64,000 nucleotides of DNA from Bacteroidetes bacterium 43-93 (GTDB lineage Bacteria > Bacteroidota > Bacteroidia > Chitinophagales > Chitinophagaceae): positions 248,001 through 312,000 of the forward strand of contig MKUO01000023.1 in assembly GCA_001897855.1 (NCBI GenBank). Direction: 5' to 3'. The notes beneath the pieces were generated by a model. It was given only the letters and a program-made list of their open reading frames with translations. It did no database searches and was not told the DNA's origin. This document shows, in pieces, positions 1-64,000 of this stretch (position 1 is its first letter; each line of letters opens with the position of its first letter). The position numbers and the translations under genes were made by a program.

Positions 1-215
1 GGGTCACCCCTTTTCCAAGTGAACCAATCATGATGCGCACTCTTATTGCCACCGGGGCCGATTTCAAATTTTATTTGCGATGCATTCGTTTGATTAATGC
101 AAATGATCACAAACCAACCACGTGGAGCATTTTTGCAATCTTGTAATTGGCAATATGCACCATTTCCTAGTGAACTAATCAGAATAATAAAAGCCAATGC
201 CAAACAAGCCTTCAT
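1..215 (-). CDS. Small secreted protein of unknown function (partial)
   Basis: An open frame runs leftward from an ATG at 213-215 and leaves the window after 71 codons, so the C-terminus is missing. The first ~22 residues form a clear signal peptide (Met-Lys-Ala-Cys, then a run of Leu/Ile/Phe/Ala, then Gly-Ala-Tyr-Cys-Gln). The visible mature part holds Cys residues, an NxT sequon-like NQTNAS and a GPGGNKSAHH stretch. I do not recognise a family. It lies in the A+T-rich segment that ends in the truncated comM and may belong to the same acquired DNA. A hairpin at 280-304 lies upstream of its start. Confidence 0.5.
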   Translation of the reverse strand, partial: MKACLALAFIILISSLGNGAYCQLQDCKNAPRGWFVIICINQTNASQIKFEIGPGGNKSAHHDWFTWKRGD

Positions 216-535
216 GACGCAATATTGAGGTAAATAAATTAAATATTTTCTGATGCAAACTAACAGTTTACATATAAATAAAAAAGAGTTTTTTACTCTT
301 TTTTAAGTGTAAAACATTTTTATATTATAAAGTGGTTCCGCATAAAACCGAAGTCATAGGCAACTTGGAGTGTAGCCCATCACAAAAACGTTTGTCTTAC
401 TAGTGTCTATAGAGGAATCGATAGAAGGCGCTTAGAACTCCTTCATCGATATAAGCTTGTGAATTGGTTGGAAAGTACCAGGAGGATAAAAACATACGAG
501 CATCTCGGACAAGTCCGGATTAATATAAAAGGAGC
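216..535. other. 320-base stretch without a convincing gene, rich in hairpins
   Basis: This gap holds a perfect A/T-rich hairpin at 280-304 and a long imperfect stem-loop at 417-450 (ATCGAT-A-GAAGG paired with CCTTC-ATCGAT, one bulged A, 11-base loop). A small CGGAC/GTCCG hairpin lies near 506-517, and the terminator-like hairpin of the following gene begins at 528. One frame on the plus strand stays open for about 65 codons and ends at about 562, but it has no credible start codon and no family I recognise. It may be a remnant of a broken gene or a structured RNA; I cannot tell which. Confidence 0.4.
280..304. terminator. A/T-rich terminator-like hairpin
   Basis: Left arm AAAAAAGAGT (280-289) pairs perfectly with ACTCTTTTTT (295-304) around a five-T loop, with T or A runs on both sides. 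It could act in either direction. It lies between the helix-turn-helix gene and the small secreted protein, both of which read leftward. Confidence 0.45.
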
Positions 536-554
536 CTATGAAATAAGCTCCTTT
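528..554 (-). terminator. Terminator of the helix-turn-helix gene
   Basis: AAAGGAGC (528-535) pairs with GCTCCTTT (547-554) around an 11-base loop. Read leftward, the stem is followed by TTATATT. The last codons and stop of the regulator gene lie inside the hairpin. Confidence 0.5.
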
Positions 555-970
555 AGTTTTTGATATTGGATGTTTTTAGGAATAGCTTTGTTTGCTTCCC
601 ATGAGGCTAAAGTTCTTTCTTCTACTCCGATATTTTTAGCCAGTTTTTTGATACTCAGGCCATGCTCAATTCGATACTTTTTAATTTTTCCTCCCAATGT
701 TTCGGTATTCATAGGGAATGGGTTATAACCTAAAAAATCAATTATTTGTGGATAATATTGAATTTGTGGAGCACTTCTTCCATTTTCCCATCCAGTAATA
801 GAATCCTCACATACATCCAATATCTTTGCTACATCGGCTTGCGGTAGTCGAAGTTGTAACCTTCGTTTTTTGAGTCGTTCACCTATAAATTGCGGATTAT
901 CAAGCTGTTTTAAGTATGGGGCTAAGGCTGAAATCTCTAAACCGCAGAAAGGGAACGCAGGTATGTCCAT
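536..970 (-). CDS. Double helix-turn-helix (XRE-type) transcriptional regulator
   Basis: The 144-residue product has two helix-turn-helix units. The first is at about residues 28-84, with the typical core QADVAKILDVCEDSITGWE followed by NGRSAPQ. The second, shorter one is at about 92-142, with the core LAKNIGVEERTLASWEANK. Small proteins of this kind are common in Bacteroidota, often alone beside accessory DNA. The only ATG near the 5' end (968-970) lies in comM-derived sequence, just past the point where comM homology begins at about 964. The native start may therefore have been lost, or the gene may have acquired its start codon at the junction. Its target is unknown; autoregulation or control of a mobile segment is possible but not shown. 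Confidence 0.7.
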   Translation of the reverse strand: MDIPAFPFCGLEISALAPYLKQLDNPQFIGERLKKRRLQLRLPQADVAKILDVCEDSITGWENGRSAPQIQYYPQIIDFLGYNPFPMNTETLGGKIKKYRIEHGLSIKKLAKNIGVEERTLASWEANKAIPKNIQYQKLKELIS

Positions 971-1449
971 GCGGTTATTTTAATCACCCGGAAAAAGAAT
1001 GTACCTGCAGCCCGGTAGTAGTACAACGTTACCTCAACAAAATCTCAGGTCCATTGCTTGATAGGATAGATCTGCATGTAGAGGTAACGCCCGTATCATT
1101 CAATGAGCTGTCATCCAAGCAAACATCAGAACCAAGCGAATCCGTTCGCGACAGGGTGATCAAAGCGAGAGAGATACAGGCGGAGCGATTTAAGGAGAGT
1201 ACAGGTGTTTACTGCAACGCACAGATAAGCAGTAAACAACTGAAAGAAATATGTGCTATCAATACCGTTGGGCAGACATTGCTGAAAACAGCAATGGATA
1301 GATTGAACCTGTCTGCCCGTGCGTATGATCGTATCCTGAAGGTATCTCGTACCATAGCAGATCTTGCCGCGAGTGAAGAAATAAGACCGGAACACCTGGC
1401 AGAAGCGATACAGTACCGCAGCCTTGATCGTGAAGGTTGGGGAGGATAA
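964..1449 (+). pseudogene. comM: Truncated comM/yifB (Mg-chelatase-like AAA ATPase), C-terminal third
   Basis: From the TGT at 964 the frame reads as the C-terminal part of ComM/YifB: CPCGYFNHPEKECTC, then the strongly conserved RYLNKISGPLLDRIDLHVEV, then the C-terminal LSARAYDRILKVSRTIADL and a typical YRSLDREGWGG end. Intact proteins are about 510 residues. Here about 161 remain, and the Walker A and B ATPase core is absent. In intact homologues the CPCGY motif is preceded by (A/S)MNP; here the codons before it encode Gly-Thr-Gln-Val, which do not fit, so homology ends sharply at 961-963. ComM is a hexameric helicase that helps integrate DNA taken up by transformation; this copy should be non-functional. 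An in-frame ATG at 916 might allow a short chimeric product. Confidence 0.8.
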
Positions 1450-1488
1450 TCGTCACATTCGAGTAACAGGTTTATTAACTTGTAATTA

Positions 1489-1520
1489 TTGTAATTGAAA
1501 CTATTTATTCTGTAATTTTA
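1489..1520 (+). promoter_or_regulatory. Candidate promoter of the Fic-like gene
   Basis: TTG (1489-1491), a 21-base spacer, then TAATTTTA (1513-1520), which matches seven of eight bases of the Bacteroidota -7 box TAnnTTTG. The start codon follows 16 bases later. Confidence 0.35.
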
Positions 1521-1536
1521 TAGTCATTACCATGCT

Positions 1537-2817
1537 ATGATGTTGCACGATAAACTCGAAAGGATCAATGTCCTTAAGGGCGAACTACGCCTAAAATTAT
1601 CTAATGAACAGTTGCACCAGGCTGAGAAAAAATTACTGGTAGACTTTCATTATAACTCGAACGGCTTTTTTGGAAGCTCACTAAGTTATAACGAAACACA
1701 ACTGGCTATTTCTTATGACACGGTTGTTGCCGGAAGGTCGGTAAGTGAATATACCAACCTGCAGCTTGGGAAAATAGCTTATCAGTCTGTTCTTGATGCT
1801 GCATTTAATAAAAGACACCAGTTAAGTGTCAATTTTATAGATGATATACATCGCATTTTATCTCCCCGTAGACATTCTTGTATAGCGCCTGTAAATAACA
1901 ATTTTGTAAGCGCAGTAGTATCGGGCGGTGATATCAACTATTTTGATAAAGGTTTTTCCCGCGATTTATATGATATCGTTGCCTGGTATAAAGATGAACA
2001 GACAAAAAATGAATTATGCGCGCCAGAGCTGGCGGCGCTTCTTCATAAAAAGATCATAGAAACAGATATTGAAGATGCACATAACGGAAAGCTTGCCCGT
2101 ATGCTGGTCAATTATGTTTTAATAAAGAGCGATCTTTTACCGATAGCTTTTAAACCCACGGAAACAATTAATTATTTAGATGCAACTGCAAGTGAGGATA
2201 TAACAGTCTTTAGCAATTACCTGGCAGATCAGCTATTGCTATCTTACCAGTCTTACCTTGATATTGGCAGTAACGAAAAGAAAGAAGAGACAAAAGACTG
2301 GAGAAAGACAATCGTTTCATTAAAACAGGAGCTGGATAAAAAGGACCAGATACGTTTTGCAAAAAATCACAGCATTATCAGGCGTATCTACAATGGCATT
2401 TTATTACCACTGATCTTCAGAATAAAGGATGAGATATCAGAATACGAAAATTTATTTCTGAGCAATGCTATATTCTTTAAAACAAGTAAAGAATCGTTCT
2501 ATACCCAATTACGCAACATTAGCCAAATAGATGCGCATATCTCCGGCAATATAGTTTTGTATACTGATGACATAGCGTTCGATTTTAGCTTTAATGACTT
2601 TAAGATCATAGAATACGTGAGTTTTGATATCCATTGCAAATTGAGTGTTTCTTTTCTGAAGCACAGCTACGAGCTTACATTCGAGGATAAAACCATTAGC
2701 AAATATTATCACCAGGTATTTTCAGAAGAAGACATCCAAATGCTAATTAATCATATAGGCAGCATGCTGCATTCTGAATTAAATAAATGCATGATAGCCA
2801 ATAAAAGGATAAACTAG
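1537..2817 (+). CDS. Fic-fold protein with degenerate active site (predicted pseudoenzyme)
   Basis: Residues 30-215 of this 426-residue protein follow the Fic (AMP-transferase) fold. They show the N-terminal inhibitory-helix region YNSNGFFGSSLSYNETQ (39-55), the helix FIDDIHRIL (100-108), and APELAALLHKKII (162-174) leading into the active-site loop. Where Fic enzymes have HPFx(D/E)GNGRxxR, this protein has TDIEDAHNGKLAR (176-188): the catalytic His is Thr, the motif has one extra residue, and the phosphate-binding Arg is Lys. The inhibitory Glu of the (S/T)xxxE(G/N) motif is Phe45. Transfer activity is therefore unlikely. Residues about 250-426 form a separate region, helical then strand-rich, that I cannot assign. 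Two ATG codons lie side by side at the start. The next gene begins 48 bases downstream on the same strand. The fold assignment is by eye and fairly secure; the role is unknown. Confidence 0.65.
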   Translation: MMLHDKLERINVLKGELRLKLSNEQLHQAEKKLLVDFHYNSNGFFGSSLSYNETQLAISYDTVVAGRSVSEYTNLQLGKIAYQSVLDAAFNKRHQLSVNFIDDIHRILSPRRHSCIAPVNNNFVSAVVSGGDINYFDKGFSRDLYDIVAWYKDEQTKNELCAPELAALLHKKIIETDIEDAHNGKLARMLVNYVLIKSDLLPIAFKPTETINYLDATASEDITVFSNYLADQLLLSYQSYLDIGSNEKKEETKDWRKTIVSLKQELDKKDQIRFAKNHSIIRRIYNGILLPLIFRIKDEISEYENLFLSNAIFFKTSKESFYTQLRNISQIDAHISGNIVLYTDDIAFDFSFNDFKIIEYVSFDIHCKLSVSFLKHSYELTFEDKTISKYYHQVFSEEDIQMLINHIGSMLHSELNKCMIANKRIN

Positions 2818-2865
2818 TTGCAGTAATAATATTAGCAGAGTAAATTAGATTTCCAATCACTGCAC

Positions 2866-3672
2866 ATGAGACACTGCCTGATAGCATACAGTATTTTAAT
2901 GAGTGTATTCATAAACGCAAACGCACGTAGTTATCATGTACTTTTTAATACCGGAAGTTACCAATTGACGGATCAGGGCAAGCGATATATCGATTCGCTG
3001 GTGTATAATGACATAATACATCCGGGGTTAAAATTAGACCTCGTTGGTTATGCTGACTATGTAGGAGATAGCATGGGAAATCTCTTATTGTCGCAAAACC
3101 GCGCAAATGCGATAAGAGATTACTTGGTAGGGATGAATTTTAAGAAAGAAGATATTGAAGCCGTGCAGGGTAAGGGTGAAATACCTTCAGGAAAAGAAGA
3201 AGGTAGCGATGGTGTTCCCTTTAACCGAAGGGTGGATATCAGCATTCGGCTGCCCCGGCACAGAACAAAACCACTTGTAGCTGATGCATCTAAACTGAAA
3301 GTAAATGATATCATTCGGCTGAATATTCTATTCAAAGAAAGTTCGCATCAATACCTTGTAAAATCAATTCCTCTCTTAGATTCGTTTTACCTGTTAATGA
3401 AAAACAATCCAGGTTTAAGAGTAAGCATTGAAGGACACATTTGCTGCGGGAGCCATCTTAACGATGAGGGTATGGATATGGATACCCGGAAGATGGGTTT
3501 ATCTTTTAATAGAGCTAAGGCGGTCTACGACTATCTTGTAAAACGGGGTATTGATGCTGCCCGGATGAGCTACAAAGGAATGGGCTTTGCACATCCTCTG
3601 TATCCGGCGGAAGAAACACAGGAACAACGCGACCTGAACAAAAGAGTGGAAGTGCGAATTATTAGCAAATAA
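2866..3672 (+). CDS. Secreted protein with two tandem OmpA-like domains
   Basis: A signal peptide (residues 1-20, ending ANA) is followed by two OmpA C-terminal-like domains (about 23-130 and 150-268) and little else in 268 residues. OmpA domains bind the diaminopimelate of peptidoglycan through an Asp and an Arg. The first domain keeps both (GYAD at 61-64, Arg79). The second has GHICCG where GHTDxxG is usual, so Asp is replaced by Cys193, though Arg216 of NRA remains. Both repeats keep the C-terminal N(R/K)RV motif. There is no membrane barrel and no lipobox, so this looks like a soluble periplasmic peptidoglycan-associated protein. Its partner is not evident from the neighbours. Confidence 0.8.
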   Translation: MRHCLIAYSILMSVFINANARSYHVLFNTGSYQLTDQGKRYIDSLVYNDIIHPGLKLDLVGYADYVGDSMGNLLLSQNRANAIRDYLVGMNFKKEDIEAVQGKGEIPSGKEEGSDGVPFNRRVDISIRLPRHRTKPLVADASKLKVNDIIRLNILFKESSHQYLVKSIPLLDSFYLLMKNNPGLRVSIEGHICCGSHLNDEGMDMDTRKMGLSFNRAKAVYDYLVKRGIDAARMSYKGMGFAHPLYPAEETQEQRDLNKRVEVRIISK

Positions 3673-3735
3673 ATGCTGCACAAAGAGATATACAACAGGA
3701 TATTTGTATATTTCGGAAGAGAGAGTTTACATATT

Positions 3736-3966
3736 ATGCAACCTGACCAAAAAATGCCATCGACGCATGGCGAAAGGAGGCATCGCCACCGCCGGCATTC
3801 TGAAAGACGCAAAAAGCGTAAGATCAAGAGGAGAAATACAGTACTCGTACTGGCCGGGATTATTATAGCCACGGTAGTATTGGCACTATGGCTATCAGCC
3901 AAGACTCATATTAACAATAACAATGAGCATCAGGAAATAGTCATAGAGGCAGAAGAAGAGGGTTAG
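3736..3966 (+). CDS. Small basic single-pass membrane protein, unknown function
   Basis: I place the start at the ATG at 3736, after a TATATTTC sequence resembling a -7 box. An earlier ATG at 3673, directly after the preceding stop, would add 21 residues. The 76-residue product has a very basic head (GERRHRHRRHSERRKKRKIK), one transmembrane helix (about residues 34-54) and a short acidic tail (EIVIEAEEEG). The positive-inside rule puts the basic head in the cytoplasm. I do not recognise a family. Its stop overlaps the stop of the convergent photolyase gene by four bases. Confidence 0.55.
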   Translation: MQPDQKMPSTHGERRHRHRRHSERRKKRKIKRRNTVLVLAGIIIATVVLALWLSAKTHINNNNEHQEIVIEAEEEG

Positions 3967-5282
3967 CGCGCTGGTTTCATATCGCTTTTCAAGGCTGCTT
4001 TATAAGCAGTAAGACAGCGTTCCCGTGCCAGGGTGTGTTCTACAACAGGCTGCGTGTATCCTGGCTCCGCATATTCCGGCACCCATTTTTTAATATAGAT
4101 ATAGTCAGGATCAAATTTCTCTGTTTGCAAATAAGGATTGAATACTCTAAAATAAGGCGCTGCATCGCAGCCGCTACCAGCCGCCCATTGCCAGCCGCCA
4201 TTATTACTCGCAAGGTCATAATCAAGCAACTTTTCCGCAAAATAGGCTTCTCCCCATCGCCAGTCTATTAGGAGATGTTTTGTAAGGAAGCTGGCTACAA
4301 TCATGCGTATGCGGTTATGCATATGGCCGGTAGCATTCAATTCGCGCATGCCTGCATCTACTATCGGGTAGCCTGTATTGCCTTCACACCAAAGCTTAAA
4401 TTCCACTTCATTATTTCGCCATTGAATATGGTCGTATGCAGGATGGAAGGAGTGATTGACCACCTGGGGGAAATGCCATAGGATCATTTGGTAGAATTCC
4501 CGCCATATCAGTTCATTCAGCAGTTTTTCATTAAGGTCTTTGCATTCAGCCGCCAGCTTACGAATACTTATAGTACCAAACCTTAAATGAACGCTTAATC
4601 TTGTAGTGCCTTTAACAGAGGGGATATCCCGTGTTTCATGATAATGCCTGGCAATTTCTTTATCAAGCTTGGGCTCATGAAAAGTAATACCAGTTTTTTT
4701 AAAGCCAATATCCTGTAATGATGGGATATCTATCTTTTTTTGCCGATGCAGATTTTTGAAGTACTTATTGGTTGGATATGGTTTCAGGTAGAAACTGTTT
4801 AGTTTTGACTTCCATTTTTTACTGTAAGGTGTGTAAACCGTGTATGGTGTTCCATCATCCTTCAATACTTCATTCTTTTCAAAGATGACCTGGTCTTTAT
4901 AACTGTAGAGGGGTATATTATGTTTTAACAACAACTCTGAAACCATTTCATCACGTTGACCCGCATAAGGCTCATAGTCATGATTGGTATATACTGCATC
5001 AATATTATAATGATGGATTAATTCAGTAAAACAATGTTTTGGGGTACCATGCATTACATGTAATGTGCTACCATGTTTTACCAGCTCGGCCTGCACATGT
5101 TCCAATGCCTGGTGTATGAAATCAACTCTTCGGTCTTCTTTATCCTGTAATTCATCTAATATCTCCGTATCAAAGATAAAAACAGGAACAACAGGCTTAC
5201 CGGATCTAAGGGCATAGAATAAACCAGCATTATCATCCAGCCGCAAATCTCTTCGAAACCAGAATATAGCAACTTCAGGCAT
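3963..5282 (-). CDS. phr: Deoxyribodipyrimidine photolyase (cryptochrome/photolyase family)
   Basis: This flavoenzyme splits cyclobutane pyrimidine dimers using blue light. The 439-residue protein has the N-terminal photolyase domain (FWFRRDLRLDDN at 7-18) and the FAD-binding domain, including TTRLSVHLRFGTIS (226-239), WCEGNTGYPIVDAGMREL (298-315), NNGGWQWAAGSGCDAAPYF (360-378) and RVFNPYLQTEKFDPDY. The length and the NNGGWQW tryptophans fit a class I CPD photolyase. One oddity is the TGxMHNR motif: position 320 is His, where the E. coli enzyme has the dimer-contacting Trp277. The gene is transcribed divergently from the glycosyltransferase at 5431, and its stop overlaps that of the small membrane protein. 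Confidence 0.92.
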   Translation of the reverse strand: MPEVAIFWFRRDLRLDDNAGLFYALRSGKPVVPVFIFDTEILDELQDKEDRRVDFIHQALEHVQAELVKHGSTLHVMHGTPKHCFTELIHHYNIDAVYTNHDYEPYAGQRDEMVSELLLKHNIPLYSYKDQVIFEKNEVLKDDGTPYTVYTPYSKKWKSKLNSFYLKPYPTNKYFKNLHRQKKIDIPSLQDIGFKKTGITFHEPKLDKEIARHYHETRDIPSVKGTTRLSVHLRFGTISIRKLAAECKDLNEKLLNELIWREFYQMILWHFPQVVNHSFHPAYDHIQWRNNEVEFKLWCEGNTGYPIVDAGMRELNATGHMHNRIRMIVASFLTKHLLIDWRWGEAYFAEKLLDYDLASNNGGWQWAAGSGCDAAPYFRVFNPYLQTEKFDPDYIYIKKWVPEYAEPGYTQPVVEHTLARERCLTAYKAALKSDMKPAR

Positions 5283-5430
5283 ACCTTGATAACAAATCGA
5301 CGGCTAAAAAGTTTGTCAAATGTTTTTAATCATCTATCATTGTGCATCTCAACGATAGACGTTATAGCATGTAACTAAAGGTTATATATTTACAAAACAA
5401 TAAGATCCATACGTTAAGAGTAAGAAAAAA

Positions 5431-6384
5431 ATGGCCTCAAATAATATAGACTTATCTATTGTTGTACCGGTTTTCAATGAAGAAATGATCATTGACGAGC
5501 TGGTAAAACGCATGACTGCGGCTGCAAAAAGCATCACAGATAAGTATGAGATCATTTTTGTGAATGATGGCAGCCGCGATAAGACCCAGGAAAAATTAAA
5601 ACAAGCTTGCGGTATCGACCCTGAAAAACTGCATTATATAAGTTTTGCCCGCAACTTCGGTCACCAGATAGCTATTACGGCCGGCATGGATTATGCCAAA
5701 GGGGATGCTATCGTAACCATTGACGGCGACCTCCAGGATCCGCCGGAGCTGATCCCCGAAATGTATCGGGAGTACAAAAATGGTTTTAAAGTAGTGTATG
5801 CCAAACGCAGCAAACGTAAGGGTGAAACCTTCTTTAAGCTGTTTACCGCAAAAATGTTTTATCGCCTGATGGCAAGGCTGGTCTCCTTTGAGATACCGCT
5901 GGATGTGGGCGACTTCCGCCTGATAGGACGCGATGTGCTCGATTATCTGAAACAAATGAAGGAGTATGATAAATACATCCGGGGGCAGATAGCATGGCTA
6001 GGCTTTAAAAGCACATATGTAATGTTTGAGCGCGATGAACGCAAATACGGTAAGACAAATTACCCTTTCCGTAAAATGCTGCGCCTGGCATTTAATGGTA
6101 TTACGGCATTTTCAGATTCGCCACTAAAGCTTGCTGCACAGTTGGGATTTGTAGTTTGCATCATATCCTTCCTGATAGGAGTATATGCGCTTTATGGATA
6201 TTATTTTAACCGCAATACGGTACCGGGATGGGCATCCACCATTATTAGCGTAACATTCCTTGGTGGCGTGCAATTATTATCGCTTGGCATCATCGGCGAA
6301 TACATTAGCCGCATTATCAATAATGTGAGGAACAGGCCGCTGTATGTAATTGATGAGAATACCGCGGAAGAGAAAAAAGACTAA
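5431..6384 (+). CDS. Family 2 glycosyltransferase, GtrB/dolichol-phosphate-mannose-synthase type
   Basis: It is predicted to move a sugar from a nucleotide donor to a polyprenyl phosphate at the inner face of the cytoplasmic membrane, for later use in glycan building. The GT-A domain opens with DLSIVVPVFNEE (7-18), followed by FVNDGSRDKT (43-52) and the metal-binding TIDGDLQDPPE (96-106). Two transmembrane helices close the protein (about 233-258 and 268-292), as in GtrB-like enzymes. No flippase or glycan cluster is adjacent, so the sugar and final product are unknown. A strong hairpin follows directly. Confidence 0.88.
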   Translation: MASNNIDLSIVVPVFNEEMIIDELVKRMTAAAKSITDKYEIIFVNDGSRDKTQEKLKQACGIDPEKLHYISFARNFGHQIAITAGMDYAKGDAIVTIDGDLQDPPELIPEMYREYKNGFKVVYAKRSKRKGETFFKLFTAKMFYRLMARLVSFEIPLDVGDFRLIGRDVLDYLKQMKEYDKYIRGQIAWLGFKSTYVMFERDERKYGKTNYPFRKMLRLAFNGITAFSDSPLKLAAQLGFVVCIISFLIGVYALYGYYFNRNTVPGWASTIISVTFLGGVQLLSLGIIGEYISRIINNVRNRPLYVIDENTAEEKKD

Positions 6385-6386
6385 AA

Positions 6387-6413
6387 AAAGGCGCTGCAAC
6401 CTGCAGCGCCTTT
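6387..6413. terminator. Bidirectional terminator between convergent genes
   Basis: AAAGGCGCTGCA (6387-6398) pairs perfectly with TGCAGCGCCTTT (6402-6413) around a three-base loop. A run of A precedes it and T follows, so it can serve both the glycosyltransferase and korA. Confidence 0.9.
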
Positions 6414-6432
6414 AATATGATAAGCAGATTGA

Positions 6433-8277
6433 TTAGAGCAATTCATTGATTGCATTTACCAGCTCTGCGCGTGTTATCGGTGTTCCTTTTATTTTGTTAT
6501 AACCAATAGCGTCTACCAGGTACTGATCACGGATGATCTTTATTAGCTGCCCGTTATTGATCTCCGGTATTAATACTTTCTTGTAGCTCCGAAGCATCTC
6601 ACCAAGGTTTTTAGGGAATGGGCGTAGATGCCGCAAATGGGCATGGGCAACAGCCTTTCCTCTCTCCTGCAACTCAGCAACGGCGCTTTTCACCGCACCA
6701 TAAGTAGATCCCCATGCAAGCACCAATACATCTCCTTTTTCAGGACCGCTATCTAAAGTTTGCAATGGAATATGATCTGCTATCATATCTACTTTTGCCT
6801 GTCTTGTCTTCACCATATGCTGGTGATTATCAGGATCATAAGATATGTTGCCCGTGATGTCTTCTTTTTCGAGGCCACCTATACGATGCTCTAACCCAGC
6901 AGTGCCCGGTACAGACCATGGACGCACAAGTTTCTCATCGCGCTGGTAAGGCATGAATTTAGCTTCGCCTTCTGCCAATGCCTTTTTGAAGTTAACCTCT
7001 ATAGGTTTCAGATCAGCTTTTTGCGGGAAACGCCAGGGTTCGGCACCATTGGCTATGTAACCGTCACTCAGGAATATTACAGGTGTCATATGCTGCACTG
7101 ATATCCTCGCTGCCTCATAAACGGCTGCAAAACAATCGCTTGGGGTAGAAGCAGATATTACAGGCATAGGACATTCGCCGTTACGGCCATAATAAGCCTG
7201 CAGCAGATCACTTTGTTCAGTCTTGGTAGGCAAGCCCGTTGATGGGCCACCACGTTGTATGTTTACAATCAGCAATGGTATCTCCAGCATTACAGCAAGG
7301 CCCATAGCTTCTGTTTTCAGCGCCATACCGGGCCCGGAAGTAGTGGTAACACCAAGGCTACCGCCGTAAGAGGCACCGATGGCAGCTGTAATGGCTGCAA
7401 TTTCATCCTCGGCCTGGAAGGTGCGGATACCAAAATTCTTGTACCTCGACAGCTCATGCAATATGTCTGACGCCGGGGTAATAGGATAGGTTCCTAAAAA
7501 TATCGGCAAACCGGATTGCTCTCCTGCAGCAATAATGCCGTAAGTAAGCGCAGTGTTACCTGTAATGTTGCGATACTTGCCCGGCGGCAGTTTTGCCTTT
7601 TCTACACGATAACGTGTAGTGAATGTCTCGACAGTATCCCCGTAATTATAACCCGCTCTCAAGGATTTGATATTGCTATCGAGAATATCCGGCTTTTTGG
7701 AAAATTTATCGTTCAGGAAGGATATGGTTACTTCCATATCGCGATTATACAGCCAATAAAGGAAGCCCAGCACAAACATGTTCTTCGCCCGGTCTTTTTC
7801 CTTTACCCCCATCTGGATATCTTTCAGCGCCTCGCGGGTAAGCTTCGTGATATCAATTACATGTAATTCATAATTGCTGAGCGAATCATCTTCCAGCGGG
7901 TTTACACCATCAGGATAGTTGGCCAACCTCAGGTTTTTGGAATCGAAGCCGTCGGAATTGGCAATAATAATACCGCCCTTTTTCAGGGACTTAAGATTTA
8001 CCTTCAGTGCTGCGGCGTTCATAGCCACCAGCACATCACAATTATCGCCGGGAGTATATATTCTATTGCTCGAAAAATGGAGCTGAAATCCACTAACGCC
8101 CGGTAAAGTACCCTGCGGGGCACGTATTTCGGCCGGAAAATCGGGGAAGGTTGATAAGTCGTTACCCAATAAAGCCGTACTGTTGGTAAACTGGCTACCT
8201 GTCAGCTGCATACCGTCACCGCTGTCGCCTGCAAACTTTATTACTACATCCTCAACAACCTGGGTAGATATTGACAT
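6433..8277 (-). CDS. korA: 2-oxoacid:ferredoxin oxidoreductase, fused gamma-alpha subunit
   Basis: This subunit takes part in the CoA-dependent oxidation of a 2-oxoacid (2-oxoglutarate in the commonest Bacteroidota homologues) with ferredoxin as acceptor. The N-terminal gamma domain starts at VVIKFAGDSGDGMQLTGSQF. The alpha domain follows with GNTALTYGIIAAGEQSGLP, GTYPITPASDILHELS, the pyrimidine-binding FQAEDEIAAI and TTTSGPGMALKTEAMG. I prefer the Met at 8277, because the -7 box TAACTTTG at 8295-8302 lies between it and the upstream ATG at 8328. The thiamine-diphosphate-binding beta subunit normally lies immediately downstream. Here there is only a terminator, so beta must be encoded elsewhere. 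Confidence 0.9.
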   Translation of the reverse strand: MSISTQVVEDVVIKFAGDSGDGMQLTGSQFTNSTALLGNDLSTFPDFPAEIRAPQGTLPGVSGFQLHFSSNRIYTPGDNCDVLVAMNAAALKVNLKSLKKGGIIIANSDGFDSKNLRLANYPDGVNPLEDDSLSNYELHVIDITKLTREALKDIQMGVKEKDRAKNMFVLGFLYWLYNRDMEVTISFLNDKFSKKPDILDSNIKSLRAGYNYGDTVETFTTRYRVEKAKLPPGKYRNITGNTALTYGIIAAGEQSGLPIFLGTYPITPASDILHELSRYKNFGIRTFQAEDEIAAITAAIGASYGGSLGVTTTSGPGMALKTEAMGLAVMLEIPLLIVNIQRGGPSTGLPTKTEQSDLLQAYYGRNGECPMPVISASTPSDCFAAVYEAARISVQHMTPVIFLSDGYIANGAEPWRFPQKADLKPIEVNFKKALAEGEAKFMPYQRDEKLVRPWSVPGTAGLEHRIGGLEKEDITGNISYDPDNHQHMVKTRQAKVDMIADHIPLQTLDSGPEKGDVLVLAWGSTYGAVKSAVAELQERGKAVAHAHLRHLRPFPKNLGEMLRSYKKVLIPEINNGQLIKIIRDQYLVDAIGYNKIKGTPITRAELVNAINELL

Positions 8278-8294
8278 ACTATTATAATGGATTG

Positions 8295-8302
8295 CAAAGT
8301 TA
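8295..8302 (-). promoter_or_regulatory. -7 promoter box of korA
   Basis: Read leftward, TAACTTTG matches TAnnTTTG exactly, 17 bases before the chosen start. No clear -33 TTG was seen. Confidence 0.5.
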
Positions 8303-8427
8303 TGTATTTTGAAGGATGGTATGGCCATGATACTGGTCAGCTATCATATTTTACATCTATATGTAAAAAGATAAAAGACATATAGCAGGGTTAATACATG
8401 GGTGAATAATCTTCAATCATTTTAATG

Positions 8428-8435
8428 TAGGTTTG
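8428..8435 (+). promoter_or_regulatory. -7 promoter box of the VWA-domain gene
   Basis: TAGGTTTG matches TAnnTTTG exactly, 23 bases before the ATG at 8459. It argues against the upstream in-frame TTG at 8441, which would lie at the transcription start. Confidence 0.5.
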
Positions 8436-8458
8436 CTTTATTGGTTCATTTTTTTCAG

Positions 8459-10495
8459 ATGCGATTTTTTCAAGGCCTTTTCCTCTTATTTATTCTCTTT
8501 TGTTCTCATGTTTCCATAGGGCAGACTTTCGACCAGGAAAAACAACCCCGCATCTTATTGCTTCTGGATGGATCATCGAGCATGGGTACAGACTGGGCCG
8601 CAAAAGAGAGCAGGTTCAATGCCGCATCACGCATCATTACCACTTTGATGGATAGCCTGTATAAGGTGAATAAAAATGTGGAGTTCGCATTGCGTGTCTA
8701 TGGCCATCAATCGCCTGCACAATACAACGATTGTAGTGATACTAAGCTGGAAGTAATGTTCAGTAAGGACAACCTTACCCAAATGTCTTTAAGGTTGGCT
8801 GCGCTTCGCCCGATAGGTGTTTCCCCGATAGCCTATTCATTAAAAGAGGCTGCAGAGAACGATCTTACCGATCTGTTGCATAACACGTATAGCCTGATAT
8901 TAATTACTGATGGTGAAGAAAGCTGCGGCGGAAATATTTGTGATGTAGTAAAAGAACTCCTGGCAAAAAGGATAGATTTTAAACCATATATATTAAGCCT
9001 TGTTGATAATACAGTTTTAAAATCTCAATATGACTGTCTTGGCAATTACTTAACTGTTACCGCTGATAAAGATATCAAACCTACAGTTGGCAAGATTGTG
9101 GAGGCATATAAGCCTATGCTTACGCTTACCACCGTTCAGCGCAAAGTATTGGAATCTACAGTTGTAAAAGCTCCGAGTATGGTAAATGTTACCATCCCGA
9201 AGTTTGAAATGAAAAAAGAAGTGGAAGTGACGGAACCCGCCCCTGCACCGGTGGAGCTACCAAAACCTGCACCTAAACCTAAAACAGAACGAGCGGAAAC
9301 CAAAGAACCTAATATAGTACAAGCCCCTCCTCCTACGGATCTTACAGACAGGACCAATGAAGTAGCTCCTGATATTCTGAAAGAAGATATTGCATTCATA
9401 AGGCCATTAATTTCGCACCGCACTTTCAGTATCTACTATGCAGACCCGGTATTAAAACAACGGGCAATACCATCATATAATCCTGCAAAGCTGGAGGTAG
9501 AAAAACTCGCGACATCGCCGGCACCCGCTGCCGTTAAGCCAATAAGCAAGCCGGTAGAAATAACAGCAACAAATGTGGATGCACCCAAGACCGTAACGCC
9601 GCCCACAGCCAATTATAAGCCAATAGTCAGTGCACCGCCTCCGCCGGCAGTAACAAACAAGCCTGCGTCTAAACCGGTAATAGCTCCCAAACCAGAGCGC
9701 ATTGAACCTCAACCAGTTGCCAGCACCAAGCCCAAAGAATTAAAATATACCCAGAAAAACGAGGATGCAAAAGAAACGACGCTCCAGGTGTATTTTTCAG
9801 ATGGTAAGGGTACGTTTTATCAAACAAGCCCGCAGCTGGTATTGCTGGATCCTAAAACAAAACAACCCTTACAGAAATTTTACCGTACTGTAGATGCGGC
9901 AGGTATTCCGGATCCGCAGAAAATACCTGCCGGTAATTACAATCTCACCATCACCGGCAAGGCAAACTATATAGTTCCCGATGTAAAGATCGAAGCAAAT
10001 AAGAATAACGCTATCATAATACCTGTAAGTGAAGGGTCTATATATTTCGCCTATAGAGATAACCCCAAAAGAGCTGTAGAATATACTGCTACCGTATTTC
10101 ACCGTTTCTCAACATCTCAAGTTGTAAGGCAAAAATGTACGCAGGAACTGTTTTATGAGCCCGGTACCTATCATGTGGAGATCAATACACTTCCACCTTT
10201 CAAACGCACCTTTGATCTAAATTTTGGTGAACAATACCAGGTAGAGATACCGGAAGAGGGACAATTGGTGTTAGCGAATACAACCAGCGTTGGCCGGGTG
10301 GTATTATACTATCCATTTGGCGACCAGTTTCGCATTTTTTACTCCCTGCAGATAAATGGAAGCGGGGAACCACAAAAACTTTCGTTATTGCCCGGAACAT
10401 ATAAGGCGGGATTCCGTAAAACTCCTAATTCGGAACAAACCATTGTGGATTTTGTGATTACAAGCAATAATGTTACTAACTTAGAACTCAAATAA
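8459..10495 (+). CDS. Secreted von Willebrand factor A domain protein with Pro-rich linker
   Basis: The 678-residue protein starts with a signal peptide (residues 1-22, ending SIGQ). A VWA domain follows (about 31-225) with a complete-looking metal-ion-dependent adhesion site: LLLDGSSSMG (D37, S39, S41), IGVSP and LITDGEESCGG. Next comes a long Pro/Ala/Lys/Thr-rich linker (about 245-445) with many PAPAP- and KP-type repeats. The C-terminus (about 445-678) looks like repeated beta-sandwich units (PAGNYNLTITG, EPGTYHVEI, LPGTYKAGF). VWA domains mediate protein contacts in the envelope. The linker resembles those that span the periplasm. No lipobox or sorting domain is visible. The partner is unknown. 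Confidence 0.8.
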   Translation: MRFFQGLFLLFILFCSHVSIGQTFDQEKQPRILLLLDGSSSMGTDWAAKESRFNAASRIITTLMDSLYKVNKNVEFALRVYGHQSPAQYNDCSDTKLEVMFSKDNLTQMSLRLAALRPIGVSPIAYSLKEAAENDLTDLLHNTYSLILITDGEESCGGNICDVVKELLAKRIDFKPYILSLVDNTVLKSQYDCLGNYLTVTADKDIKPTVGKIVEAYKPMLTLTTVQRKVLESTVVKAPSMVNVTIPKFEMKKEVEVTEPAPAPVELPKPAPKPKTERAETKEPNIVQAPPPTDLTDRTNEVAPDILKEDIAFIRPLISHRTFSIYYADPVLKQRAIPSYNPAKLEVEKLATSPAPAAVKPISKPVEITATNVDAPKTVTPPTANYKPIVSAPPPPAVTNKPASKPVIAPKPERIEPQPVASTKPKELKYTQKNEDAKETTLQVYFSDGKGTFYQTSPQLVLLDPKTKQPLQKFYRTVDAAGIPDPQKIPAGNYNLTITGKANYIVPDVKIEANKNNAIIIPVSEGSIYFAYRDNPKRAVEYTATVFHRFSTSQVVRQKCTQELFYEPGTYHVEINTLPPFKRTFDLNFGEQYQVEIPEEGQLVLANTTSVGRVVLYYPFGDQFRIFYSLQINGSGEPQKLSLLPGTYKAGFRKTPNSEQTIVDFVITSNNVTNLELK

Positions 10496-10508
10496 ATTTT
10501 TTCCTCCC

Positions 10509-10955
10509 TTGGAAGACGGTATAGTCATAAGCAGGATCCCGATAACCGATAAAAGATACCAACAGGTATACGACCTGCGCGAAGAAGTTCTTCGAAAACC
10601 AATAGGTCTGTCATTAAAAAATGAAGATCTCACCAGCGATGCCATTAATACCATTTTTATCGCCGAAAAAGATAATAAGGTAATAGGCTGCGTTATGCTT
10701 TATCCTATTGATGATGAAGAAAAGATCAAACTACGTCAAATGGCTGTTGACGGTGACTGGCAAGGCCGAGGTGTGGGCAGAATGCTGGTAGAAGCAGCGG
10801 AAACATACGCAAAGCAACAAGGCTATTCGAGCATCATACTACATGCCCGCAGTGTTTCTGAAGGATTTTATAAAAAGCTGGGATATTACACAACCAGCAG
10901 TGAGTTTACTGAAGTGGGCATACCACATGTGGTGATGGAAAAGGATATATTTTGA
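10509..10955 (+). CDS. GNAT-family N-acetyltransferase
   Basis: The 148-residue protein has the GNAT core: KVIGCVMLYPIDDEEKIKLR (beta strands), then QMAVDGDWQGRGVGRML, whose Q/RxxGxG/A loop binds acetyl-CoA, then ILHARSVSEGFYKKLGY near the end. The start appears to be TTG at 10509, since no ATG lies upstream of the conserved region. The next gene overlaps by four bases, which points to translational coupling. The substrate is unknown. Confidence 0.82.
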   Translation: MEDGIVISRIPITDKRYQQVYDLREEVLRKPIGLSLKNEDLTSDAINTIFIAEKDNKVIGCVMLYPIDDEEKIKLRQMAVDGDWQGRGVGRMLVEAAETYAKQQGYSSIILHARSVSEGFYKKLGYYTTSSEFTEVGIPHVVMEKDIF

Positions 10956-12100
10956 CGATCTGCAGCAGGAAATCTGAAGAAATAACCGTTGAAACCTATT
11001 ATAGTGCGGAGTCCCTGCCTGAAGCCTGGGATCTGCTGCTGCCTGCCGGTCATTTCCTGAAAAAGCAAAGCATCCTGTTATCAGAGCAATCACATTTACC
11101 AGACGTTAGCTTTATATATTGCCTCGTTTATAAAGACGGTCGACCACAGGCGGCTGCCTACTTTCAATTGCTGAATGTTAAGGCGCAACATCTGAATCCA
11201 GAAGTTTTTAAAAATTGGCAATATGCTGCTTGGAGCCTATTCATAAATGTTGCCAGGCCTAAATTATTAGTTGCAGGCCACCTGTTTCGTCATGATGTAT
11301 GTTCCTATTATTGTAAAGCGGGAATGGCTTCTTTTGATACCTACAGCCTGTACCGTGCAGCTATTGATAAAACTTTGAAAGAAAGTTGCGCCAGTGCTGT
11401 GTTGATAAAAGATATGCGTGCCGACCTGGCAACTTATTTTCAGCATTATGCCCCGCACTATATGCTGCTGAGAAATGATATTTCTATGGAACTGCAATTG
11501 CCTGTGACATGGCAGTCGGTGGCTGATTATGAAAAAGCCTTAAAGCATAAATACGCACAGCGCTACCGGAAAGTAAGGCATGCCTTTGACGGAGTAGCGG
11601 TTAAGGAATTATCAGGTGATGAAGTAGAACAAAATAAAGACAGGATATATACTTTATATAAAGAGGTTTGCGAAAGGCAACCTGCCCGTATTGGTTTCCT
11701 AAGCCCGGAGTTTATTCCTGTATTATGTAAGCACCATCCTGAGTTGAAAGTATGGGGCATCTATGAAGATGAAAAGATGGTTGGGTTTCTTAGTGCATGG
11801 GTGAAGACTGATGTATTTGATATGTTCTATATAGGGTTTGATTATAGCCGTAATAATGAGCTGCAATTATACTTCAATATCTTATTTCTTACCATAGAGC
11901 TTGCTATAGCTGCGCATAAACCGAAATTGATACTGGGTCGCACTGCGCTTGATGCCAAAGCAAGGTTAGGGGCCAAACCTCATTACCTGGATACCTTTGT
12001 TTATATACGCAACAGGTTTATCAGAAATGCTATACAGCAATTTCAAAATAATACAGCACAACAGGAAGGCGCATGGGAGCAGCGCCACCCCTTGAAATGA
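10952..12100 (+). CDS. FemAB/GNAT-fold acyltransferase-like protein
   Basis: The 382-residue protein lacks a signal peptide. Its second half (about 185-365) resembles the acyl-CoA/aminoacyl transferase fold of FemAB- and BioF2-like proteins: EKALKHKYAQRYRKVRHAF, then VWGIYEDEKMVGFLSAW, then LILGRTALDAKARLGAKP. Members of this broad group act in peptidoglycan or lipid modification, but no substrate can be named here. The start is probably the TTG that overlaps the TGA of the upstream acetyltransferase, so the two are likely made together. Its stop abuts the stop of convergent polA with no bases between. Confidence 0.6.
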   Translation: MTICSRKSEEITVETYYSAESLPEAWDLLLPAGHFLKKQSILLSEQSHLPDVSFIYCLVYKDGRPQAAAYFQLLNVKAQHLNPEVFKNWQYAAWSLFINVARPKLLVAGHLFRHDVCSYYCKAGMASFDTYSLYRAAIDKTLKESCASAVLIKDMRADLATYFQHYAPHYMLLRNDISMELQLPVTWQSVADYEKALKHKYAQRYRKVRHAFDGVAVKELSGDEVEQNKDRIYTLYKEVCERQPARIGFLSPEFIPVLCKHHPELKVWGIYEDEKMVGFLSAWVKTDVFDMFYIGFDYSRNNELQLYFNILFLTIELAIAAHKPKLILGRTALDAKARLGAKPHYLDTFVYIRNRFIRNAIQQFQNNTAQQEGAWEQRHPLK

Positions 12101-14935
12101 TTAGTGCGCTGCCAGCCAATTTTTACCGGTACCTGCCTCTGCATTGATAGGCACATTGTGCGGTAATACCATGGCGCTCTCCATATTTTCTTTGATGAGC
12201 TTTGTTACCTGTTCTAACTCATTATCCGGAACATCGAAAACCAGTTCGTCATGCACCTGCAAAATCATACGTGTTTGCAGGTTTTGTTTTTTAAGCTCCC
12301 TATGTACACGTGTCATCGCCAGCTTTATCATCTCAGCAGCGGTGCCTTGTATGGGTGAGTTAATGGCATTTCGTTCTGCATAACCGCGTACCGTCTGGTT
12401 GGCAGAATAGATATCGCGCAGGTAACGTTTGCGTCCCATCAATGTTTCTACATAGCCATGTTCGCGGGCAAAGTTGATCGTATTATCCATATAGCGTTTG
12501 ATGGCGCTATACTGTGTAAAGTAGTTATCTATAATAGTCTTAGCTTCTGTACGGCTGATACCTAAAGATTCGGAAAGGCCGAACGCTGTTTGTCCGTATA
12601 TGATACCGAAGTTCACCGCTTTTGCGGCGCGCCTCATATCTGAGGTTACTTCTTTTTCATCCACGCCATATACCTTGGCAGCAGTTGCCGTGTGGATGTC
12701 TTTATTGTCTACGAAAGCCTGTATCATATTTTCATCGCCACTGATAGCAGCTACAATGCGTAGTTCTATTTGCGAATAGTCTGCGGATAACAAAGTCCAG
12801 CCCTCGCCGCGTGAGATGAAAGCTTTTCTTATTTCTCTGCCACGTTCTGTGCGGATAGGAATATTCTGCAGGTTAGGATCGACGCTACTAAGGCGGCCCG
12901 TAACGGCAATGGCCTGGTTGAAGTTGGTATGCACCCTACCCGTACGCGGGTTGATCATAGTTGGCAATGCATCTACATAGGTACTCTTCAGTTTGGAAAG
13001 CTCTCGGAATATTAGGATGTCATCCACAATCTGGTGTTTATTGCGCAGCTTGTTCAATACATCTTCCCCAGTGGCGTATTGGCCTGTTTTAGTTTTTTTA
13101 GCCTTATCATCCAGCCTCATTTTATCAAACAACACCTCGCCCAGTTGCTTTGGAGAACCCAGGTTGAAAACAATGCCTGCCTGTTTGTATACACTGTCCT
13201 CTGCTATTTTTATTTCACGCTCCAGCTCTTTTGAGTAATCTCTTAAAAAGTTGATATCTATACCCACGCCTTCTATTTCCATATCCACCAATACATTTAC
13301 CAATGGGTTTTCTACTTCTTCAAATACCCTGCGCACCTGCTGCTTATCGAGCATTGGGTAGAAAGCATGTTTTAATTGTAAGGTTACATCTGCATCTTCT
13401 GCAGCATATTCTTTCACCTGCTCTACAGGCACATCCCGCATGCTCAGCTGATTCTTCCCTTTCTTGCCTATCAATGTTTCAATAGAAACCGGTTCATAAC
13501 CTAGATACTTAGTACTTAGGATGTCCATATTACGCTTACCATCCGGCTCAATCACATAATGCGCCAGCATCGTATCGAATATTTTTCCTTTCAGTTCAAA
13601 GCCATACCATTTAAGTATAGTCAGGTCGTATTTAATGTTTTGCCCTATCCATAGCAAATCCTGCCTGTCAAACACTGGCTGAAATTGTTGGAGGATGTTG
13701 ATGGCGGTATCTCTGCCGTCGGGTATGGATACATAATACGCTGTTCCTTTTTCCCAGCAGAAGCTCATGCCTATAATGTCAGCGAGATGCGCGTCCAGGT
13801 CAGTTGTTTCCGTATCGAATGCAATCTCCGTTTGTTGCATTAGTTTCTCAACCAGGTCGGCAATACCTGCGGGCGTGTCTACCAGGTGATAGGTGTGCGG
13901 TGTGTTCTCTATATTATGTGTAGCAATAGGCACTGCTTCCTCGGCAGCTTCTACCAAAGTATCTTTTGGGGGCGCTGCCTGGAATATAGATGCCGCCTCT
14001 TGTGAAATTGGATTACCAAAAAGATCTACCGGGCCATTAGCAGGCAAAACAGGTGCAGCCTCTTCGCCCAATACTCTTTTGGCCAGTGTTTTAAATTCCA
14101 GCTCAGTAAATACTTCTGTCAGCTTTTCGCGGTTCAATTCCTTTACCCTGAAATCTTCTTCGTGGAAGGATACAGGTACATCTGTAATAATTGTCGCCAG
14201 CTTTTTAGATAAAATGGCTGATTCCTTACCGTTGCGTACTTTTTCGCCGAGGGCACCTTTTATCTTATCTGCATTTTCCAGCACATTCTCCAGGGTATCG
14301 TACTCGGCCAGTAATTTGGCGGCAGTTTTCTCACCTACACCTGCTATGCCTGGTATATTGTCCACAGCATCACCCATCAGGCCCAATATATCTATAACCT
14401 GCTCTACCCGCTTGATGTTCCATTTGCTACACACTTCGTTCACACCCATGATCTCTACATTCCCGCCTTGATAAGCAGGTTTGTATATATAGATATTTTC
14501 ACGAACAAGCTGACCATAGTCTTTATCGGGGGTTACCATATATACAGTGTAACCCAGATCTGCTGCCTCGTGTGCCAGGGCGCCTATCACGTCATCTGCT
14601 TCATAGCCGTCCTTTTCCATACAGGGTAGGTTGAAGCCGGTGATAATGCGTTTAATATCAGGTATTGCGGCTAATATGTCTTCCGGAGCTTCCTGCCTGT
14701 TGGCTTTATACGCTTCAAAATCAGTATGACGTTCTGTAGGGGCGTGTGTATCAAATACAACTGCGAGATGGGTAGGTTTTTCCTTATTGATAAGATCCAG
14801 CAAAGTAGTAGTGAATCCGAATTGTGCGTTGGTATTGCGGCCGGTGCTGGTGATGCGTGGGCTACGTATCAGTGCATAATAAGCACGGTATATCAGCGCC
14901 ATAGCATCCAGCAGGAACAGTTTCTTTTCAGACAT
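12101..14935 (-). CDS. polA: DNA polymerase I
   Basis: The 944-residue enzyme fills gaps during repair and removes RNA primers. All three parts are present. The 5'-3' exonuclease (1-290) includes FLLDAMALIYRAYYAL, YEADDVIGAL and GIAGVGEKTAAKLL. The 3'-5' proofreading domain keeps its acidic residues (FDTETTDL at 373-380, GQNIKYDL, YAAEDADVT). The polymerase domain has motif A LSADYSQIELRI, motif B RRAAKAVNFGIIYGQTAFG and motif C LQVHDELVFDV. So the proofreading site looks active, unlike some relatives. The ykgJ gene lies 44 bases upstream on the same strand. A TAACTTAG box sits four bases before the ATG, suggesting a nearly leaderless transcript. Confidence 0.97.
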   Translation of the reverse strand: MSEKKLFLLDAMALIYRAYYALIRSPRITSTGRNTNAQFGFTTTLLDLINKEKPTHLAVVFDTHAPTERHTDFEAYKANRQEAPEDILAAIPDIKRIITGFNLPCMEKDGYEADDVIGALAHEAADLGYTVYMVTPDKDYGQLVRENIYIYKPAYQGGNVEIMGVNEVCSKWNIKRVEQVIDILGLMGDAVDNIPGIAGVGEKTAAKLLAEYDTLENVLENADKIKGALGEKVRNGKESAILSKKLATIITDVPVSFHEEDFRVKELNREKLTEVFTELEFKTLAKRVLGEEAAPVLPANGPVDLFGNPISQEAASIFQAAPPKDTLVEAAEEAVPIATHNIENTPHTYHLVDTPAGIADLVEKLMQQTEIAFDTETTDLDAHLADIIGMSFCWEKGTAYYVSIPDGRDTAINILQQFQPVFDRQDLLWIGQNIKYDLTILKWYGFELKGKIFDTMLAHYVIEPDGKRNMDILSTKYLGYEPVSIETLIGKKGKNQLSMRDVPVEQVKEYAAEDADVTLQLKHAFYPMLDKQQVRRVFEEVENPLVNVLVDMEIEGVGIDINFLRDYSKELEREIKIAEDSVYKQAGIVFNLGSPKQLGEVLFDKMRLDDKAKKTKTGQYATGEDVLNKLRNKHQIVDDILIFRELSKLKSTYVDALPTMINPRTGRVHTNFNQAIAVTGRLSSVDPNLQNIPIRTERGREIRKAFISRGEGWTLLSADYSQIELRIVAAISGDENMIQAFVDNKDIHTATAAKVYGVDEKEVTSDMRRAAKAVNFGIIYGQTAFGLSESLGISRTEAKTIIDNYFTQYSAIKRYMDNTINFAREHGYVETLMGRKRYLRDIYSANQTVRGYAERNAINSPIQGTAAEMIKLAMTRVHRELKKQNLQTRMILQVHDELVFDVPDNELEQVTKLIKENMESAMVLPHNVPINAEAGTGKNWLAAH

Positions 14936-14939
14936 GGGG

Positions 14940-14947
14940 CTAAGTTA
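14940..14947 (-). promoter_or_regulatory. Possible -7 box of polA, four bases from the ATG
   Basis: Read leftward, TAACTTAG matches seven of eight bases of TAnnTTTG. Only CCCC separates it from the ATG. Confidence 0.3.
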
Positions 14948-14979
14948 AGCCAATGTCGGGAAGTAAAAACACCTGCTCC

Positions 14980-15480
14980 TTACCACTCATATTCCTTTTC
15001 TACCTTTTTCTTCAAGCGGCTTACCAGCAGGAAAGTTGCCGGGCAGCGGTGCACATTTTGTATAAAGGTATCGTTGTATTCGTCAAATGGCTTTTTATTA
15101 TGATGGGGAAATTCTGCACAATCAGCCGGGCGTACTTCGTAGATAGAGCATTTATTATCGACCAAAAACTGGCAGGGTTGCTGTTTGTTCACCCAGTCCC
15201 CATTATCCTTATCCTGCTCCAGCCATTTATTTTTAAAACTCGCAGCTGTCATGCCCAGGTGCGTGGCAATGCGCTTAATATCGTCGGGCGTATAAGTAGG
15301 TGTCATGGTTTTACAGCAATTGGCACAGGCCATACAGTCCACTTCACTCCATACACCAGCATCTGTTTTTTCAACCAACCCCGGCATATCTTCAGGTACT
15401 ATCTCATCCAGCTTTTGCAGAAATGCCGTCAGCTCGTCTTTTTTCTTACCGGCTTTTTTGCCAAACTTTTGCAGATCCAT
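14980..15480 (-). CDS. YkgJ-family cysteine-cluster protein
   Basis: The 166-residue protein carries the Cys pattern of the YkgJ/UPF0153 family: CMACANCCK (about 49-57), then PCQFL, KCSIYEVRPADCAEFP and a late HRCP. These proteins are thought to bind zinc or an iron-sulfur cluster, and their reaction is not established. The basic N-terminus (FGKKAGKKKDEL) is followed by a short helical segment. It is followed by polA on the same strand. Confidence 0.85.
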   Translation of the reverse strand: MDLQKFGKKAGKKKDELTAFLQKLDEIVPEDMPGLVEKTDAGVWSEVDCMACANCCKTMTPTYTPDDIKRIATHLGMTAASFKNKWLEQDKDNGDWVNKQQPCQFLVDNKCSIYEVRPADCAEFPHHNKKPFDEYNDTFIQNVHRCPATFLLVSRLKKKVEKEYEW

Positions 15481-15518
15481 AAATGTTTATGATATAAAAG
15501 ATTACTATAAAGCTAGCC

Positions 15519-15526
15519 TATTTTTG
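15519..15526 (+). promoter_or_regulatory. Candidate -7 box upstream of the DUF5686 gene
   Basis: TATTTTTG matches TAnnTTTG exactly. It would give a leader of about 100 bases before the TTG start at 15629. Confidence 0.3.
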
Positions 15527-15628
15527 CACTTCTGCTAATCCAGGTTAAACGCAGGCATAGATTTAGTATCTAATAAATCGTAGGATTAACGAAAGAGGTG
15601 TAACATTGCCACAGGAGCCTGACGGAAA

Positions 15629-18244
15629 TTGCGAAAGAAGTTTAAATATATACTGTTATCCATATTATTTCTGGTACTTGCCGGGCGCCTTTGTGCCCAG
15701 GTAAAGGACACTGTGGTTAGCGGTGAAGAAACTCCTCTTTCTTTAATTGACTCATCAGCGGAACTAAAGGTCGACTCTTCACAGCTATACACCATCAGGG
15801 GTGTGGTTTTGGATAAAAAGACGGGGCAGCCGGTACCTTTTACCAATATCTTTTTCCCAAAGTCAGATATTGGTACCCCGGCAGAGCTGGATGGCAATTT
15901 TCAGCTAACTGTAAATGGCCTGCCAGGAGATACCTTATATATACAGGCCATTGGGTACAACACCTTCAAAAAAAAATTAGACAGGAGTCAGCACGATATA
16001 CAACTCTACATAACCCTGGAAACAGAAGCGAACAAGCTCAATGAAGTTGTAGTAATTGCCGGAGAAGATCCTGCAATAACTTTACTAAAGCATATCATAG
16101 CGGCAAAGCCAAGGAACAATCCGGCAAGGTTTAATAATTACAGCTGCGAATCATACAATAAAATAGAACTAGATCTACTAAACCTGTCACGAGAGGAATT
16201 TGAGACGCTGCCGATACCGTACATACATAAACTGAGCTATGTGTATGACAACATGGATGAAACATCTGAAAAGCAGCCTTTTCTTCCATTTTACCTGACG
16301 GAAACTTTATCTGATTATTATTACCAGGATAAGCCTAAACGTATAAAGAGAGAATATGTAAAAGCTACACAGATAAAAGGCGCTACCAATCCTGCTATTA
16401 ATAAAAGTGTATCGCAGTATCTGGGTAATTTTTATCTGCCCATTAATCCCTACGACAACTACCTGATCTTTTTTTATAAACAATACATCAGTCCACTAAA
16501 TAATGCAGGACCTACCTTTTACAAATATAAGATTGTTGATACCGGGGAAGTATATGGCCATAAAATCATTACAGTAAGTTTTAAACCCCTGCGCGAAGGG
16601 GAAAATTGTTTTGCGGGAACCTTTAAAGTTGTAGATTCTATATATGCACTGCAGCATATAGAAGCCAATGTGCCGAGAGAAGCCAATATCAACTGGCTGA
16701 AAGATGCCACTTTTTATAAAGACTATACACCTATCTCTGATTCCGTATGGTTTTGCACTAAGGAGAACTTAACGGCAGAATTACTGCTGGCAGGAAACCT
16801 GATAAAATTTCCCGGCCTGAAGGCGAGAAAAACAAACATGTATCGCAATATAAAAGTGAATGATCCCGCGGTAACGGAAATGATAGGAAGCAAGACGTTG
16901 CGAATGGATGTTACGGTGGCAGATTCGGCCATGAATGTAGGGGATGCTTACTGGGATGCTCATCGTTTTGAGCCGCTGAGTAAAAATGAGCAGTCTATTT
17001 ATGATATGCTGGATACGCTGCAACAGGACCCGCAATTTAAGAAGATAAAGAACGTAGCAAAGGTATTAGCCACAGGCGTTGTGAAATGGGGTTGGTTTGA
17101 GTTTGGCCCCTACTGGAATATATACAGCAGTAACGTGATAGAAGGATCGCGCATCAGGTATTCTATGGGTACAACGCCTAAGCTATCTAAGAATGTATAC
17201 ATCAATGGCTATGTGGCTTACGGGTTTAAAGATCAGCAATACAAGTATAGTATCAATGCATTATGGTTGCTGCACAACCAGTTTCCCAGAACTTATGTAA
17301 ACTTCTCCTATCGCCATGATCTGGACGCATCGGTAAACTATTATGATAATACTACGTTTGATAACGTCTTTAGTTATGCAGTGCGTAAACCCGGGATACC
17401 CATGAAGTTTATGTTCTCGGACGATACCCGCTTTGAATTTTATAAAGAATATTATAGTGGCTTCAGCCACATGATTACGCTTCTACGGAAGAATTATGAT
17501 CCTTATGCCCCTCTGCCCGATCTCGGAATATTTAATGATGAGAACGGGAACCCATTAAACAATATCACGCAGACAGAGATCAATGTGAAACTGCGCTACG
17601 CCTACAAAGAGCGCTTTATTAATGGTAATTATTTCCGAACCAGCCTAGGCAGCAGGTATCCTATTGTGGAACTGCGATATTCCAAAGGGTTGAAAGGATT
17701 CCTTGACGGTGGATACAATTATCAGAAAATACGATTCAATATATCATCTTATTTGAAGATAGCACCGCTTGGCCAACTGTATGTCAATTTGTTTGCAGGT
17801 AAATACTTTGGTACGTTGCCCTATCCTTTGCTGGAAATACATCCCGGTAATGAAACTTATGTATACAATAAGTATGCTTTTAGTATGATGAACCAGTACG
17901 AGTTTCTCAGCGACCAGTATGCAGGTTTCAATATTGAGCACTCACTCGGCAGTGGAGTATTCCGCTATATACCGCTGATAAAGAAATTAAAGTTCCGCCA
18001 GTTCTGGACTGCTAAGGGTGTGATAGGAAGCCTGAGCGATTCCAACAAAGCCCTGAATATGAATAAAGGTTTTGCTTTTAAAACATTAGAAAATAACCCG
18101 TACATAGAACTAGGTACGGGTATTGAAAATATATTGCGCGTGTTCCGGATAGATTTTGTTTGGCGTGTAACTCCTAAGCCTGTAGCTACAGATCCAAGGC
18201 AGTCTTATTTTGGAGTCTTTGGCTCTATGAAGTTCGATTTCTAA
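15629..18244 (+). CDS. DUF5686 outer-membrane protein with carboxypeptidase-regulatory-like domain
   Basis: The 871-residue protein has a signal peptide (residues 1-23, ending LCAQ). A CarboxypepD_reg-like beta-sandwich follows (about 54-145: IRGVVLDKKTGQPVPFTNIF, then NEVVVIAGEDPA). The rest is the large DUF5686 region, rich in alternating strands and expected to form an outer-membrane barrel; it ends in FGVFGSMKFDF with a terminal Phe, as outer-membrane barrels do. The function of DUF5686 is not established. The start seems to be TTG, preceded by AGGAG at 15612-15616. Its stop overlaps that of convergent bcp by four bases. Confidence 0.85.
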   Translation: MRKKFKYILLSILFLVLAGRLCAQVKDTVVSGEETPLSLIDSSAELKVDSSQLYTIRGVVLDKKTGQPVPFTNIFFPKSDIGTPAELDGNFQLTVNGLPGDTLYIQAIGYNTFKKKLDRSQHDIQLYITLETEANKLNEVVVIAGEDPAITLLKHIIAAKPRNNPARFNNYSCESYNKIELDLLNLSREEFETLPIPYIHKLSYVYDNMDETSEKQPFLPFYLTETLSDYYYQDKPKRIKREYVKATQIKGATNPAINKSVSQYLGNFYLPINPYDNYLIFFYKQYISPLNNAGPTFYKYKIVDTGEVYGHKIITVSFKPLREGENCFAGTFKVVDSIYALQHIEANVPREANINWLKDATFYKDYTPISDSVWFCTKENLTAELLLAGNLIKFPGLKARKTNMYRNIKVNDPAVTEMIGSKTLRMDVTVADSAMNVGDAYWDAHRFEPLSKNEQSIYDMLDTLQQDPQFKKIKNVAKVLATGVVKWGWFEFGPYWNIYSSNVIEGSRIRYSMGTTPKLSKNVYINGYVAYGFKDQQYKYSINALWLLHNQFPRTYVNFSYRHDLDASVNYYDNTTFDNVFSYAVRKPGIPMKFMFSDDTRFEFYKEYYSGFSHMITLLRKNYDPYAPLPDLGIFNDENGNPLNNITQTEINVKLRYAYKERFINGNYFRTSLGSRYPIVELRYSKGLKGFLDGGYNYQKIRFNISSYLKIAPLGQLYVNLFAGKYFGTLPYPLLEIHPGNETYVYNKYAFSMMNQYEFLSDQYAGFNIEHSLGSGVFRYIPLIKKLKFRQFWTAKGVIGSLSDSNKALNMNKGFAFKTLENNPYIELGTGIENILRVFRIDFVWRVTPKPVATDPRQSYFGVFGSMKFDF

Positions 18245-18705
18245 ACCATTCCCCAGCCCTTCAATATCTGGTCCGTATGTGTTTTTGATAAAGCACGTTT
18301 GATGATGTGCTCGATCTTTCCTTTTTCGTCAATAAGGAAAGTGCTGCGAACAATGCCCATGTGCCTGTGGCCATACAATACTTTTTCCGCCCATACGCCG
18401 TATTTATTCGCGATCTTCAGATCAGTGTCTGCGATTAGCGGGAAAGGCAGTGAGAATTTTTTCTCGAATTTTTTATGACTGGTTATATCATTCGGGCTTA
18501 CGCCTAATATGGTGATACCTTTTTCTTTAAGCAATGCATAATTGTCTCTGAGGTTGCATGCCTGTACTGTACATACAGGGGTATCATCTTCCGGATAGAA
18601 ATACAATGCTACTTTTTTGCCTCTAAAATCTTTGAGCGATATTGTATTGCCATCCTGGTCTTTTGCTGTAAACTCCGGTGCTTTATCTCCTTTTTGCAGT
18701 TCCAT
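18241..18705 (-). CDS. bcp: Thioredoxin-dependent peroxiredoxin, Bcp/PrxQ type
   Basis: It reduces hydrogen peroxide and organic peroxides using thioredoxin. The 154-residue protein has the peroxidatic site YPEDDTPVCT (Pro38 to Thr46), with Thr42 and peroxidatic Cys45. Cys50 (VQAC) is the usual PrxQ resolving Cys, five residues later. Val44 replaces the more usual Gly in PGCT. It follows the M23 peptidase gene by five bases and is probably co-transcribed with it. Confidence 0.95.
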   Translation of the reverse strand: MELQKGDKAPEFTAKDQDGNTISLKDFRGKKVALYFYPEDDTPVCTVQACNLRDNYALLKEKGITILGVSPNDITSHKKFEKKFSLPFPLIADTDLKIANKYGVWAEKVLYGHRHMGIVRSTFLIDEKGKIEHIIKRALSKTHTDQILKGWGMV

Positions 18706-18710
18706 AAATG

Positions 18711-20393
18711 TTATCGTATAAATGTATAATTGAGAGTTTGTTTATTATTGTTTTCATCTGTGGCAGTAAATACTAATGTATGTTTTCCTTTACTGCAATG
18801 CTCGTCAAAAGTATAGAAGAAAAGATCTCCGTGCTGCTCCAAGCATATCCATTTGCCATCTAATACCCCACTGAATTTTTTTACTGATGTGACGGCATCG
18901 GTAGCTTTAAAAGTGATGCGTTGTGCCTTTGCAAGACTGGCGCCATTCTTTTGTAATGATTTGATAACAGGTGGCTCGGTATCCATTACCAAACGATAAT
19001 CTCCAAAGTTGCGGAAGCTTGCCACATAAAAGCCGCCATCTTCATACTTAGCTGCTTTTCCTGTTTCCTCTTTCCCGTCGCTATATACCATTGCTATCTT
19101 ATCCCTGCTATCAAATCCAATAGACCTGTTCGGTTTGATATTGACCTTAAAAGAAGTATGGACCGGTACATAACTTTTATCGAGCGAAAATTTTTCAGAG
19201 TAAGCGGATACGTCTGTATTGTTGTCAAATTGAAAACATACATCATCATATAGTGCTTTATCATCCAGTTCTATGCGCACATTGGGATGCTTGTAATGAT
19301 TCGCCTCATTGGCTTTAAACAATGTAGCATTACATGGGGATGTGCTATCGATACCGCTATGTTTCAGATAAAGTGATACTGTTGTTTTATTGTAGAAAGC
19401 ATCAGCAAACAATATGTTCACTTTATGTGACTGCCCGTCTGCAATATCCAGCTTTCCGTTGTTCGGGTTGCTCCAGTTATAAATATGATCCAACCTGTTA
19501 TTAGGCAGCTGAAACATATTCTGCATCCAGTTGCCGGTAAGCTTTTTAGTTTTATAATCTACGAAGGCATGCATATAACGTGTTTCATCATAGCCAATAT
19601 CATCCAGGGTTATTCTTCCCTGTAATACACTGTCCAGATAAATATCGGCAGTATAGTAGTTGAGGCTGTTATTGCTGCCATTCATAAAGTCGTTGATGTT
19701 AACGCTTACACCGGCAAGCTTACTATTCACCATTACTGTATCTGCTAAAGTATATGCATCACCTTTTTTCTTTAAACCAATAACCTTCGGTGTTTGTTCA
19801 TAAATGCTTTCATTCATGTTGTACACACCTACTGTTAACGGTATGGGGGCAATATTGTCTTTAACATCAAAGCCAAATAATAGAGGGTTCAAAGGATGTT
19901 CTGATTTTGTATTCCTGATCTCGAAATGAAGATGAGGGGCGGTGGACGCGCCGGTATTGCCCGACCATGCTATCTGCTGACCTTTCTTCACGGGGAATTG
20001 ATCCGGTGATAGTGAGAGATCTACTTCCCAGTTCTGTTTTTTATACTGTTCTGCTTTTACATATCGCTGCAGCTCGGGCATAAAATTGTTTAGATGCGCG
20101 TATAGTGTTGTATAGCCATTGGGATGGGTAATGTATATACCATGTCCAAATCCACCGGGCTCCATTTTTATTCTCGATACATAACCATCGGCGGCAGCAT
20201 ATACCGGTAGATTTTCCTGTCCGTTCGTTTTTATATCTATGCCGCTGTGAAAGTGGTTGGGCCTGCATTCGCCAAAATTACCTGCCAGGTATAGCGCTAT
20301 ATTCAGAGGGCTGCGAAAATAATCTGTAGGGTATTGTTGTGCATTGGCTACCAGGCCGGAAAGTAAAAGGCTCAATAAAACATATCTCTTCAT
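18711..20393 (-). CDS. Secreted M23 (LytM-type) metallopeptidase
   Basis: This is a predicted periplasmic peptidoglycan endopeptidase or activator. A signal peptide (1-19, ending ANAQ) leads into the LytM domain near the N-terminus (about 40-170). The zinc ligands are intact: HFHSGID (His49, Asp53) and HLHFE (His156), along with catalytic-region His100 (LYAH) and His154. Residues about 170-560 form a long C-terminal region of beta-sandwich character with no assigned family, unusual for having the peptidase first. It lies in a leftward run with porZ and recO upstream and bcp downstream. Confidence 0.9.
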   Translation of the reverse strand: MKRYVLLSLLLSGLVANAQQYPTDYFRSPLNIALYLAGNFGECRPNHFHSGIDIKTNGQENLPVYAAADGYVSRIKMEPGGFGHGIYITHPNGYTTLYAHLNNFMPELQRYVKAEQYKKQNWEVDLSLSPDQFPVKKGQQIAWSGNTGASTAPHLHFEIRNTKSEHPLNPLLFGFDVKDNIAPIPLTVGVYNMNESIYEQTPKVIGLKKKGDAYTLADTVMVNSKLAGVSVNINDFMNGSNNSLNYYTADIYLDSVLQGRITLDDIGYDETRYMHAFVDYKTKKLTGNWMQNMFQLPNNRLDHIYNWSNPNNGKLDIADGQSHKVNILFADAFYNKTTVSLYLKHSGIDSTSPCNATLFKANEANHYKHPNVRIELDDKALYDDVCFQFDNNTDVSAYSEKFSLDKSYVPVHTSFKVNIKPNRSIGFDSRDKIAMVYSDGKEETGKAAKYEDGGFYVASFRNFGDYRLVMDTEPPVIKSLQKNGASLAKAQRITFKATDAVTSVKKFSGVLDGKWICLEQHGDLFFYTFDEHCSKGKHTLVFTATDENNNKQTLNYTFIR

Positions 20394-20475
20394 GCGCTGC
20401 TAATTAGCACCAAAATTCAGTAAATAGTAGCAGATATACAATCTTGTATTTGCTTCGTTGTTCTATTAATAGCTG

Positions 20476-21210
20476 TTAGTGTAAGATAGCACGCAGTACT
20501 GCCAGCGACTTAATACTGCCAAGATGTTGTGTGTGGCGATGTAGAAATTCTATATACCAATCCAATAACCTGTTACGCATGGCAGCGTTTAACACTATAT
20601 TTTTTAGCTGCGTTATCTCTTCAATATTCAATAGAGCATTCAGCGCTTTCGCTTCTTCTATATCAAGATATGGTGGTGCGGATGGCGGCACTGCTGTGAA
20701 AGCCCCATCCTGCAGGTTTAGGTATGGTGTGTTTGCGGAATAGCTGCCACTTATTTCATACCCCAGCAAATGGCTGCATTGTATGATAAAATAAAGAGGA
20801 AAATTAGCCACTGTTTCTATATCCAATTGATCCAGCCATTGAAAATATTTAAAGGCGAATCCAAATAGCTGCTCTTGTTGTGCATGCTCAGGCAATAAGC
20901 GCAGCAACAGCTCTGCAGAAAAAAGTGCAATGCTGTTGCGCACAATGTCTTCCTGCAATTGGATGTATAAATATCCATACTGCATTTCGCGAATGTGCTG
21001 TAATCCGCTGTTAGGCTTATGATATACAACTACATCCAGCAGTGTTGTCGGCTGTAGCATAGCTGCCTTGTTGCTTTTCGCACGGCTGCTGCGGGCACCC
21101 TGAACTATATATGCCTGTACGCCTTGTTTTTCTGTGAAGAGAGTGCTGATAAGACCCGAGTCTCCATACTTAACAGAACGTAATACGATGGCCCTGGTAT
21201 TCTCAAGCAT
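20476..21210 (-). CDS. recO: DNA repair protein RecO
   Basis: RecO helps RecR load RecA onto SSB-coated DNA in the RecFOR pathway. The 244-residue protein opens with the OB-fold segment RAIVLRSVKYGDSGLISTLF, then GVQAYIVQGARSSRAKSNK, typical of RecO. The C-terminal helical part is present, but the four-Cys zinc site of some RecO proteins is not. The gene starts five bases after the end of porZ, so the two probably share a transcript. Confidence 0.92.
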   Translation of the reverse strand: MLENTRAIVLRSVKYGDSGLISTLFTEKQGVQAYIVQGARSSRAKSNKAAMLQPTTLLDVVVYHKPNSGLQHIREMQYGYLYIQLQEDIVRNSIALFSAELLLRLLPEHAQQEQLFGFAFKYFQWLDQLDIETVANFPLYFIIQCSHLLGYEISGSYSANTPYLNLQDGAFTAVPPSAPPYLDIEEAKALNALLNIEEITQLKNIVLNAAMRNRLLDWYIEFLHRHTQHLGSIKSLAVLRAILH

Positions 21211-21215
21211 AGCGC

Positions 21216-23516
21216 TTACTCCATAAATACGATCTTACCCACATCTGTTTGCGATCCGTCTTTATTGGTAATAAAGATGAGGTATACCCCCGACTGAGGG
21301 CGATGTCCTGTATAATCTTGTCCGCTCCATACTGCTTGCCCTCCCAAAGCTTTTGTGCGGTACACCAGCTGTCCGGATATATCTGTTATGCGAACATCGG
21401 CATTATCTACCAGCCCCTTAATGGCAATGGTGCCCAGGTAGCCTGATTTAACAGGATTTGGGAATGCTATTACGTTGCTGTTCTCTTCTCCGCCTTCGGT
21501 AGCAGTACCTCTAAAGCTGACGAGGCCTTCCTGCGTGCCTATATATACATCGCCGGTTACAGGATCGATGCTGATTTTTTGTACAAGGTTCGAAGGCAGG
21601 GGGCTGTTATCCGCTGTAAAGCGGTAAATGATCTTACCTGCATCGGCGGATATAAGCCATACACCGTTGTTGGTTCCTATCCATTTGCGATTGGCGCCGT
21701 CTACTGCGATTGTATTTACTTGCTCACCCGTAAATAAATAGCCGGCAAATTGATCGTACTGTACAACGCGTATCTCAGCTTCGCACTGGCGATCAATAAC
21801 ACTGCCTGGGCAATTAACGATACCTATACCGTTTTTAGTACCTATCCATATTGCGCCTGTTTTATCGTTTGCGACGCTTAATACTTCGTTATCGGGAAGG
21901 TTGCCATAACCTACCCCAGACATGAGTTGCCTGTAGCGATCATCATTTGGATTATCAGGCGTTCCATTATCGTTATATACAATCACACCGCTGCCCGATC
22001 CGGTGGTTGTGTACCATTTCTGATCATAATCATCTACACAGATATTAGCTGCGGCATTAGGATATAATGACCTGGGAGCCGCTACTGCAAAAGAATACCA
22101 TTGGCCTTCTTTAGTTTTTACCACCAGCTCGCGTTTACCTCCATATACAGTGATCCACAGATTGTCTTTACTGTCGAATGTCATTCCGCCAATGCGGTAC
22201 CAGTCTTTTGATATAGAAGAGGGTCCTATCACCGAACCCTGCTTCATGTTTTCTGTGCTGCCGTCGGGCTTCATAATAAATAATCCTGATTGCGCAGAGC
22301 CTGCATAGATGGTGCCATCATTATCTTTTACAATAGTGGTAATATCCATGATGCTATCCCCAAATCCCTGGTATTTGTAGCGCATATATTTTTTCCATTT
22401 CTCATCTTTAAAATCAGAGAAACCGGCATTATTATTAAAAACATTCAGCAGATCATCAAAACCACCGTGTGCTACCAGCACCTCTTTATTTTTTGCAAAT
22501 ACATCAAAACAGGGAGCATCGCCCGGGCTTTCAGGTATGTCTGTTCCAAAGGGTTGTCCGAATCCTTCCTGTTTCAGCATTCCCTGGAATTCATCAGCAA
22601 TCCAGCGGGTGTTGGTATCCGTTTGCAATACCTGTTTGCAGAATCCGTCTATCTTATAAGAGTCAACAATATTGCCATCAATCGAAAACCGGATCACTTT
22701 CCCCTTGTAGGTACTTTGATAATTTTCGCATAACCAGAAGCAATTTACACCGGGGTCAAGATGCCGGGTAGTTGTATCAGAGCTGTAAACAAACTGTAGT
22801 TTATTATTATTGTCCAGCGAAAACAAACTATCCTTTCCTGTAACGAATACCTTGTTATCTACAGATGCTACAGCTACAAAGTTCCGTGTGCTGTCGATTT
22901 TGGTCCAGGTACTAAATGCCTGTGGGTTTGCAGCATTTCTACTGATACGGTACAATCCCTTAGTGGTAGAAGCATAGAAGAAATTATCAGTAGCAGTAAA
23001 ACCGGTAACAGGAAGATTTTGGCTATTAACGCTGAATATATAGTTTTCTTTAACTTCTCTTTTGTCGAGGTTAATGACCAGGATACCAATATCAGTGCTT
23101 ACGTAGGCTAATCCGGTTTCGGTATATATGTGATTAATGTTCTTGCTACCGGTGACAGATTTGTTTTTTAGATCTGGCAGGTTATAGAATGTATTGTCTT
23201 TGAACAGATCTATATTACCATTGTTATAAGCCAGTATTGCGGTTTGCGTAAGAGCATCGTAGCCTATGTAAGACATACCAATATCGTGCATGCCTTCTAC
23301 CTTGCTAAATCCCTCTGTCTGGAAGCTGGCTATATCGTAAGTGTAAAAAGCTTTCTGCGAAGCCACAAATATAGTTTTGCCATCTGATGCAAGGCTTATG
23401 GCCTTGTTATAAGGCATATGTGCACGCCAGTAGCCTATGGGCTTATCCTGTGCCGTGACGCTAAGGCCAAAACCGGAAAGAAGCAGTAACAAAGACGATC
23501 TGAATGTAAATTTCAT
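21216..23516 (-). CDS. porZ: PorZ-like type IX secretion protein (two-propeller, sorting domain)
   Basis: PorZ is a component of the type IX secretion attachment complex, delivering anionic lipopolysaccharide for anchoring cargo in Porphyromonas. The 766-residue protein has a signal peptide (1-22). A long series of beta-propeller blades follows, of two-component-regulator type (GLAYVSTDIGILVINL, GTIYAGSAQSGLFIMKPDG, GAIWIGTKNGIGIVN, KWIGTNNGVWLIS, GDVYIGTQEGLVSF). It closes with a C-terminal sorting domain (about 685-766: VIAFPNPVKSGYLGTI, then SGVYLIFITNKDGSQTD). Length, order and the leading PIGYWRAHMPYN segment fit PorZ. An exact -7 box TACATTTG lies at 23533-23540. No other secretion genes are nearby. 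Confidence 0.85.
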   Translation of the reverse strand: MKFTFRSSLLLLLSGFGLSVTAQDKPIGYWRAHMPYNKAISLASDGKTIFVASQKAFYTYDIASFQTEGFSKVEGMHDIGMSYIGYDALTQTAILAYNNGNIDLFKDNTFYNLPDLKNKSVTGSKNINHIYTETGLAYVSTDIGILVINLDKREVKENYIFSVNSQNLPVTGFTATDNFFYASTTKGLYRISRNAANPQAFSTWTKIDSTRNFVAVASVDNKVFVTGKDSLFSLDNNNKLQFVYSSDTTTRHLDPGVNCFWLCENYQSTYKGKVIRFSIDGNIVDSYKIDGFCKQVLQTDTNTRWIADEFQGMLKQEGFGQPFGTDIPESPGDAPCFDVFAKNKEVLVAHGGFDDLLNVFNNNAGFSDFKDEKWKKYMRYKYQGFGDSIMDITTIVKDNDGTIYAGSAQSGLFIMKPDGSTENMKQGSVIGPSSISKDWYRIGGMTFDSKDNLWITVYGGKRELVVKTKEGQWYSFAVAAPRSLYPNAAANICVDDYDQKWYTTTGSGSGVIVYNDNGTPDNPNDDRYRQLMSGVGYGNLPDNEVLSVANDKTGAIWIGTKNGIGIVNCPGSVIDRQCEAEIRVVQYDQFAGYLFTGEQVNTIAVDGANRKWIGTNNGVWLISADAGKIIYRFTADNSPLPSNLVQKISIDPVTGDVYIGTQEGLVSFRGTATEGGEENSNVIAFPNPVKSGYLGTIAIKGLVDNADVRITDISGQLVYRTKALGGQAVWSGQDYTGHRPQSGVYLIFITNKDGSQTDVGKIVFME

Positions 23517-23532
23517 ATATAAAAACTGCTAT

Positions 23533-23540
23533 CAAATGTA
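23533..23540 (-). promoter_or_regulatory. -7 promoter box of porZ
   Basis: Read leftward, TACATTTG matches TAnnTTTG exactly, 16 bases before the ATG. It would drive porZ-recO and perhaps the following peptidase and bcp. Confidence 0.5.
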
Positions 23541-23653
23541 CTGAAAAATAAACGCTGGCATCTGTTTGAATATTGTTGACGCAATAGGATTATACCCATC
23601 ATATCTATGGAAAAGCGATTGTGTTTCTTTATCTTGCGTATAAGAAACATGAT

Positions 23654-24031
23654 ATGGAGCCACTAATTGATTTCAGCTACTTACAGGAACTCTCTGACGG
23701 AGATCACAAATATCTATACGAATTACTTGATATATTTCTGAATACTACTCCCGAAGGCCTGGTAAAGCTGGAACAATTAATAAAAAGTACGGACGACTGG
23801 GATGCAATATATAAGCAGGCACATTTTCTAAAGTCCAGCGTGGGTATTGTAAAGATCAGGGAGTTACATCCGCAGTTGCAACGTATTGAGCAATTAGGGC
23901 GTGCACAGCAATCAAAAGACGAGATGCTGCTGCTTATTGATACTGTAATGGCTACATTTAATGAAGCCCATCCGATACTTATTAGTGAGCGGGATAAGCA
24001 TAAAGCTGCTGCCGGTATTGCTGAAGAATAA
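23654..24031 (+). CDS. Histidine phosphotransfer (Hpt) domain protein
   Basis: The 125-residue protein is a single Hpt domain, the four-helix module that relays phosphate between response regulators and hybrid kinases. The phosphorylation site is clear: QAHFLKSSVGIV, with the His of HxxKS. I use the ATG at 23654 (MEPLIDFSYLQELSDGD), as longer versions need a TTG start and add an unlikely hydrophobic stretch. No kinase or response regulator gene is adjacent, so it is an orphan component. A hairpin terminator follows. Confidence 0.88.
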   Translation: MEPLIDFSYLQELSDGDHKYLYELLDIFLNTTPEGLVKLEQLIKSTDDWDAIYKQAHFLKSSVGIVKIRELHPQLQRIEQLGRAQQSKDEMLLLIDTVMATFNEAHPILISERDKHKAAAGIAEE

Positions 24032-24048
24032 AGACAACTAAAATTAAT

Positions 24049-24071
24049 AAAGGGAGCTTAAAGCTCCCTTT
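24049..24071. terminator. Bidirectional terminator between convergent genes
   Basis: AAAGGGAGCT (24049-24058) pairs perfectly with AGCTCCCTTT (24062-24071) around TAA. It separates the Hpt gene from the beta-barrel gene. Confidence 0.88.
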
Positions 24072-24093
24072 ATATATATGATAGATGGGTGTG

Positions 24094-24918
24094 TTAAATG
24101 CCACCAAAACGTAATCCTATGCTAAACGGCCGCTGATCTACAAATGCATCTTTATACATATTGGTCAGTTGGTAGCTGGCATATATACGGAAATAATCAT
24201 CCAGGCCAAATTCTGCAGTAACACAACTATTGAAATCATTCAGGTTAAAGGAATCGTGGTTTTTCTGTTTACCGAATTTCTGAGAAACCTGTTTTGTCCA
24301 CGAGCCTATCCTGTAGCCGCCGGTAATACCTACACCATATACCAGCCACAATTTATTAGCCATCCTGGTTTTGAAGGTCATTTGCAGGGGGATGCTCAGG
24401 TAATTGACCACTAATTTGTTTTTCCTATAATCGGTGGTCGAATCCAGCAATACAACCTGGGGTACGGTGTTATTGACAAAAGTAATGTCCTTAGAATACC
24501 TGAAGTTGTATATCTGCAAACCTATACCCGTAGAGAGATATATCTTTTGACCGGGAGTTTTCAGGAGTTTAAGCTTAGCCATTACCGGCCATATATTTAC
24601 ATTGATCGATTTACCCGTCCGCAGGTCAAAAAGGTTCTTGTTTTGCAGGTCCTGGGGTACGTTAAAGAAGCTGTTATTGGCAAAAGTCTGTGCGTCATAG
24701 ACGGTGTTGTCTTTAAACGCATTGACACCGATATCCACCATACCAAATTCTACACTAAAATCTTTATCAGCAGGCTTTGTCTTATCGTTCACTTTCACCT
24801 TAGCGCCATCGGTGCTTAGCTGTATTTGCACATCTTTTTTACCGTTTGTTTTCTCCTGTGCAAATATTGCCTGGCTGTTCAGCAGTGCTATAGCTGCTAT
24901 ACCATATATCCATTTCAT
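24094..24918 (-). CDS. Outer-membrane beta-barrel protein (PorT/OMP_b-brl type)
   Basis: The 274-residue protein has a signal peptide (1-20, ending IFAQ) and a Lys/Asp-rich segment. An eight-stranded-type barrel is then suggested by alternating hydrophobic strands (KIYLSTGIGLQIYNF, NYLSIPLQMTF, LWLVYGVGITGGYRIG, FRIYASYQLTNMYKD) and a typical ending FSIGLRFGGI. It is the last gene of a likely operon with an ECF sigma factor and an anti-sigma-like protein, so it is probably under their control or part of the same envelope response. The ligand is unknown. Confidence 0.78.
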   Translation of the reverse strand: MKWIYGIAAIALLNSQAIFAQEKTNGKKDVQIQLSTDGAKVKVNDKTKPADKDFSVEFGMVDIGVNAFKDNTVYDAQTFANNSFFNVPQDLQNKNLFDLRTGKSINVNIWPVMAKLKLLKTPGQKIYLSTGIGLQIYNFRYSKDITFVNNTVPQVVLLDSTTDYRKNKLVVNYLSIPLQMTFKTRMANKLWLVYGVGITGGYRIGSWTKQVSQKFGKQKNHDSFNLNDFNSCVTAEFGLDDYFRIYASYQLTNMYKDAFVDQRPFSIGLRFGGI

Positions 24919-24933
24919 ATAAATAATTGTTTT

Positions 24934-25800
24934 TTAAAGTCTTACAACAAATAATTCTGTATTGCCGATCTTCACAGTTACGTCGGCATCTTTTAGGTTA
25001 TTCTTAAATTTTTTTACTTTTTCCAGCTTGTCATTTACAGCATCTGCCAGCGCTGTAACGCCTTCCTTCTTCTCTTTACGTATAGGCAGCCAGGCTAATA
25101 ATCCTCTTTTACTTTCTTCTTCCGGCGCAGCATTAGGTTCTTCCGGCGTGGGTTTTGTTACAGCAGGTACTTCCTGTTTCTTGTTGGCCTGAGTGTTGAC
25201 TGCTAATGCGGGTTTATTTTCTGTAGATACTACAGTTGGCCGTTCGGTTTTTTTCGGTTCTTCCTGAGCTACATATATGTCCTGTGTTTTTTGCGTTTGC
25301 GGGGTGTATGTTTTGATGGCTTTCTTTACAGGGGCTGTATGTTTTTTAATCGTGGTTGTAGCAGGTTTATTATCTGCAACTGTAGTTTCCGTAGCAACAG
25401 GGTTTACCGGTAGTGAATGAAGGTCTTTACCGGCGGTGTCACCGGCTATAGGGTGGGCTGCTTTACTTTCTGTCTTTGCTATAGGGGCAGTATTTTCATT
25501 TTTAACCTGTTCCCTGTTTACTATAAATACTGCGAAGAAGAGTACGGCCGCTGCGGCAGCATAATAGTACCATCGGTTCAGGGCTATAGTGTCAGATCCG
25601 CCTTTTTTCAGCAGGGTGTCTTTATTTTCAAAAACCAGTTCCTTATCAGGTACCAGTTTGGTAGTAGCATAGGCATTAAGCTCCTTTTTTAATTCGGGGT
25701 GTTCCTCCACGAACGCCATCAGGGCCTTTACCTCTGCTTCGTTGAGCTCGTTATCTGCGTACAGCAGCATATACTCTTCATAATTTTCCCAGGTCACCAT
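24934..25800 (-). CDS. Anti-sigma-factor-like single-pass membrane protein
   Basis: The first ~50 residues (YMLLYADNELNEAEVKALM, then EEHPELKKELNAY) look like the cytoplasmic head of an anti-sigma factor, without the zinc-binding His-Cys motif. One transmembrane helix follows (about 78-95, YYYAAAAAVLFFAVFIV). The periplasmic part is long, Thr/Pro/Lys-rich and low in complexity, with a short ordered end (DVTVKIGNTELFVVRL). It starts five bases after the sigma factor gene ends, and the barrel gene follows after 15 bases. I infer that it holds the sigma factor at the membrane; the sequence does not prove it. Confidence 0.7.
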   Translation of the reverse strand: MVTWENYEEYMLLYADNELNEAEVKALMAFVEEHPELKKELNAYATTKLVPDKELVFENKDTLLKKGGSDTIALNRWYYYAAAAAVLFFAVFIVNREQVKNENTAPIAKTESKAAHPIAGDTAGKDLHSLPVNPVATETTVADNKPATTTIKKHTAPVKKAIKTYTPQTQKTQDIYVAQEEPKKTERPTVVSTENKPALAVNTQANKKQEVPAVTKPTPEEPNAAPEEESKRGLLAWLPIRKEKKEGVTALADAVNDKLEKVKKFKNNLKDADVTVKIGNTELFVVRL

Positions 25801-25805
25801 AACGT

Positions 25806-26288
25806 TTATATTATATTTTCAACACTTATTAAATATTCCTTCAGCACTTTTCTTGCCCTGTGCAGGTACACTTTTACCTGGCTTTCGTTCAGTCCGGTGA
25901 TTTGTCCTATTTCTTCATAGTTATACCCTTCATAGTCTTTAAGTAATACCAGGGCCCTTGACTGTTCATCGAGTTTGGATAGTGCACGTTCCAGTACTCT
26001 TTTCAGGTCGGGTTGCCCGGCGGTGATGCTGCGTTCATCATTGATCTCTTCTTTGTAGCTCACCCTGCTTTGTTTTCGATAATTGTCTATCGATTGGTTG
26101 TAGGCTACCTGGAAGAGGAATGCTTTTGCTTTGGCAGGCATCACATCCCGGCGCTTTTGCCACAATACTGCGAAGCTGTTCTGGACCACGTCCCGGGCAT
26201 CCTCTTCATTGCCGGTACATTTGCATGCAAACCGAAATAAAGCATCTGCCCACTCCTTTACGCAAATATTGTAATCAATAAGCTCCAT
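25806..26288 (-). CDS. ECF-type RNA polymerase sigma factor
   Basis: The 160-residue protein has sigma region 2 (ALFRFACKCTGNEEDARDVV, then QNSFAVLWQKR) and region 4 (LDEQSRALVLLKDYEGYNYE, then EIGQITGLNESQVKVYLHRARKVL), the two-domain layout of ECF factors. It is first in an operon with an anti-sigma-like protein and an outer-membrane barrel. A TAACTTTT box near the start could be its promoter. Confidence 0.93.
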   Translation of the reverse strand: MELIDYNICVKEWADALFRFACKCTGNEEDARDVVQNSFAVLWQKRRDVMPAKAKAFLFQVAYNQSIDNYRKQSRVSYKEEINDERSITAGQPDLKRVLERALSKLDEQSRALVLLKDYEGYNYEEIGQITGLNESQVKVYLHRARKVLKEYLISVENII

Positions 26289-26351
26289 TCATCAGTATAT
26301 CGGTGTGGGTATGAAAAAGTTACAACACAGGGCAAAATTTTTATAAATACC

Positions 26352-26380
26352 TTGCCTGAAAGGCAAAGATTGTACCTTTA
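26352..26380 (+). promoter_or_regulatory. Candidate promoter of the pseudouridine synthase gene
   Basis: TTG (26352-26354), an 18-base spacer, then TACCTTTA (26373-26380; seven of eight bases of TAnnTTTG). The ATG follows 22 bases later. Confidence 0.4.
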
Positions 26381-26402
26381 CAGTTCAATTTAAATAAGAA
26401 GG

Positions 26403-28106
26403 ATGAATAATAACAGGCCTGCAGGCAAGGGTAAAAGCGGGAATAGCGGCGGATTTAATAAAGAAAACCGTGGTGGCGGGTTCAAAAAAGATTTTAAAGC
26501 AGGGGATAATGATGGCAGGAAAAAGCGCGATTTTGGTAACCGCGAGGGCTTTTCGCGTGATGGATCTGCAAGTGGCGATCGTAGAAAAAGTGGTGAAAAC
26601 AAGCCATTTAACAGATTTGAAAAAGATGGCCAGGAAAGGCCGGCAAGAAAATTTGACAGGAAAGATAAACCAGCGGGCGAACAGCGTTTTAGCAAGGACA
26701 AGGATAAATTCAGGGATAAACCTTTCAATCGTGAGGACCGAGGCGGAAGATTTGACAAAAAGGAAAGAGGAGAGAACTTCGGTGACAACAAACGTAAATT
26801 CGGGGATAAGCCCTTCAATCGCGAAGATCGTGGTGGAAGATTTGATAAAAAGGAAAAAGGGGAAGGTTTCAGAGAAAATAAGCGCACATTCGGAGACAAG
26901 CCTTTTAATCGTGAAGATCGCGGTGGAAGATTTGATAAAAAGGAAAGAGGGGAAGGTTTCAGAGAAAATAAGCGCACATTCGGAGACAAGCCCTTTAATC
27001 GTGAAGATCGCGGTGGAAGATTTGATAAAAAAGGAAGAGAGGAAGGCTTTGAAAAAGACAAATTCAATGGCCCGAAACGGGAATCAAAATTCAATAAAAA
27101 CGAAAAAGACAATAAGTCTAAAAAATTCTCTGAACGCAATGTATTTCATGAGGAAAAACCTCAGAAGCCTGTAGAAGACTACGAAAAGAACTTTATTACC
27201 CCGAAAGAGTTTGAGAAAACTGTGGAGGATAAACCGAAGTTTGCAGGTATCAGATCTAAACAGGAAGATACTTTTGATAAAGCCTTTCCGCTGGGCGCTA
27301 AGAAAGTGAGCGGGCCTTTTCGTAAAAAAGCAGAAAATGCTGATGGTAAACCCGCTAAACCACGTAAAAAAGATGGAGAGCAGCAGGACGAGCCAAAGGA
27401 AATGACCCTGAATAAATACATTTCCCATAGTGGTACTTGCAGCAGGCGGGAAGCTGCAGAAATGGTAAAACAGGGCAAGGTAAAAGTAAATGGTGAGCTG
27501 GCATTGGATCCCGGCTATCGCGTGCAGCCATACGACCTGGTGACAATAGCCGGTAAAAAGCTCACTCCCCAAAAAAACAGGGTATATATATTATTGAACA
27601 AGCCTAAAGGATATATTACTACTACTGATGATCCGGAGGGAAGAGATACAGTAATGGATTTGGTGGAAGATGCTACTACAGAAAGACTATATCCTGTAGG
27701 CCGCCTCGACAGAAATACTACCGGGTTGATACTGCTCACAAATGATGGCGACCTGGCGCAAAAATTATCGCATCCAAGCTACGAAACGAAAAAGGTATAC
27801 CAGGTAACGTTGGATAAGCCGTTGACCAAGATAGACTTTGAGAAAATATTGGCAGGCCTTACGCTTGAAGACGGTGAAGTAAAAGTAGATGCGCTCTCTT
27901 ACTTGGATGAAAAGAACGAACTGGGTATAGAGATACATAGCGGGCGTAATCGTATCGTTCGTCGCATATTTGAATCATTGGGTTATGTGGTAGAAAAGCT
28001 GGACCGTGTGATGTATGCCGGCCTCACCAAAAAGAAATTACCACGTGGTGAATGGCGTTTCCTGGAGGATAAGGAAGTGATATTACTAAAACATTTTAAA
28101 TCTTAA
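26403..28106 (+). CDS. RsuA/RluB-family rRNA pseudouridine synthase with long basic repeat N-terminus
   Basis: Residues about 334-567 form a normal RluB/RsuA-type enzyme that isomerises uridine in rRNA. An S4 RNA-binding domain (334-380: LNKYISHSGTCSRREAAEM) is followed by the catalytic domain with YPVGRLDRNTTGLILLTNDG, where Asp436 is the nucleophile, and GRNRIVRRIFESLGY. Before it lie about 330 low-complexity residues rich in Arg, Lys, Gly, Asp and Phe, including four 30-residue repeats at 101-220 (FGDKPFNREDRGGRFDKK core). Such tails are expected to bind RNA. The amidohydrolase gene begins three bases after the stop. Confidence 0.9.
   Translation: MNNNRPAGKGKSGNSGGFNKENRGGGFKKDFKAGDNDGRKKRDFGNREGFSRDGSASGDRRKSGENKPFNRFEKDGQERPARKFDRKDKPAGEQRFSKDKDKFRDKPFNREDRGGRFDKKERGENFGDNKRKFGDKPFNREDRGGRFDKKEKGEGFRENKRTFGDKPFNREDRGGRFDKKERGEGFRENKRTFGDKPFNREDRGGRFDKKGREEGFEKDKFNGPKRESKFNKNEKDNKSKKFSERNVFHEEKPQKPVEDYEKNFITPKEFEKTVEDKPKFAGIRSKQEDTFDKAFPLGAKKVSGPFRKKAENADGKPAKPRKKDGEQQDEPKEMTLNKYISHSGTCSRREAAEMVKQGKVKVNGELALDPGYRVQPYDLVTIAGKKLTPQKNRVYILLNKPKGYITTTDDPEGRDTVMDLVEDATTERLYPVGRLDRNTTGLILLTNDGDLAQKLSHPSYETKKVYQVTLDKPLTKIDFEKILAGLTLEDGEVKVDALSYLDEKNELGIEIHSGRNRIVRRIFESLGYVVEKLDRVMYAGLTKKKLPRGEWRFLEDKEVILLKHFKS
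26703..27062 (+). repeat. Four in-frame 90-bp tandem repeats within the pseudouridine synthase gene
   Basis: Four copies of a 90-base unit encode 30 residues each, with the core DKPFNREDRGGRFDKK. Copies 3 and 4 are almost identical in DNA, which indicates a recent duplication; copy 1 is the most diverged. The unit keeps the reading frame, so copy number can change without breaking the protein. Confidence 0.9.
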
Positions 28107-28109
28107 CCT

Positions 28110-29267
28110 GTGTTTCTTACAGCAGAAAAAATACATGATGGCATCAGTTGGCTGCCTGAAGGTACTGTGATAGAGACGAATGAGGAAGGATCAATCGTTG
28201 CATTGCACGATGCGACTGGAAACATCGATGCCAACCATTATGATGGTATCCTGGCACCCGGGTTTGTGAATGTACATTGCCACCTGGAGCTATCACATAT
28301 GAAGGGTGCGGTACAGGAGCATACCGGGTTAATACCTTTTTTGCAGCAGGTAATGGCAAAACGCTTTGGCTTTACCGATGAGCAAAAAAAAGAAGCCAGG
28401 GAAACAGCATTTCAATTCATGTTGGATAATGGTATTGTTGCACTTGGCGATATAGCAAATACCAACGATACCCTGGAACAGCAGGCTACCGGTAAAATGC
28501 ATTTTTACAGTTTTGCAGAGGCCATTGGCTTTAATGAATTGCCTTTACCTCAATTCGAAACTTCTAAAAAGGTTTATGAAGGCTTTGCCGCACAGCAACC
28601 CAATAATAATATTCTGAAGCAATCAATAGTACCGCATGCCCCTTATTCTGTATCGCATGCGTTGTTTAAATTAATAGATGCCCACCTGCCATCAACAGTT
28701 ATTTCCATACACAACCAGGAAAGCAAGGCTGAAGACGAATATTATATATCTAAAACAGGCCAGGTTCACGATCTGCTGCAGGGTTTTGGCATAGATGATA
28801 CGTTCTTCCATCCATCCGGTAAGCCATCTATTCTAACCTATGCCAAATGGATGTCGCCGGGGCATAATTACATTTTTGTACATAACACTTATACCAGCAG
28901 TAACGATGTTATTATGGTACAACGCTTGCTGCCCGATGTATACTGGTGCCTTTGCCCTAATGCAAATTTATATATAGAAAATGCGTTGCCTGATGTAAAT
29001 ATGCTGGTGCGCGATGCCAATAATATATGCATCGGTACGGATAGCCTTTCGTCTAATCATCAGCTGAGTGTATTGGCAGAACTGGCGACGCTAAAAAAAC
29101 ATTACCCTAACCTGGATTGGGCGACACTGCTGCGCTGGGGAACTTACAACGGCGCACGTGCCCTGCAAATGCAAGATACTATCGGGAAGATAGAAGAGGG
29201 TAAAAAGCCGGGCATTGTGCAGATCACTTCCCTCTATAATGATCCTGTTGTAAAAAGGATTATATAA
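28110..29267 (+). CDS. Metal-dependent amidohydrolase (deaminase/chlorohydrolase-like)
   Basis: The 385-residue protein shows the amidohydrolase metal site: GFVNVHCHLE (His56, His58), SIVPHAPYSVS, ISIHNQES, FVHNTYTS and CIGTDSLSSNH. This places it near the cytosine/aminofutalosine/S-adenosylhomocysteine deaminase group. Aminofutalosine deaminase is one possibility, but no menaquinone gene is adjacent, so the substrate stays open. The start appears to be GTG at 28110, three bases after the preceding stop, so the pair is probably one operon. The 3' end overlaps the convergent membrane protein gene by eight bases. Confidence 0.8.
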   Translation: MFLTAEKIHDGISWLPEGTVIETNEEGSIVALHDATGNIDANHYDGILAPGFVNVHCHLELSHMKGAVQEHTGLIPFLQQVMAKRFGFTDEQKKEARETAFQFMLDNGIVALGDIANTNDTLEQQATGKMHFYSFAEAIGFNELPLPQFETSKKVYEGFAAQQPNNNILKQSIVPHAPYSVSHALFKLIDAHLPSTVISIHNQESKAEDEYYISKTGQVHDLLQGFGIDDTFFHPSGKPSILTYAKWMSPGHNYIFVHNTYTSSNDVIMVQRLLPDVYWCLCPNANLYIENALPDVNMLVRDANNICIGTDSLSSNHQLSVLAELATLKKHYPNLDWATLLRWGTYNGARALQMQDTIGKIEEGKKPGIVQITSLYNDPVVKRII

Positions 29268-30399
29268 AACGTAATAGCTGTAGTGGCAGTGGATAGGTCC
29301 ACCAGATGCTGCTTTTACCGCCTGTATAATAGGCAGGGTAAGCAAAGCATAATACAAGGGCATAGAATAATATCCGTTCCAGTGTTTGCTTATTGCTGTA
29401 GTCTCGCATTACCATAAGAGATATAAAAACAGCAGGTAATGCATACATCTCGCTGCGTGTAATATCCAGAACAGATACGCCAACTATAACGATCAATGCG
29501 CAGGATCCGGCAAACATCAGCAATTCAAAATATTTTTTGTTTCGATAAAGCAATGCAAGGGCATAAAGAGGCAGTAACCAAAGCCCTTCAAGGCCGCTCC
29601 ATACACCAATAGGTATATTATTGATCTGGTTGAGCAATACTGAAGGCCCCGTACCGCCGGTATCGGTTTTCAATCCGTATTGATGCGTTAATATATAACG
29701 TATCACCGCATAAGCCAGCCATGCAATGTAAAGACCAATGGCACCGCCGTTCAGTATTTTTTTGGTAAACGGTTCATTTCTATGCTGGTAAACAATATAT
29801 ACCCAGATAAGCGAAGAGGCTATCAATCCCCTTTCGTCCGTCCATGCAGAGAAAAAAACGAGTACGGCCCTCAACCAATTATTGTTGGTAATTAGAGTGA
29901 GCAATAAAAAACACATGGCTATACCATCAAACATGCCACCTCTCAATTCAATAAAAGAGCATTTACCAAAATAGATGAAGCAACAGCACAAGCCCGTTAT
30001 TACTGCCATTACTTTATCGTTTGTTATCCTATAGCTAAGATTGATTACCAGGTAAAAGTTTAAAATGCCAATAAGCCCCGTTAATAAGAGCACACCGGCG
30101 ATATTTAAGTGTAGCACAGCTACGAGGAGTGGCATAACGAGCCTAAAGGTTATTTTTGCATCGTGGGATCCATATCCGGCCATGCTATTGGTAAAGGGAG
30201 AAGCAGCTTTAGCAAACAACTCCTGCCAGTCTGCAACGTTCAGGGATGAATAGCTGGGAAATGCAAAAAATAACGATAATACTGTTAACAATACTGTCGC
30301 CTTTATCTGCCAATTTTTTCCGGCGCTAAATTTTTCAAATATATGTTGCAGGTAAATTTTCAAACCCATGTGCAATATTCTTGGAGCATGAAAATACAT
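29260..30399 (-). CDS. Polytopic membrane protein of unknown function
   Basis: The 379-residue protein has about nine to ten hydrophobic segments spread over its length (for example VLLTVLSLFFAFP, LVMPLLVAVLHLNIAGVLLL, MAVITGLCCCFIYFG, LLMFAGSCALIVIVGVSVL). A loop motif, FFSAWTDERGLIASSLIW, is reminiscent of integral-membrane glycosyltransferase-type proteins, but no catalytic signature is clear. An alternative start is the Met at 30369. It is divergent from the FkbM methyltransferase gene. Confidence 0.6.
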   Translation of the reverse strand: MYFHAPRILHMGLKIYLQHIFEKFSAGKNWQIKATVLLTVLSLFFAFPSYSSLNVADWQELFAKAASPFTNSMAGYGSHDAKITFRLVMPLLVAVLHLNIAGVLLLTGLIGILNFYLVINLSYRITNDKVMAVITGLCCCFIYFGKCSFIELRGGMFDGIAMCFLLLTLITNNNWLRAVLVFFSAWTDERGLIASSLIWVYIVYQHRNEPFTKKILNGGAIGLYIAWLAYAVIRYILTHQYGLKTDTGGTGPSVLLNQINNIPIGVWSGLEGLWLLPLYALALLYRNKKYFELLMFAGSCALIVIVGVSVLDITRSEMYALPAVFISLMVMRDYSNKQTLERILFYALVLCFAYPAYYTGGKSSIWWTYPLPLQLLRFI

Positions 30400-30417
30400 A
30401 TTAGTGAGATAGTCTTG

Positions 30418-30448
30418 TTTGCGTACTGGGTATTTAGGCGTATTTTTC
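30418..30448 (+). promoter_or_regulatory. Promoter of the FkbM methyltransferase gene
   Basis: TTTG (30418-30421), a 19-base spacer, then TATTTTTC (30441-30448), seven of eight bases of TAnnTTTG. The ATG follows after 23 bases. Confidence 0.45.
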
Positions 30449-30471
30449 CCGAAATTTTTAGCAGTTCATAA

Positions 30472-31188
30472 ATGAATAGCAGGATTAAGTTTATTGACAT
30501 ATTGATTCATATTAATGAATCTATAATTTTTTATCCTAAACTAAGGAGCTTTTACAAAAAGGAGTTTGCTGGCATTGATCCGGTAATAATTGATGTAGGT
30601 GCAAATAGAGGCCAGACAATTGATTTTTTTCTGAAGATCAATGCTAATAGTACTATACACGCTTTTGAGCCAAACCACAATCTTTTTTTATTACTGAAGA
30701 ATAAGTACGCATCCAGGCCTAATGTACATATATATAATCTGGGCGTAAGTAATACCAGGGGCAAACTGGTATTTAATGAATCAGTAATGGATACGACATC
30801 TACGTTCGAAGAGTTGAATTATGAATCTGAATATCTGAAGCAAAAATCCAAAATATTAGGTATTAATCCGGAGCAGATGATTAAGAGTTCTTATGAGGTA
30901 GATGTGATATGCCTGAGTGATTTCTTGAAAGAACGAAAAATTGCTAAAGCAGACCTGATAAAAATTGATACGGAAGGGCATGAATATAAATGCCTCCAGG
31001 GCTTATTTGATAAAGCATCCTGCGATATAAATTTTATCCAGCTGGAGCAGCACCATGACGATATGTACGCCAACAATGTTGCGGAAGGAACGATTACAGA
31101 TTTATTGAAGGAAAACAGATTCTCATTGTATAAAAGGATCAAACACGGGTTCGGTGGTATTGATGAGATAATATTCAAACATGTATAA
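30472..31188 (+). CDS. FkbM-family SAM-dependent methyltransferase
   Basis: The 238-residue protein has the class I methyltransferase motif I IIDVGANRGQTIDFFL, the acidic motif IHAFEPNHNLF, and the FkbM-type LIKIDTEGHEYKCLQG near the C-terminus. FkbM-family enzymes O-methylate sugars or natural products. No glycan cluster surrounds it, so the acceptor is unknown. A strong terminator follows. Confidence 0.88.
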   Translation: MNSRIKFIDILIHINESIIFYPKLRSFYKKEFAGIDPVIIDVGANRGQTIDFFLKINANSTIHAFEPNHNLFLLLKNKYASRPNVHIYNLGVSNTRGKLVFNESVMDTTSTFEELNYESEYLKQKSKILGINPEQMIKSSYEVDVICLSDFLKERKIAKADLIKIDTEGHEYKCLQGLFDKASCDINFIQLEQHHDDMYANNVAEGTITDLLKENRFSLYKRIKHGFGGIDEIIFKHV

Positions 31189-31190
31189 CA

Positions 31191-31216
31191 AAAAACCTCC
31201 CGTTTGGGAGGTTTTT
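31191..31216. terminator. Bidirectional terminator
   Basis: AAAAACCTCCC (31191-31201) pairs with GGGAGGTTTTT (31206-31216) around GTTT, followed by more T. It ends the FkbM gene and can also end the leftward lipoprotein genes. Confidence 0.9.
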
Positions 31217-31238
31217 TTATACTCAAGAAAAATCAAAA

Positions 31239-31439
31239 TTATTTCTTAGTAGTGTCTGCGTGCATCATTGTAGTATCAGCAGCAGGAGCAGCCATTGTAT
31301 CAACCGGAGCTGGTGCAGGAGCAGGAGCTTCCATTGTAGTTGAATCAGTGGTTGTTGTTGTTTCTTCAGTTTTGTTACCGCAAGAAGCAACGAACAGGCC
31401 CATTGTAAGAGCTAAAACGCTCAGTTTAACTAATTTCAT
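31239..31439 (-). CDS. Small lipoprotein, paralogue 2 of a tandem pair
   Basis: The 66-residue product starts with a lipoprotein signal (TMGLFVASC, Cys20 lipidated). The mature peptide is low-complexity: NKTEETTTTTDSTT, then Ala-Pro repeats, then Asp-Thr repeats ending in two Lys. Its first 40 residues are nearly identical to those of the neighbour at 31460. No known domain is visible; a spacer or surface lipoprotein is plausible. It lies 20 bases downstream of its paralogue. Confidence 0.75.
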   Translation of the reverse strand: MKLVKLSVLALTMGLFVASCGNKTEETTTTTDSTTMEAPAPAPAPVDTMAAPAADTTMMHADTTKK

Positions 31440-31459
31440 AATTTAACGTTTATAACTGA

Positions 31460-31690
31460 TTATTTCTTTTCAGTTGTAGTAGTTGTAGTTGTTGTTTTTG
31501 TAGTGTCAGCAGCAGGAGCAGCCATTGCAGCACTATCAACAGCAGCAGGAGCAGTTTCAGCTGGAGCTGGAGCTGGAGCTTCCATTGTAGTTGAATCAGT
31601 AGTTGTAGTAGTTTCTTCAGTTTTGTTACCGCAAGATGCTACAAACAGACCCATTGTCAGGGCGAAAACGCTCAATTTTACAAATTTCAT
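31460..31690 (-). CDS. Small lipoprotein, paralogue 1 of a tandem pair
   Basis: The 76-residue product has the same lipoprotein signal and lipobox (FVASC, Cys20) as the downstream copy and the same NKTEETTTTTDSTTMEAPAP start. Its mature tail differs: more Ala/Pro, then a run of Thr ending KK. The pair arose by tandem duplication. Function unknown. Confidence 0.75.
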   Translation of the reverse strand: MKFVKLSVFALTMGLFVASCGNKTEETTTTTDSTTMEAPAPAPAETAPAAVDSAAMAAPAADTTKTTTTTTTTEKK

Positions 31691-31732
31691 TACTTAAGTT
31701 TTTAGATGTTTCCTATTTATACCCTGTTTTTA

Positions 31733-31766
31733 AAAAGGTAACCCGCAATCATAAAAAAAATTCAAA
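31733..31766 (-). promoter_or_regulatory. Candidate promoter of the lipoprotein pair
   Basis: Read leftward: TTTG (31763-31766), a 22-base spacer, then TACCTTTT (31733-31740), seven of eight bases of TAnnTTTG. The leader would be about 42 bases. The rest of the 31691-31933 gap is A/T-rich and shows nothing else I can support. Confidence 0.35.
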
Positions 31767-31933
31767 GAAATTTATTTATAATGTGTTATATTAGAATAAC
31801 GGTAAGTTGAGTTTTTTTATGTGAGCGTTCAATACTCTGCTTATCTTTACTGTATTGTAGAGGTCATTCACAAAAACCATCAAAATTTTATCAATTTTTG
31901 AGGGTTACTTTTTTTAAAAATCGGCATTAATAA

Positions 31934-32503
31934 GTGCAAGGTTCAGTAATCACGGAGCAATTTTTGCTATCAGAGCTGTCGCAGGGCAGAAGAGAGGCTA
32001 CAGAACAGATATATAATCAACATTATAATATTATCACTAAATGGATAATTAATAATGGAGGTTCTGCAGCTGATGCGGCCGATGTGTACCAGGAATCAAT
32101 GGTGGTCTTGTACGAGAAATCGCAGGACGAGCAATTCAGGTTGAGCTGCAAAATAGGTACTTATCTTTTTGCCGTCAGCAAACACATCTGGTTCAAGAAA
32201 CTGAGTAAAAAGCAATCAATGCCGGGCGCATTGCCTGAAAATGCCGGCGAGCAAGAATGGGCGTACGAAGATGATATCAAAATACACCAGGAACGCGAGA
32301 ATTATTATGCCCAGCTAAATGCAGCGCTGGAACAAATAGGGGAACCTTGCAGGTCGTTGCTGAAAGCTTTTTATCATGAAGATAAAAGCATGCAGCAGAT
32401 AGCTCAGGGGTTTGGATATACCAATCCTGATAACGCGAAGACCCAAAAGTATAAATGCCTGACACGGCTAAGGAAGATTTTCCATAATGTGCAGGTGAAA
32501 TAA
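31934..32503 (+). CDS. Sigma-70-family (ECF-like) RNA polymerase sigma factor
   Basis: The 189-residue protein has region 2 (EQIYNQHYNIITKWI, AADVYQESMVVLYEK, IGTYLFAVSKHIWFKKL) and region 4 (LEQIGEPCRSLLKAFYHED, then KSMQQIAQGFGYTNPDNAKT and KYKCLTRLRKIF). The start is probably the GTG at 31934. It is followed after 13 bases by a membrane protein with an anti-sigma-like head and a protease domain, which is likely its regulator. Confidence 0.88.
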   Translation: MQGSVITEQFLLSELSQGRREATEQIYNQHYNIITKWIINNGGSAADAADVYQESMVVLYEKSQDEQFRLSCKIGTYLFAVSKHIWFKKLSKKQSMPGALPENAGEQEWAYEDDIKIHQERENYYAQLNAALEQIGEPCRSLLKAFYHEDKSMQQIAQGFGYTNPDNAKTQKYKCLTRLRKIFHNVQVK

Positions 32504-32516
32504 TGAATGAGACTAT

Positions 32517-33587
32517 ATGTTGACCGGAAATGATATTTGGATTTTAGCAGAAGCTTATGTGGCAGGTACACTTGCGGCACCCAAGCTGAATGAGCTGAAA
32601 GACAGGCTTGCCATAGATCCGCAGTTTGCGGCAGAATTTAACGAGCATGTAAATATGCTGCGCTCGCTCGAAGGTGCCGGCAAGCAAATGAGATTCAAAT
32701 CTATGCTGGCCGATATTCAGAACAACCGTACCAAAGTACAGGTAAAGCCGAGCCGCACTATTTCATTAAAAACATATTACCTGCGCACTGCGGGGATAGC
32801 CGCAGCTATGGCATTGTTTACCTCTCTTACCACATACTGGGTAATACAGCATAACAACAAACGCATCGCATCGGAATACAGCCTGCTGCGCCGCGACCTC
32901 GAAAAATATAAACGCTCGCAGAATCAGCTGATCTATAATTTGAAAGAGCAGCAGAACAAACCTGCGGAAGAAGCCCGTTACACTGGTACAGGCTTTGCGT
33001 TGACAAATGACGGATACCTCGTAACCAACTACCATGTTATTGATGGTGCAGATTCAGTTTATATTCAAAATAAGGAAGGCCGCTATCTGAAAGCGATACC
33101 TGTGGGCTTTGACCAGTCTACAGACGTTGCTATATTAAAAGTTGAGGATAAGAATTTCCGATTCGGAAAAACAGAAGTGCCATATACATTATCCACCAAC
33201 AGGCGAAAACTGGGAACCAGGATCTATACACTTGGTTTTCCGCAGGATAATATAGTATATAACGAAGGTTATGTAAGCTCTAAGAACGGGTATAACGGAG
33301 ACTCATCGCAATATCAGCTGGAAGTGCCTGCTTACCCTGGCCAGAGTGGCGCACCGATTATGGATGCTAATGGTACGGTATTGGCGATGATTACCGGTAA
33401 AGAATCCGGTAGCGAGGGTACCACCTATGCTGTAAATGCAAAATCAGTACTCCAGGTGGTTCGAAACCTGCCGAAAGAAGAAGCAATCCGCTTGCCTAAA
33501 GCAAATAAGATGTCTCATCTTACTTTAGAGCAGCAGATCGAAAAAATGGAATCCTATACCTGTTCTATCAAGGTATATAAGAGATAA
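32517..33587 (+). CDS. Membrane-anchored trypsin/HtrA-like serine protease with anti-sigma-like N-terminus
   Basis: The 356-residue protein has three parts. Residues 1-75 (AEAYVAGTLAAPKLNELKDR, then LAIDPQFAAEFNEHV) resemble the cytoplasmic head of a Bacteroidota anti-sigma factor. One transmembrane helix lies at about 88-110. Residues 155-330 form a trypsin-like protease domain with the full triad: GTGFALTNDGYLVTNYHVID (His173), STDVAILKV (Asp203) and YPGQSGAPI (Ser277). No PDZ domain follows, unlike DegP. A Lys/Arg/Gln-rich segment (115-150) links membrane and protease, which should be periplasmic. Because it follows a sigma factor gene, I infer a one-protein sensor and anti-sigma factor. 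That role is not shown by sequence alone. Confidence 0.75.
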   Translation: MLTGNDIWILAEAYVAGTLAAPKLNELKDRLAIDPQFAAEFNEHVNMLRSLEGAGKQMRFKSMLADIQNNRTKVQVKPSRTISLKTYYLRTAGIAAAMALFTSLTTYWVIQHNNKRIASEYSLLRRDLEKYKRSQNQLIYNLKEQQNKPAEEARYTGTGFALTNDGYLVTNYHVIDGADSVYIQNKEGRYLKAIPVGFDQSTDVAILKVEDKNFRFGKTEVPYTLSTNRRKLGTRIYTLGFPQDNIVYNEGYVSSKNGYNGDSSQYQLEVPAYPGQSGAPIMDANGTVLAMITGKESGSEGTTYAVNAKSVLQVVRNLPKEEAIRLPKANKMSHLTLEQQIEKMESYTCSIKVYKR

Positions 33588-33614
33588 TTGTTATACTGTT
33601 ATAGTCAATGGTAC

Positions 33615-33645
33615 ATCCCGCATATCCTGCGGGATTTCTTTTTTA
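33615..33645 (+). terminator. Terminator of the protease gene
   Basis: ATCCCGCA (33615-33622) pairs with TGCGGGAT (33628-33635) around TATCC, followed by TTCTTTTTT. Confidence 0.85.
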
Positions 33646-33675
33646 TTCATATATAATATCTATCGGTAAAACTAT

Positions 33676-33706
33676 TTTGGCTGCTTACGCTATGTTAATA
33701 ACTTTG
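33676..33706 (+). promoter_or_regulatory. Promoter of tatC-rpiB
   Basis: TTTG (33676-33679), a 19-base spacer, then TAACTTTG (33699-33706): an exact match to both halves of the Bacteroidota housekeeping promoter. The GTG start of tatC follows 23 bases later. Confidence 0.65.
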
Positions 33707-33729
33707 CATCCTAATTTATACCCAGCTCA

Positions 33730-34587
33730 GTGAGCATCGTCGACAGATTTTTGAAGAACAGGCAAAAGGACTACAAAGCAGAAATGTCTTTTGTAGACCA
33801 TATAGAAGAGCTAAGATGGCATATCATACGTTCTATGATCGTGATCATCGTTTTATCTATTGCTGCTTTTTTTCGTATTGAGTGGATATTCGACCATATT
33901 GTAATGGGCCCGGCCCATCCTGATTTTATATCATACAGGCTACTATGTGAGGCCGCTACCAAATTTGGGCTTACCGGCCTTTGCCTGCAGGACATTAATA
34001 TACAGTTTCAGAATAATGAGCTGGCCGGGCAGTTTATGATGAGTTTCTCTACCTCCTTTATGGTTGGGTTCATCGTAGCATTTCCATATATATTCTGGGA
34101 ATTCTGGCGGTTCATTAAACCTGCCTTAAAAGAAAACGAAATAAAATATGCACGGGGTATCGTATTCTGGACTTCCCTGTTGTTTTTTGCCGGCGTGCTC
34201 TTTGCCTATTATCTCATAGCACCGTTTACTATCAACTTCTTTGCAAACTACCAGTTGAGCCCTTTGTTCAAAAATATCATCACCATGGAGAATTACTATG
34301 ATACCATGAGCGATCTGATACTGGGGCTGGGCGTTGTGTTCGAATTACCCGTATTAGTATATTTTCTTTCCAGGGTTGGCATACTTACCCCGGCATTTAT
34401 GCGCGATAAACGCCGCTATGCAATATTGATCATATTTGTTTTAGCGGCGGTGATCACCCCGCCCGACTGGTTCAGCATCTGGCTGGTTGCCATACCTTTG
34501 CTTATATTGTACGAGACAGGTATTGCCATTAGCGACCGTGTGATGAAGAAACGTGCCAAACTGGAGAAACTAAACAATAATTATTAG
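33730..34587 (+). CDS. tatC: Sec-independent protein translocase subunit TatC
   Basis: TatC is the receptor for twin-arginine signal peptides in the inner membrane. The 285-residue protein has the N-terminal MSFVDHIEELRWHIIRS, matching the conserved FxxHLxELR motif, and six hydrophobic helices. It also has the conserved FWEFWRFIKPALKENE and the late AVITPPDWFSIWLVAIPLL segment. A 25-residue insertion-like loop after helix 1 (FISYRLLCEAATKFGLTGLC) is common in Bacteroidota TatC. The start is GTG. No tatA gene is adjacent. The next gene, rpiB, starts four bases after the stop. Confidence 0.95.
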   Translation: MSIVDRFLKNRQKDYKAEMSFVDHIEELRWHIIRSMIVIIVLSIAAFFRIEWIFDHIVMGPAHPDFISYRLLCEAATKFGLTGLCLQDINIQFQNNELAGQFMMSFSTSFMVGFIVAFPYIFWEFWRFIKPALKENEIKYARGIVFWTSLLFFAGVLFAYYLIAPFTINFFANYQLSPLFKNIITMENYYDTMSDLILGLGVVFELPVLVYFLSRVGILTPAFMRDKRRYAILIIFVLAAVITPPDWFSIWLVAIPLLILYETGIAISDRVMKKRAKLEKLNNNY

Positions 34588-34591
34588 AGAT

Positions 34592-35050
34592 ATGAAACAA
34601 ACAGTTTTTGATAAGAAATTGCCGCTGGCTATAGGTTGCGACCATGCCGGCTACGAATATAAAGAAGCGATCAAGAGGATATTAAGCGAAGATGGCTGGG
34701 TAGTGGATGATAAAGGTACCTTTAGCACAGAAAGCACAGACTATCCCGATTATGCCCATGCTGCCGCAAGTATGGTGGCAGACGGCAAAGCCTCTGTTGG
34801 TGTGCTATTGTGTGGCAGCGCCAATGGTGTGTGTATGACGGCAAACAAGCATCAGAATGTACGCGCAGCGCTTTGCTGGAATGAGGAAGTAACCGAGCTG
34901 GCAAGGCTGCACAACAATGCTAATATGATATGCATACCCGCTCGTTTCGTGTCGTTGGAGTTGGCAGAAAAAATGGTTGACCTGTTTCTTTCTACCGCAT
35001 TCGAAGGCGGCAGGCATGAGCGGAGGGTAAATAAGATAGCTGTACAATAG
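34592..35050 (+). CDS. rpiB: Ribose-5-phosphate isomerase B
   Basis: It interconverts ribose 5-phosphate and ribulose 5-phosphate in the pentose phosphate pathway. The 152-residue protein shows the RpiB/LacAB pattern: AIGCDHAGYEYKEAIK, DYPDYAHAAA, and VLLCGSANGVCMTANKH, with the catalytic-region Cys and the anion-binding loop. It ends with the HERRVNKI motif. It lies in an operon with tatC. Confidence 0.94.
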   Translation: MKQTVFDKKLPLAIGCDHAGYEYKEAIKRILSEDGWVVDDKGTFSTESTDYPDYAHAAASMVADGKASVGVLLCGSANGVCMTANKHQNVRAALCWNEEVTELARLHNNANMICIPARFVSLELAEKMVDLFLSTAFEGGRHERRVNKIAVQ

Positions 35051-35071
35051 TATCCATAAAGTATTATATAT

Positions 35072-35105
35072 AACGAGGTACCACGGTTATCCATGGTACC
35101 TCGTT
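35072..35105 (+). terminator. Terminator of tatC-rpiB
   Basis: AACGAGGTACCA pairs with TGGTACCTCGTT, and an inner GG/CC pair follows one mismatch around TTAT. CTTTT follows. Confidence 0.8.
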
Positions 35106-35169
35106 CTTTTACCTGCCAAATCATGTTAATTATACTGAACGATATTCTTTTTTTGCGATTATTAAATGA

Positions 35170-35201
35170 TTGTGATTACTATATTTCTGGAAATATTTTT
35201 G
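35170..35201 (+). promoter_or_regulatory. Candidate promoter of the large OmpA-family gene
   Basis: TTG (35170-35172), a 21-base spacer, then TATTTTTG (35194-35201), an exact TAnnTTTG match. The leader would be about 115 bases, long for this window and A/T-rich. Confidence 0.4.
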
Positions 35202-35322
35202 TTTTTTTGCATTTAAATAAAGAACACTTTGTGCACCAGTGATTTTTAAGGTATTGTGCAGATGTTGGCACGAAATATGTTAAGGGATTCATAATAATTT
35301 CTGTGTAACCAAATACCACAAT

Positions 35323-37617
35323 ATGAGAAAATTTACTCTTACATTAGGGATGGCAGCCATGCTACCCGTTATGGCCAGCGCCCAAAGATACCTGGGTGTA
35401 GCCACCAGCAATTGGAGCGGAACGAACAGCCTTTATCTGAACCCTGCAAATATTGCTGACTCCCGCCACAAATTCACAATAGATCTGTTTTCTGTAAATG
35501 TTGGGGTAGATAATAACCTTGCTAAAATAGATCCGCTTAATGTATTCAGCAAAGCCCGCGATGGCAAAGACATTAAAGACATCACCAGCGGATTTCAATA
35601 CAATACTAAAGATAAATTCAGCATCATGATGCCGGCTGCAGAGGTTCGTGGCCCGGGCTTTATGGTCAGTATCGGTTCCAAACACTCTATAGCGCTCACT
35701 ACGCGCGTGCGCCTGATGAACCAGTTCGATAACCTGAACCAGCAACTCTTCCGTACAATAGTAGATTCTACATTCAATGTAAACGGACAATCACTTAAAG
35801 CTGCAAAGTTTAACTGGACGGCACAGCTATGGTCTGAAATAGGCTTGAGCTATGCCGCTGTGATCTGGGAAAACAAACAGCACCAGGTAAAAGGTGGCTT
35901 CACCGCGCGCTATATGATGGGCGCAGGGTACGTCAGCCTGGTAAGCAACAACCTGGATGCCACATATACCTATGATCAGCAAAACGGTGCTATCCTGAAC
36001 CTGCAAAAAACAGATGTGCATTACAGGTATGGAGGTGCTAATTTCTTCAATGGAGGTGGTAATAGCGTTATCACAGATAACCTGGTCAGCAATTCAGGCA
36101 AAGGTATCGGCGGCGACCTCGGTGTGGTATATGAATTCCGCCCGCACTATAAAAGCTATACCTATGATATGGATGGTAAAACAGGCATCGTAGACCGTAG
36201 CAAAAACCAATATCTGCTGCGTTTTTCTGCTGCAGTTACAGACATAGGCGCCATTAAATACACCAATGGCAACAAGCAGATAAACATAAATGGTACCGGT
36301 AAGATAGTAGGTAATGATGTGGCCGATAAGATCAATAACTACGACGATTTCAGAGGTTACCTGGCCCAGCAGGGTATTAAAGCTGACTCCAGCACCGGGC
36401 AGTCTACAAAAGTAGCATTACCAACTGCACTGATCTTAGGATTGGATTATCATGCGTGGAAGAATTTCTACGTGAATGCAACTTATATGGGTAATGTTGT
36501 TGACCGTACCAAAGTAGGCAACAGCATCTATAGCCAGGTAACGGTTACACCGCGTTTTGATATACGTACTGTAAGTGTAGGCCTGCCTATTACCTATAGT
36601 ATGCTTACCAGCAGCATCAAAGCAGGTATCGGTATACGTGTTGCAGGATTCTTCATTGGTAGCGATGATATCGCCGGTGTGCTCAGCAACAAGGCTAATG
36701 GTGTTAACTTCTACATGGGCGCTTATGTACCATTCAACAAGAAGAAGCCAAAAGACAGCGATGGCGACCTGGTATCGAACAGGAAAGATAAATGTAAAGG
36801 TGTAAAGGGTGTATGGGAACTGCGTGGCTGCCCTAACCCTGATAAAGATGGGGACGGTATATTGGATAAGGACGATAAATGCCCTGAAGTGGCAGGTTCT
36901 AAAACGGCAATGGGTTGCCCTGATGCCGACCTGGATAGTGTTGCTGATGCAGAAGACCGTTGTCCGCAGGAAGCAGGCCTTGTTTCACTACAAGGTTGTC
37001 CTGACCGTGATAATGATGGTGTTGCTGATATAGATGATGCTTGCCCTGATGTACCCGGCCAGGCTCAGTACAAAGGCTGTCCTGATACTGATGGTGATGG
37101 CTTAGCTGATAACGAAGACGCTTGTCCGAACGCAGCAGGCCCTATAGCTAACCACGGCTGCCCTGATACTGATAACGATGGCGTACCTGATAATACAGAT
37201 AAATGCCCTACCGTACCGGGTACAGTTGCTAATCAGGGATGCCCTGAAGTAAGTGTAGAGGTGAAAAAACGCCTGGCATTTGCAGCAACAGCTATTCAGT
37301 TCGAAACAGGTAAGGCAACCATCAAGAAAACATCTTACAAATTGCTGAACGAGATCGTGAAGATCCTGAACGACTATCCTGATTATATGATGACCATAGA
37401 CGGCCATACAGACAATGTAGGTAAACCTGAAAAGAACATGCAACTGTCTAAAGACCGTGCACAATCAGTGAAGAACTACTTTGTATCAAAAGGTATCAGC
37501 GAAGACAGGTTGGTAACCAATGGTTATGGAGATACTAAGCCGGTAGCCAGCAATAAAACTGCTAAAGGCCGTGCTCAAAACCGACGTGTAGCAATGGATC
37601 TGAAACTGAAAGATTAG
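35323..37617 (+). CDS. OmpA-family outer-membrane protein with DUF5723-like barrel and thrombospondin-3 repeats
   Basis: The 764-residue protein has a signal peptide (1-20, ending ASAQ). A large N-terminal membrane region follows (about 21-470, DUF5723-like: RYLGVATSNWSGTNSLYLNP at its start). Next come five to six calcium-binding thrombospondin type-3 repeats (about 475-645, units such as DKDGDGILDKDDKCP, DTDGDGLADNEDACP, DTDNDGVPDNTDKCP). The C-terminal OmpA domain (about 650-764) keeps the peptidoglycan-binding Asp and Arg (IDGHTDNVG, LSKDRAQSV) and ends NRRVAMDLKLKD. It likely ties the outer membrane to the cell wall and may be abundant. It stands alone between two terminators. Confidence 0.92.
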   Translation: MRKFTLTLGMAAMLPVMASAQRYLGVATSNWSGTNSLYLNPANIADSRHKFTIDLFSVNVGVDNNLAKIDPLNVFSKARDGKDIKDITSGFQYNTKDKFSIMMPAAEVRGPGFMVSIGSKHSIALTTRVRLMNQFDNLNQQLFRTIVDSTFNVNGQSLKAAKFNWTAQLWSEIGLSYAAVIWENKQHQVKGGFTARYMMGAGYVSLVSNNLDATYTYDQQNGAILNLQKTDVHYRYGGANFFNGGGNSVITDNLVSNSGKGIGGDLGVVYEFRPHYKSYTYDMDGKTGIVDRSKNQYLLRFSAAVTDIGAIKYTNGNKQININGTGKIVGNDVADKINNYDDFRGYLAQQGIKADSSTGQSTKVALPTALILGLDYHAWKNFYVNATYMGNVVDRTKVGNSIYSQVTVTPRFDIRTVSVGLPITYSMLTSSIKAGIGIRVAGFFIGSDDIAGVLSNKANGVNFYMGAYVPFNKKKPKDSDGDLVSNRKDKCKGVKGVWELRGCPNPDKDGDGILDKDDKCPEVAGSKTAMGCPDADLDSVADAEDRCPQEAGLVSLQGCPDRDNDGVADIDDACPDVPGQAQYKGCPDTDGDGLADNEDACPNAAGPIANHGCPDTDNDGVPDNTDKCPTVPGTVANQGCPEVSVEVKKRLAFAATAIQFETGKATIKKTSYKLLNEIVKILNDYPDYMMTIDGHTDNVGKPEKNMQLSKDRAQSVKNYFVSKGISEDRLVTNGYGDTKPVASNKTAKGRAQNRRVAMDLKLKD

Positions 37618-37640
37618 TATTACTCTTTCTAACGAATAAT

Positions 37641-37672
37641 CACAGAGGGCGCCCATTTGGGTGCCCTTTGTG
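37641..37672 (+). terminator. Hairpin after the OmpA-family gene
   Basis: CACAGAGGGCGCCC (37641-37654) pairs with GGGTGCCCTTTGTG (37659-37672) around ATTT, with two G-T wobbles. The following T-run is weak. Confidence 0.65.
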
Positions 37673-37708
37673 CGTTTGGTAAAATTTTGTTTGTAATTTA
37701 ATATCACC

Positions 37709-39271
37709 ATGAGTCGTATTTATCACTATTTACTAATCCTATATTTCCTTGTTTGGAATAGTAATGCTTATTCGCAAGGCTGGGATATGGTATATGATTT
37801 CTGTACAGATAGTATTATTAATAGTACCGTTTATAGTTGTTACGCAGATACTGATCGCTTTTTTGTTACAGGTGCTACTTCCACTAATAATGTATCCCCT
37901 TTGCACGGGACTTTAGCTGCATTTGACTATAACAAAAATTTGCTCTGGTATAAAAAAATGATACATCCCGGAGAATATAATGCTACAGTTTGGAACAAAA
38001 GCATAGTAAAATTGTCAGATAATAAATTTCTCTTATTAGGTGAAGTTTTTGACTATGACGTTAATCCAAACATATCGGTATGGTATCCTTACTTTTACGT
38101 ATTTAATAAAGATGGGGATAGCCTCAATTACAGAACATTTCCTGATTCGTTTAAAATGATTTACTACAATTCTGCAATTGCGGATAGTAGAGGATTTACA
38201 GCTGTCGGAAGGAGTACATCGAAGGAACTAGTTCAAGTCGGGCATGGGTTTAATTACAGCAAATATTATTTGCATATATGTAGATTTGATGCCGCGCTGA
38301 ACCTGATGTGGGAAAAACAATTCATGGAATGCCCGATAGTTTTGGCAGAACCGAATAAAATAATATTCTCGTCAGATAAAAAATACTACGTTATTTCCGG
38401 AGCTTTAGCAGATACTAACCAGTTTACAGAAGAGACTTATTTCGTAAAATTAGATACACTAGGGAATTTAATATGGGCAAAAAAATTGCCTAAAAAATAT
38501 CTGTCTGTTAACTATTGCGATATTGTAGCAAACCAAACAGGCGGTTACTATTTTATAACCAGCCATTCAATTGATCCAGGACTTGGACCCGGTACAACGT
38601 CTTCAATATATTATGGCAAACTAAACGAAGATGGAGACACTGTCTGGACCCATGTATTTGCTGATAGCCTGGGATATTGTGAAGGATCCGAAATTGCATG
38701 GTCAAATGATAGACAACATTTATTAATATCCGGTGTTGGTAATGCTGGTACTAGGCCGGCATTAATAAAAATAGATACTCTTGGAAATGTATTGTGGTAT
38801 CGCAGACCCTTGCACACTTACAATTTTGTTGACCCCTATTATATTCCTAAGCAGGGATTTAATAGTTTAAGTATTACACCAGATGAGAGATATTTGATGG
38901 GTGGTGGGATTGAAGGTCCATTGCCTGGCATATATGATACTTCCGGTACAATTAGCTGGATGATATTGACTGATAGCACTGGGTGTCGTTATCCGGGTGA
39001 TCCTGGCTGCTGGCCGGCATCTGTACCCTATGTAAATAGTGCGGGTATCAGCATTTACCCAAACCCTGTGTATGATGAGCTCTATATAGAAGGATTACAG
39101 GAGCATACCCGTATGCTGTTATATGATGTTTACGGCAGACAGGTGTATAATAGTGTGGTAATGCATACTAAAGAAACCATCCCTACAAATAATCTGTCGC
39201 CTGGCAATTATGTACTCCAATTAACAGATTCGGATGGTAAGCGAGGTAGTTATAAAGTATTGAAACAATAA
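37709..39271 (+). CDS. Secreted protein with type IX sorting domain
   Basis: The 520-residue protein has a signal peptide (1-22, ending AYSQ). A long beta-rich body follows with no catalytic motif, built of repeated phrases such as VKLDTLGNLIWAKK and IKIDTLGNVLWYRR, typical of blade-forming secreted proteins. The last ~75 residues are a type IX C-terminal sorting domain (ISIYPNPVYDELYIEG, then MLLYDVYGRQVY, then LSPGNYVLQLTDSDGKR). It is probably exported by the type IX system, to which porZ in this window also belongs. A terminator overlaps its stop codon. Confidence 0.85.
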   Translation: MSRIYHYLLILYFLVWNSNAYSQGWDMVYDFCTDSIINSTVYSCYADTDRFFVTGATSTNNVSPLHGTLAAFDYNKNLLWYKKMIHPGEYNATVWNKSIVKLSDNKFLLLGEVFDYDVNPNISVWYPYFYVFNKDGDSLNYRTFPDSFKMIYYNSAIADSRGFTAVGRSTSKELVQVGHGFNYSKYYLHICRFDAALNLMWEKQFMECPIVLAEPNKIIFSSDKKYYVISGALADTNQFTEETYFVKLDTLGNLIWAKKLPKKYLSVNYCDIVANQTGGYYFITSHSIDPGLGPGTTSSIYYGKLNEDGDTVWTHVFADSLGYCEGSEIAWSNDRQHLLISGVGNAGTRPALIKIDTLGNVLWYRRPLHTYNFVDPYYIPKQGFNSLSITPDERYLMGGGIEGPLPGIYDTSGTISWMILTDSTGCRYPGDPGCWPASVPYVNSAGISIYPNPVYDELYIEGLQEHTRMLLYDVYGRQVYNSVVMHTKETIPTNNLSPGNYVLQLTDSDGKRGSYKVLKQ

Positions 39272-39298
39272 AAGAGGGAAGCATTGCTTCCCTCTTTT
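39270..39298. terminator. Bidirectional terminator containing both stop codons
   Basis: AAAAGAGGGAAGC (39270-39282) pairs perfectly with GCTTCCCTCTTTT (39286-39298) around ATT. The stop codons of the two convergent genes lie at its two ends. Confidence 0.92.
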
Positions 39299-42200
39299 AA
39301 ATATCATCTATCTCCACTTCTTCAGTATTGCGTATCAATTCATAACGCTTAGCAAAATTACACCAGTTACAATCTTCCTTACCACACCCTTTATCAAACT
39401 CATGGTTCATAATACCTGCATAAGAGTCACGTAGTTGTTTACGAACTATCTGTTCATCCGTTTCAAAGAACGGTATTGTATATCTTTTGAACTGGTTGGT
39501 TTTTTTGCCACGCTCTATAAAATCAAACATGCCTTTTACCACGCGCCAATGTTTATCCTGGTAATTTTCTATCAATAGTTTGTAGAATACCATCTGCCGC
39601 CAGTAGTCACCACCGTTGGGGTCTGCTTCGCTGGGGCCAGCAGTATTCTTAGATCCCGATTTATCCGGGTCGCCACTTTTATAATCTATCACGGTACAAT
39701 TATCGCCATCCAGTTCTATCTTATCTATCTTACCCGTAACAGGTACACCATCCAAATGGTAACGCGGTATCTTCAATTCTATCTCTACATTCTTCTCAAA
39801 CTTATCTATATACTCGTTATAGTATTCAGTAAGTATTTGCCTGCCCTGCTCCATACGGCGATCGTACTGTATAGGTGTAAAACATTCCTGCTCGCGATAC
39901 ATAGATGCGCCGAAGATACTCAGCACTTCTTCCAATGGAGGGAATACACCATTGGCTTCCTTCATCATCAGGAACATACGCTCCAGTGTATTATGCACCG
40001 CACTACCAAAAGCAAGTGCATCGCTGCGTAAGAATGGAACTTTAAGTATATGCTCGTAATAAAATGCAAGATGGCAGCGCAGGTATTTCGATAATGCCGT
40101 ATAGCTCATGGTAAACGCTTGCAGTACCTGCTCTATCCATTGATGATTGGCTAATGCGATGCGTACTTCCGGTATGGGTTGTAATGCCCATTGCATATAC
40201 TGCAATACTTCTTCTGTTGTCACAGACTGGTCTATACGTTCTTCCGGTGTGCTGATCTCGTCTATGAATATAGAATGTTCTATAGGTTTGCCGTTGTTAT
40301 CATTCAGTGCATAAGATACCTGCAGATGTTTTTTTGCACGTGTAAGTGCTACATAGAATAATCTGCGCGCTACTTCTGTCCGATAGCTTTTCTCCGCATC
40401 GTCTTTGGTATTGGTAATGGTGTCAGGCAGTTTATAATCCATATTACCACCACGTTTATCTTCCCAGAAGTTCTTAGTGGCACCTATCAGGTAAACGTAT
40501 TCAAACTCATTGCCTTTCGCACCATGCGCGGTATAGAGATACACACCGTTTTCGTTATGCACTACTTTCTGCACCGGTATAGCAATGTTCTCGTCCTGCA
40601 TACGTTCTATCATCCGCAGTAGTTCTTCTATTTTAATACCAGGCTTTCGGCCATGTATTTCTTTTACAAAGTCGAAGAATGAATTGAGTACCTGCATCTG
40701 CCATACATGATCTTTCTTCTTCAATAAGTGCGCAACAATGCCACTTTCGTAAATGATCTTTTCCACCAGCAGCGGCAGTGGTAATGATAGTTGCTCCTGC
40801 AACCAATTATCAAGGTTGCGCCCCATGCGCGACATAGCTTTTGCTGAGCCCAGCTGCAGAGATTCCACCAGTAAAGCATTCGCCAATACCAAACGCCAAT
40901 ATCCGAGTGCCCTATCCTTGCTCCTGTTTTGCTGAATATATAAGGATAACATCGCAATATCCGTAGGAGCTATCTCGTAATAAGGAGCGTGCATGATCTC
41001 GAACAGCCTTGCTTCTGAAGAGAACGGCTGCTTTCTTTCTTCGTCCAGGTAATAAAGCACCTTCAGTATTTGCTCAATCAATGGCAGCTCCAATATGTTC
41101 ACCGGCTTCTTTACGTTGTACGGAATGCTTTTGCGTTCCATCAATGCAATAATGTTATCAGCCTGCTTGTGTTGTGCGTAGAGTATGGCAACATGATTCA
41201 ACGGCACACCGTTTTTCTGCAAGCTTTCGATCTCTGAAATAATATCTGCTTCTTCCTGTAAGATGTTGTTATACACTTTAATAACAGGTGGAACCGTTTC
41301 ATTACCTTCTGCAAACCTTGGATGCGATGCAACTATATTCTTATCCAGTTGCAGCTCATCTAACTGGCTGATAAGCCTTTGGGTGTTATTCTCGATAGCG
41401 GCGGTTGCTTTATCCAGTATTAGTTGCGATGATCGGTAATTTTGCGGCAACACTACCACATGGATGTTCTGTTTATAGCGATCGTAGAAATCAATAATAT
41501 TGCGTATGCGCGCGCCCTGGAATTCGTAGATAGATTGGTCATCGTCACCTACTACAAAAATGTTGGGATCATCCCAAAATTCCGTAAGCAGGTTTAGCAA
41601 TTCATTTTGCGAGCCGTTCGTATCCTGGAATTCATCTACCAATATAAACTGGTGACGCTCCTGGTAACTCAGTAATAATGCAGGGCGATTTTTAAAAGCC
41701 TCCAACACCCACATGATCATGTCATTAAAATCGTAGCGGCCACGTGCTTTCATCTTTTCGCGATATACCTCAAACAGTTGTGCTGCTGCCCGTGTGGTTT
41801 CCATCCGCTTTGTTTCTTCATCTATTTGCGATTGTTTCAGGTCGCCTTTAGCATATCCTTTGCCGCTTTTCTTATAGATATATTCTTCGCGTGCCGGCAG
41901 ATCATTGAGGTAGATATCGATGGCTTCTGAAATATTTTCTGCACTCAGGTTTTCACGTTTCATCATGTCGAACAATCGTGCCAGCCTGCCGGCGTCAAAA
42001 TAAATATTGCCGCTCAGCTTGCGCATAACATGGCCTTGCGGTAACTCATCGAGCATCTCATAGAGGAACTCTGTACGCTCAAGGTCTGTTATGGGTTGTA
42101 ATGCCCGCAGGCTAAAGTATTCGCTATTGTTTTGAATAACATTGTTGCAAAATGAGTGAAAGGTGCCGATGTTAACTTTATGAGCAGCAGCGCCTATTAT

Positions 42201-42446
42201 CTGCACCAGTCTGCGTCGCATCGAGTTGGTAGCCTCGTCGGTATAAGTGAGGCACAATATTTCCTGCGGCTGTACCTGTGCCTCGCTACGCAGTAGGTTG
42301 GCAATGCGCATAGAAAGGACTTCGGTCTTACCGGTACCGGGTCCCGCAATTACCATTACGGGCCCATATATCTGGTTTACCGCCTTACGTTGCTGGTCAT
42401 TCAGTTTATTATATCGTTCAAGAAAAAGCTCTTCGTTTACAAGCAT
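39297..42446 (-). CDS. UvrD/Rep-type helicase fused to an iron-sulfur PD-(D/E)XK nuclease
   Basis: The 1049-residue protein has superfamily 1A helicase motifs: Q-motif LNDQQRKAV, Walker A AGPGTGKTE (34-42), motif II LVDEFQDTN, motif III GDDDQSIYEFQGA, and motif VI VALTRAKKHLQ. The last ~230 residues form a RecB-type nuclease domain, with GKIDKIELDGDNCTVIDYKS as the PD-(D/E)XK core. One Cys (YLRCHLAF) before the core and three after it (CGKEDCNWC, 1021-1029) form the 4Fe-4S pattern known from AddB and AdnA nucleases. It resembles AdnA-like end-processing enzymes of recombination. No second subunit lies beside it. Confidence 0.88.
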   Translation of the reverse strand: MLVNEELFLERYNKLNDQQRKAVNQIYGPVMVIAGPGTGKTEVLSMRIANLLRSEAQVQPQEILCLTYTDEATNSMRRRLVQIIGAAAHKVNIGTFHSFCNNVIQNNSEYFSLRALQPITDLERTEFLYEMLDELPQGHVMRKLSGNIYFDAGRLARLFDMMKRENLSAENISEAIDIYLNDLPAREEYIYKKSGKGYAKGDLKQSQIDEETKRMETTRAAAQLFEVYREKMKARGRYDFNDMIMWVLEAFKNRPALLLSYQERHQFILVDEFQDTNGSQNELLNLLTEFWDDPNIFVVGDDDQSIYEFQGARIRNIIDFYDRYKQNIHVVVLPQNYRSSQLILDKATAAIENNTQRLISQLDELQLDKNIVASHPRFAEGNETVPPVIKVYNNILQEEADIISEIESLQKNGVPLNHVAILYAQHKQADNIIALMERKSIPYNVKKPVNILELPLIEQILKVLYYLDEERKQPFSSEARLFEIMHAPYYEIAPTDIAMLSLYIQQNRSKDRALGYWRLVLANALLVESLQLGSAKAMSRMGRNLDNWLQEQLSLPLPLLVEKIIYESGIVAHLLKKKDHVWQMQVLNSFFDFVKEIHGRKPGIKIEELLRMIERMQDENIAIPVQKVVHNENGVYLYTAHGAKGNEFEYVYLIGATKNFWEDKRGGNMDYKLPDTITNTKDDAEKSYRTEVARRLFYVALTRAKKHLQVSYALNDNNGKPIEHSIFIDEISTPEERIDQSVTTEEVLQYMQWALQPIPEVRIALANHQWIEQVLQAFTMSYTALSKYLRCHLAFYYEHILKVPFLRSDALAFGSAVHNTLERMFLMMKEANGVFPPLEEVLSIFGASMYREQECFTPIQYDRRMEQGRQILTEYYNEYIDKFEKNVEIELKIPRYHLDGVPVTGKIDKIELDGDNCTVIDYKSGDPDKSGSKNTAGPSEADPNGGDYWRQMVFYKLLIENYQDKHWRVVKGMFDFIERGKKTNQFKRYTIPFFETDEQIVRKQLRDSYAGIMNHEFDKGCGKEDCNWCNFAKRYELIRNTEEVEIDDI

Positions 42447-42515
42447 AGCAGGCGATTAAAACTCTCTGGATATGAAGTTAGCAAACCCATATAATTTAGA
42501 AAAAGAAAGGTTACT

Positions 42516-42523
42516 TACATTTG
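42516..42523 (+). promoter_or_regulatory. -7 promoter box of the thioredoxin-like gene
   Basis: TACATTTG matches TAnnTTTG exactly, 17 bases before the ATG at 42541. It rules against the longer version of the protein starting at 42472. Confidence 0.45.
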
Positions 42524-42540
42524 TAGCAAACATGGCATGT

Positions 42541-43047
42541 ATGAAGCTAAAGCAGTTGTTATTGGTGTTTTTCAGTATCCTAAGTATTAGTGCATGGGCA
42601 CACCCGGCAGATACTACCACCCCGCCGTATAAAAAATACCCGACACTGCCCGCTTTCAACATCCTGCTCATGGATAGCGCTACTACCTTCAATACCTTCA
42701 ACATTGAAGAAGGCAGGTACACGATGCTGATGTTCTTTAGTACAGATTGCGACCATTGCCAGATGATGACCGATACGCTGAAAAAAAGCATGCACGAACT
42801 CAGGAATGTGCAGATATGTATGGTCGCCCCGCAGACTGTTTCAGAGATACGTGCTTTCTATAACCGCAACGATATGAAGCGTTACAGGAATGTAATGATG
42901 GGCAAAGACATAGACATGTTCTTTCACAAGTTTTACCAGGCTTACTATGTACCCGACATAGTTATTTACGACAAGCACAAAAAGCTGGTGAAATTCTTCG
43001 AGGGCGGTGCCCATATGAAAGATATACTGGCTGCGCTACAAGATTAA
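42541..43047 (+). CDS. Secreted thioredoxin-fold protein (CDHC)
   Basis: With the ATG at 42541 the 168-residue product begins with a clean signal peptide (1-20, ending SAWA). A thioredoxin-like domain follows, with MLMFFSTDCDHCQMM carrying a CxxC (Cys-Asp-His-Cys) redox pair. The cis-Pro region is VPDIVIYDKHKK. It belongs to the periplasmic TlpA/DsbA-like reductases or thiol carriers of Bacteroidota; its target is unknown. It is divergent from the helicase and converges on the DUF349 gene, ending four bases from it. Confidence 0.82.
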   Translation: MKLKQLLLVFFSILSISAWAHPADTTTPPYKKYPTLPAFNILLMDSATTFNTFNIEEGRYTMLMFFSTDCDHCQMMTDTLKKSMHELRNVQICMVAPQTVSEIRAFYNRNDMKRYRNVMMGKDIDMFFHKFYQAYYVPDIVIYDKHKKLVKFFEGGAHMKDILAALQD

Positions 43048-43050
43048 AGC

Positions 43051-44649
43051 TTATTCAGCTTCCTGTTGTGGATTAGCTGTAGTTTCCTGCTGTGCTTTTT
43101 CCTCTAATTCCTGTAGTTGCTTCCTTGCTTCGGCAAGTTTTTCTGTCTTGTGTTCGATCTTATGTTCAGTCTGGGCTATTAATTTCTCCAGGTGTGCGCG
43201 CAGTTCTGCTTCTTTGCGGCCGGGAGTAATGTTCAGGATGCCTTCCTTAAAATCAGCAAGACGCTCCTGTTCTTCCCTTAGTTCATCCTCAAGCTTTTGC
43301 ACAAAATCATAGGTCTGTTGTACACGTTGGTGCTTATGCTTTTCTGCAAGTTGCTTGCGGTGTTCGCGGTTAGCATCCTTGCGCTGGAAGAATTTCTTAC
43401 GCGCTGCATTAAATTTTTCCCAGATCTCGTTATTGAACTCTCGTGGAACAGGGCCTATTTTTTTCCATGTCTCCATCAGTTCCATCATCTCATCTGTTGC
43501 CTCTCTCCATTGGTTAGAGTGTTGTAGAGATTCCGCGCGTTTCAGCAGTGCTAATTTCTGTGCATAGTTATCCTGCAGGCTTACTTTCAGATTTTCAGAA
43601 TGAGCTTTCTTGGCTTTAAAGAAAGCTTCCTTAGCACCAATGAACTTATTCCAGAGTTCATCTGCTTTATCGGCAGGTACACGTCCTATAGATTTCCATT
43701 GGTCCATCAGTTCTGTAAAAGCCTGTGCTGTGTTACCCCAGTCTGTACTGTTTTGGAGCGCTTCTGCTTTTTCTATAAGGCTTAGCTTGGCAGCCATATT
43801 TGTTTCCTGCTCTGCCTGTATGGTATCGAAATGTCCTTTTTTCTTTTCGAAGAAAGTGTTCTTGGCAGTAATAAAGCGATGCCACAATTCTTCATTTTTA
43901 TCGTGCATTGTGCGGCCTGTCTGCTTCCATTGCTCCATCAGGTTGTGGAATGCTTCGGTGGCTTCTTTCCAGTTCTCTGATGCGGCCAGTGTTTCTGCTT
44001 TTTCCACCATTTCCAGTTTCAGATCCAGGTTTTGCAGCATCTCTTTATTTACATCTTCCTGGTTTTGGCGTTTGCGATCGAAGAAGGCATTTTTTGCTGC
44101 TTCTATACGGTTCCAGAGTTCATCGTTACGATGTTTATCCAGGTAGCCGATCTTTTTCCATTTTTCGGCCAGGTCTTTAAAGTGCTGTGTGGTTTCTTTC
44201 CACTGTTCGCTTTTTGCCAGCGTTTCTGCTTCCTGTGCCAGTTCCAGCTTCAGCTTATGGTTGGCTTCTACCAAAGTATTTACTTCAGCTTCCAGCGCAG
44301 TTAGGCTTTTTTCTATAAGATCGATAGCACCAACAGCCGCCGTGTGTTGCAGGTAGTCTTTCATACGTTCTACCTTGCCCACAAGTTTCAGCTTATCTTC
44401 TGATGCATGCCATTCAATTTCCAATTCCTTCCATTTTGCTTCTACCTCGGCAAATTTATCCGTTAAGGCTTTCAGTGTAATATCTGCAGTTGTTTCAGAT
44501 AGCGGGCTGATGCTACGCCCTTTCAGGCTGCCAATGTTATTTTGCTCCAGGTGGCCATCATCGTTCAAACGATAATTTTCTTTACCCGAAAAACTAACAG
44601 ATTCCCACCATTGTGTTAAGGAAGATGGCTGATTGGCTTCTTGTGTCAT
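43051..44649 (-). CDS. DUF349 repeat coiled-coil protein
   Basis: The 532-residue protein holds five DUF349 units in tandem, each a ~75-residue helical repeat built around W(K)xxG and a later LWxxFxxAxxxFFxxK (for example QWKQTGRTMHDKNEELWHRF, WKSIGRVPADKADELWNKF, WKKIGPVPREFNNEIWEKF). The C-terminus is a Glu/Lys/Gln-rich coiled coil ending in a low-complexity tail. It is predicted to be cytoplasmic. DUF349 proteins have no firmly established activity. Confidence 0.9.
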   Translation of the reverse strand: MTQEANQPSSLTQWWESVSFSGKENYRLNDDGHLEQNNIGSLKGRSISPLSETTADITLKALTDKFAEVEAKWKELEIEWHASEDKLKLVGKVERMKDYLQHTAAVGAIDLIEKSLTALEAEVNTLVEANHKLKLELAQEAETLAKSEQWKETTQHFKDLAEKWKKIGYLDKHRNDELWNRIEAAKNAFFDRKRQNQEDVNKEMLQNLDLKLEMVEKAETLAASENWKEATEAFHNLMEQWKQTGRTMHDKNEELWHRFITAKNTFFEKKKGHFDTIQAEQETNMAAKLSLIEKAEALQNSTDWGNTAQAFTELMDQWKSIGRVPADKADELWNKFIGAKEAFFKAKKAHSENLKVSLQDNYAQKLALLKRAESLQHSNQWREATDEMMELMETWKKIGPVPREFNNEIWEKFNAARKKFFQRKDANREHRKQLAEKHKHQRVQQTYDFVQKLEDELREEQERLADFKEGILNITPGRKEAELRAHLEKLIAQTEHKIEHKTEKLAEARKQLQELEEKAQQETTANPQQEAE

Positions 44650-44694
44650 GATCTCTGCCTTTTAAATATTATAGAACAGTGTATTGCTTGGTTA

Positions 44695-45483
44695 TTAATG
44701 TGCGCCAAAAACTTTTTTCAGCAGGTCAGATACCCTTGCTGCAGGATTGAGGCGTATTTTATTTTCTTCATCTGCTATGGTAACGAACAAACCGTTCAAT
44801 GCCCTTTCAGTTACATAAGATGTAAGGTCCGGGTTTACTTTCTGAACAGTTGGTATCCTGTTATATACGGTGAATATCTGTGTCCAGTAACGGGTAGCGC
44901 CTACCTTGCCTAATGAGTTTTGAATGATAGGACGAAAAGCGGCAGTAAGCGATGCCGTTGTCTTTTGTCTCAGATAATTGGTGGCTGCACCCTGCCCGCC
45001 GCGCACTATAGCCACTCCATCCTGTATAGACATATTGGCAATAGCATTGATAAATATTTGTACTGCTTTACCCGACGCGTCTTCCGCAGCCCTGTTCATA
45101 GAAACGATCACCTTATCAACCTCAGCACCCATGCCCAGCCCGCGCAAAGTGGTTTCAACTTGCCTGGCTTCAGGAGGCATCAGTATTTTTATCAGTTGGT
45201 TGCCAAAAAAGCCATTAGGTGCATTCAGTTTAGTAGTGGCATTTCTCGCCCCTACCTGTAAAGCTTCTCTTAATGCAGCTACGATCTCATTGTTGCTGAT
45301 ATTATTTAAAGACTGGCCGCCCTGGTTGTTGCTATTATTAGTAGAAGAATTGGTACTACCGCTACGCCCGTTGTTAAGCACATCATTAGCCTTGTTCAGC
45401 CACTGATCTATCTGCGCATGTGCGCTACCGGCAGTTGAAAGGCTTATTCCCGCTATTATGATCCCTTTGACAAAATTCCTCAT
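44695..45483 (-). CDS. DUF4197 secreted protein
   Basis: The 262-residue protein has a signal peptide (1-23, ending AHAQ) and an Asn/Ser/Gly-rich linker (about 32-60). The DUF4197 helical domain follows: ALREALQVGARNATTKLN, then FFGNQLIKILMPPEARQVE and VRGGQGAATNYLRQKTTASL. It ends in RVSDLLKKVFGAH. The family is widespread, periplasmic and of unknown function. The gene has its own promoter in the short gap upstream. Confidence 0.88.
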   Translation of the reverse strand: MRNFVKGIIIAGISLSTAGSAHAQIDQWLNKANDVLNNGRSGSTNSSTNNSNNQGGQSLNNISNNEIVAALREALQVGARNATTKLNAPNGFFGNQLIKILMPPEARQVETTLRGLGMGAEVDKVIVSMNRAAEDASGKAVQIFINAIANMSIQDGVAIVRGGQGAATNYLRQKTTASLTAAFRPIIQNSLGKVGATRYWTQIFTVYNRIPTVQKVNPDLTSYVTERALNGLFVTIADEENKIRLNPAARVSDLLKKVFGAH

Positions 45484-45505
45484 AGTACCATGTTCTTTGC
45501 TATAC

Positions 45506-45533
45506 CAAATATAACTTATTTATTAACTCACAA
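45506..45533 (-). promoter_or_regulatory. Promoter of the DUF4197 gene
   Basis: Read leftward: TTG (45531-45533), a 17-base spacer, then TATATTTG (45506-45513), an exact TAnnTTTG match. The ATG follows 22 bases later. Confidence 0.55.
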
Positions 45534-45549
45534 CTGTTGCACAGGCATC

Positions 45550-48057
45550 TTAACCCTGACCGCCGCTATCGTTCGACTCATCGGTTTTCAGGTTGTCGCG
45601 ATCTTTTGTTTTTGGCACGCTCTCTTCTTTTGCGCCTCTTTTGCGGCCGGGTGCATTGCCCATGCCGCGCGGCTCCTGCTTTTCAGACTTTCCGAACCGG
45701 TATGTGAAGCTAATATTACCGATCCGCGTTTCCCTATCGCGGTAGGTTGTTTGTGTATATAGCGGGTAATCGTAAATGGTAGTATACTTGCGCGTGTTAA
45801 AAATATCAGAAACATTTAACACAACTGTTGCCTTATTCTTCAGCAAATTCTTGCGCAGGGCCACATCTACCCAATATACTTCCTGTAAAGTACCCTGTGC
45901 AGCTACCTTAGGCGCTTCGTAATTGCCGTTCACCTGCAGGGAGAAACCATAAGGCAGGCGAAGATTTGTATTTACTTTGCCAAACCAGCTAAATCCGCTG
46001 TTATTAAGCGTCGGGTCTATATTAGTACCCTGTACTTCGTTTTGGAAGAAGTTAAAGCTAAATGTCGCATCCCATATTGGTAATAGCTGTGTTTTCCCGA
46101 TCAGCTCCAGCCCGTAAGTAATACCGGTATTCAGGTTTTGCGGCTGGGTAAAGGATGTACCATCGGCGTAGAATTTGCGATAGCGCTCTATCAGGTTCTC
46201 CGTATATTGATAGTATAGGCTCGCTACGAAGTTGTGGCCTTTTTTGAATTGCTTATTATAACTCAGCTCTGCATTATTAATAAACTCAGGTTTCAATCCG
46301 GGGTTACCCATGTTGGTATCCTGCGGGTTAGACAGATCCCTGTAAGGCATTAGCTGCATAAAGCCCGGCCTGTTAGTACGACGGGCATAATTTATATACA
46401 TGCTTTGGTCATCGGCAATTTTATAAGACAAAAATGCTGTAGGAAACAGGTTCAGGAAATTGGTGGTGTAGGTAGTGGTCGTAATATTATTGGCAGTTCC
46501 CTCATAATTAGCATATTCCAGTCTGAGCCCTGCCTGGTAATTCCATTTGCCAACCTGGTTTGAATAGGTAGTGTAGGCAGCATGTATTTGCTGATTATAA
46601 TTGTAATTATTCAACAAGGTATAATCTATCTGAGGGCCACGTCCGGAATCAATACTCGGGTTGTTATGACTATCGAACCAATATAGTTGAGTTTTCACAC
46701 CCGCATCCAACTTGCCATTTTTACCTAGTAATGGTGTTGTAAAATCTGCCTGTCCGGTAAAGCTGCTGGTGACGCCGCTTCCGGGTGCTGTTTGATATAC
46801 GGTATTATGGCGCTCAGTGCCATCACCGTTAAATATTCCTGTTTCGTATTCCTGTTGGCGATCTACCCATGTTTTAGCAAAAGTGCCGGTAGCAGTTAGC
46901 TCCTGCTTTTCTTTTTTGAATTTGTGTTTATAATCAAGGGATGAAGAAGTAGAAATTGGCCCCCCTACATTATAGGTATTGCGCCTTTGTATAGAATCTA
47001 CGAGATCATTGGCAAATACACTGTAGGTGGATGTTCCATTACCACCCCATTGCATTTTGTTGATGTTTTCGGTGAGCGTAATGGTATTATTCTTATTGAT
47101 CGTATACTCTGCACCTATAGTATTGAAAAAGCCGTTGAATTTGCGAATGTTATCTTCATAGCTTTTGAAAAAATCACTGGTGCCGGCATTCGTGCGTTCA
47201 TTCGTTGTGCGGTTATAATTCCGGTTGATGCGCAAGCTGCTATTCAGGAATATGTTCCAGTGCTTATTTTTCACATTCAGGTTAAGGCTGCCATTGTATT
47301 TGCCATGGGTGCCTGCACCTGTGGTAGCAGAACCATTAAAGCCAAATTTTTTATCGCGTTTGGTTACTATGTTAATAATGCCCGTCATGCCCTGGGCGTC
47401 ATATTTTGATGATGGGTTTGTGATCACCTCCACACTTTCAATGCTGGCTGCAGGCAGGCTTTGCAAGGCAGATGCTGCATCTCCACCGAATAATGTAGCA
47501 GGTTTGCCATCTATAAGAATAGTAACATTGTCTTTACCACGAAGGCTTACATTTCCATCAACATCTACAGATACGGAGGGCACATTGGTAAGTACATCGC
47601 TGGCGCTACCGCCTGCAGTAGTAATGTTCTTTTCAACATTGAAAACTTTTTTATCGGCACTTATCTGCATCATGTTTTTTTCTGCAGTAACCTCCACCAC
47701 TTTCAGTTGTTGAGCATTCGATGTTACTCGTACCTTACCTATGTTTTTTTCAGATGTATTCGTTATTTGTACACCGGGAACGTTGCGTGTTTGTATGCCA
47801 ATACCGCTGATGCGTAATGTAAATGTGCCAGGCCCGGTGGGCTCTATAGTAAATTTACCATCGTCTGCAGTCTGGTCGCCACCTGCAACAGATGAATCTG
47901 CACTTATTAATGTAACAGTCACGTAGCCTACGCCCTTATTTTGAACATCTACGATTTGCCCGGTAAGTTTACCAACCGGGTTATTTTGTGCGAAAATCTT
48001 AGAACTACTGGCAAGCAATAAGATGGCTGAAAGAAAAAATAGCCTTAAAAAGTGCAT
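45550..48057 (-). CDS. TonB-receptor-like outer-membrane protein (OMP_b-brl_3 type)
   Basis: The 835-residue protein has a signal peptide (1-23, ending IFAQ). A CarboxypepD_reg-like domain follows (about 28-105: GKLTGQIVDVQNKGVGYVTV). Next is a plug domain (about 140-220: SASDVLTNVPSVSVDVDGNV, SIESVEVITNPSSKYDAQGM) and a large barrel (about 230-785). No SusD partner is adjacent, so a nutrient cannot be named; the family also includes receptors for siderophores and peptides. After the last barrel strand (GNISFTYRFG) there is a hydrophilic tail of about 45 residues rich in Lys, Glu, Asp and Gly. Confidence 0.9.
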   Translation of the reverse strand: MHFLRLFFLSAILLLASSSKIFAQNNPVGKLTGQIVDVQNKGVGYVTVTLISADSSVAGGDQTADDGKFTIEPTGPGTFTLRISGIGIQTRNVPGVQITNTSEKNIGKVRVTSNAQQLKVVEVTAEKNMMQISADKKVFNVEKNITTAGGSASDVLTNVPSVSVDVDGNVSLRGKDNVTILIDGKPATLFGGDAASALQSLPAASIESVEVITNPSSKYDAQGMTGIINIVTKRDKKFGFNGSATTGAGTHGKYNGSLNLNVKNKHWNIFLNSSLRINRNYNRTTNERTNAGTSDFFKSYEDNIRKFNGFFNTIGAEYTINKNNTITLTENINKMQWGGNGTSTYSVFANDLVDSIQRRNTYNVGGPISTSSSLDYKHKFKKEKQELTATGTFAKTWVDRQQEYETGIFNGDGTERHNTVYQTAPGSGVTSSFTGQADFTTPLLGKNGKLDAGVKTQLYWFDSHNNPSIDSGRGPQIDYTLLNNYNYNQQIHAAYTTYSNQVGKWNYQAGLRLEYANYEGTANNITTTTYTTNFLNLFPTAFLSYKIADDQSMYINYARRTNRPGFMQLMPYRDLSNPQDTNMGNPGLKPEFINNAELSYNKQFKKGHNFVASLYYQYTENLIERYRKFYADGTSFTQPQNLNTGITYGLELIGKTQLLPIWDATFSFNFFQNEVQGTNIDPTLNNSGFSWFGKVNTNLRLPYGFSLQVNGNYEAPKVAAQGTLQEVYWVDVALRKNLLKNKATVVLNVSDIFNTRKYTTIYDYPLYTQTTYRDRETRIGNISFTYRFGKSEKQEPRGMGNAPGRKRGAKEESVPKTKDRDNLKTDESNDSGGQG

Positions 48058-48166
48058 ATAATATTATGAGGTGGCAAATTTGACTGATTTTACCGACACT
48101 AGGTTTATTCCCTGCTATAAATATTGTTAATAGGTATCAAAACCCCGTTTATGGGGGTAAAAATGA

Positions 48167-48191
48167 AAAACCGGGCAGTCAGCCCGGTTTT
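48167..48191 (-). terminator. Terminator of the FAH-family gene
   Basis: AAAACCGGGC (48167-48176) pairs with GCCCGGTTTT (48182-48191) around AGTCA. Read leftward it is followed by TTCATTTTT. Confidence 0.85.
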
Positions 48192-48213
48192 GGTTATGGA
48201 AAGCCTGTTATGG

Positions 48214-49218
48214 TTACATTTTCTTCAATTTCAGTATGCTGAAATCTGTTTTTTCGGCAACAATGGTATTTTTCAACCGGCCAAGCCCCTCAATTTCCAT
48301 TTCTACCACATCGCCCGGCTGTAGCCATTGTACTTTATATGTGGGGTCGTTTAGCAAACCGGTACCATTTAATTCCAGGAAGCAACCGGTACCCACCGTG
48401 CCACTACCTATTACATCGCCTGGTAATATATCTGCACCATAAGCACAGCGTTCTATGATCTCCGCAAAAGTCCAGTCCATATCACCCATATTGCCTTCGC
48501 TCACCTGTACTCCATTTACCCAGCATTTCATACCCAGCTTATAACTAGCACCAGTGTGGCCGGGCTTTGCGGGTACTTTATATGCTTCCAGCTCATCGGG
48601 TGTTACCAGCATAGGGCCTATTACTGTGCTGAAGTCCTTGCCTTTTGCAGGGCCCAGGTTCAGGAGCATTTCTTCCATTTGCAGGGTACGTGCGCTCATA
48701 TCATTCATGATCATATAGCCCGCTATATACTGATCTGCTTCGTCTGCCCTCACATTACGGCCTTTTTTGCAGAGTACCACGGCAGCTTCCAGTTCAAAAT
48801 CCAGTTTTTGGAAGTGATCCGGCATACATGGGATATCGCCGGGGCCCTGTATCGCATTATGATTAGTAAAATAGAAGATTGGGTATTGGTCAAATTCCGC
48901 GATCATATCTACCTTACGGTTGCGGCGCGCAGCTGCAACGTGCTGGCGGAAGGCATATCCGTCGCGGCAAGAAGTAGGATGCGGTACAGGTGCCATAATA
49001 GTAGCATTATTGTATTCCGTGCCGGAAACACCTGTTTTGCCTTCCTTCACCTCATTATATGCTTTGCGGGCGGTTTCGACAAGTGTTTCCCAGTTGTTCA
49101 ATAGCTCCGTCATGGTAGATGGCAATGCACTGTTCACGGCATTGGTATCATATAATTTATTATCTACAAAAAATGCGAGCTGTTCGCTGCCATTTTTAGC
49201 ATAGGTAACCAGTTTCAT
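48214..49218 (-). CDS. Fumarylacetoacetate hydrolase family protein
   Basis: The 334-residue protein has the FAH-fold metal site and conserved segments: FELEAAVVLCKKGRN, AGYMIMNDMSARTLQMEE, and GDVIGSGTVGTGCFLELNG. Family members cleave or hydrate beta-keto acids; some act in tyrosine breakdown on fumarylacetoacetate, others on catechol-pathway intermediates. No tyrosine-degradation genes are adjacent, so the exact substrate is open. The start is robust because MKLVTYAKNG matches the usual N-terminus. Confidence 0.85.
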   Translation of the reverse strand: MKLVTYAKNGSEQLAFFVDNKLYDTNAVNSALPSTMTELLNNWETLVETARKAYNEVKEGKTGVSGTEYNNATIMAPVPHPTSCRDGYAFRQHVAAARRNRKVDMIAEFDQYPIFYFTNHNAIQGPGDIPCMPDHFQKLDFELEAAVVLCKKGRNVRADEADQYIAGYMIMNDMSARTLQMEEMLLNLGPAKGKDFSTVIGPMLVTPDELEAYKVPAKPGHTGASYKLGMKCWVNGVQVSEGNMGDMDWTFAEIIERCAYGADILPGDVIGSGTVGTGCFLELNGTGLLNDPTYKVQWLQPGDVVEMEIEGLGRLKNTIVAEKTDFSILKLKKM

Positions 49219-49333
49219 ATCTGTGGAATTGAGGGCGTAAAATTAAAGGAAAAGCTCGTATAAGGACTCTTTATTTATCATCAACCAGCCATTAACTTCA
49301 TTTGAAGTAATATTGCATTGCAAATCTTAGCTA

Positions 49334-49993
49334 ATGGTACCATACAAACAGTTGTTCGAGAACAATAAGAAATGGGTGGAAGATAATGTAGCCCGTAATG
49401 CTGATTTTTTGAAAAAGCTGTCTGCCGACCAGACGCCGGAATATCTCTATATAGGATGCAGTGACAGCCGGGTACCGGCGAACGAGATCATGGGCCTGGA
49501 ACCCGGAGAAGTATTTGTACACAGGAATATAGCCAACGTGGTAAACTCCCTGGACCTGAATGTAACGTCAGTAATAGAATATGCTGTGGCTTACCTGAAT
49601 GTGAAACACATCGTAGTATGTGGGCACTACAACTGTGGTGGTGTAAAAGCTGCGATGACGCCGACGGATATGGGTATATTGAACCCCTGGCTGCGTAACA
49701 TACGCGATGTGTACCGCCTGCACCAGGATGAACTGGATGCTATAGCAGACGAAAGTGCCCGCTATGACAGGCTGGTGGAGCTGAACGTGTTTGAGCAGTG
49801 CCTCAGCGTTATCAAAACGGCAGTGGTACAGGAGGCTTATCTTGCCAACCAATTTCCTACAGTGCACGGTTGGGTATTCGACCTGAAGACAGGTATGCTC
49901 AAAGACCTGGAAATTGATTTTGAAGCTGCACTGAAGAAAATTCAAAAGATATACGACCTGACAGGGTACATGAAGGAGCACCGTAACAAATAG
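49334..49993 (+). CDS. Beta-class carbonic anhydrase
   Basis: It interconverts carbon dioxide and bicarbonate. The 219-residue protein carries all zinc-site residues: GCSDSR (Cys42, Asp44, Arg46) and CGHYNCGG (His98, Cys101). FVHRNIANVV and the later GWVFDLKTGML are also typical. It is probably cytoplasmic. The lipid acyltransferase gene follows closely on the same strand. Confidence 0.96.
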   Translation: MVPYKQLFENNKKWVEDNVARNADFLKKLSADQTPEYLYIGCSDSRVPANEIMGLEPGEVFVHRNIANVVNSLDLNVTSVIEYAVAYLNVKHIVVCGHYNCGGVKAAMTPTDMGILNPWLRNIRDVYRLHQDELDAIADESARYDRLVELNVFEQCLSVIKTAVVQEAYLANQFPTVHGWVFDLKTGMLKDLEIDFEAALKKIQKIYDLTGYMKEHRNK

Positions 49994-50010
49994 CAGAACG
50001 GGTAATTGCC

Positions 50011-50018
50011 TAACTTTG
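50011..50018 (+). promoter_or_regulatory. -7 box eight bases before the LpxL-like gene
   Basis: TAACTTTG matches TAnnTTTG exactly and ends eight bases before the ATG at 50027. It suggests a very short leader and argues against the upstream TTG at 50006. Confidence 0.4.
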
Positions 50019-50026
50019 CGCGTTAC

Positions 50027-50896
50027 ATGTATTACCTTTTATTACTGATATTGTATCCGCTGGCATTATTGCCATTGCAGGTGCTATATCTATTGTCTGA
50101 TTTTGCTTTTTTTATTCTTTACCGGATCATCGGGTATCGAAGAGACGTAGTTGAAGATAACCTGCGGCGTGCTTTCCCGGAAAAGACAGAAGAAGAAATA
50201 AAAGGCATCAGCAAAAAATTTTACAAAAGTTTCTGTGATCAATGGATAGAGACACTGAAACTGCTGGCGATGAGTAATGCGCAACTAGAACGGCGTATAA
50301 CGGTAGATTGGGATGTGTTTAATGAGCTATATGATGAAAAAAGAAGCGGATACTTTTTGATGTCTCATACATTCAATTGGGAATGGGCTAACGTCATCAC
50401 ACAACGAAGGGCAAAACACCTGATGGTAAATATGTATTTACCACCTGAAAGCAAAGCTTTTGACAGGCTGATGCGTCGGATCCGTAAAGGGCCGGGATTG
50501 CTCATTTCAGTAAAAGCCATTAAAGAAGGTTTGAAGGCTATAAAACCCGGACAGCTTTATATGATGGGCCTGATATCTGATCAAAATCCGTCCAATCTAA
50601 ACAAGGTTATATGGCTATCCTTCATGGGCCGGACAGCTCCTTTTTTTATTTCGTCCGCTCAAACGGCACGCAAGGACAGGGCAGCTATTGTATTCGGGAC
50701 GATCATGAAGAAAAAGAGAGGGTATTATCATTTACATCTGCAGCGGTTTACAGAAGATGCATCAAAACATAGCGCCGAAGAGATCATGACCTCTTATGTT
50801 CATTACATAGAAGATGCAATACGCGAACAACCTGAAAACTGGATGTGGACACACAAGCGTTGGAAACATATTCCACCTACTGCTACGGAACAATAA
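50027..50896 (+). CDS. LpxL/HtrB-family lipid A (Kdo2-lipid) acyltransferase-like protein
   Basis: The 289-residue protein has one N-terminal membrane helix (YYLLLLILYPLALLPLQVL). The acyltransferase HxxxxE/D site follows in LMSHTFNWEWAN. Other conserved parts are VVEDNLRRAFPEKTEEE, LISDQNPSN and the C-terminal QPENWMWTHKRWK. It would add a secondary fatty acid to lipid A or a related lipid at the inner membrane. The 3' end overlaps the convergent lipid kinase gene by 14 bases. Confidence 0.88.
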   Translation: MYYLLLLILYPLALLPLQVLYLLSDFAFFILYRIIGYRRDVVEDNLRRAFPEKTEEEIKGISKKFYKSFCDQWIETLKLLAMSNAQLERRITVDWDVFNELYDEKRSGYFLMSHTFNWEWANVITQRRAKHLMVNMYLPPESKAFDRLMRRIRKGPGLLISVKAIKEGLKAIKPGQLYMMGLISDQNPSNLNKVIWLSFMGRTAPFFISSAQTARKDRAAIVFGTIMKKKRGYYHLHLQRFTEDASKHSAEEIMTSYVHYIEDAIREQPENWMWTHKRWKHIPPTATEQ

Positions 50897-51761
50897 CCTT
50901 TTGTGCGGAGTGCACCATTTTAAAATGCACTTTGTTAGCACATTGATGGGCATCGCCATCCGTTTGCATTAGCTTCAGTTCGGGATGAGAAATAACGATC
51001 TCCTTACCGCGGTAATGTTTTACATAAGGGCTGCTGGTAAGCGTACCGGTCATAGCACGTACCACAATTGCAGCACTTAATATTTTAGGAAATTTATTGA
51101 TGATGATGAGATCAAACAGGCCATCCGTCCAGTTGGCATCAGGCGCTATCTGGAAGTTATAACCAAACTGCGTGCCGTTAGCAACACACACAATAAATGC
51201 TTTTTCTTTCATGTGCTTGCCATCAATGGTTATATCCCAGTCCCATTCGTTATAGGTCCACATATGTTTGGTCACTAACCAGCTATACATGGCAAAGCCA
51301 CGACGCGTGCTTTTAGCAAATTTTCTTGATATCAGTGCATCAAAAGCTACACCTGCATTGCTGATGAATGGGCGGTCATTGGCATAGCCAATATCCATTT
51401 TTATGGTATTGCCTTTATTGATAACATCAATCGCTTGCTCTTCGTTCAATGGTATTTGCATAGCCCGTGCCATTCCATTGCCACTACCTTTAGGTATAAT
51501 GGCTAATGATGTTTCGGTGCCCAGAAGCCCGCTAACAATATCATTGACAGAGCCATCACCACCAACGGCTACAACTGCAAAAGCATTGTTTGCAGCGGCA
51601 TTGCGTGCAAGCTCGGTGCCGTGTTTTGCATATTCTGTATGCTGTATCTCGTAACTGTAAATGTCGCTATCAAGGCGGTTATCAATAGCGCGTTGGATGG
51701 CTTTTTCTCTTTCAACGCCCGACTTTGGGTTTACAATGAATACCAGGTGTTTCCTGTTCAC
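50883..51761 (-). CDS. Diacylglycerol/lipid kinase (YegS/DagK family)
   Basis: The 292-residue protein has the DAG-kinase catalytic signature VVAVGGDGSVNDIVSGLLG and the loop LAIIPKGSGNGMARAM. Later motifs include NAGVAFDALI and DGLFDLIIIN. It would phosphorylate a lipid alcohol at the membrane using ATP. Its start overlaps the end of nadC by four bases (ATGA), so it is translationally coupled to nadC. Confidence 0.9.
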   Translation of the reverse strand: MNRKHLVFIVNPKSGVEREKAIQRAIDNRLDSDIYSYEIQHTEYAKHGTELARNAAANNAFAVVAVGGDGSVNDIVSGLLGTETSLAIIPKGSGNGMARAMQIPLNEEQAIDVINKGNTIKMDIGYANDRPFISNAGVAFDALISRKFAKSTRRGFAMYSWLVTKHMWTYNEWDWDITIDGKHMKEKAFIVCVANGTQFGYNFQIAPDANWTDGLFDLIIINKFPKILSAAIVVRAMTGTLTSSPYVKHYRGKEIVISHPELKLMQTDGDAHQCANKVHFKMVHSAQKVIVP

Positions 51762-52597
51762 GATATATGTGCTTTAAGACTTAAGTCGAGGCTAACAGCG
51801 TGGTTAATGATGGCACCAACGGACATATAATCAACACCCGTTTTAGCATATGCTTCTATATTATCAAGCGTTATGCCGCCGGAAGCTTCTGTCTCAAATT
51901 CTCCGTTGATTAATGCTAAAGCTTCTGTGATCTGTTCGGGTTTAAAATTATCGAGCATAATGCGGGTAACACCACCTACACGCAAAACCTCCTTCACATC
52001 ATCTATACTGCGTGTTTCTATCACTATTTCCAGGTTCAGATTTTTATCTGCCAGGTATTTGTTCGTCTTTTGAATGGCTTTTTCAATACCGCCGCAAAAA
52101 TCAATATGATTGTCCTTCAGCATTATCATATCATACAAGCCCATGCGATAATTATGACCACCGCCAATTTTCACTGCCAGCTTCTCATAAGCGCGGAATA
52201 ATGGAGTTGTTTTGCGCGTATCTAATATTTTAGAATTGTACCCTTTTATCCTGTTTACGTATGTATTGGTAAGAGTGGCAATACCACTCATACGCTGCAT
52301 GCAGTTAAGCGCCAGGCGTTCTGCCTGGAGAATAGTATGTACTTTGGCAGCTACTTCAAAAACTATATCACCGGGTTCAATGGTATCCCCGTCGTTTTTA
52401 TATAAGGTAAACTGAGCATCAGGCTGCAGGTAGTGAAAAATATCCTGGGCCAACTGCACACCTGCAACTATACCGCGTTCTTTTACTTTTAATATTGCTT
52501 TTCCATTCGCATCGGCAGGAATAGTAGCCAGGGTTGAATGGTCTCCTGTTTGAATGTCCTCACGAAATGCCGCCGCTATAAATTCAGTTTGTTCCAT
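51758..52597 (-). CDS. nadC: Quinolinate phosphoribosyltransferase (nicotinate-nucleotide pyrophosphorylase)
   Basis: It makes nicotinate mononucleotide from quinolinate and PRPP in de novo NAD synthesis. The 279-residue protein has RLALNCMQRMSGIATLTN, LDTRKTTPLFRAYEKLAVKI, GGGHNYRMGLYDMIMLKDNH and the C-terminal EASGGITLDNIEAYAKTGVD, all diagnostic of NadC. nadA and nadB are not in the window. The lipid kinase gene overlaps its 3' end. Confidence 0.96.
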   Translation of the reverse strand: MEQTEFIAAAFREDIQTGDHSTLATIPADANGKAILKVKERGIVAGVQLAQDIFHYLQPDAQFTLYKNDGDTIEPGDIVFEVAAKVHTILQAERLALNCMQRMSGIATLTNTYVNRIKGYNSKILDTRKTTPLFRAYEKLAVKIGGGHNYRMGLYDMIMLKDNHIDFCGGIEKAIQKTNKYLADKNLNLEIVIETRSIDDVKEVLRVGGVTRIMLDNFKPEQITEALALINGEFETEASGGITLDNIEAYAKTGVDYMSVGAIINHAVSLDLSLKAHIS

Positions 52598-52613
52598 TGC
52601 AGGTTTTTGCCCG

Positions 52614-52621
52614 CAAAGCTA
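52614..52621 (-). promoter_or_regulatory. -7 promoter box of nadC
   Basis: Read leftward, TAGCTTTG matches TAnnTTTG exactly, 16 bases before the ATG. A TTTTG lies about 16 bases further upstream. Confidence 0.5.
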
Positions 52622-52683
52622 CTAAATACATAATAGACAAAACATAGGTAATAATTTGTTAATCCCTGTATAATGCTGCTTTG

Positions 52684-53904
52684 TTATGATCGCCACAGCA
52701 GGCTTCCATCTCCATAACTAAGAAATCTGTACCCATTTTGTAGCGCATGTTCATAAACCCGTTTCCAATCATCACCAATTAGTGCCGATACAAGCAGCAG
52801 TAAAGTAGATTGTGGCTGATGGAAATTGGTAACCAGGCCGTTTATTACCCTGAATTCATATCCGGGCGCAATCAATACCTGTGTGCGGGTCACAAGCCTG
52901 CTAAGTCCTTTCGTTTTTAAAAAGCTAAGTATTGCCTCGAAAGATTCCTTTGCGGTGAGGGTTGTATATATTTCGTAAGGATCCCATTGTGCTACAGCAA
53001 TGTCATCAAAATTCACATCTGCACCATTCCATATCTTAACGCCTATCCAGTACAGGCTTTCCAGTGTGCGTAGCGCAGTAGTTCCTACGGCGATGATGCC
53101 TTCATCAAGATGAGCTATGATGTTTTCTATTGCCTGTATATCTACTTCTATCCATTCTGCATGCATGTCATGCATTTCCATGGTTTCCGACTTTACAGGC
53201 TTAAATGTACCTGCGCCAACATGCAGTGTCACCAGCTCAGTATCTATTTGCTTAGCGCTGAGCTGCTGCATAATGCGCTCCGTAAAATGCAGTGCCGCTG
53301 TTGGTGCCGCTACACTGCCCTCGTTGCGTGCAAAAATGGTCTGGTATCTTGTTTCGTCCGATTCATCTGCATCCCGGTGCAGGTAGGGCGGTATCGGCAT
53401 ACGGCCTATATATTGCAATACTTCTGCAAAGCTGATATCTGCATCCCAGGTAAATTCTACTGTAAAAGAGGAAGGCTTGCGCTCGGCAATAATAGCTGTT
53501 AATATAAAGTCCGGGTTTGTGTGATGTATAGATAACGACATGCCATGCTTCCATTTGCTAGCTCCACCTATCATACAATCCCACCATACTTTATGTTTTT
53601 GCTGCAATGCGGTTTGCACTTCGGGGTATTGGCTATGTGGTTCCAGGCAAAAAACTTCTATTATACCGCCCGTATCTTTTTTAAATAGTAAACGTGCATG
53701 TACCACTTTGGTCTGGTTAAAAACCATAAGCGATCCTGCAGGTATCTCAGCTGCGATATCGCGATAAACACGTTCTGTTAAGACACCTTGTTTATATACC
53801 AGCAGCTTGGAAGCATCTCGTTCAGGTAGCGGATAGCTGGCAATTTTATCAGCAGGTAGATCATACGTATAGTCTTCAATACGCAGGTTGCCGGGATGAT
53901 TCAT
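52684..53904 (-). CDS. queA: S-adenosylmethionine:tRNA ribosyltransferase-isomerase
   Basis: QueA transfers the ribose of S-adenosylmethionine to preQ1 in tRNA, forming epoxyqueuosine. The 406-residue protein has the N-terminal YDLPADKIASYPLPERDASK, then ARNEGSVAAPTAALHFT, TLHVGAGTFKPVKSE, and the C-terminal TNFHQPQSTLLLLVSALIGD and GYRFLSYGDGSLLW. The conserved N-terminus fixes the start at 53904. An exact -7 box lies only five bases before it. Confidence 0.96.
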   Translation of the reverse strand: MNHPGNLRIEDYTYDLPADKIASYPLPERDASKLLVYKQGVLTERVYRDIAAEIPAGSLMVFNQTKVVHARLLFKKDTGGIIEVFCLEPHSQYPEVQTALQQKHKVWWDCMIGGASKWKHGMSLSIHHTNPDFILTAIIAERKPSSFTVEFTWDADISFAEVLQYIGRMPIPPYLHRDADESDETRYQTIFARNEGSVAAPTAALHFTERIMQQLSAKQIDTELVTLHVGAGTFKPVKSETMEMHDMHAEWIEVDIQAIENIIAHLDEGIIAVGTTALRTLESLYWIGVKIWNGADVNFDDIAVAQWDPYEIYTTLTAKESFEAILSFLKTKGLSRLVTRTQVLIAPGYEFRVINGLVTNFHQPQSTLLLLVSALIGDDWKRVYEHALQNGYRFLSYGDGSLLWRS

Positions 53905-53909
53905 AACTG

Positions 53910-53917
53910 CAAAATTA
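53910..53917 (-). promoter_or_regulatory. -7 promoter box of queA, five bases from the ATG
   Basis: Read leftward, TAATTTTG matches TAnnTTTG exactly and is followed by CAGTT and then ATG. A transcript from it would be leaderless or nearly so. Confidence 0.45.
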
Positions 53918-53931
53918 ACCCTAATAATTAA

Positions 53932-54786
53932 TCAGGACGCTATCTTAATAAACCCTTTAATAGCTTTGATGATCTGCTTCGCACCATCGCCGTAGAGCAT
54001 AGTGTGGTGGTTACCATCTATCGGGAAATACTGCGCATTTTTAAGTGCATCTACCGTCTCTTTTGCCATTTCGTCAGGCAGCAGAGGTTCTCCCATTGTG
54101 TATGCATCCAGACCGTTTAATAAGATCACCGGGTGTGTTATGTTATCTACATAAACACCCCATGCTGTATTGGCAACTGAATAGGCCACTTGTAAAATAT
54201 TGGCCAGTGTAGGACGGGGAGTTACCGTGCAATCATCAAGCGTTTTGATATCTGCCCGGTAATAACGAAGCATGCTATCTTCCCAAAAATCGCTGAACGG
54301 CGCTGCCTTTATTTCATCAATGTATGAATCCCATGACGGATAGATTTTATCAAGCCTGTTGAGTGTGGGCTGCAACATTTCTCCTGCATTGGGGTTCATT
54401 CTGGCGGCGGCATCCAGCACTATGAGTTTATCCACTCTTTCCGGATAATTAGCTGCTATATAAAAGCTTAGTAAACCACCGAACGAATGTCCTGCAATAA
54501 TTGCTTTATCAATCTTAAGATGATCCAGCAAACCGAGGATATCATCTGCATGATCTTCAATAGAGTAAGCAAAGGCCGGGTAGTCGGTCAATCCACGGCC
54601 ACGCAGGTCTACACTAATGATGCGGTAATCCTGCGCAATGCCATGATACACCAGCCCGTCAAACGCATGTGCATTGGCTGTAAGTCCGTGTAAAAAGAGG
54701 ATGGTTGGACCGTCAGAAGGGTATTCTATATAATGCATGCGGATACCATTGGTGTCCACATAGTGGTCTTGTTGTTGTAGCGTCAT
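53932..54786 (-). CDS. Alpha/beta hydrolase
   Basis: The 284-residue protein has the alpha/beta hydrolase fold: oxyanion motif ILFLHGLTAN, nucleophile elbow IAGHSFGGLLS (Ser101), acid Asp in LLNGLDAYTMG, and His in GNHHTML. I use the Met at 54786 because the longer start at 54822 would overlap the preceding gene and adds non-typical residues. It follows a 3-hydroxybutyrate dehydrogenase gene by 16 bases, so a role in hydroxy-ester or polymer breakdown is possible, but no specific substrate is shown. Confidence 0.82.
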   Translation of the reverse strand: MTLQQQDHYVDTNGIRMHYIEYPSDGPTILFLHGLTANAHAFDGLVYHGIAQDYRIISVDLRGRGLTDYPAFAYSIEDHADDILGLLDHLKIDKAIIAGHSFGGLLSFYIAANYPERVDKLIVLDAAARMNPNAGEMLQPTLNRLDKIYPSWDSYIDEIKAAPFSDFWEDSMLRYYRADIKTLDDCTVTPRPTLANILQVAYSVANTAWGVYVDNITHPVILLNGLDAYTMGEPLLPDEMAKETVDALKNAQYFPIDGNHHTMLYGDGAKQIIKAIKGFIKIAS

Positions 54787-54802
54787 CTTTAAAATTAAGG
54801 TA

Positions 54803-55573
54803 TTATTCAGCAGTCCAGCCACCGTCTATTGATAAGGCAGTACCTGTCATCTGCGCTGCGTTGTCTGATGCCAGATATACCGCAGCCTGTGCAATAGCAT
54901 CGATAGGTATAAATTGTTTCAGGGCTTGTTTGTCCAGCATCACTTTTTCGATCACTTCATCTTTGGTCATGTTGTGTGCTTTCATCTGGTCCGCTACCTG
55001 CTTATCAATAATAGGGGTATGTACATAACCCGGGCAAATAGAATTTGCGGTGATGCCGTAAGGAGCGCCTTCAAGGGCCAGTGTTTTCGTAAGGCCAACG
55101 AGCCCGTGTTTTGCTGCTACGTATGCCGATTTGAATTCTGACGCAACGAGGCCATGCGCTGATGCAATATTGATGATACGTCCCCATTGGCGTTCTTTCA
55201 TCCCCTTCCATACTGCCTGAGTTGTATGAAATGCGGCTGTAAGGTTAATACCAATGATGGCATTCCATTTGTCTGTCGGGAATTCGTCGATAGGTGCTAC
55301 GAACTGTATACCTGCATTGTTTACAAGAATGTCTATTTGGCCAACAGCTGTTGCTCCATCTGCAACCATGTTATTAATTGCTTCTACATCCAGCATGTTT
55401 GCCGGAGAGAAAATATGTTTGATCTTAAACTCATCCGCTACTTGCTGCGCTATTGTTGCTCCATCCGTTTCCAAACCGTTAAAAATGATGTTGCAACCTT
55501 GTGCAGCGAATGCTTTTGCAATGCCCAGTCCTATACCGCTGGTACTGCCTGTAATTAATACTGTCTTTGCCAT
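54803..55573 (-). CDS. 3-hydroxybutyrate dehydrogenase (short-chain dehydrogenase)
   Basis: It is predicted to interconvert 3-hydroxybutyrate and acetoacetate with NAD. The 256-residue protein has the Rossmann motif TGSTSGIGLGIA (9-20), NNAG (85-88), and the catalytic set Ser138, Tyr151 and Lys155 in NIASAHGLVASEFKSAYVAA followed by KHG, a stretch characteristic of bacterial D-3-hydroxybutyrate dehydrogenases. The C-terminal DNAAQMTGTALSIDGGWTA agrees. The alpha/beta hydrolase gene follows. Confidence 0.9.
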   Translation of the reverse strand: MAKTVLITGSTSGIGLGIAKAFAAQGCNIIFNGLETDGATIAQQVADEFKIKHIFSPANMLDVEAINNMVADGATAVGQIDILVNNAGIQFVAPIDEFPTDKWNAIIGINLTAAFHTTQAVWKGMKERQWGRIINIASAHGLVASEFKSAYVAAKHGLVGLTKTLALEGAPYGITANSICPGYVHTPIIDKQVADQMKAHNMTKDEVIEKVMLDKQALKQFIPIDAIAQAAVYLASDNAAQMTGTALSIDGGWTAE

Positions 55574-55577
55574 GGAC

Positions 55578-55585
55578 CAAAAGTA
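55578..55585 (-). promoter_or_regulatory. -7 promoter box of the 3-hydroxybutyrate dehydrogenase gene, four bases from the ATG
   Basis: Read leftward, TACTTTTG matches TAnnTTTG exactly and is followed by GTCC and ATG. It predicts a leaderless or nearly leaderless transcript. Confidence 0.45.
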
Positions 55586-55643
55586 TATGAAAACCTATGC
55601 CTTATAGCATACGATCTTGCATTTTCACATAAGATTAATAAGA

Positions 55644-57032
55644 CTACCTTATTTCAGGCACTGTAATACCTGTTATTTTTCGATATAGATCTATAGCATA
55701 GAGATCTGTCATACCCGCAATAAAATCTACTACTGATTGCATATCGCTATATCTGGCTTCAGCCTTTCCGGTTATCGCGAATTGCTTTGATACCAGTTTT
55801 ATCAGTTTTTCTGACTTTGTTTGTTTAGGATAGATCACAGCATTTACAAATTCTTTCAGCAAACCACCAATTACATTATACCCTGCTATCTCTATCTCTA
55901 CAACAGATTTATAATTGTAGATGTTTGCTACCGAATATTCATTGATCGCTTTTACAGCTTGCAGATCATTTTCAGGCAGGCAGCTTAAAAGGTCTCGCTC
56001 CAGGTTTCCTGCAAGCAAAGATGATTCCTGCTGCATGAAAAGGTTGGCTAATCGCTCTACCATCAATCCTATCCATTTAGCACGTATGAATTGAACCTTC
56101 TGGTTATCATCTACCAGTGCATTTACTTTACGCTCTACGTATGCCAGTGAATTGTAACCTTCAGTGTCAGAGAAGAATGGGTAGAACAGTTCTTTGATCT
56201 TGTCTATAGAAGCAATACCCAAACGGTGTGCATCTTCCATGTCTATAATGCGGTAGCAAATATCATCTGCAGCTTCGGTCAGGTATACAAAAGGATGGCG
56301 CGCATATACATGCTGATAGCCTTCTTTCTGAGGTATGCCTAAGGATGCAGCAATATCTTCATATACTCCGATCTCACTCTCAAAGAAGCCTGATTTTTTA
56401 GTAGATATAAGCCCGGTCTTCTGAAAGCCTTCTGAGGATGAACAAGGATATTTTACAATAGATGCCAGCGTAGTATATGTAAGGCGATAGCCACCGTCTT
56501 CATTCTCATTAAAACTATTGGTCAATGTTCTTAAGGCATTAGAGTTGCCTTCGAACAATTCAAAATCCATTAACTGGTTTTTTGATAAACTATCTTGGAT
56601 GATCTTTCGTGTGTCGCCCGTAAGCTCTTTGAAATAGGTACGTATTGCATATTCGCCTGAGTGGCCAAACGGTGGGTTGCCTATGTCATGCGATAAACAG
56701 GCAGCGGCTATTACAGATGGTAATTCGTATCTATAAAACTCATTGAAGTAGTCATCTTTAGTGCTATACTTCTTTGCTATCTCATCACCCACAGCTTTGC
56801 CCAGCGAACGACCAACAGATGCAACCTCCAGGCTATGGGTAAGCCTGTTATGTACAAACACAGCACCTGGTAATGGGAATACCTGCGTCTTGTTTTGCAG
56901 CCTGCGAAAAGCCGAGGAGAAAATGATACGGTCATAATCACGCAAAAAAGAAGTGCGCACACTATCGGGATTAGCATTTTTATTGTTCGGATCTCCTGTA
57001 CGTTGTGCGCTGTATAAGCTTTGCCAGTTCAT
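55644..57032 (-). CDS. dgt: dGTP triphosphohydrolase (HD domain)
   Basis: The enzyme splits dGTP into deoxyguanosine and triphosphate. With the Met at 57032 (MNWQSLYSAQRTGD, the usual N-terminus) the product is 462 residues. It has DYDRIIFSSAFRRLQNKTQV, then the metal-binding HD set: His in HNRLTHSLEVASVGR, His-Asp in CLSHDIGNPPFGHSGE, and a later Asp in EAADDICYRIIDMEDAHR. A weak -7 box CACTTTTG lies four bases before the ATG. It is divergent from the RCC1-repeat gene. Confidence 0.93.
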   Translation of the reverse strand: MNWQSLYSAQRTGDPNNKNANPDSVRTSFLRDYDRIIFSSAFRRLQNKTQVFPLPGAVFVHNRLTHSLEVASVGRSLGKAVGDEIAKKYSTKDDYFNEFYRYELPSVIAAACLSHDIGNPPFGHSGEYAIRTYFKELTGDTRKIIQDSLSKNQLMDFELFEGNSNALRTLTNSFNENEDGGYRLTYTTLASIVKYPCSSSEGFQKTGLISTKKSGFFESEIGVYEDIAASLGIPQKEGYQHVYARHPFVYLTEAADDICYRIIDMEDAHRLGIASIDKIKELFYPFFSDTEGYNSLAYVERKVNALVDDNQKVQFIRAKWIGLMVERLANLFMQQESSLLAGNLERDLLSCLPENDLQAVKAINEYSVANIYNYKSVVEIEIAGYNVIGGLLKEFVNAVIYPKQTKSEKLIKLVSKQFAITGKAEARYSDMQSVVDFIAGMTDLYAIDLYRKITGITVPEIR

Positions 57033-57036
57033 CTTG

Positions 57037-57044
57037 CAAAAGTG
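57037..57044 (-). promoter_or_regulatory. Possible -7 box of dgt, four bases from the ATG
   Basis: Read leftward, CACTTTTG matches seven of eight bases of TAnnTTTG. CAAG and the ATG follow. Confidence 0.3.
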
Positions 57045-57137
57045 CAACTTACAGTTAAGAATACAAGCATGTAGATGAAGTTGCATACATTTTTTGTTGA
57101 ATGCAGTATCTTTACGAAATACCAATAAATACATCTT

Positions 57138-58502
57138 ATGAAAAGCTTATTTATCCTATTAGCTTGCCTTCTTAGTTTCAGTGTTGCAAAAGCACAATGT
57201 TGGCAATCGGTTGCATCGGTAGATCAGGGTCAGACAATTGCGGTGAAAGCAGACGGTACTTTATGGGGATGGGGAATGCCGATTTATAACGAACTTGGGC
57301 TCAACGATACTACAACGAGATTTTCCCCGGTACAGACTGGATACGGAACTAATGATTGGTTGTCTGTCGCTGCCGACCGGGATCGTTCCTATGCATTAAA
57401 GAAAAATGGAACGTTATGGTCTTCCGGGCTAAATAGGTACGGCTCATTAGGTGTTGGTGCGAGTGTAACGCATGTTGATACCTTTATGCAGATTGGGATA
57501 GACTCTGATTGGGCATCTATTGTTGCCGGGCGCGATTGTGCATTGGCTATAAAAAAGAATGGTACCCTCTGGGGATGGGGAAGTAACGCTTCAGGTATGT
57601 TAGGAGTGTCATTCCCATCTAATCAGGTGAGTCCGGTTCAGTTAGGGACAAGTACCTGGAAGATGGTAAGTATATTATATGGAACAGGTTTAGGAATTAA
57701 AACTGATGGTACCTTATGGGGTTGGGGATCCAATGCGGTTGGTGAAATAGGTGATGGAACTCTAGGGGGAGAAAAACTCATGACACAAGTAGGAACTGAC
57801 AACGATTGGGACTATTGTTCAACAAACCTGGGTGGGTCTTGTGCTATTAAGCAAGACGGCACGCTTTATGCATGGGGTTATAATGCAAACGGTCTTGCAG
57901 CTACGAACACTTTTTATACAAGCCCTACCTCATTGATACCATCTATGAAATGGAAAAAAGTTAGTGCACATAGAGCTGTACTTGGTATTGCCACTGACGG
58001 TAGCTTGTGGGTTTGGGGCTCCAATGCCGATTATCAAATGGGGGATAGCACTTCAGACGTCAATCCACATACAACTCCGAAGCAGATTGGGACTGCTACA
58101 AATTGGGTAGATGTCTTCACGCAATATAGCGGATGTTTTGCTATTAATTCCAACGGAGAAATGTACAGGTGGGGTTTGAATATCTTTGGAGAGATGGGAG
58201 CGGATAGAGATAGTGTTATATTGTACAGGCCGACATCATTGACAAAAACCTGCGGTACGCTACCCAATGATATAAATATCGTTAGCAATCAAAACCTGCC
58301 GGATGTTTATCCCAACCCTACAGATGACGTTTTGTATCTTAGGACAACAGCAAAAGAAGTGATCCTGACAAATAATATAGGGCAGAGCTGGAAGAGAAAT
58401 GTGAATAATAACAGTATAGATATTAGGGACCTGGCAGATGGAGTTTATTATTTACGGATCCCGGGAAGAGTCTCGAAAATAGTTGTTAAACAATCTAAAT
58501 AA
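57138..58502 (+). CDS. Secreted RCC1-repeat protein with type IX sorting domain
   Basis: The 454-residue protein has a signal peptide (1-19, ending AKAQ) and seven RCC1-type beta-propeller blades, each with a repeated KxDGTLWGWGxN phrase (TLWGWGMPIYNELGLND, GTLWGWGSNASGMLG, GTLWGWGSNAVGEIGDG, GSLWVWGSNADYQMGDS). A type IX C-terminal sorting domain follows (about 385-454: VYPNPTDDVLYLRTTA, then LADGVYYLRIPG). It is probably a surface or secreted binding protein. In bacteria, RCC1 repeats give no fixed function. Confidence 0.87.
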   Translation: MKSLFILLACLLSFSVAKAQCWQSVASVDQGQTIAVKADGTLWGWGMPIYNELGLNDTTTRFSPVQTGYGTNDWLSVAADRDRSYALKKNGTLWSSGLNRYGSLGVGASVTHVDTFMQIGIDSDWASIVAGRDCALAIKKNGTLWGWGSNASGMLGVSFPSNQVSPVQLGTSTWKMVSILYGTGLGIKTDGTLWGWGSNAVGEIGDGTLGGEKLMTQVGTDNDWDYCSTNLGGSCAIKQDGTLYAWGYNANGLAATNTFYTSPTSLIPSMKWKKVSAHRAVLGIATDGSLWVWGSNADYQMGDSTSDVNPHTTPKQIGTATNWVDVFTQYSGCFAINSNGEMYRWGLNIFGEMGADRDSVILYRPTSLTKTCGTLPNDINIVSNQNLPDVYPNPTDDVLYLRTTAKEVILTNNIGQSWKRNVNNNSIDIRDLADGVYYLRIPGRVSKIVVKQSK

Positions 58503-58533
58503 AAAATGGCTGAGCATCTGCTCAGCCATTTTT
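58502..58533. terminator. Bidirectional terminator
   Basis: AAAAATGGCTGAGCA (58502-58516) pairs perfectly with TGCTCAGCCATTTTT (58519-58533). It separates the RCC1-repeat gene from the convergent membrane protein gene. Confidence 0.92.
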
Positions 58534-60447
58534 CTATTCTACACCACCAAGTTCCTCAGCTCGCTGTAGGTATATATTTGCGCTATCCATTTTACGGTTT
58601 TTCTCTGCACCGGGTGGTAATGCATTGGAGAATTGCAAAAGAGTATTACCCATTGTTCTGTTGGCCTCTGCATTATCTTCCAGCAGACTCATTTGTGGTT
58701 GTAACTGATGCACAGCTTCCGGATAATTTTTTACCTGATTATAAAAACGTGCAGCATAAATGGCTTGCAAAGAGCCATCTTCCTGGGCATAACTTACAAA
58801 TGGGTTCAACGCTTTGGTGAGTAAGCCTGCCCATGCAGGATCATCAATTGCCGGCGGCCAGCTGAATATTTTTTGGATGCTTATGTTATCATTTAGAGGT
58901 TTATTAGCAACATTTGATTTTAGAAAGAGTACAGATACAGGATCTACATAGATCATGTTATATCCTTCTTTCCAGTAAAGCTTGTACTGAAGATTAGCAA
59001 GCTGTGAAGTACTCAACAGTACGTAGTTGAAGTTGTAGATATGATCCAGGGAATCAAATTTTTCTACCCTATTGTACATGCTGAAATAATCATCGAAGAA
59101 AGAGACAGGGAACACATCCAGGTCGCGCAGATCTATGTAAGACTTAAAATCAGGATAACGATCCCATAGCATATAGGAAGAGACAAAGTAGTCTGAAAAG
59201 CTGGTTCCTTTAATATCGTGCTCTTTAATGAAGTTGGCGGCACCTGTGGGATTATGTAGCATACTAACATGTATACCATACCTGTTGGGCGAATCGGTAA
59301 GCTTATAGAATTTATCGCTTACAATACTTACATAGAATATGACAACCAAGCCAATGCCAATATATGCCGCATTGGGGCTCAGTTTTTGATAAATGCCGGC
59401 TTTTGATAACCCTGATACTTGTAGTAACCAAACTAACGCGGCAGCAACAGATAGCAGCATCACTATCTGCGCGAAAGGAATGTTACGGTTGGCAGTAAGC
59501 GATAGGTAAGTGAATAACGGCAGTAGTATAAGATAGGTCGTAATAAGCGGGGTAAAGAATGCTTTTTGCTGCTTGGCTCTCACCGCCGCTAACACACGTA
59601 CTATCCAATATAGGAACACAAGTACTACCATTCCGGCATGTATCTTAGCTTGTATGGTCCAGTACTCGGCATCTTTATAAGAGAAGAGCTCTGTAGTATA
59701 TTTATTGGCCCATACCTGGCGATATATCTCAAATGGTTGTTTCCAGAGTTGTATGCCATTAGGGTTTGCTAATATGATGAGTACACAAGCTGCAAACACC
59801 ACCAACATTCTGATAGCCTGTTGTAGCGTTGTCTTTTCTTTCGTGATGAGGTAAGAGCCCAGGCTACCTGCTACGGCCGTGCCTGCTATTACAATACCTA
59901 CTGGATAACCTTCATGCATATTGGCCCAGAGACATTGTAAAGGAATCAGCCAGCCTATCTTTTTCAAGTTCATTTCCGGATCTCTCCAGAGCAGGAACAA
60001 ATACAGCGTACACAATAAATGGCTGATCATCTCCGGCCGGCCCGCCATACGGTATTCCGAAACAACAAGGAAGAGCAAAACAGAAAGGGCAATAGCAAAC
60101 GAGGATATTTGTTCTTTTGTTCGCTGTGTATAATATTTTATGGTGCGGATAAGCAGATAAACGATGGTTACATTTACCAGCGATTGCAGCAGCAGTACAC
60201 ATTCGGGCCCGAATATTTTTTCCATTCCGGCTATAAGCACTTCATACAGCCATTTTACGTTTATCCATGGATGCCCGGTCATGGTGTACGAGAACATATC
60301 TGTATGAGTAATGGCTCCATGTTCCAGCATCCACCTGCCCGCGGCTAATTGCCACCATATATCGGGTTCCCGCAATTGCTTCATGCCCAGCACAAATGCG
60401 CATACGCCACATAGTATAAACAGTATTTTCCTCGTGTCGAACTTCAT
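58534..60447 (-). CDS. Large polytopic membrane protein with TPR-like tail, unknown function
   Basis: I use the Met at 60447 (MKFDTRKILFILCGVC); the longer frame begins with non-typical residues. The 637-residue product has about ten membrane helices in its first ~370 residues. It carries a first-loop signature REPDIWWQLAAGRWMLEHG followed by PWINVKWLYEVL, seen in families of integral-membrane proteins related to PMT/GT39-type glycosyltransferases. The soluble C-terminus (about 390-637) ends with helical repeats (YPEAVHQLQPQMSLLEDNAE, ANRTMGNTLLQFSNAL) that look like TPR. I cannot name a reaction. Confidence 0.65.
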   Translation of the reverse strand: MKFDTRKILFILCGVCAFVLGMKQLREPDIWWQLAAGRWMLEHGAITHTDMFSYTMTGHPWINVKWLYEVLIAGMEKIFGPECVLLLQSLVNVTIVYLLIRTIKYYTQRTKEQISSFAIALSVLLFLVVSEYRMAGRPEMISHLLCTLYLFLLWRDPEMNLKKIGWLIPLQCLWANMHEGYPVGIVIAGTAVAGSLGSYLITKEKTTLQQAIRMLVVFAACVLIILANPNGIQLWKQPFEIYRQVWANKYTTELFSYKDAEYWTIQAKIHAGMVVLVFLYWIVRVLAAVRAKQQKAFFTPLITTYLILLPLFTYLSLTANRNIPFAQIVMLLSVAAALVWLLQVSGLSKAGIYQKLSPNAAYIGIGLVVIFYVSIVSDKFYKLTDSPNRYGIHVSMLHNPTGAANFIKEHDIKGTSFSDYFVSSYMLWDRYPDFKSYIDLRDLDVFPVSFFDDYFSMYNRVEKFDSLDHIYNFNYVLLSTSQLANLQYKLYWKEGYNMIYVDPVSVLFLKSNVANKPLNDNISIQKIFSWPPAIDDPAWAGLLTKALNPFVSYAQEDGSLQAIYAARFYNQVKNYPEAVHQLQPQMSLLEDNAEANRTMGNTLLQFSNALPPGAEKNRKMDSANIYLQRAEELGGVE

Positions 60448-60512
60448 GATTAAGAATGCTGTTTTGAAAATACAGCATAATCTAATCGCAGCCAATTAAT
60501 ACAAATAAAAAT

Positions 60513-60534
60513 CCCGGCTACGGAAGTAGCCGGG
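60513..60534 (-). terminator. Terminator of the TPR-like gene
   Basis: CCCGGCTAC (60513-60521) pairs with GTAGCCGGG (60526-60534) around GGAA. Read leftward, ATTTTTATTT follows. Confidence 0.85.
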
Positions 60535-60576
60535 CGCTTGTACTAGTGCTTGTCTAAAATCTATATCCTGTCTAAA

Positions 60577-61230
60577 CTATTCTTTGTCTTCACCCTTTGC
60601 TTGTGCCAGCATCCATGTGTTTTGTATTTTGCCCCAGTAAGGTTTGGTGATGTCTGCGTCATTCTCTTTAGCAAACAGTCCATCTGCTTTTTCAAAATAT
60701 GGCAGCGCTGCTTTTTTACCACCACCAAACATTTTTGGCATGTAGAATTTGCTAATGCCCAGCAGGTAATAAATACGTGGATTGTCAGGATTTATTTCTT
60801 TTGCTTTCTCCAGGTTCTCATTGAATATTTTTCCATATTTCTGCCAGCGGTTACGGCCATCTACTGCAAGGCGCGCATTAGCAACCAGTGCTTTCATTAC
60901 ATAGGTCTCATCATTGTCCTTCCCAAGAATGCCTACTGCTTCATCCAGTTCTTTTTCTGCATCGTCTACATAAGCGTCACGTTTTTTCTCGTCCTGCTCC
61001 ATGTAAGACAATACAGCTTTACTGTAAGCATTGTAAAAATGTGGTGCCCATTCCTCATTGTATTTTTTAGCGATCATGGTCAGTTTATTGCTGGCATCAA
61101 TTTTCTTTTGCACATTCTGCGTCGTGTCGTACGCGGTGAATGTTTTTTGCAATACATCTTTGAAATCCTGTGCCTGGCAGTGTAAATAAGCAAATGCTGC
61201 GATGGCGGTAACGATAATGTAACGTGTCAT
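60577..61230 (-). CDS. Secreted TPR-like protein
   Basis: The 217-residue protein has a signal peptide (1-20, ending CQAQ) and an all-helical body with TPR-like spacing (WAPHFYNAYSKAVLSYMEQ, DAEKELDEAVGILGKDNDET, NPDNPRIYYLLGISKFYMP, ALPYFEKADGLFAKEN). Such small periplasmic TPR proteins act as scaffolds, often beside TonB receptors; one lies directly upstream here, 39 bases away. Partner and role are unknown. Confidence 0.72.
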   Translation of the reverse strand: MTRYIIVTAIAAFAYLHCQAQDFKDVLQKTFTAYDTTQNVQKKIDASNKLTMIAKKYNEEWAPHFYNAYSKAVLSYMEQDEKKRDAYVDDAEKELDEAVGILGKDNDETYVMKALVANARLAVDGRNRWQKYGKIFNENLEKAKEINPDNPRIYYLLGISKFYMPKMFGGGKKAALPYFEKADGLFAKENDADITKPYWGKIQNTWMLAQAKGEDKE

Positions 61231-61269
61231 TTTGTGGTTATTGTTTTAAGATTTTAAATATTGTTTATG

Positions 61270-63462
61270 TTATAGTTCATCTTTATCAAAAGCGGTGAGC
61301 GAGAAGTTGATACCTACGAATACGGAACGATATAATGCCGGCCTCATTTCATAACGGTTGCCCGATGCATCATACCTGTAGCCGAAAACATTTTTCGCAT
61401 TGGTGATATTATCTACACCTGCATAGATAACTGTAAACCATTTACCAATAGAACGCAGGTAATTAACTGTTACTGACAAGTTGTTATAATCCGGTGTCCT
61501 GTCGCCAAGGAATGTTGGGTTAGCAGGGTTGTAATAAGGGCGGCCCGTTGCATAACTGTAGGTAACGTTTACTTGTGTTTGCAGCTTTTCGATAAAGTAT
61601 TTAGCTACAATATTCAGGTTGTGATTGGCAATGAAATCCGGTTGCACTTCAGCAAGATAGTTTTTATATAACCTGCGGGTATCGATATAGCTATAGGATA
61701 TCCAGTAGTCCGCATTTTTAATCGACTTCTTATCGCGCCAGAATAGTTCTGCACCGGCTGCATATCCATACCCCGAATTGTCGACGTCAGTGATCATGGG
61801 GCTTAAGACACGGTATTGGCTGGCATCATAATAGGGTTGCGCCGGTTGGTATGCAGCCTTGATGCGTTCGTATAGCAACTGGCTATAACTCTTGTAATAT
61901 CCTTCTATGCGCAATGTACGGTCGCGGTGCATGTACTGGTAATTGGCAATATAGTGTGTAGCTTCCTGCATTTGTGGTTTGTAACCTGATAATAAGTACA
62001 TAGGATCTGCATTTTGGTAGAACATGCCTCCCGCTACAGAGAATTGTCCGTATAACCCTGCTTTAATACCCATTGCTAATCGTGGCGCAACTACGTCCTG
62101 GTTCAGTAATACGCTGTGTTCATAACGTACACCCGGCTTAATAGCTAACCAATGGATGGCAGACCAGTCCGCCTCTGCATAAGCTGCAATGCTCGTTTCC
62201 GTAAAATTGCGCTTATAGATATTGTTGTAAGTACTGTTATAAGTATAGTTCTGTATTTCTGTACCCAGTAAAATGCTCAGGCGTGTGGTAGTATAGTTTT
62301 TTACTTCTGCACGAAACTGTGCCCTGTTGTCATTATTGTTTATAGGAGTGTCAATGCCATGACTATTCCAGTTGATCTTGTCTTCATTGTAGCTGTATGA
62401 TCCTGCGACAAATAGGTTCCATTTGTCTTTAAAGGTTTGTTTATAAGACAAGCTGCTGTACACGTTTTGATTGGTCAGACCGAATCGCAGGTTGTTGGAC
62501 GCATCGTTGGGGTTGGGTACTTCAGTACCACTAGTAAATTGCGAATAGTTCACCAATGCTTTGAATATTCCATTCTTGTTGGGCTTCCACGTATATTTAG
62601 CAGAGCCACCGCCACCTTTCGGTACGTCGTAAAAGCTTACATTGGTTTTTGCCAGTCCATAAAATGGTGTAAGATTATTGTAGTATGCGGTAGCATCTAC
62701 ACTGGTGTTTTTAAACAGTTTGGTCCCTGATGCATATACACCCGCCATATTTACGCCCAGGTTCACTGTGCTTTTATCAGCCAGGTCATTACTGTTTAAT
62801 TCAAGAACTGAAGAAAGTGCCTGCCCATAGCGTGCACTATAACCGCCGCTGCTAAATGCTATGCCTTTGAACTGGAACGCGCCAAACCTGCTGCGCGCAG
62901 CAACGCCAGGCGCAGCACTCAGGAAAGCGTTTTGTGCGATCATGCCATCAACTACAACGGCAGCTTCACTTGCGTCGCCACCGCGCACAAAAAGGCCGGT
63001 TTGTGTTCCTTGTTGCTGCGTCCCGGGTAAGGTTTGTATCGCTTTTACTATATCTGCCTGCGCACCTGCTGTTGTAACAATATCTAATGGCTGCAATACC
63101 GTTTTGTTTTTATCCGACGCCTCAAATGACCCTGCTGTGATGGTTACCTCATCAAGGTTGCGCGATGTGCTTTTCATTTTTACCGCCAACCCGGTCAAGT
63201 CTCCATTTATGGTAACAGGCATACCGGCGTTTTCGTGAGCTACATCTGTTGCTACCAATACCTGGTTACCTGTTTCTGTAGTGGTGAATTTAAAATTGCC
63301 TGCACTATCGCTGCTTCCTCCGTCAAGGGTATTATCAAGATATACACTTGCCCCCGATACCGGCTTGCCTTTATCATCAGTGACCTTGCCGCTGATAGTG
63401 CTTTGGGCAGACGCTACAATGCCGGTTAATAAGAAGATGGATAATAGTAAATATCGTTTCAT
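61270..63462 (-). CDS. TonB-dependent receptor
   Basis: I use the Met at 63462 (MKRYLLLSIFLLTGIVASAQ), giving 730 residues. A CarboxypepD_reg-like domain (about 20-100: STISGKVTDDKGKPVSGASV) leads to a plug (about 110-215: DIVTTAGAQADIVKAIQTLP, then FVRGGDASEAAVVVDGMIA) and a barrel ending VFVGINFSLTAFDKDEL. The substrate is not indicated, as no SusD-like or metal-uptake gene is adjacent. A small TPR-like gene follows. An exact -7 box lies 27 bases upstream. Confidence 0.9.
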   Translation of the reverse strand: MKRYLLLSIFLLTGIVASAQSTISGKVTDDKGKPVSGASVYLDNTLDGGSSDSAGNFKFTTTETGNQVLVATDVAHENAGMPVTINGDLTGLAVKMKSTSRNLDEVTITAGSFEASDKNKTVLQPLDIVTTAGAQADIVKAIQTLPGTQQQGTQTGLFVRGGDASEAAVVVDGMIAQNAFLSAAPGVAARSRFGAFQFKGIAFSSGGYSARYGQALSSVLELNSNDLADKSTVNLGVNMAGVYASGTKLFKNTSVDATAYYNNLTPFYGLAKTNVSFYDVPKGGGGSAKYTWKPNKNGIFKALVNYSQFTSGTEVPNPNDASNNLRFGLTNQNVYSSLSYKQTFKDKWNLFVAGSYSYNEDKINWNSHGIDTPINNNDNRAQFRAEVKNYTTTRLSILLGTEIQNYTYNSTYNNIYKRNFTETSIAAYAEADWSAIHWLAIKPGVRYEHSVLLNQDVVAPRLAMGIKAGLYGQFSVAGGMFYQNADPMYLLSGYKPQMQEATHYIANYQYMHRDRTLRIEGYYKSYSQLLYERIKAAYQPAQPYYDASQYRVLSPMITDVDNSGYGYAAGAELFWRDKKSIKNADYWISYSYIDTRRLYKNYLAEVQPDFIANHNLNIVAKYFIEKLQTQVNVTYSYATGRPYYNPANPTFLGDRTPDYNNLSVTVNYLRSIGKWFTVIYAGVDNITNAKNVFGYRYDASGNRYEMRPALYRSVFVGINFSLTAFDKDEL

Positions 63463-63489
63463 AAATACGTGGTGAATCAATTAACGCTG

Positions 63490-63497
63490 CAAAACTA
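63490..63497 (-). promoter_or_regulatory. -7 promoter box of the TonB-dependent receptor gene
   Basis: Read leftward, TAGTTTTG matches TAnnTTTG exactly, 27 bases before the ATG at 63462. Confidence 0.45.
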
Positions 63498-63579
63498 ATA
63501 TGGCTATTGTTCTGCCCGAAAACTATTTCGGCTAAACTGTAACCTTTGTCGGTGAATGAAGAAAATAAAGCGGTAAAAC

Positions 63580-63609
63580 AAAAACTCCCTGCATTTGCAG
63601 GGAGTTTTT
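63580..63609 (-). terminator. Terminator of the mutase gene
   Basis: AAAAACTCCCTGCA (63580-63593) pairs perfectly with TGCAGGGAGTTTTT (63596-63609) around TT, 20 bases after the stop of the leftward mutase gene. Confidence 0.9.
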
Positions 63610-63628
63610 CTATCTTTTTTGATAATGG

Positions 63629-64000
63629 TTACATATTCCTGCGATACTGTCCACCCACCTCAAACAAGGCTTTGGTGATTTGGCCTAGTGAACAATATTT
63701 CACTGTCTCCATCAGTTCCGCGAAAATATTCTGGTTATGGATCGCCACCTGCTGCAATTTATGCAGTGCATCCTGGCCTCTGTCACCACTGCGCTTCCAC
63801 AGGTTTTGTACGTTGTTTATCTGGAATTCTTTTTCTTCCGTAGTAGAGCGGATCACTTCCTGTGGTATCACTGTTGGTGAACCCTTACTGCTCAGGAAGG
63901 TATTTACACCTATGATAGGATACTGTCCTGTGTGTTTCAGCGTTTCATAATACAGGCTCTCTTCCTGTATCTTGCTGCGTTGGTACATCGTTTCCATAGC
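63629..64000 (-). CDS. Methylmalonyl-/isobutyryl-CoA mutase family protein, C-terminal end (partial)
   Basis: The frame is open to the window edge, and about 124 C-terminal residues are visible. [20 protein letters not shown], then [15 protein letters not shown] and the ending VGGQYRRNM, match the end of the large catalytic domain of B12-dependent acyl-CoA mutases. The wording is closest to the fused isobutyryl-CoA mutase (IcmF) type, but the B12 and G-protein domains that would settle this lie outside the window. A strong terminator follows. Confidence 0.82.

What the first reader, a model, noticed from the sequence alone, without database searches (positions are those of the whole stretch)
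1537..2817. Fic-fold protein that has lost both the catalytic and the inhibitory residue
The protein follows the Fic fold, but HPFx(D/E)GNGRxxR reads TDIEDAHNGKLAR. The catalytic His is Thr176, one residue is inserted, and the Arg of GNGR is Lys185. In the N-terminal inhibitory motif (S/T)xxxE(G/N) the Glu is Phe45 (SNGFFG). In known Fic enzymes the Glu restrains the activity that the His provides, so losing both is what one expects when a fold is kept for another job. The frame is intact, so this is not simple decay. The C-terminal ~175 residues match nothing I know and may carry the new function.
Basis: partly seen in the sequence, partly recalled or inferred. Interest (0 to 1): 0.62.

Follow-up and report, generated by a model that had tools for sequence, protein, structure and literature searches.

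The report
Catalytically dead Fic protein still conserved
A bacterial gene encodes a protein with the shape of a Fic enzyme but without the parts a Fic enzyme needs to work; two species keep it nearly unchanged, so it probably does a non-enzymatic (or different) job, perhaps through a tail module that active relatives and an unrelated nuclease also carry.

Summary
The 426-aa frame at 1537-2817 is real and has the Fic fold (3cuc Z 25.0; phmmer 3.3e-15). The motif loss is real but mis-registered: in gap-free alignments the catalytic His is Asp177, not Thr176, and nothing is inserted. The metal-binding Asp (Ala181), first motif Gly (His182), Arg (Lys185) and inhibitory Glu (Phe45) are lost too, with 15 residues beside the flap. 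It is not a lone decaying copy: a second species has the same degenerate motif at 94% identity, with dN/dS 0.061 (0.036-0.095). Yet 71 of 73 CTD-bearing Fic proteins examined keep the canonical motif: this is one lineage, on the longest branch of a 68-protein tree; the excess change is in the Fic half, not the C-terminal half. The C-terminal half is not new: it is a module of this Fic subfamily, also found behind YhcG (DUF1016) PD-(D/E)XK nucleases. Best reading: a functional pseudoenzyme, probably acting by binding through that module. Partner and function are unknown. New variant of a known kind.

The parts
1537..2817 (+). Fic pseudoenzyme gene, 426 aa (P0001)
   Evidence: orthologue L001:6001-7281, 94% identity
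1543..2271 (+). Fic fold core, residues 3-245
   Evidence: AF2 10-residue mean pLDDT mostly 68-95, but 33-37 over 111-140; 3cuc_A Z 25.0 over model residues 8-252
1657..1677 (+). former inhibitory motif (S/T)xxxE(G/N), residues 41-47 SNGFFGS; Glu -> Phe45
   Evidence: sister species reads SNGIFRS; three amino-acid differences in residues 36-51
1861..1953 (+). former flap region, residues 109-139; 15 residues missing before it and most conserved positions changed
   Evidence: 1 of 5 conserved columns kept
2062..2100 (+). former Fic signature loop, residues 176-188 TDIEDAHNGKLAR; catalytic His column = Asp177 (2065-2067)
   Evidence: identical in both species
2263..2814 (+). C-terminal module, residues 243-426 (profile match 221-424), shared with canonical Fic-CTD and YhcG-CTD proteins
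   Evidence: dN/dS 0.030
2866..3672 (+). OmpA-family gene, 48 bp downstream on the same strand; it follows the pseudo-Fic gene in both carrier species
   Evidence: an operon is not shown
960..1449 (+). 3' part of comM (codons about 353-513), the upstream neighbour; its 5' part lies about 45 kb away across an inserted element

Best explanation
It is a catalytically dead class II-type Fic protein (a Fic pseudoenzyme) kept as a working protein. Shown: the Fic fold remains; most residues of the motif that binds ATP and catalyses transfer are gone and the flap region is shortened and changed; the loss is confined to one lineage on a long branch; the product is under purifying selection now. Shown: the extra change is in the Fic half, while the C-terminal module evolved near the family's normal rate. 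Inferred: the protein works by binding, not by AMP transfer. The C-terminal module recognises the partner that its active Fic relatives and YhcG-type nucleases also recognise, and the dead Fic domain serves as scaffold, competitor or adaptor. The partner may belong to phage-defence or restriction machinery; this step is the weakest.
For: Motif loss in gap-free alignments. Fic fold: Z 25.0 to 3cuc_A, about 23 to FICD. Second species with the same TDIEDAHNGKLAR. dN/dS 0.061, bootstrap 0.036-0.095, within the span of five neighbouring genes (0.003-0.109). 24 changed residues against 75 expected. Tree: pair 100/100, stem 3.54 against median end branch 0.84. Part trees: Fic stem 2.16 against median end branch 0.29 (largest other end branch 0.95); CTD stem 1.73 against 1.34 (largest other 2.68). 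CTD behind Fic and behind YhcG (profile-profile probability 99.0, E 2.8e-18). 7 of 41 places of Fic relatives lie within 5 kb of an N6-methylase (PF02384) match. Two canonical relatives match the PADLOC candidate-defence Fic models PDC-S04 and, more weakly, SoFic; P0001 itself matches PDC-S04 at 9e-9. Precedents: BepC's FIC domain acts non-catalytically (PMC7842960, passages); [quoted passage not shown]
Against: No partner, target or expression evidence. Constraint rests on one species pair. The Fic-versus-CTD difference in constraint within that pair (0.094 against 0.030) is not significant (Fisher p 0.12), nor is the concentration of losses at active-site columns (4 of 15 kept in loop plus flap against 11 of 19 elsewhere in the Fic part, p 0.09). 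34 of 41 places had no typed methylase match within 5 kb, and this gene itself sits among genes that look like housekeeping genes, so a link to restriction or defence is weak. The CTD fold was not predicted with confidence.
Confidence: 0.58

Rival explanations
1. The fold has been converted to a different enzyme. The old loop now reads D177-I-E179-D180-A-H182-N-G, an acidic/His cluster that could bind a metal or serve as a new active site.
For: The loop is identical in both species (0 nonsynonymous differences over residues 174-189) although it changed at 7 of 10 family-conserved columns. AvrB, which matches the model (Z 9.3), lacks the Fic motif and has another activity (that activity is recalled, not looked up).
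Against: Only 1 synonymous difference fell in residues 174-189, so its conservation has little power. No substrate, no further homologues with the new loop among those examined, no structure of the pocket.
Confidence: 0.2
2. Antitoxin or dominant-negative: the dead Fic domain pairs with an active Fic toxin and blocks it.
For: Heterologous Fic-Fic neutralisation is reported in Campylobacter fetus (PMC5651007, passages). Sofic acts as a dimer and dimerisation is needed for its toxicity (PMC12249575, abstract).
Against: The own genome has no PF02661 match at E <= 0.001, so the toxin would have to come from outside; the sister genome has one, in a 414-aa frame. The inhibitory Glu of class II Fic proteins is lost here too.
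Confidence: 0.12
3. A decaying pseudogene caught before its frame breaks.
For: Very divergent; most active-site positions lost; its upstream neighbour comM is split by an inserted element.
Against: dN/dS 0.061; 24 changes against at least 59 in every one of 2000 neutral runs, of which 6% had no stop; intact frame in two genomes.
Confidence: 0.04

Closest known systems
Canonical class II Fic proteins with this CTD (e.g. L033 in the same genus, L003, L005); solved relative 3cuc (BT_2513)
   Same: Fic fold, N-terminal helix in the place of the inhibitory helix, same C-terminal module, similar length; 3cuc covers the Fic part and only the start of the module
   Different: The proteins named keep HPFDDGNGR, the inhibitory Glu and the flap region; 25-28% identity
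BepC of Bartonella (PMC7842960, passages)
   Same: FIC domain reported to act by protein binding, not catalysis
   Different: BepC keeps the His and differs from the motif only by D/E -> K; it is an injected host-directed effector with a BID domain
AvrB (Fido fold without the Fic motif)
   Same: Fido fold lacking the residues of the Fic motif (PMC7842960 and PMC4454073, passages; Z 9.3)
   Different: Much weaker structural match; plant-directed effector (PMC4454073, passages); no CTD (recalled)
Doc/Fic clade D2 with Gln for His (PMC4454073, passages); Q-type Fic proteins L017, L028-L030 here
   Same: Catalytic His replaced
   Different: L017 and L028-L030 keep the rest of the motif ([PA]FxDGNKR) and an SSQIEGN inhibitory stretch, in frames of 246-354 aa
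YhcG (DUF1016_N + PF06250) nucleases with the same C-terminal module (L097, L099, L101, L102, L250, L251)
   Same: Same C-terminal module (hhalign probability 99.0)
   Different: Different N-terminal enzyme (Pfam run on L097, L101 and L250)
Sofic / SoFic
   Same: Fic protein with a C-terminal domain, tied to phage defence (PMC12249575, abstract and section 2.4; class II for SoFic in PMC3667792, passages)
   Different: Active AMPylase; the two canonical relatives tested match its PADLOC model over part of its length; homology of the two C-terminal domains was not tested

Membership tests
Fic/Fido fold | Fic core fold | tested here: met
   3cuc_A Z 25.0, 225 aligned, rmsd 2.9; FICD Z about 23
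Pfam PF02661 (Fic) | score over the curated cut-off | tested here: not met
   no Pfam family at E <= 10; own genome 0 matches with PF02661
Fic AMP transferases | HxFx(D/E)GNGRxxR | tested here: not met
   D177 I E179 D A181 H182 N G K185 L A R188
Fic AMP transferases | target-binding flap | tested here: inconclusive
   15-residue deletion before it; 1 of 5 conserved columns kept; model confidence 33-37 over 111-140
Fic AMP transferases | AMP transfer activity | not testable with these tools
   needs biochemistry
Class II Fic (self-inhibited) | (S/T)xxxE(G/N) N-terminal to the core | tested here: not met
   SNGFFG; Glu -> Phe45; sister SNGIFR
Fic-CTD subfamily | C-terminal module | tested here: met
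   profile match to residues 221-424, E 6e-56 (the window and L001 segments are rows of the profile, so partly by construction); without the profile, P0001 aligns to the frames of L003-L006 over nearly its whole length (query 6-415, 6-415, 4-425, 21-415)
Pseudoenzyme | catalytic residues lost, protein under purifying selection | tested here: met
   one species pair

The most novel reading that the evidence does not exclude
The former AMP-transfer loop has been rebuilt into a D-x-E-D-x-H cluster that supports a new chemistry or a new ligand site in a Fic fold, coupled to a C-terminal recognition module that different defence-associated enzymes (Fic, YhcG nuclease) share as an exchangeable aiming part.
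Probability: 0.1. Interest if true: 0.75.

Novelty: new variant of a known kind. Interest (0 to 1): 0.42.

Why it matters
The non-catalytic or motif-less Fic-fold proteins that I met in the papers looked at (BepC, AvrB) are injected effectors. A bacterial Fic that lost most of its active site, yet is constrained and sits in an ordinary chromosomal neighbourhood, would separate what the fold and the C-terminal module do from what catalysis does. The module shared between Fic and YhcG proteins offers a handle on what both recognise.

Tried and rejected
Rejected: insertion in the motif and Thr176 as the His equivalent (gap-free alignments). Rejected: lone decaying copy. Rejected: genus-wide gene; 3 of 15 genus genomes match P0001, and tblastn of P0001 against the comM neighbourhoods of the 13 genus genomes other than the two carriers found nothing at E <= 10.

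Led nowhere: viral contigs with A1 (82 stretches, none confirmed); phage and plasmid records (10 and 15 records, none covering 80% of the query); more CTD sequences from viral YhcG proteins (3 loci, no CTD match); CTD structure, pLDDT under 50 over 247-400 in the full model and mean 45 alone with 3 sequences, so no fold search was run on it; CTD profile against PDB (the start of the module in 3cuc, plus ribosomal L35/uL29 chains at 0.013 and weaker, which I take for chance).

Considered and weakened: a special recoding of the 3' comM fragment. NG86 gave dS 2.1 against 0.62 for the 5' part, but at fourfold sites the contrast is modest (39 of 70 against 68 of 171, p 0.03); the 3' part exceeds the four other genes pooled (163 of 621, p 1e-6).

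Literature searches on non-catalytic or motif-less Fic proteins, Fic in defence or restriction loci, and YhcG/DUF1016 showed no title or abstract start on a chromosomal class II-type Fic lacking most of the motif, or on a C-terminal module shared by Fic and YhcG. These were capped listings; the library lacks most subscription journals; of seven papers opened before and two after I read passages, one abstract and one section.

Full report
What is there. The frame 1537-2817 (+) encodes 426 aa without a break. Pfam and NCBIfam give no family (E up to 10 and 1), but phmmer against PDB gives 3cuc (BT_2513) at 3.3e-15 and FICD at 3e-6. AlphaFold2 with seven sequences gives a mostly confident Fic core and a C-terminal half with pLDDT under 50 over residues 247-400. 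The model matches 3cuc_A with Z 25.0 over 225 residues (rmsd 2.9) and FICD with Z about 23.

The motif. Alignments of 12 and 68 proteins and the three phmmer alignments printed pass through the loop without a gap. The catalytic His column is Asp177, not Thr176, and there is no insertion. Of 10 loop columns conserved in at least 85% of 66 canonical relatives, 3 are kept (N183, G184, R188); of 5 flap-region columns 1; of 7 around the inhibitory motif 4 (not the Glu); of 19 others in the Fic part 11; of 3 in the CTD 2. Active-site columns are lost more often than other Fic columns, but not significantly (4 of 15 against 11 of 19 kept, p 0.09).

Is it alive? The sister MAG SZAS-24 (L001; its protein is identical to that of genus genome G153) has an orthologue with 24 differences and the same loop; F44, G46 and S48 in and beside the former inhibitory stretch differ. 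NG86 dN/dS is 0.061 (bootstrap 0.036-0.095) with dS 0.44; the neighbours have 0.003 (comM 3' part, dS near saturation), 0.109 (OmpA), 0.091 (photolyase), 0.013 (glycosyltransferase) and 0.025 (oxidoreductase-like gene); the last two gene names and photolyase are by eye. The Fic part has 0.094 and the C-terminal part 0.030; the difference is not significant (p 0.12). Random placement of the same 112 nucleotide differences changes 75 residues on average (minimum 59 in 2000 runs) and leaves the frame open in 6%.

How isolated is it? In the genus, 3 of 15 genomes match: own, G153, and G158, whose protein (L033) is canonical and 28% identical. Family: 31 of 147 genomes; order: 107 of 396 (matches to the Fic part included). 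Searches with the C-terminal profile found it in 31 of 295 genomes of the class and 13 of 395 of the phylum. These draws overlap. None of the 71 is a cut copy of another, but 4 are shorter than 400 aa and hold only part of the module. In a maximum-likelihood tree of 68 (length 400-520 aa), the pair is one clade (100/100), beside L033 with weak support (81/28), on a stem of 3.54 changes per site; the median end branch is 0.84. Separate FastTree trees put the excess in the Fic half (stem 2.16, median end branch 0.29, largest other end branch 0.95) and not in the C-terminal half (1.73 against 1.34, largest other 2.68).

The C-terminal module. It stands behind canonical Fic domains and behind DUF1016_N + YhcG_C nucleases. 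Profile-profile comparison of the two sets gives probability 99.0, E 2.8e-18 over 171 columns. No Pfam family covers it in the proteins scanned. I took 41 places of Fic relatives (the module was not checked in each) and compared them with PF02384 matches: 7 lie within 5 kb of one. In eight other neighbourhoods read by eye no restriction genes were recognised and most neighbours look like housekeeping genes. PADLOC: two canonical relatives match the candidate-defence model PDC-S04 (9e-35, 2e-38) and SoFic (6e-23, 3e-28); the window protein matches PDC-S04 at 9e-9. A defence role for the ancestor is plausible, not shown.

Neighbourhood. In the genus, comM and a photolyase gene lie together in 9 of 13 other neighbourhoods fetched (in two of them with other genes between), and none of the 13 holds a pseudo-Fic. 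In the two carriers the pseudo-Fic and an OmpA-family gene sit between them. The OmpA-family gene has an 88% orthologue only in the other carrier; the best matches in the other 13 genomes are 36-44% identical. The own genome has no PF02661 match, which counts against a Fic-Fic antitoxin role.

Known kinds. BepC's FIC domain works without catalysis and AvrB lacks the residues for activity (PMC7842960, passages); degenerate Fic proteins are expected to have new functions (PMC3667792, passages); a clade with Gln for His is described (PMC4454073, passages). So the kind is known; a class II-type Fic in a chromosomal setting that lost most of its active site but is constrained and keeps a module shared with nucleases is, as far as my searches show, a new variant.

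Verdict. Functional pseudoenzyme, most likely acting by binding through the C-terminal module (0.58). New chemistry (0.20), Fic-Fic antitoxin (0.12) and decay (0.04) are the rivals.

Noticed in passing
window 1-960 and own genome C23:202412-248958: comM is split: codons 1-352 lie at C23:202412-203467, the rest at window 960-1449, with about 45 kb between. A large serine recombinase gene (PF00239 + PF07508) sits at the left junction in the MNP|CPCG stretch; the insert carries a T4SS-type DNA transfer protein and a ThiF / Prok-E2 gene beside a JAB-like one (the JAB match is below the Pfam cut-off).
   Followed up: partly
window 964-1446: The 3' comM part is 98.8% identical to the sister's in protein but differs at 78 of 110 synonymous sites; genus comMs with similar or higher synonymous divergence are 82-89% identical in protein (11 of 13; one was not found and one was misparsed). 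Fourfold sites show a weaker contrast with the 5' part (p 0.03).
   Followed up: partly
window 2866-3672: OmpA-family gene 48 bp behind the pseudo-Fic gene, kept next to it in both carrier species; no close orthologue in the 13 other genus genomes searched.
   Followed up: partly
L097, L099, L101, L102, L250, L251: YhcG-type PD-(D/E)XK nucleases carry the same C-terminal module as the Fic proteins: an exchangeable module without a Pfam name in the proteins scanned.
   Followed up: partly
L017, L028, L029, L030; also L044: Fic proteins with Gln in place of the catalytic His ([PA]FxDGNKR) but an SSQIEGN inhibitory stretch kept; L044 (461 aa) reads QPFDDVNKR.
   Followed up: no
L006, L051: Two Fic-CTD proteins read HPFDDSNGR (Gly -> Ser) and both lie just downstream of a MiaB/MtaB-like gene (name by eye).
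   Followed up: no
L055 (G407): Two Fic-CTD genes in tandem next to an HsdM-type methylase gene.
   Followed up: no
L001:5444-5860: A small TonB_C-domain gene between comM and the pseudo-Fic in the sister is not present at that place in the window, where only 87 bases separate the two genes.
   Followed up: no
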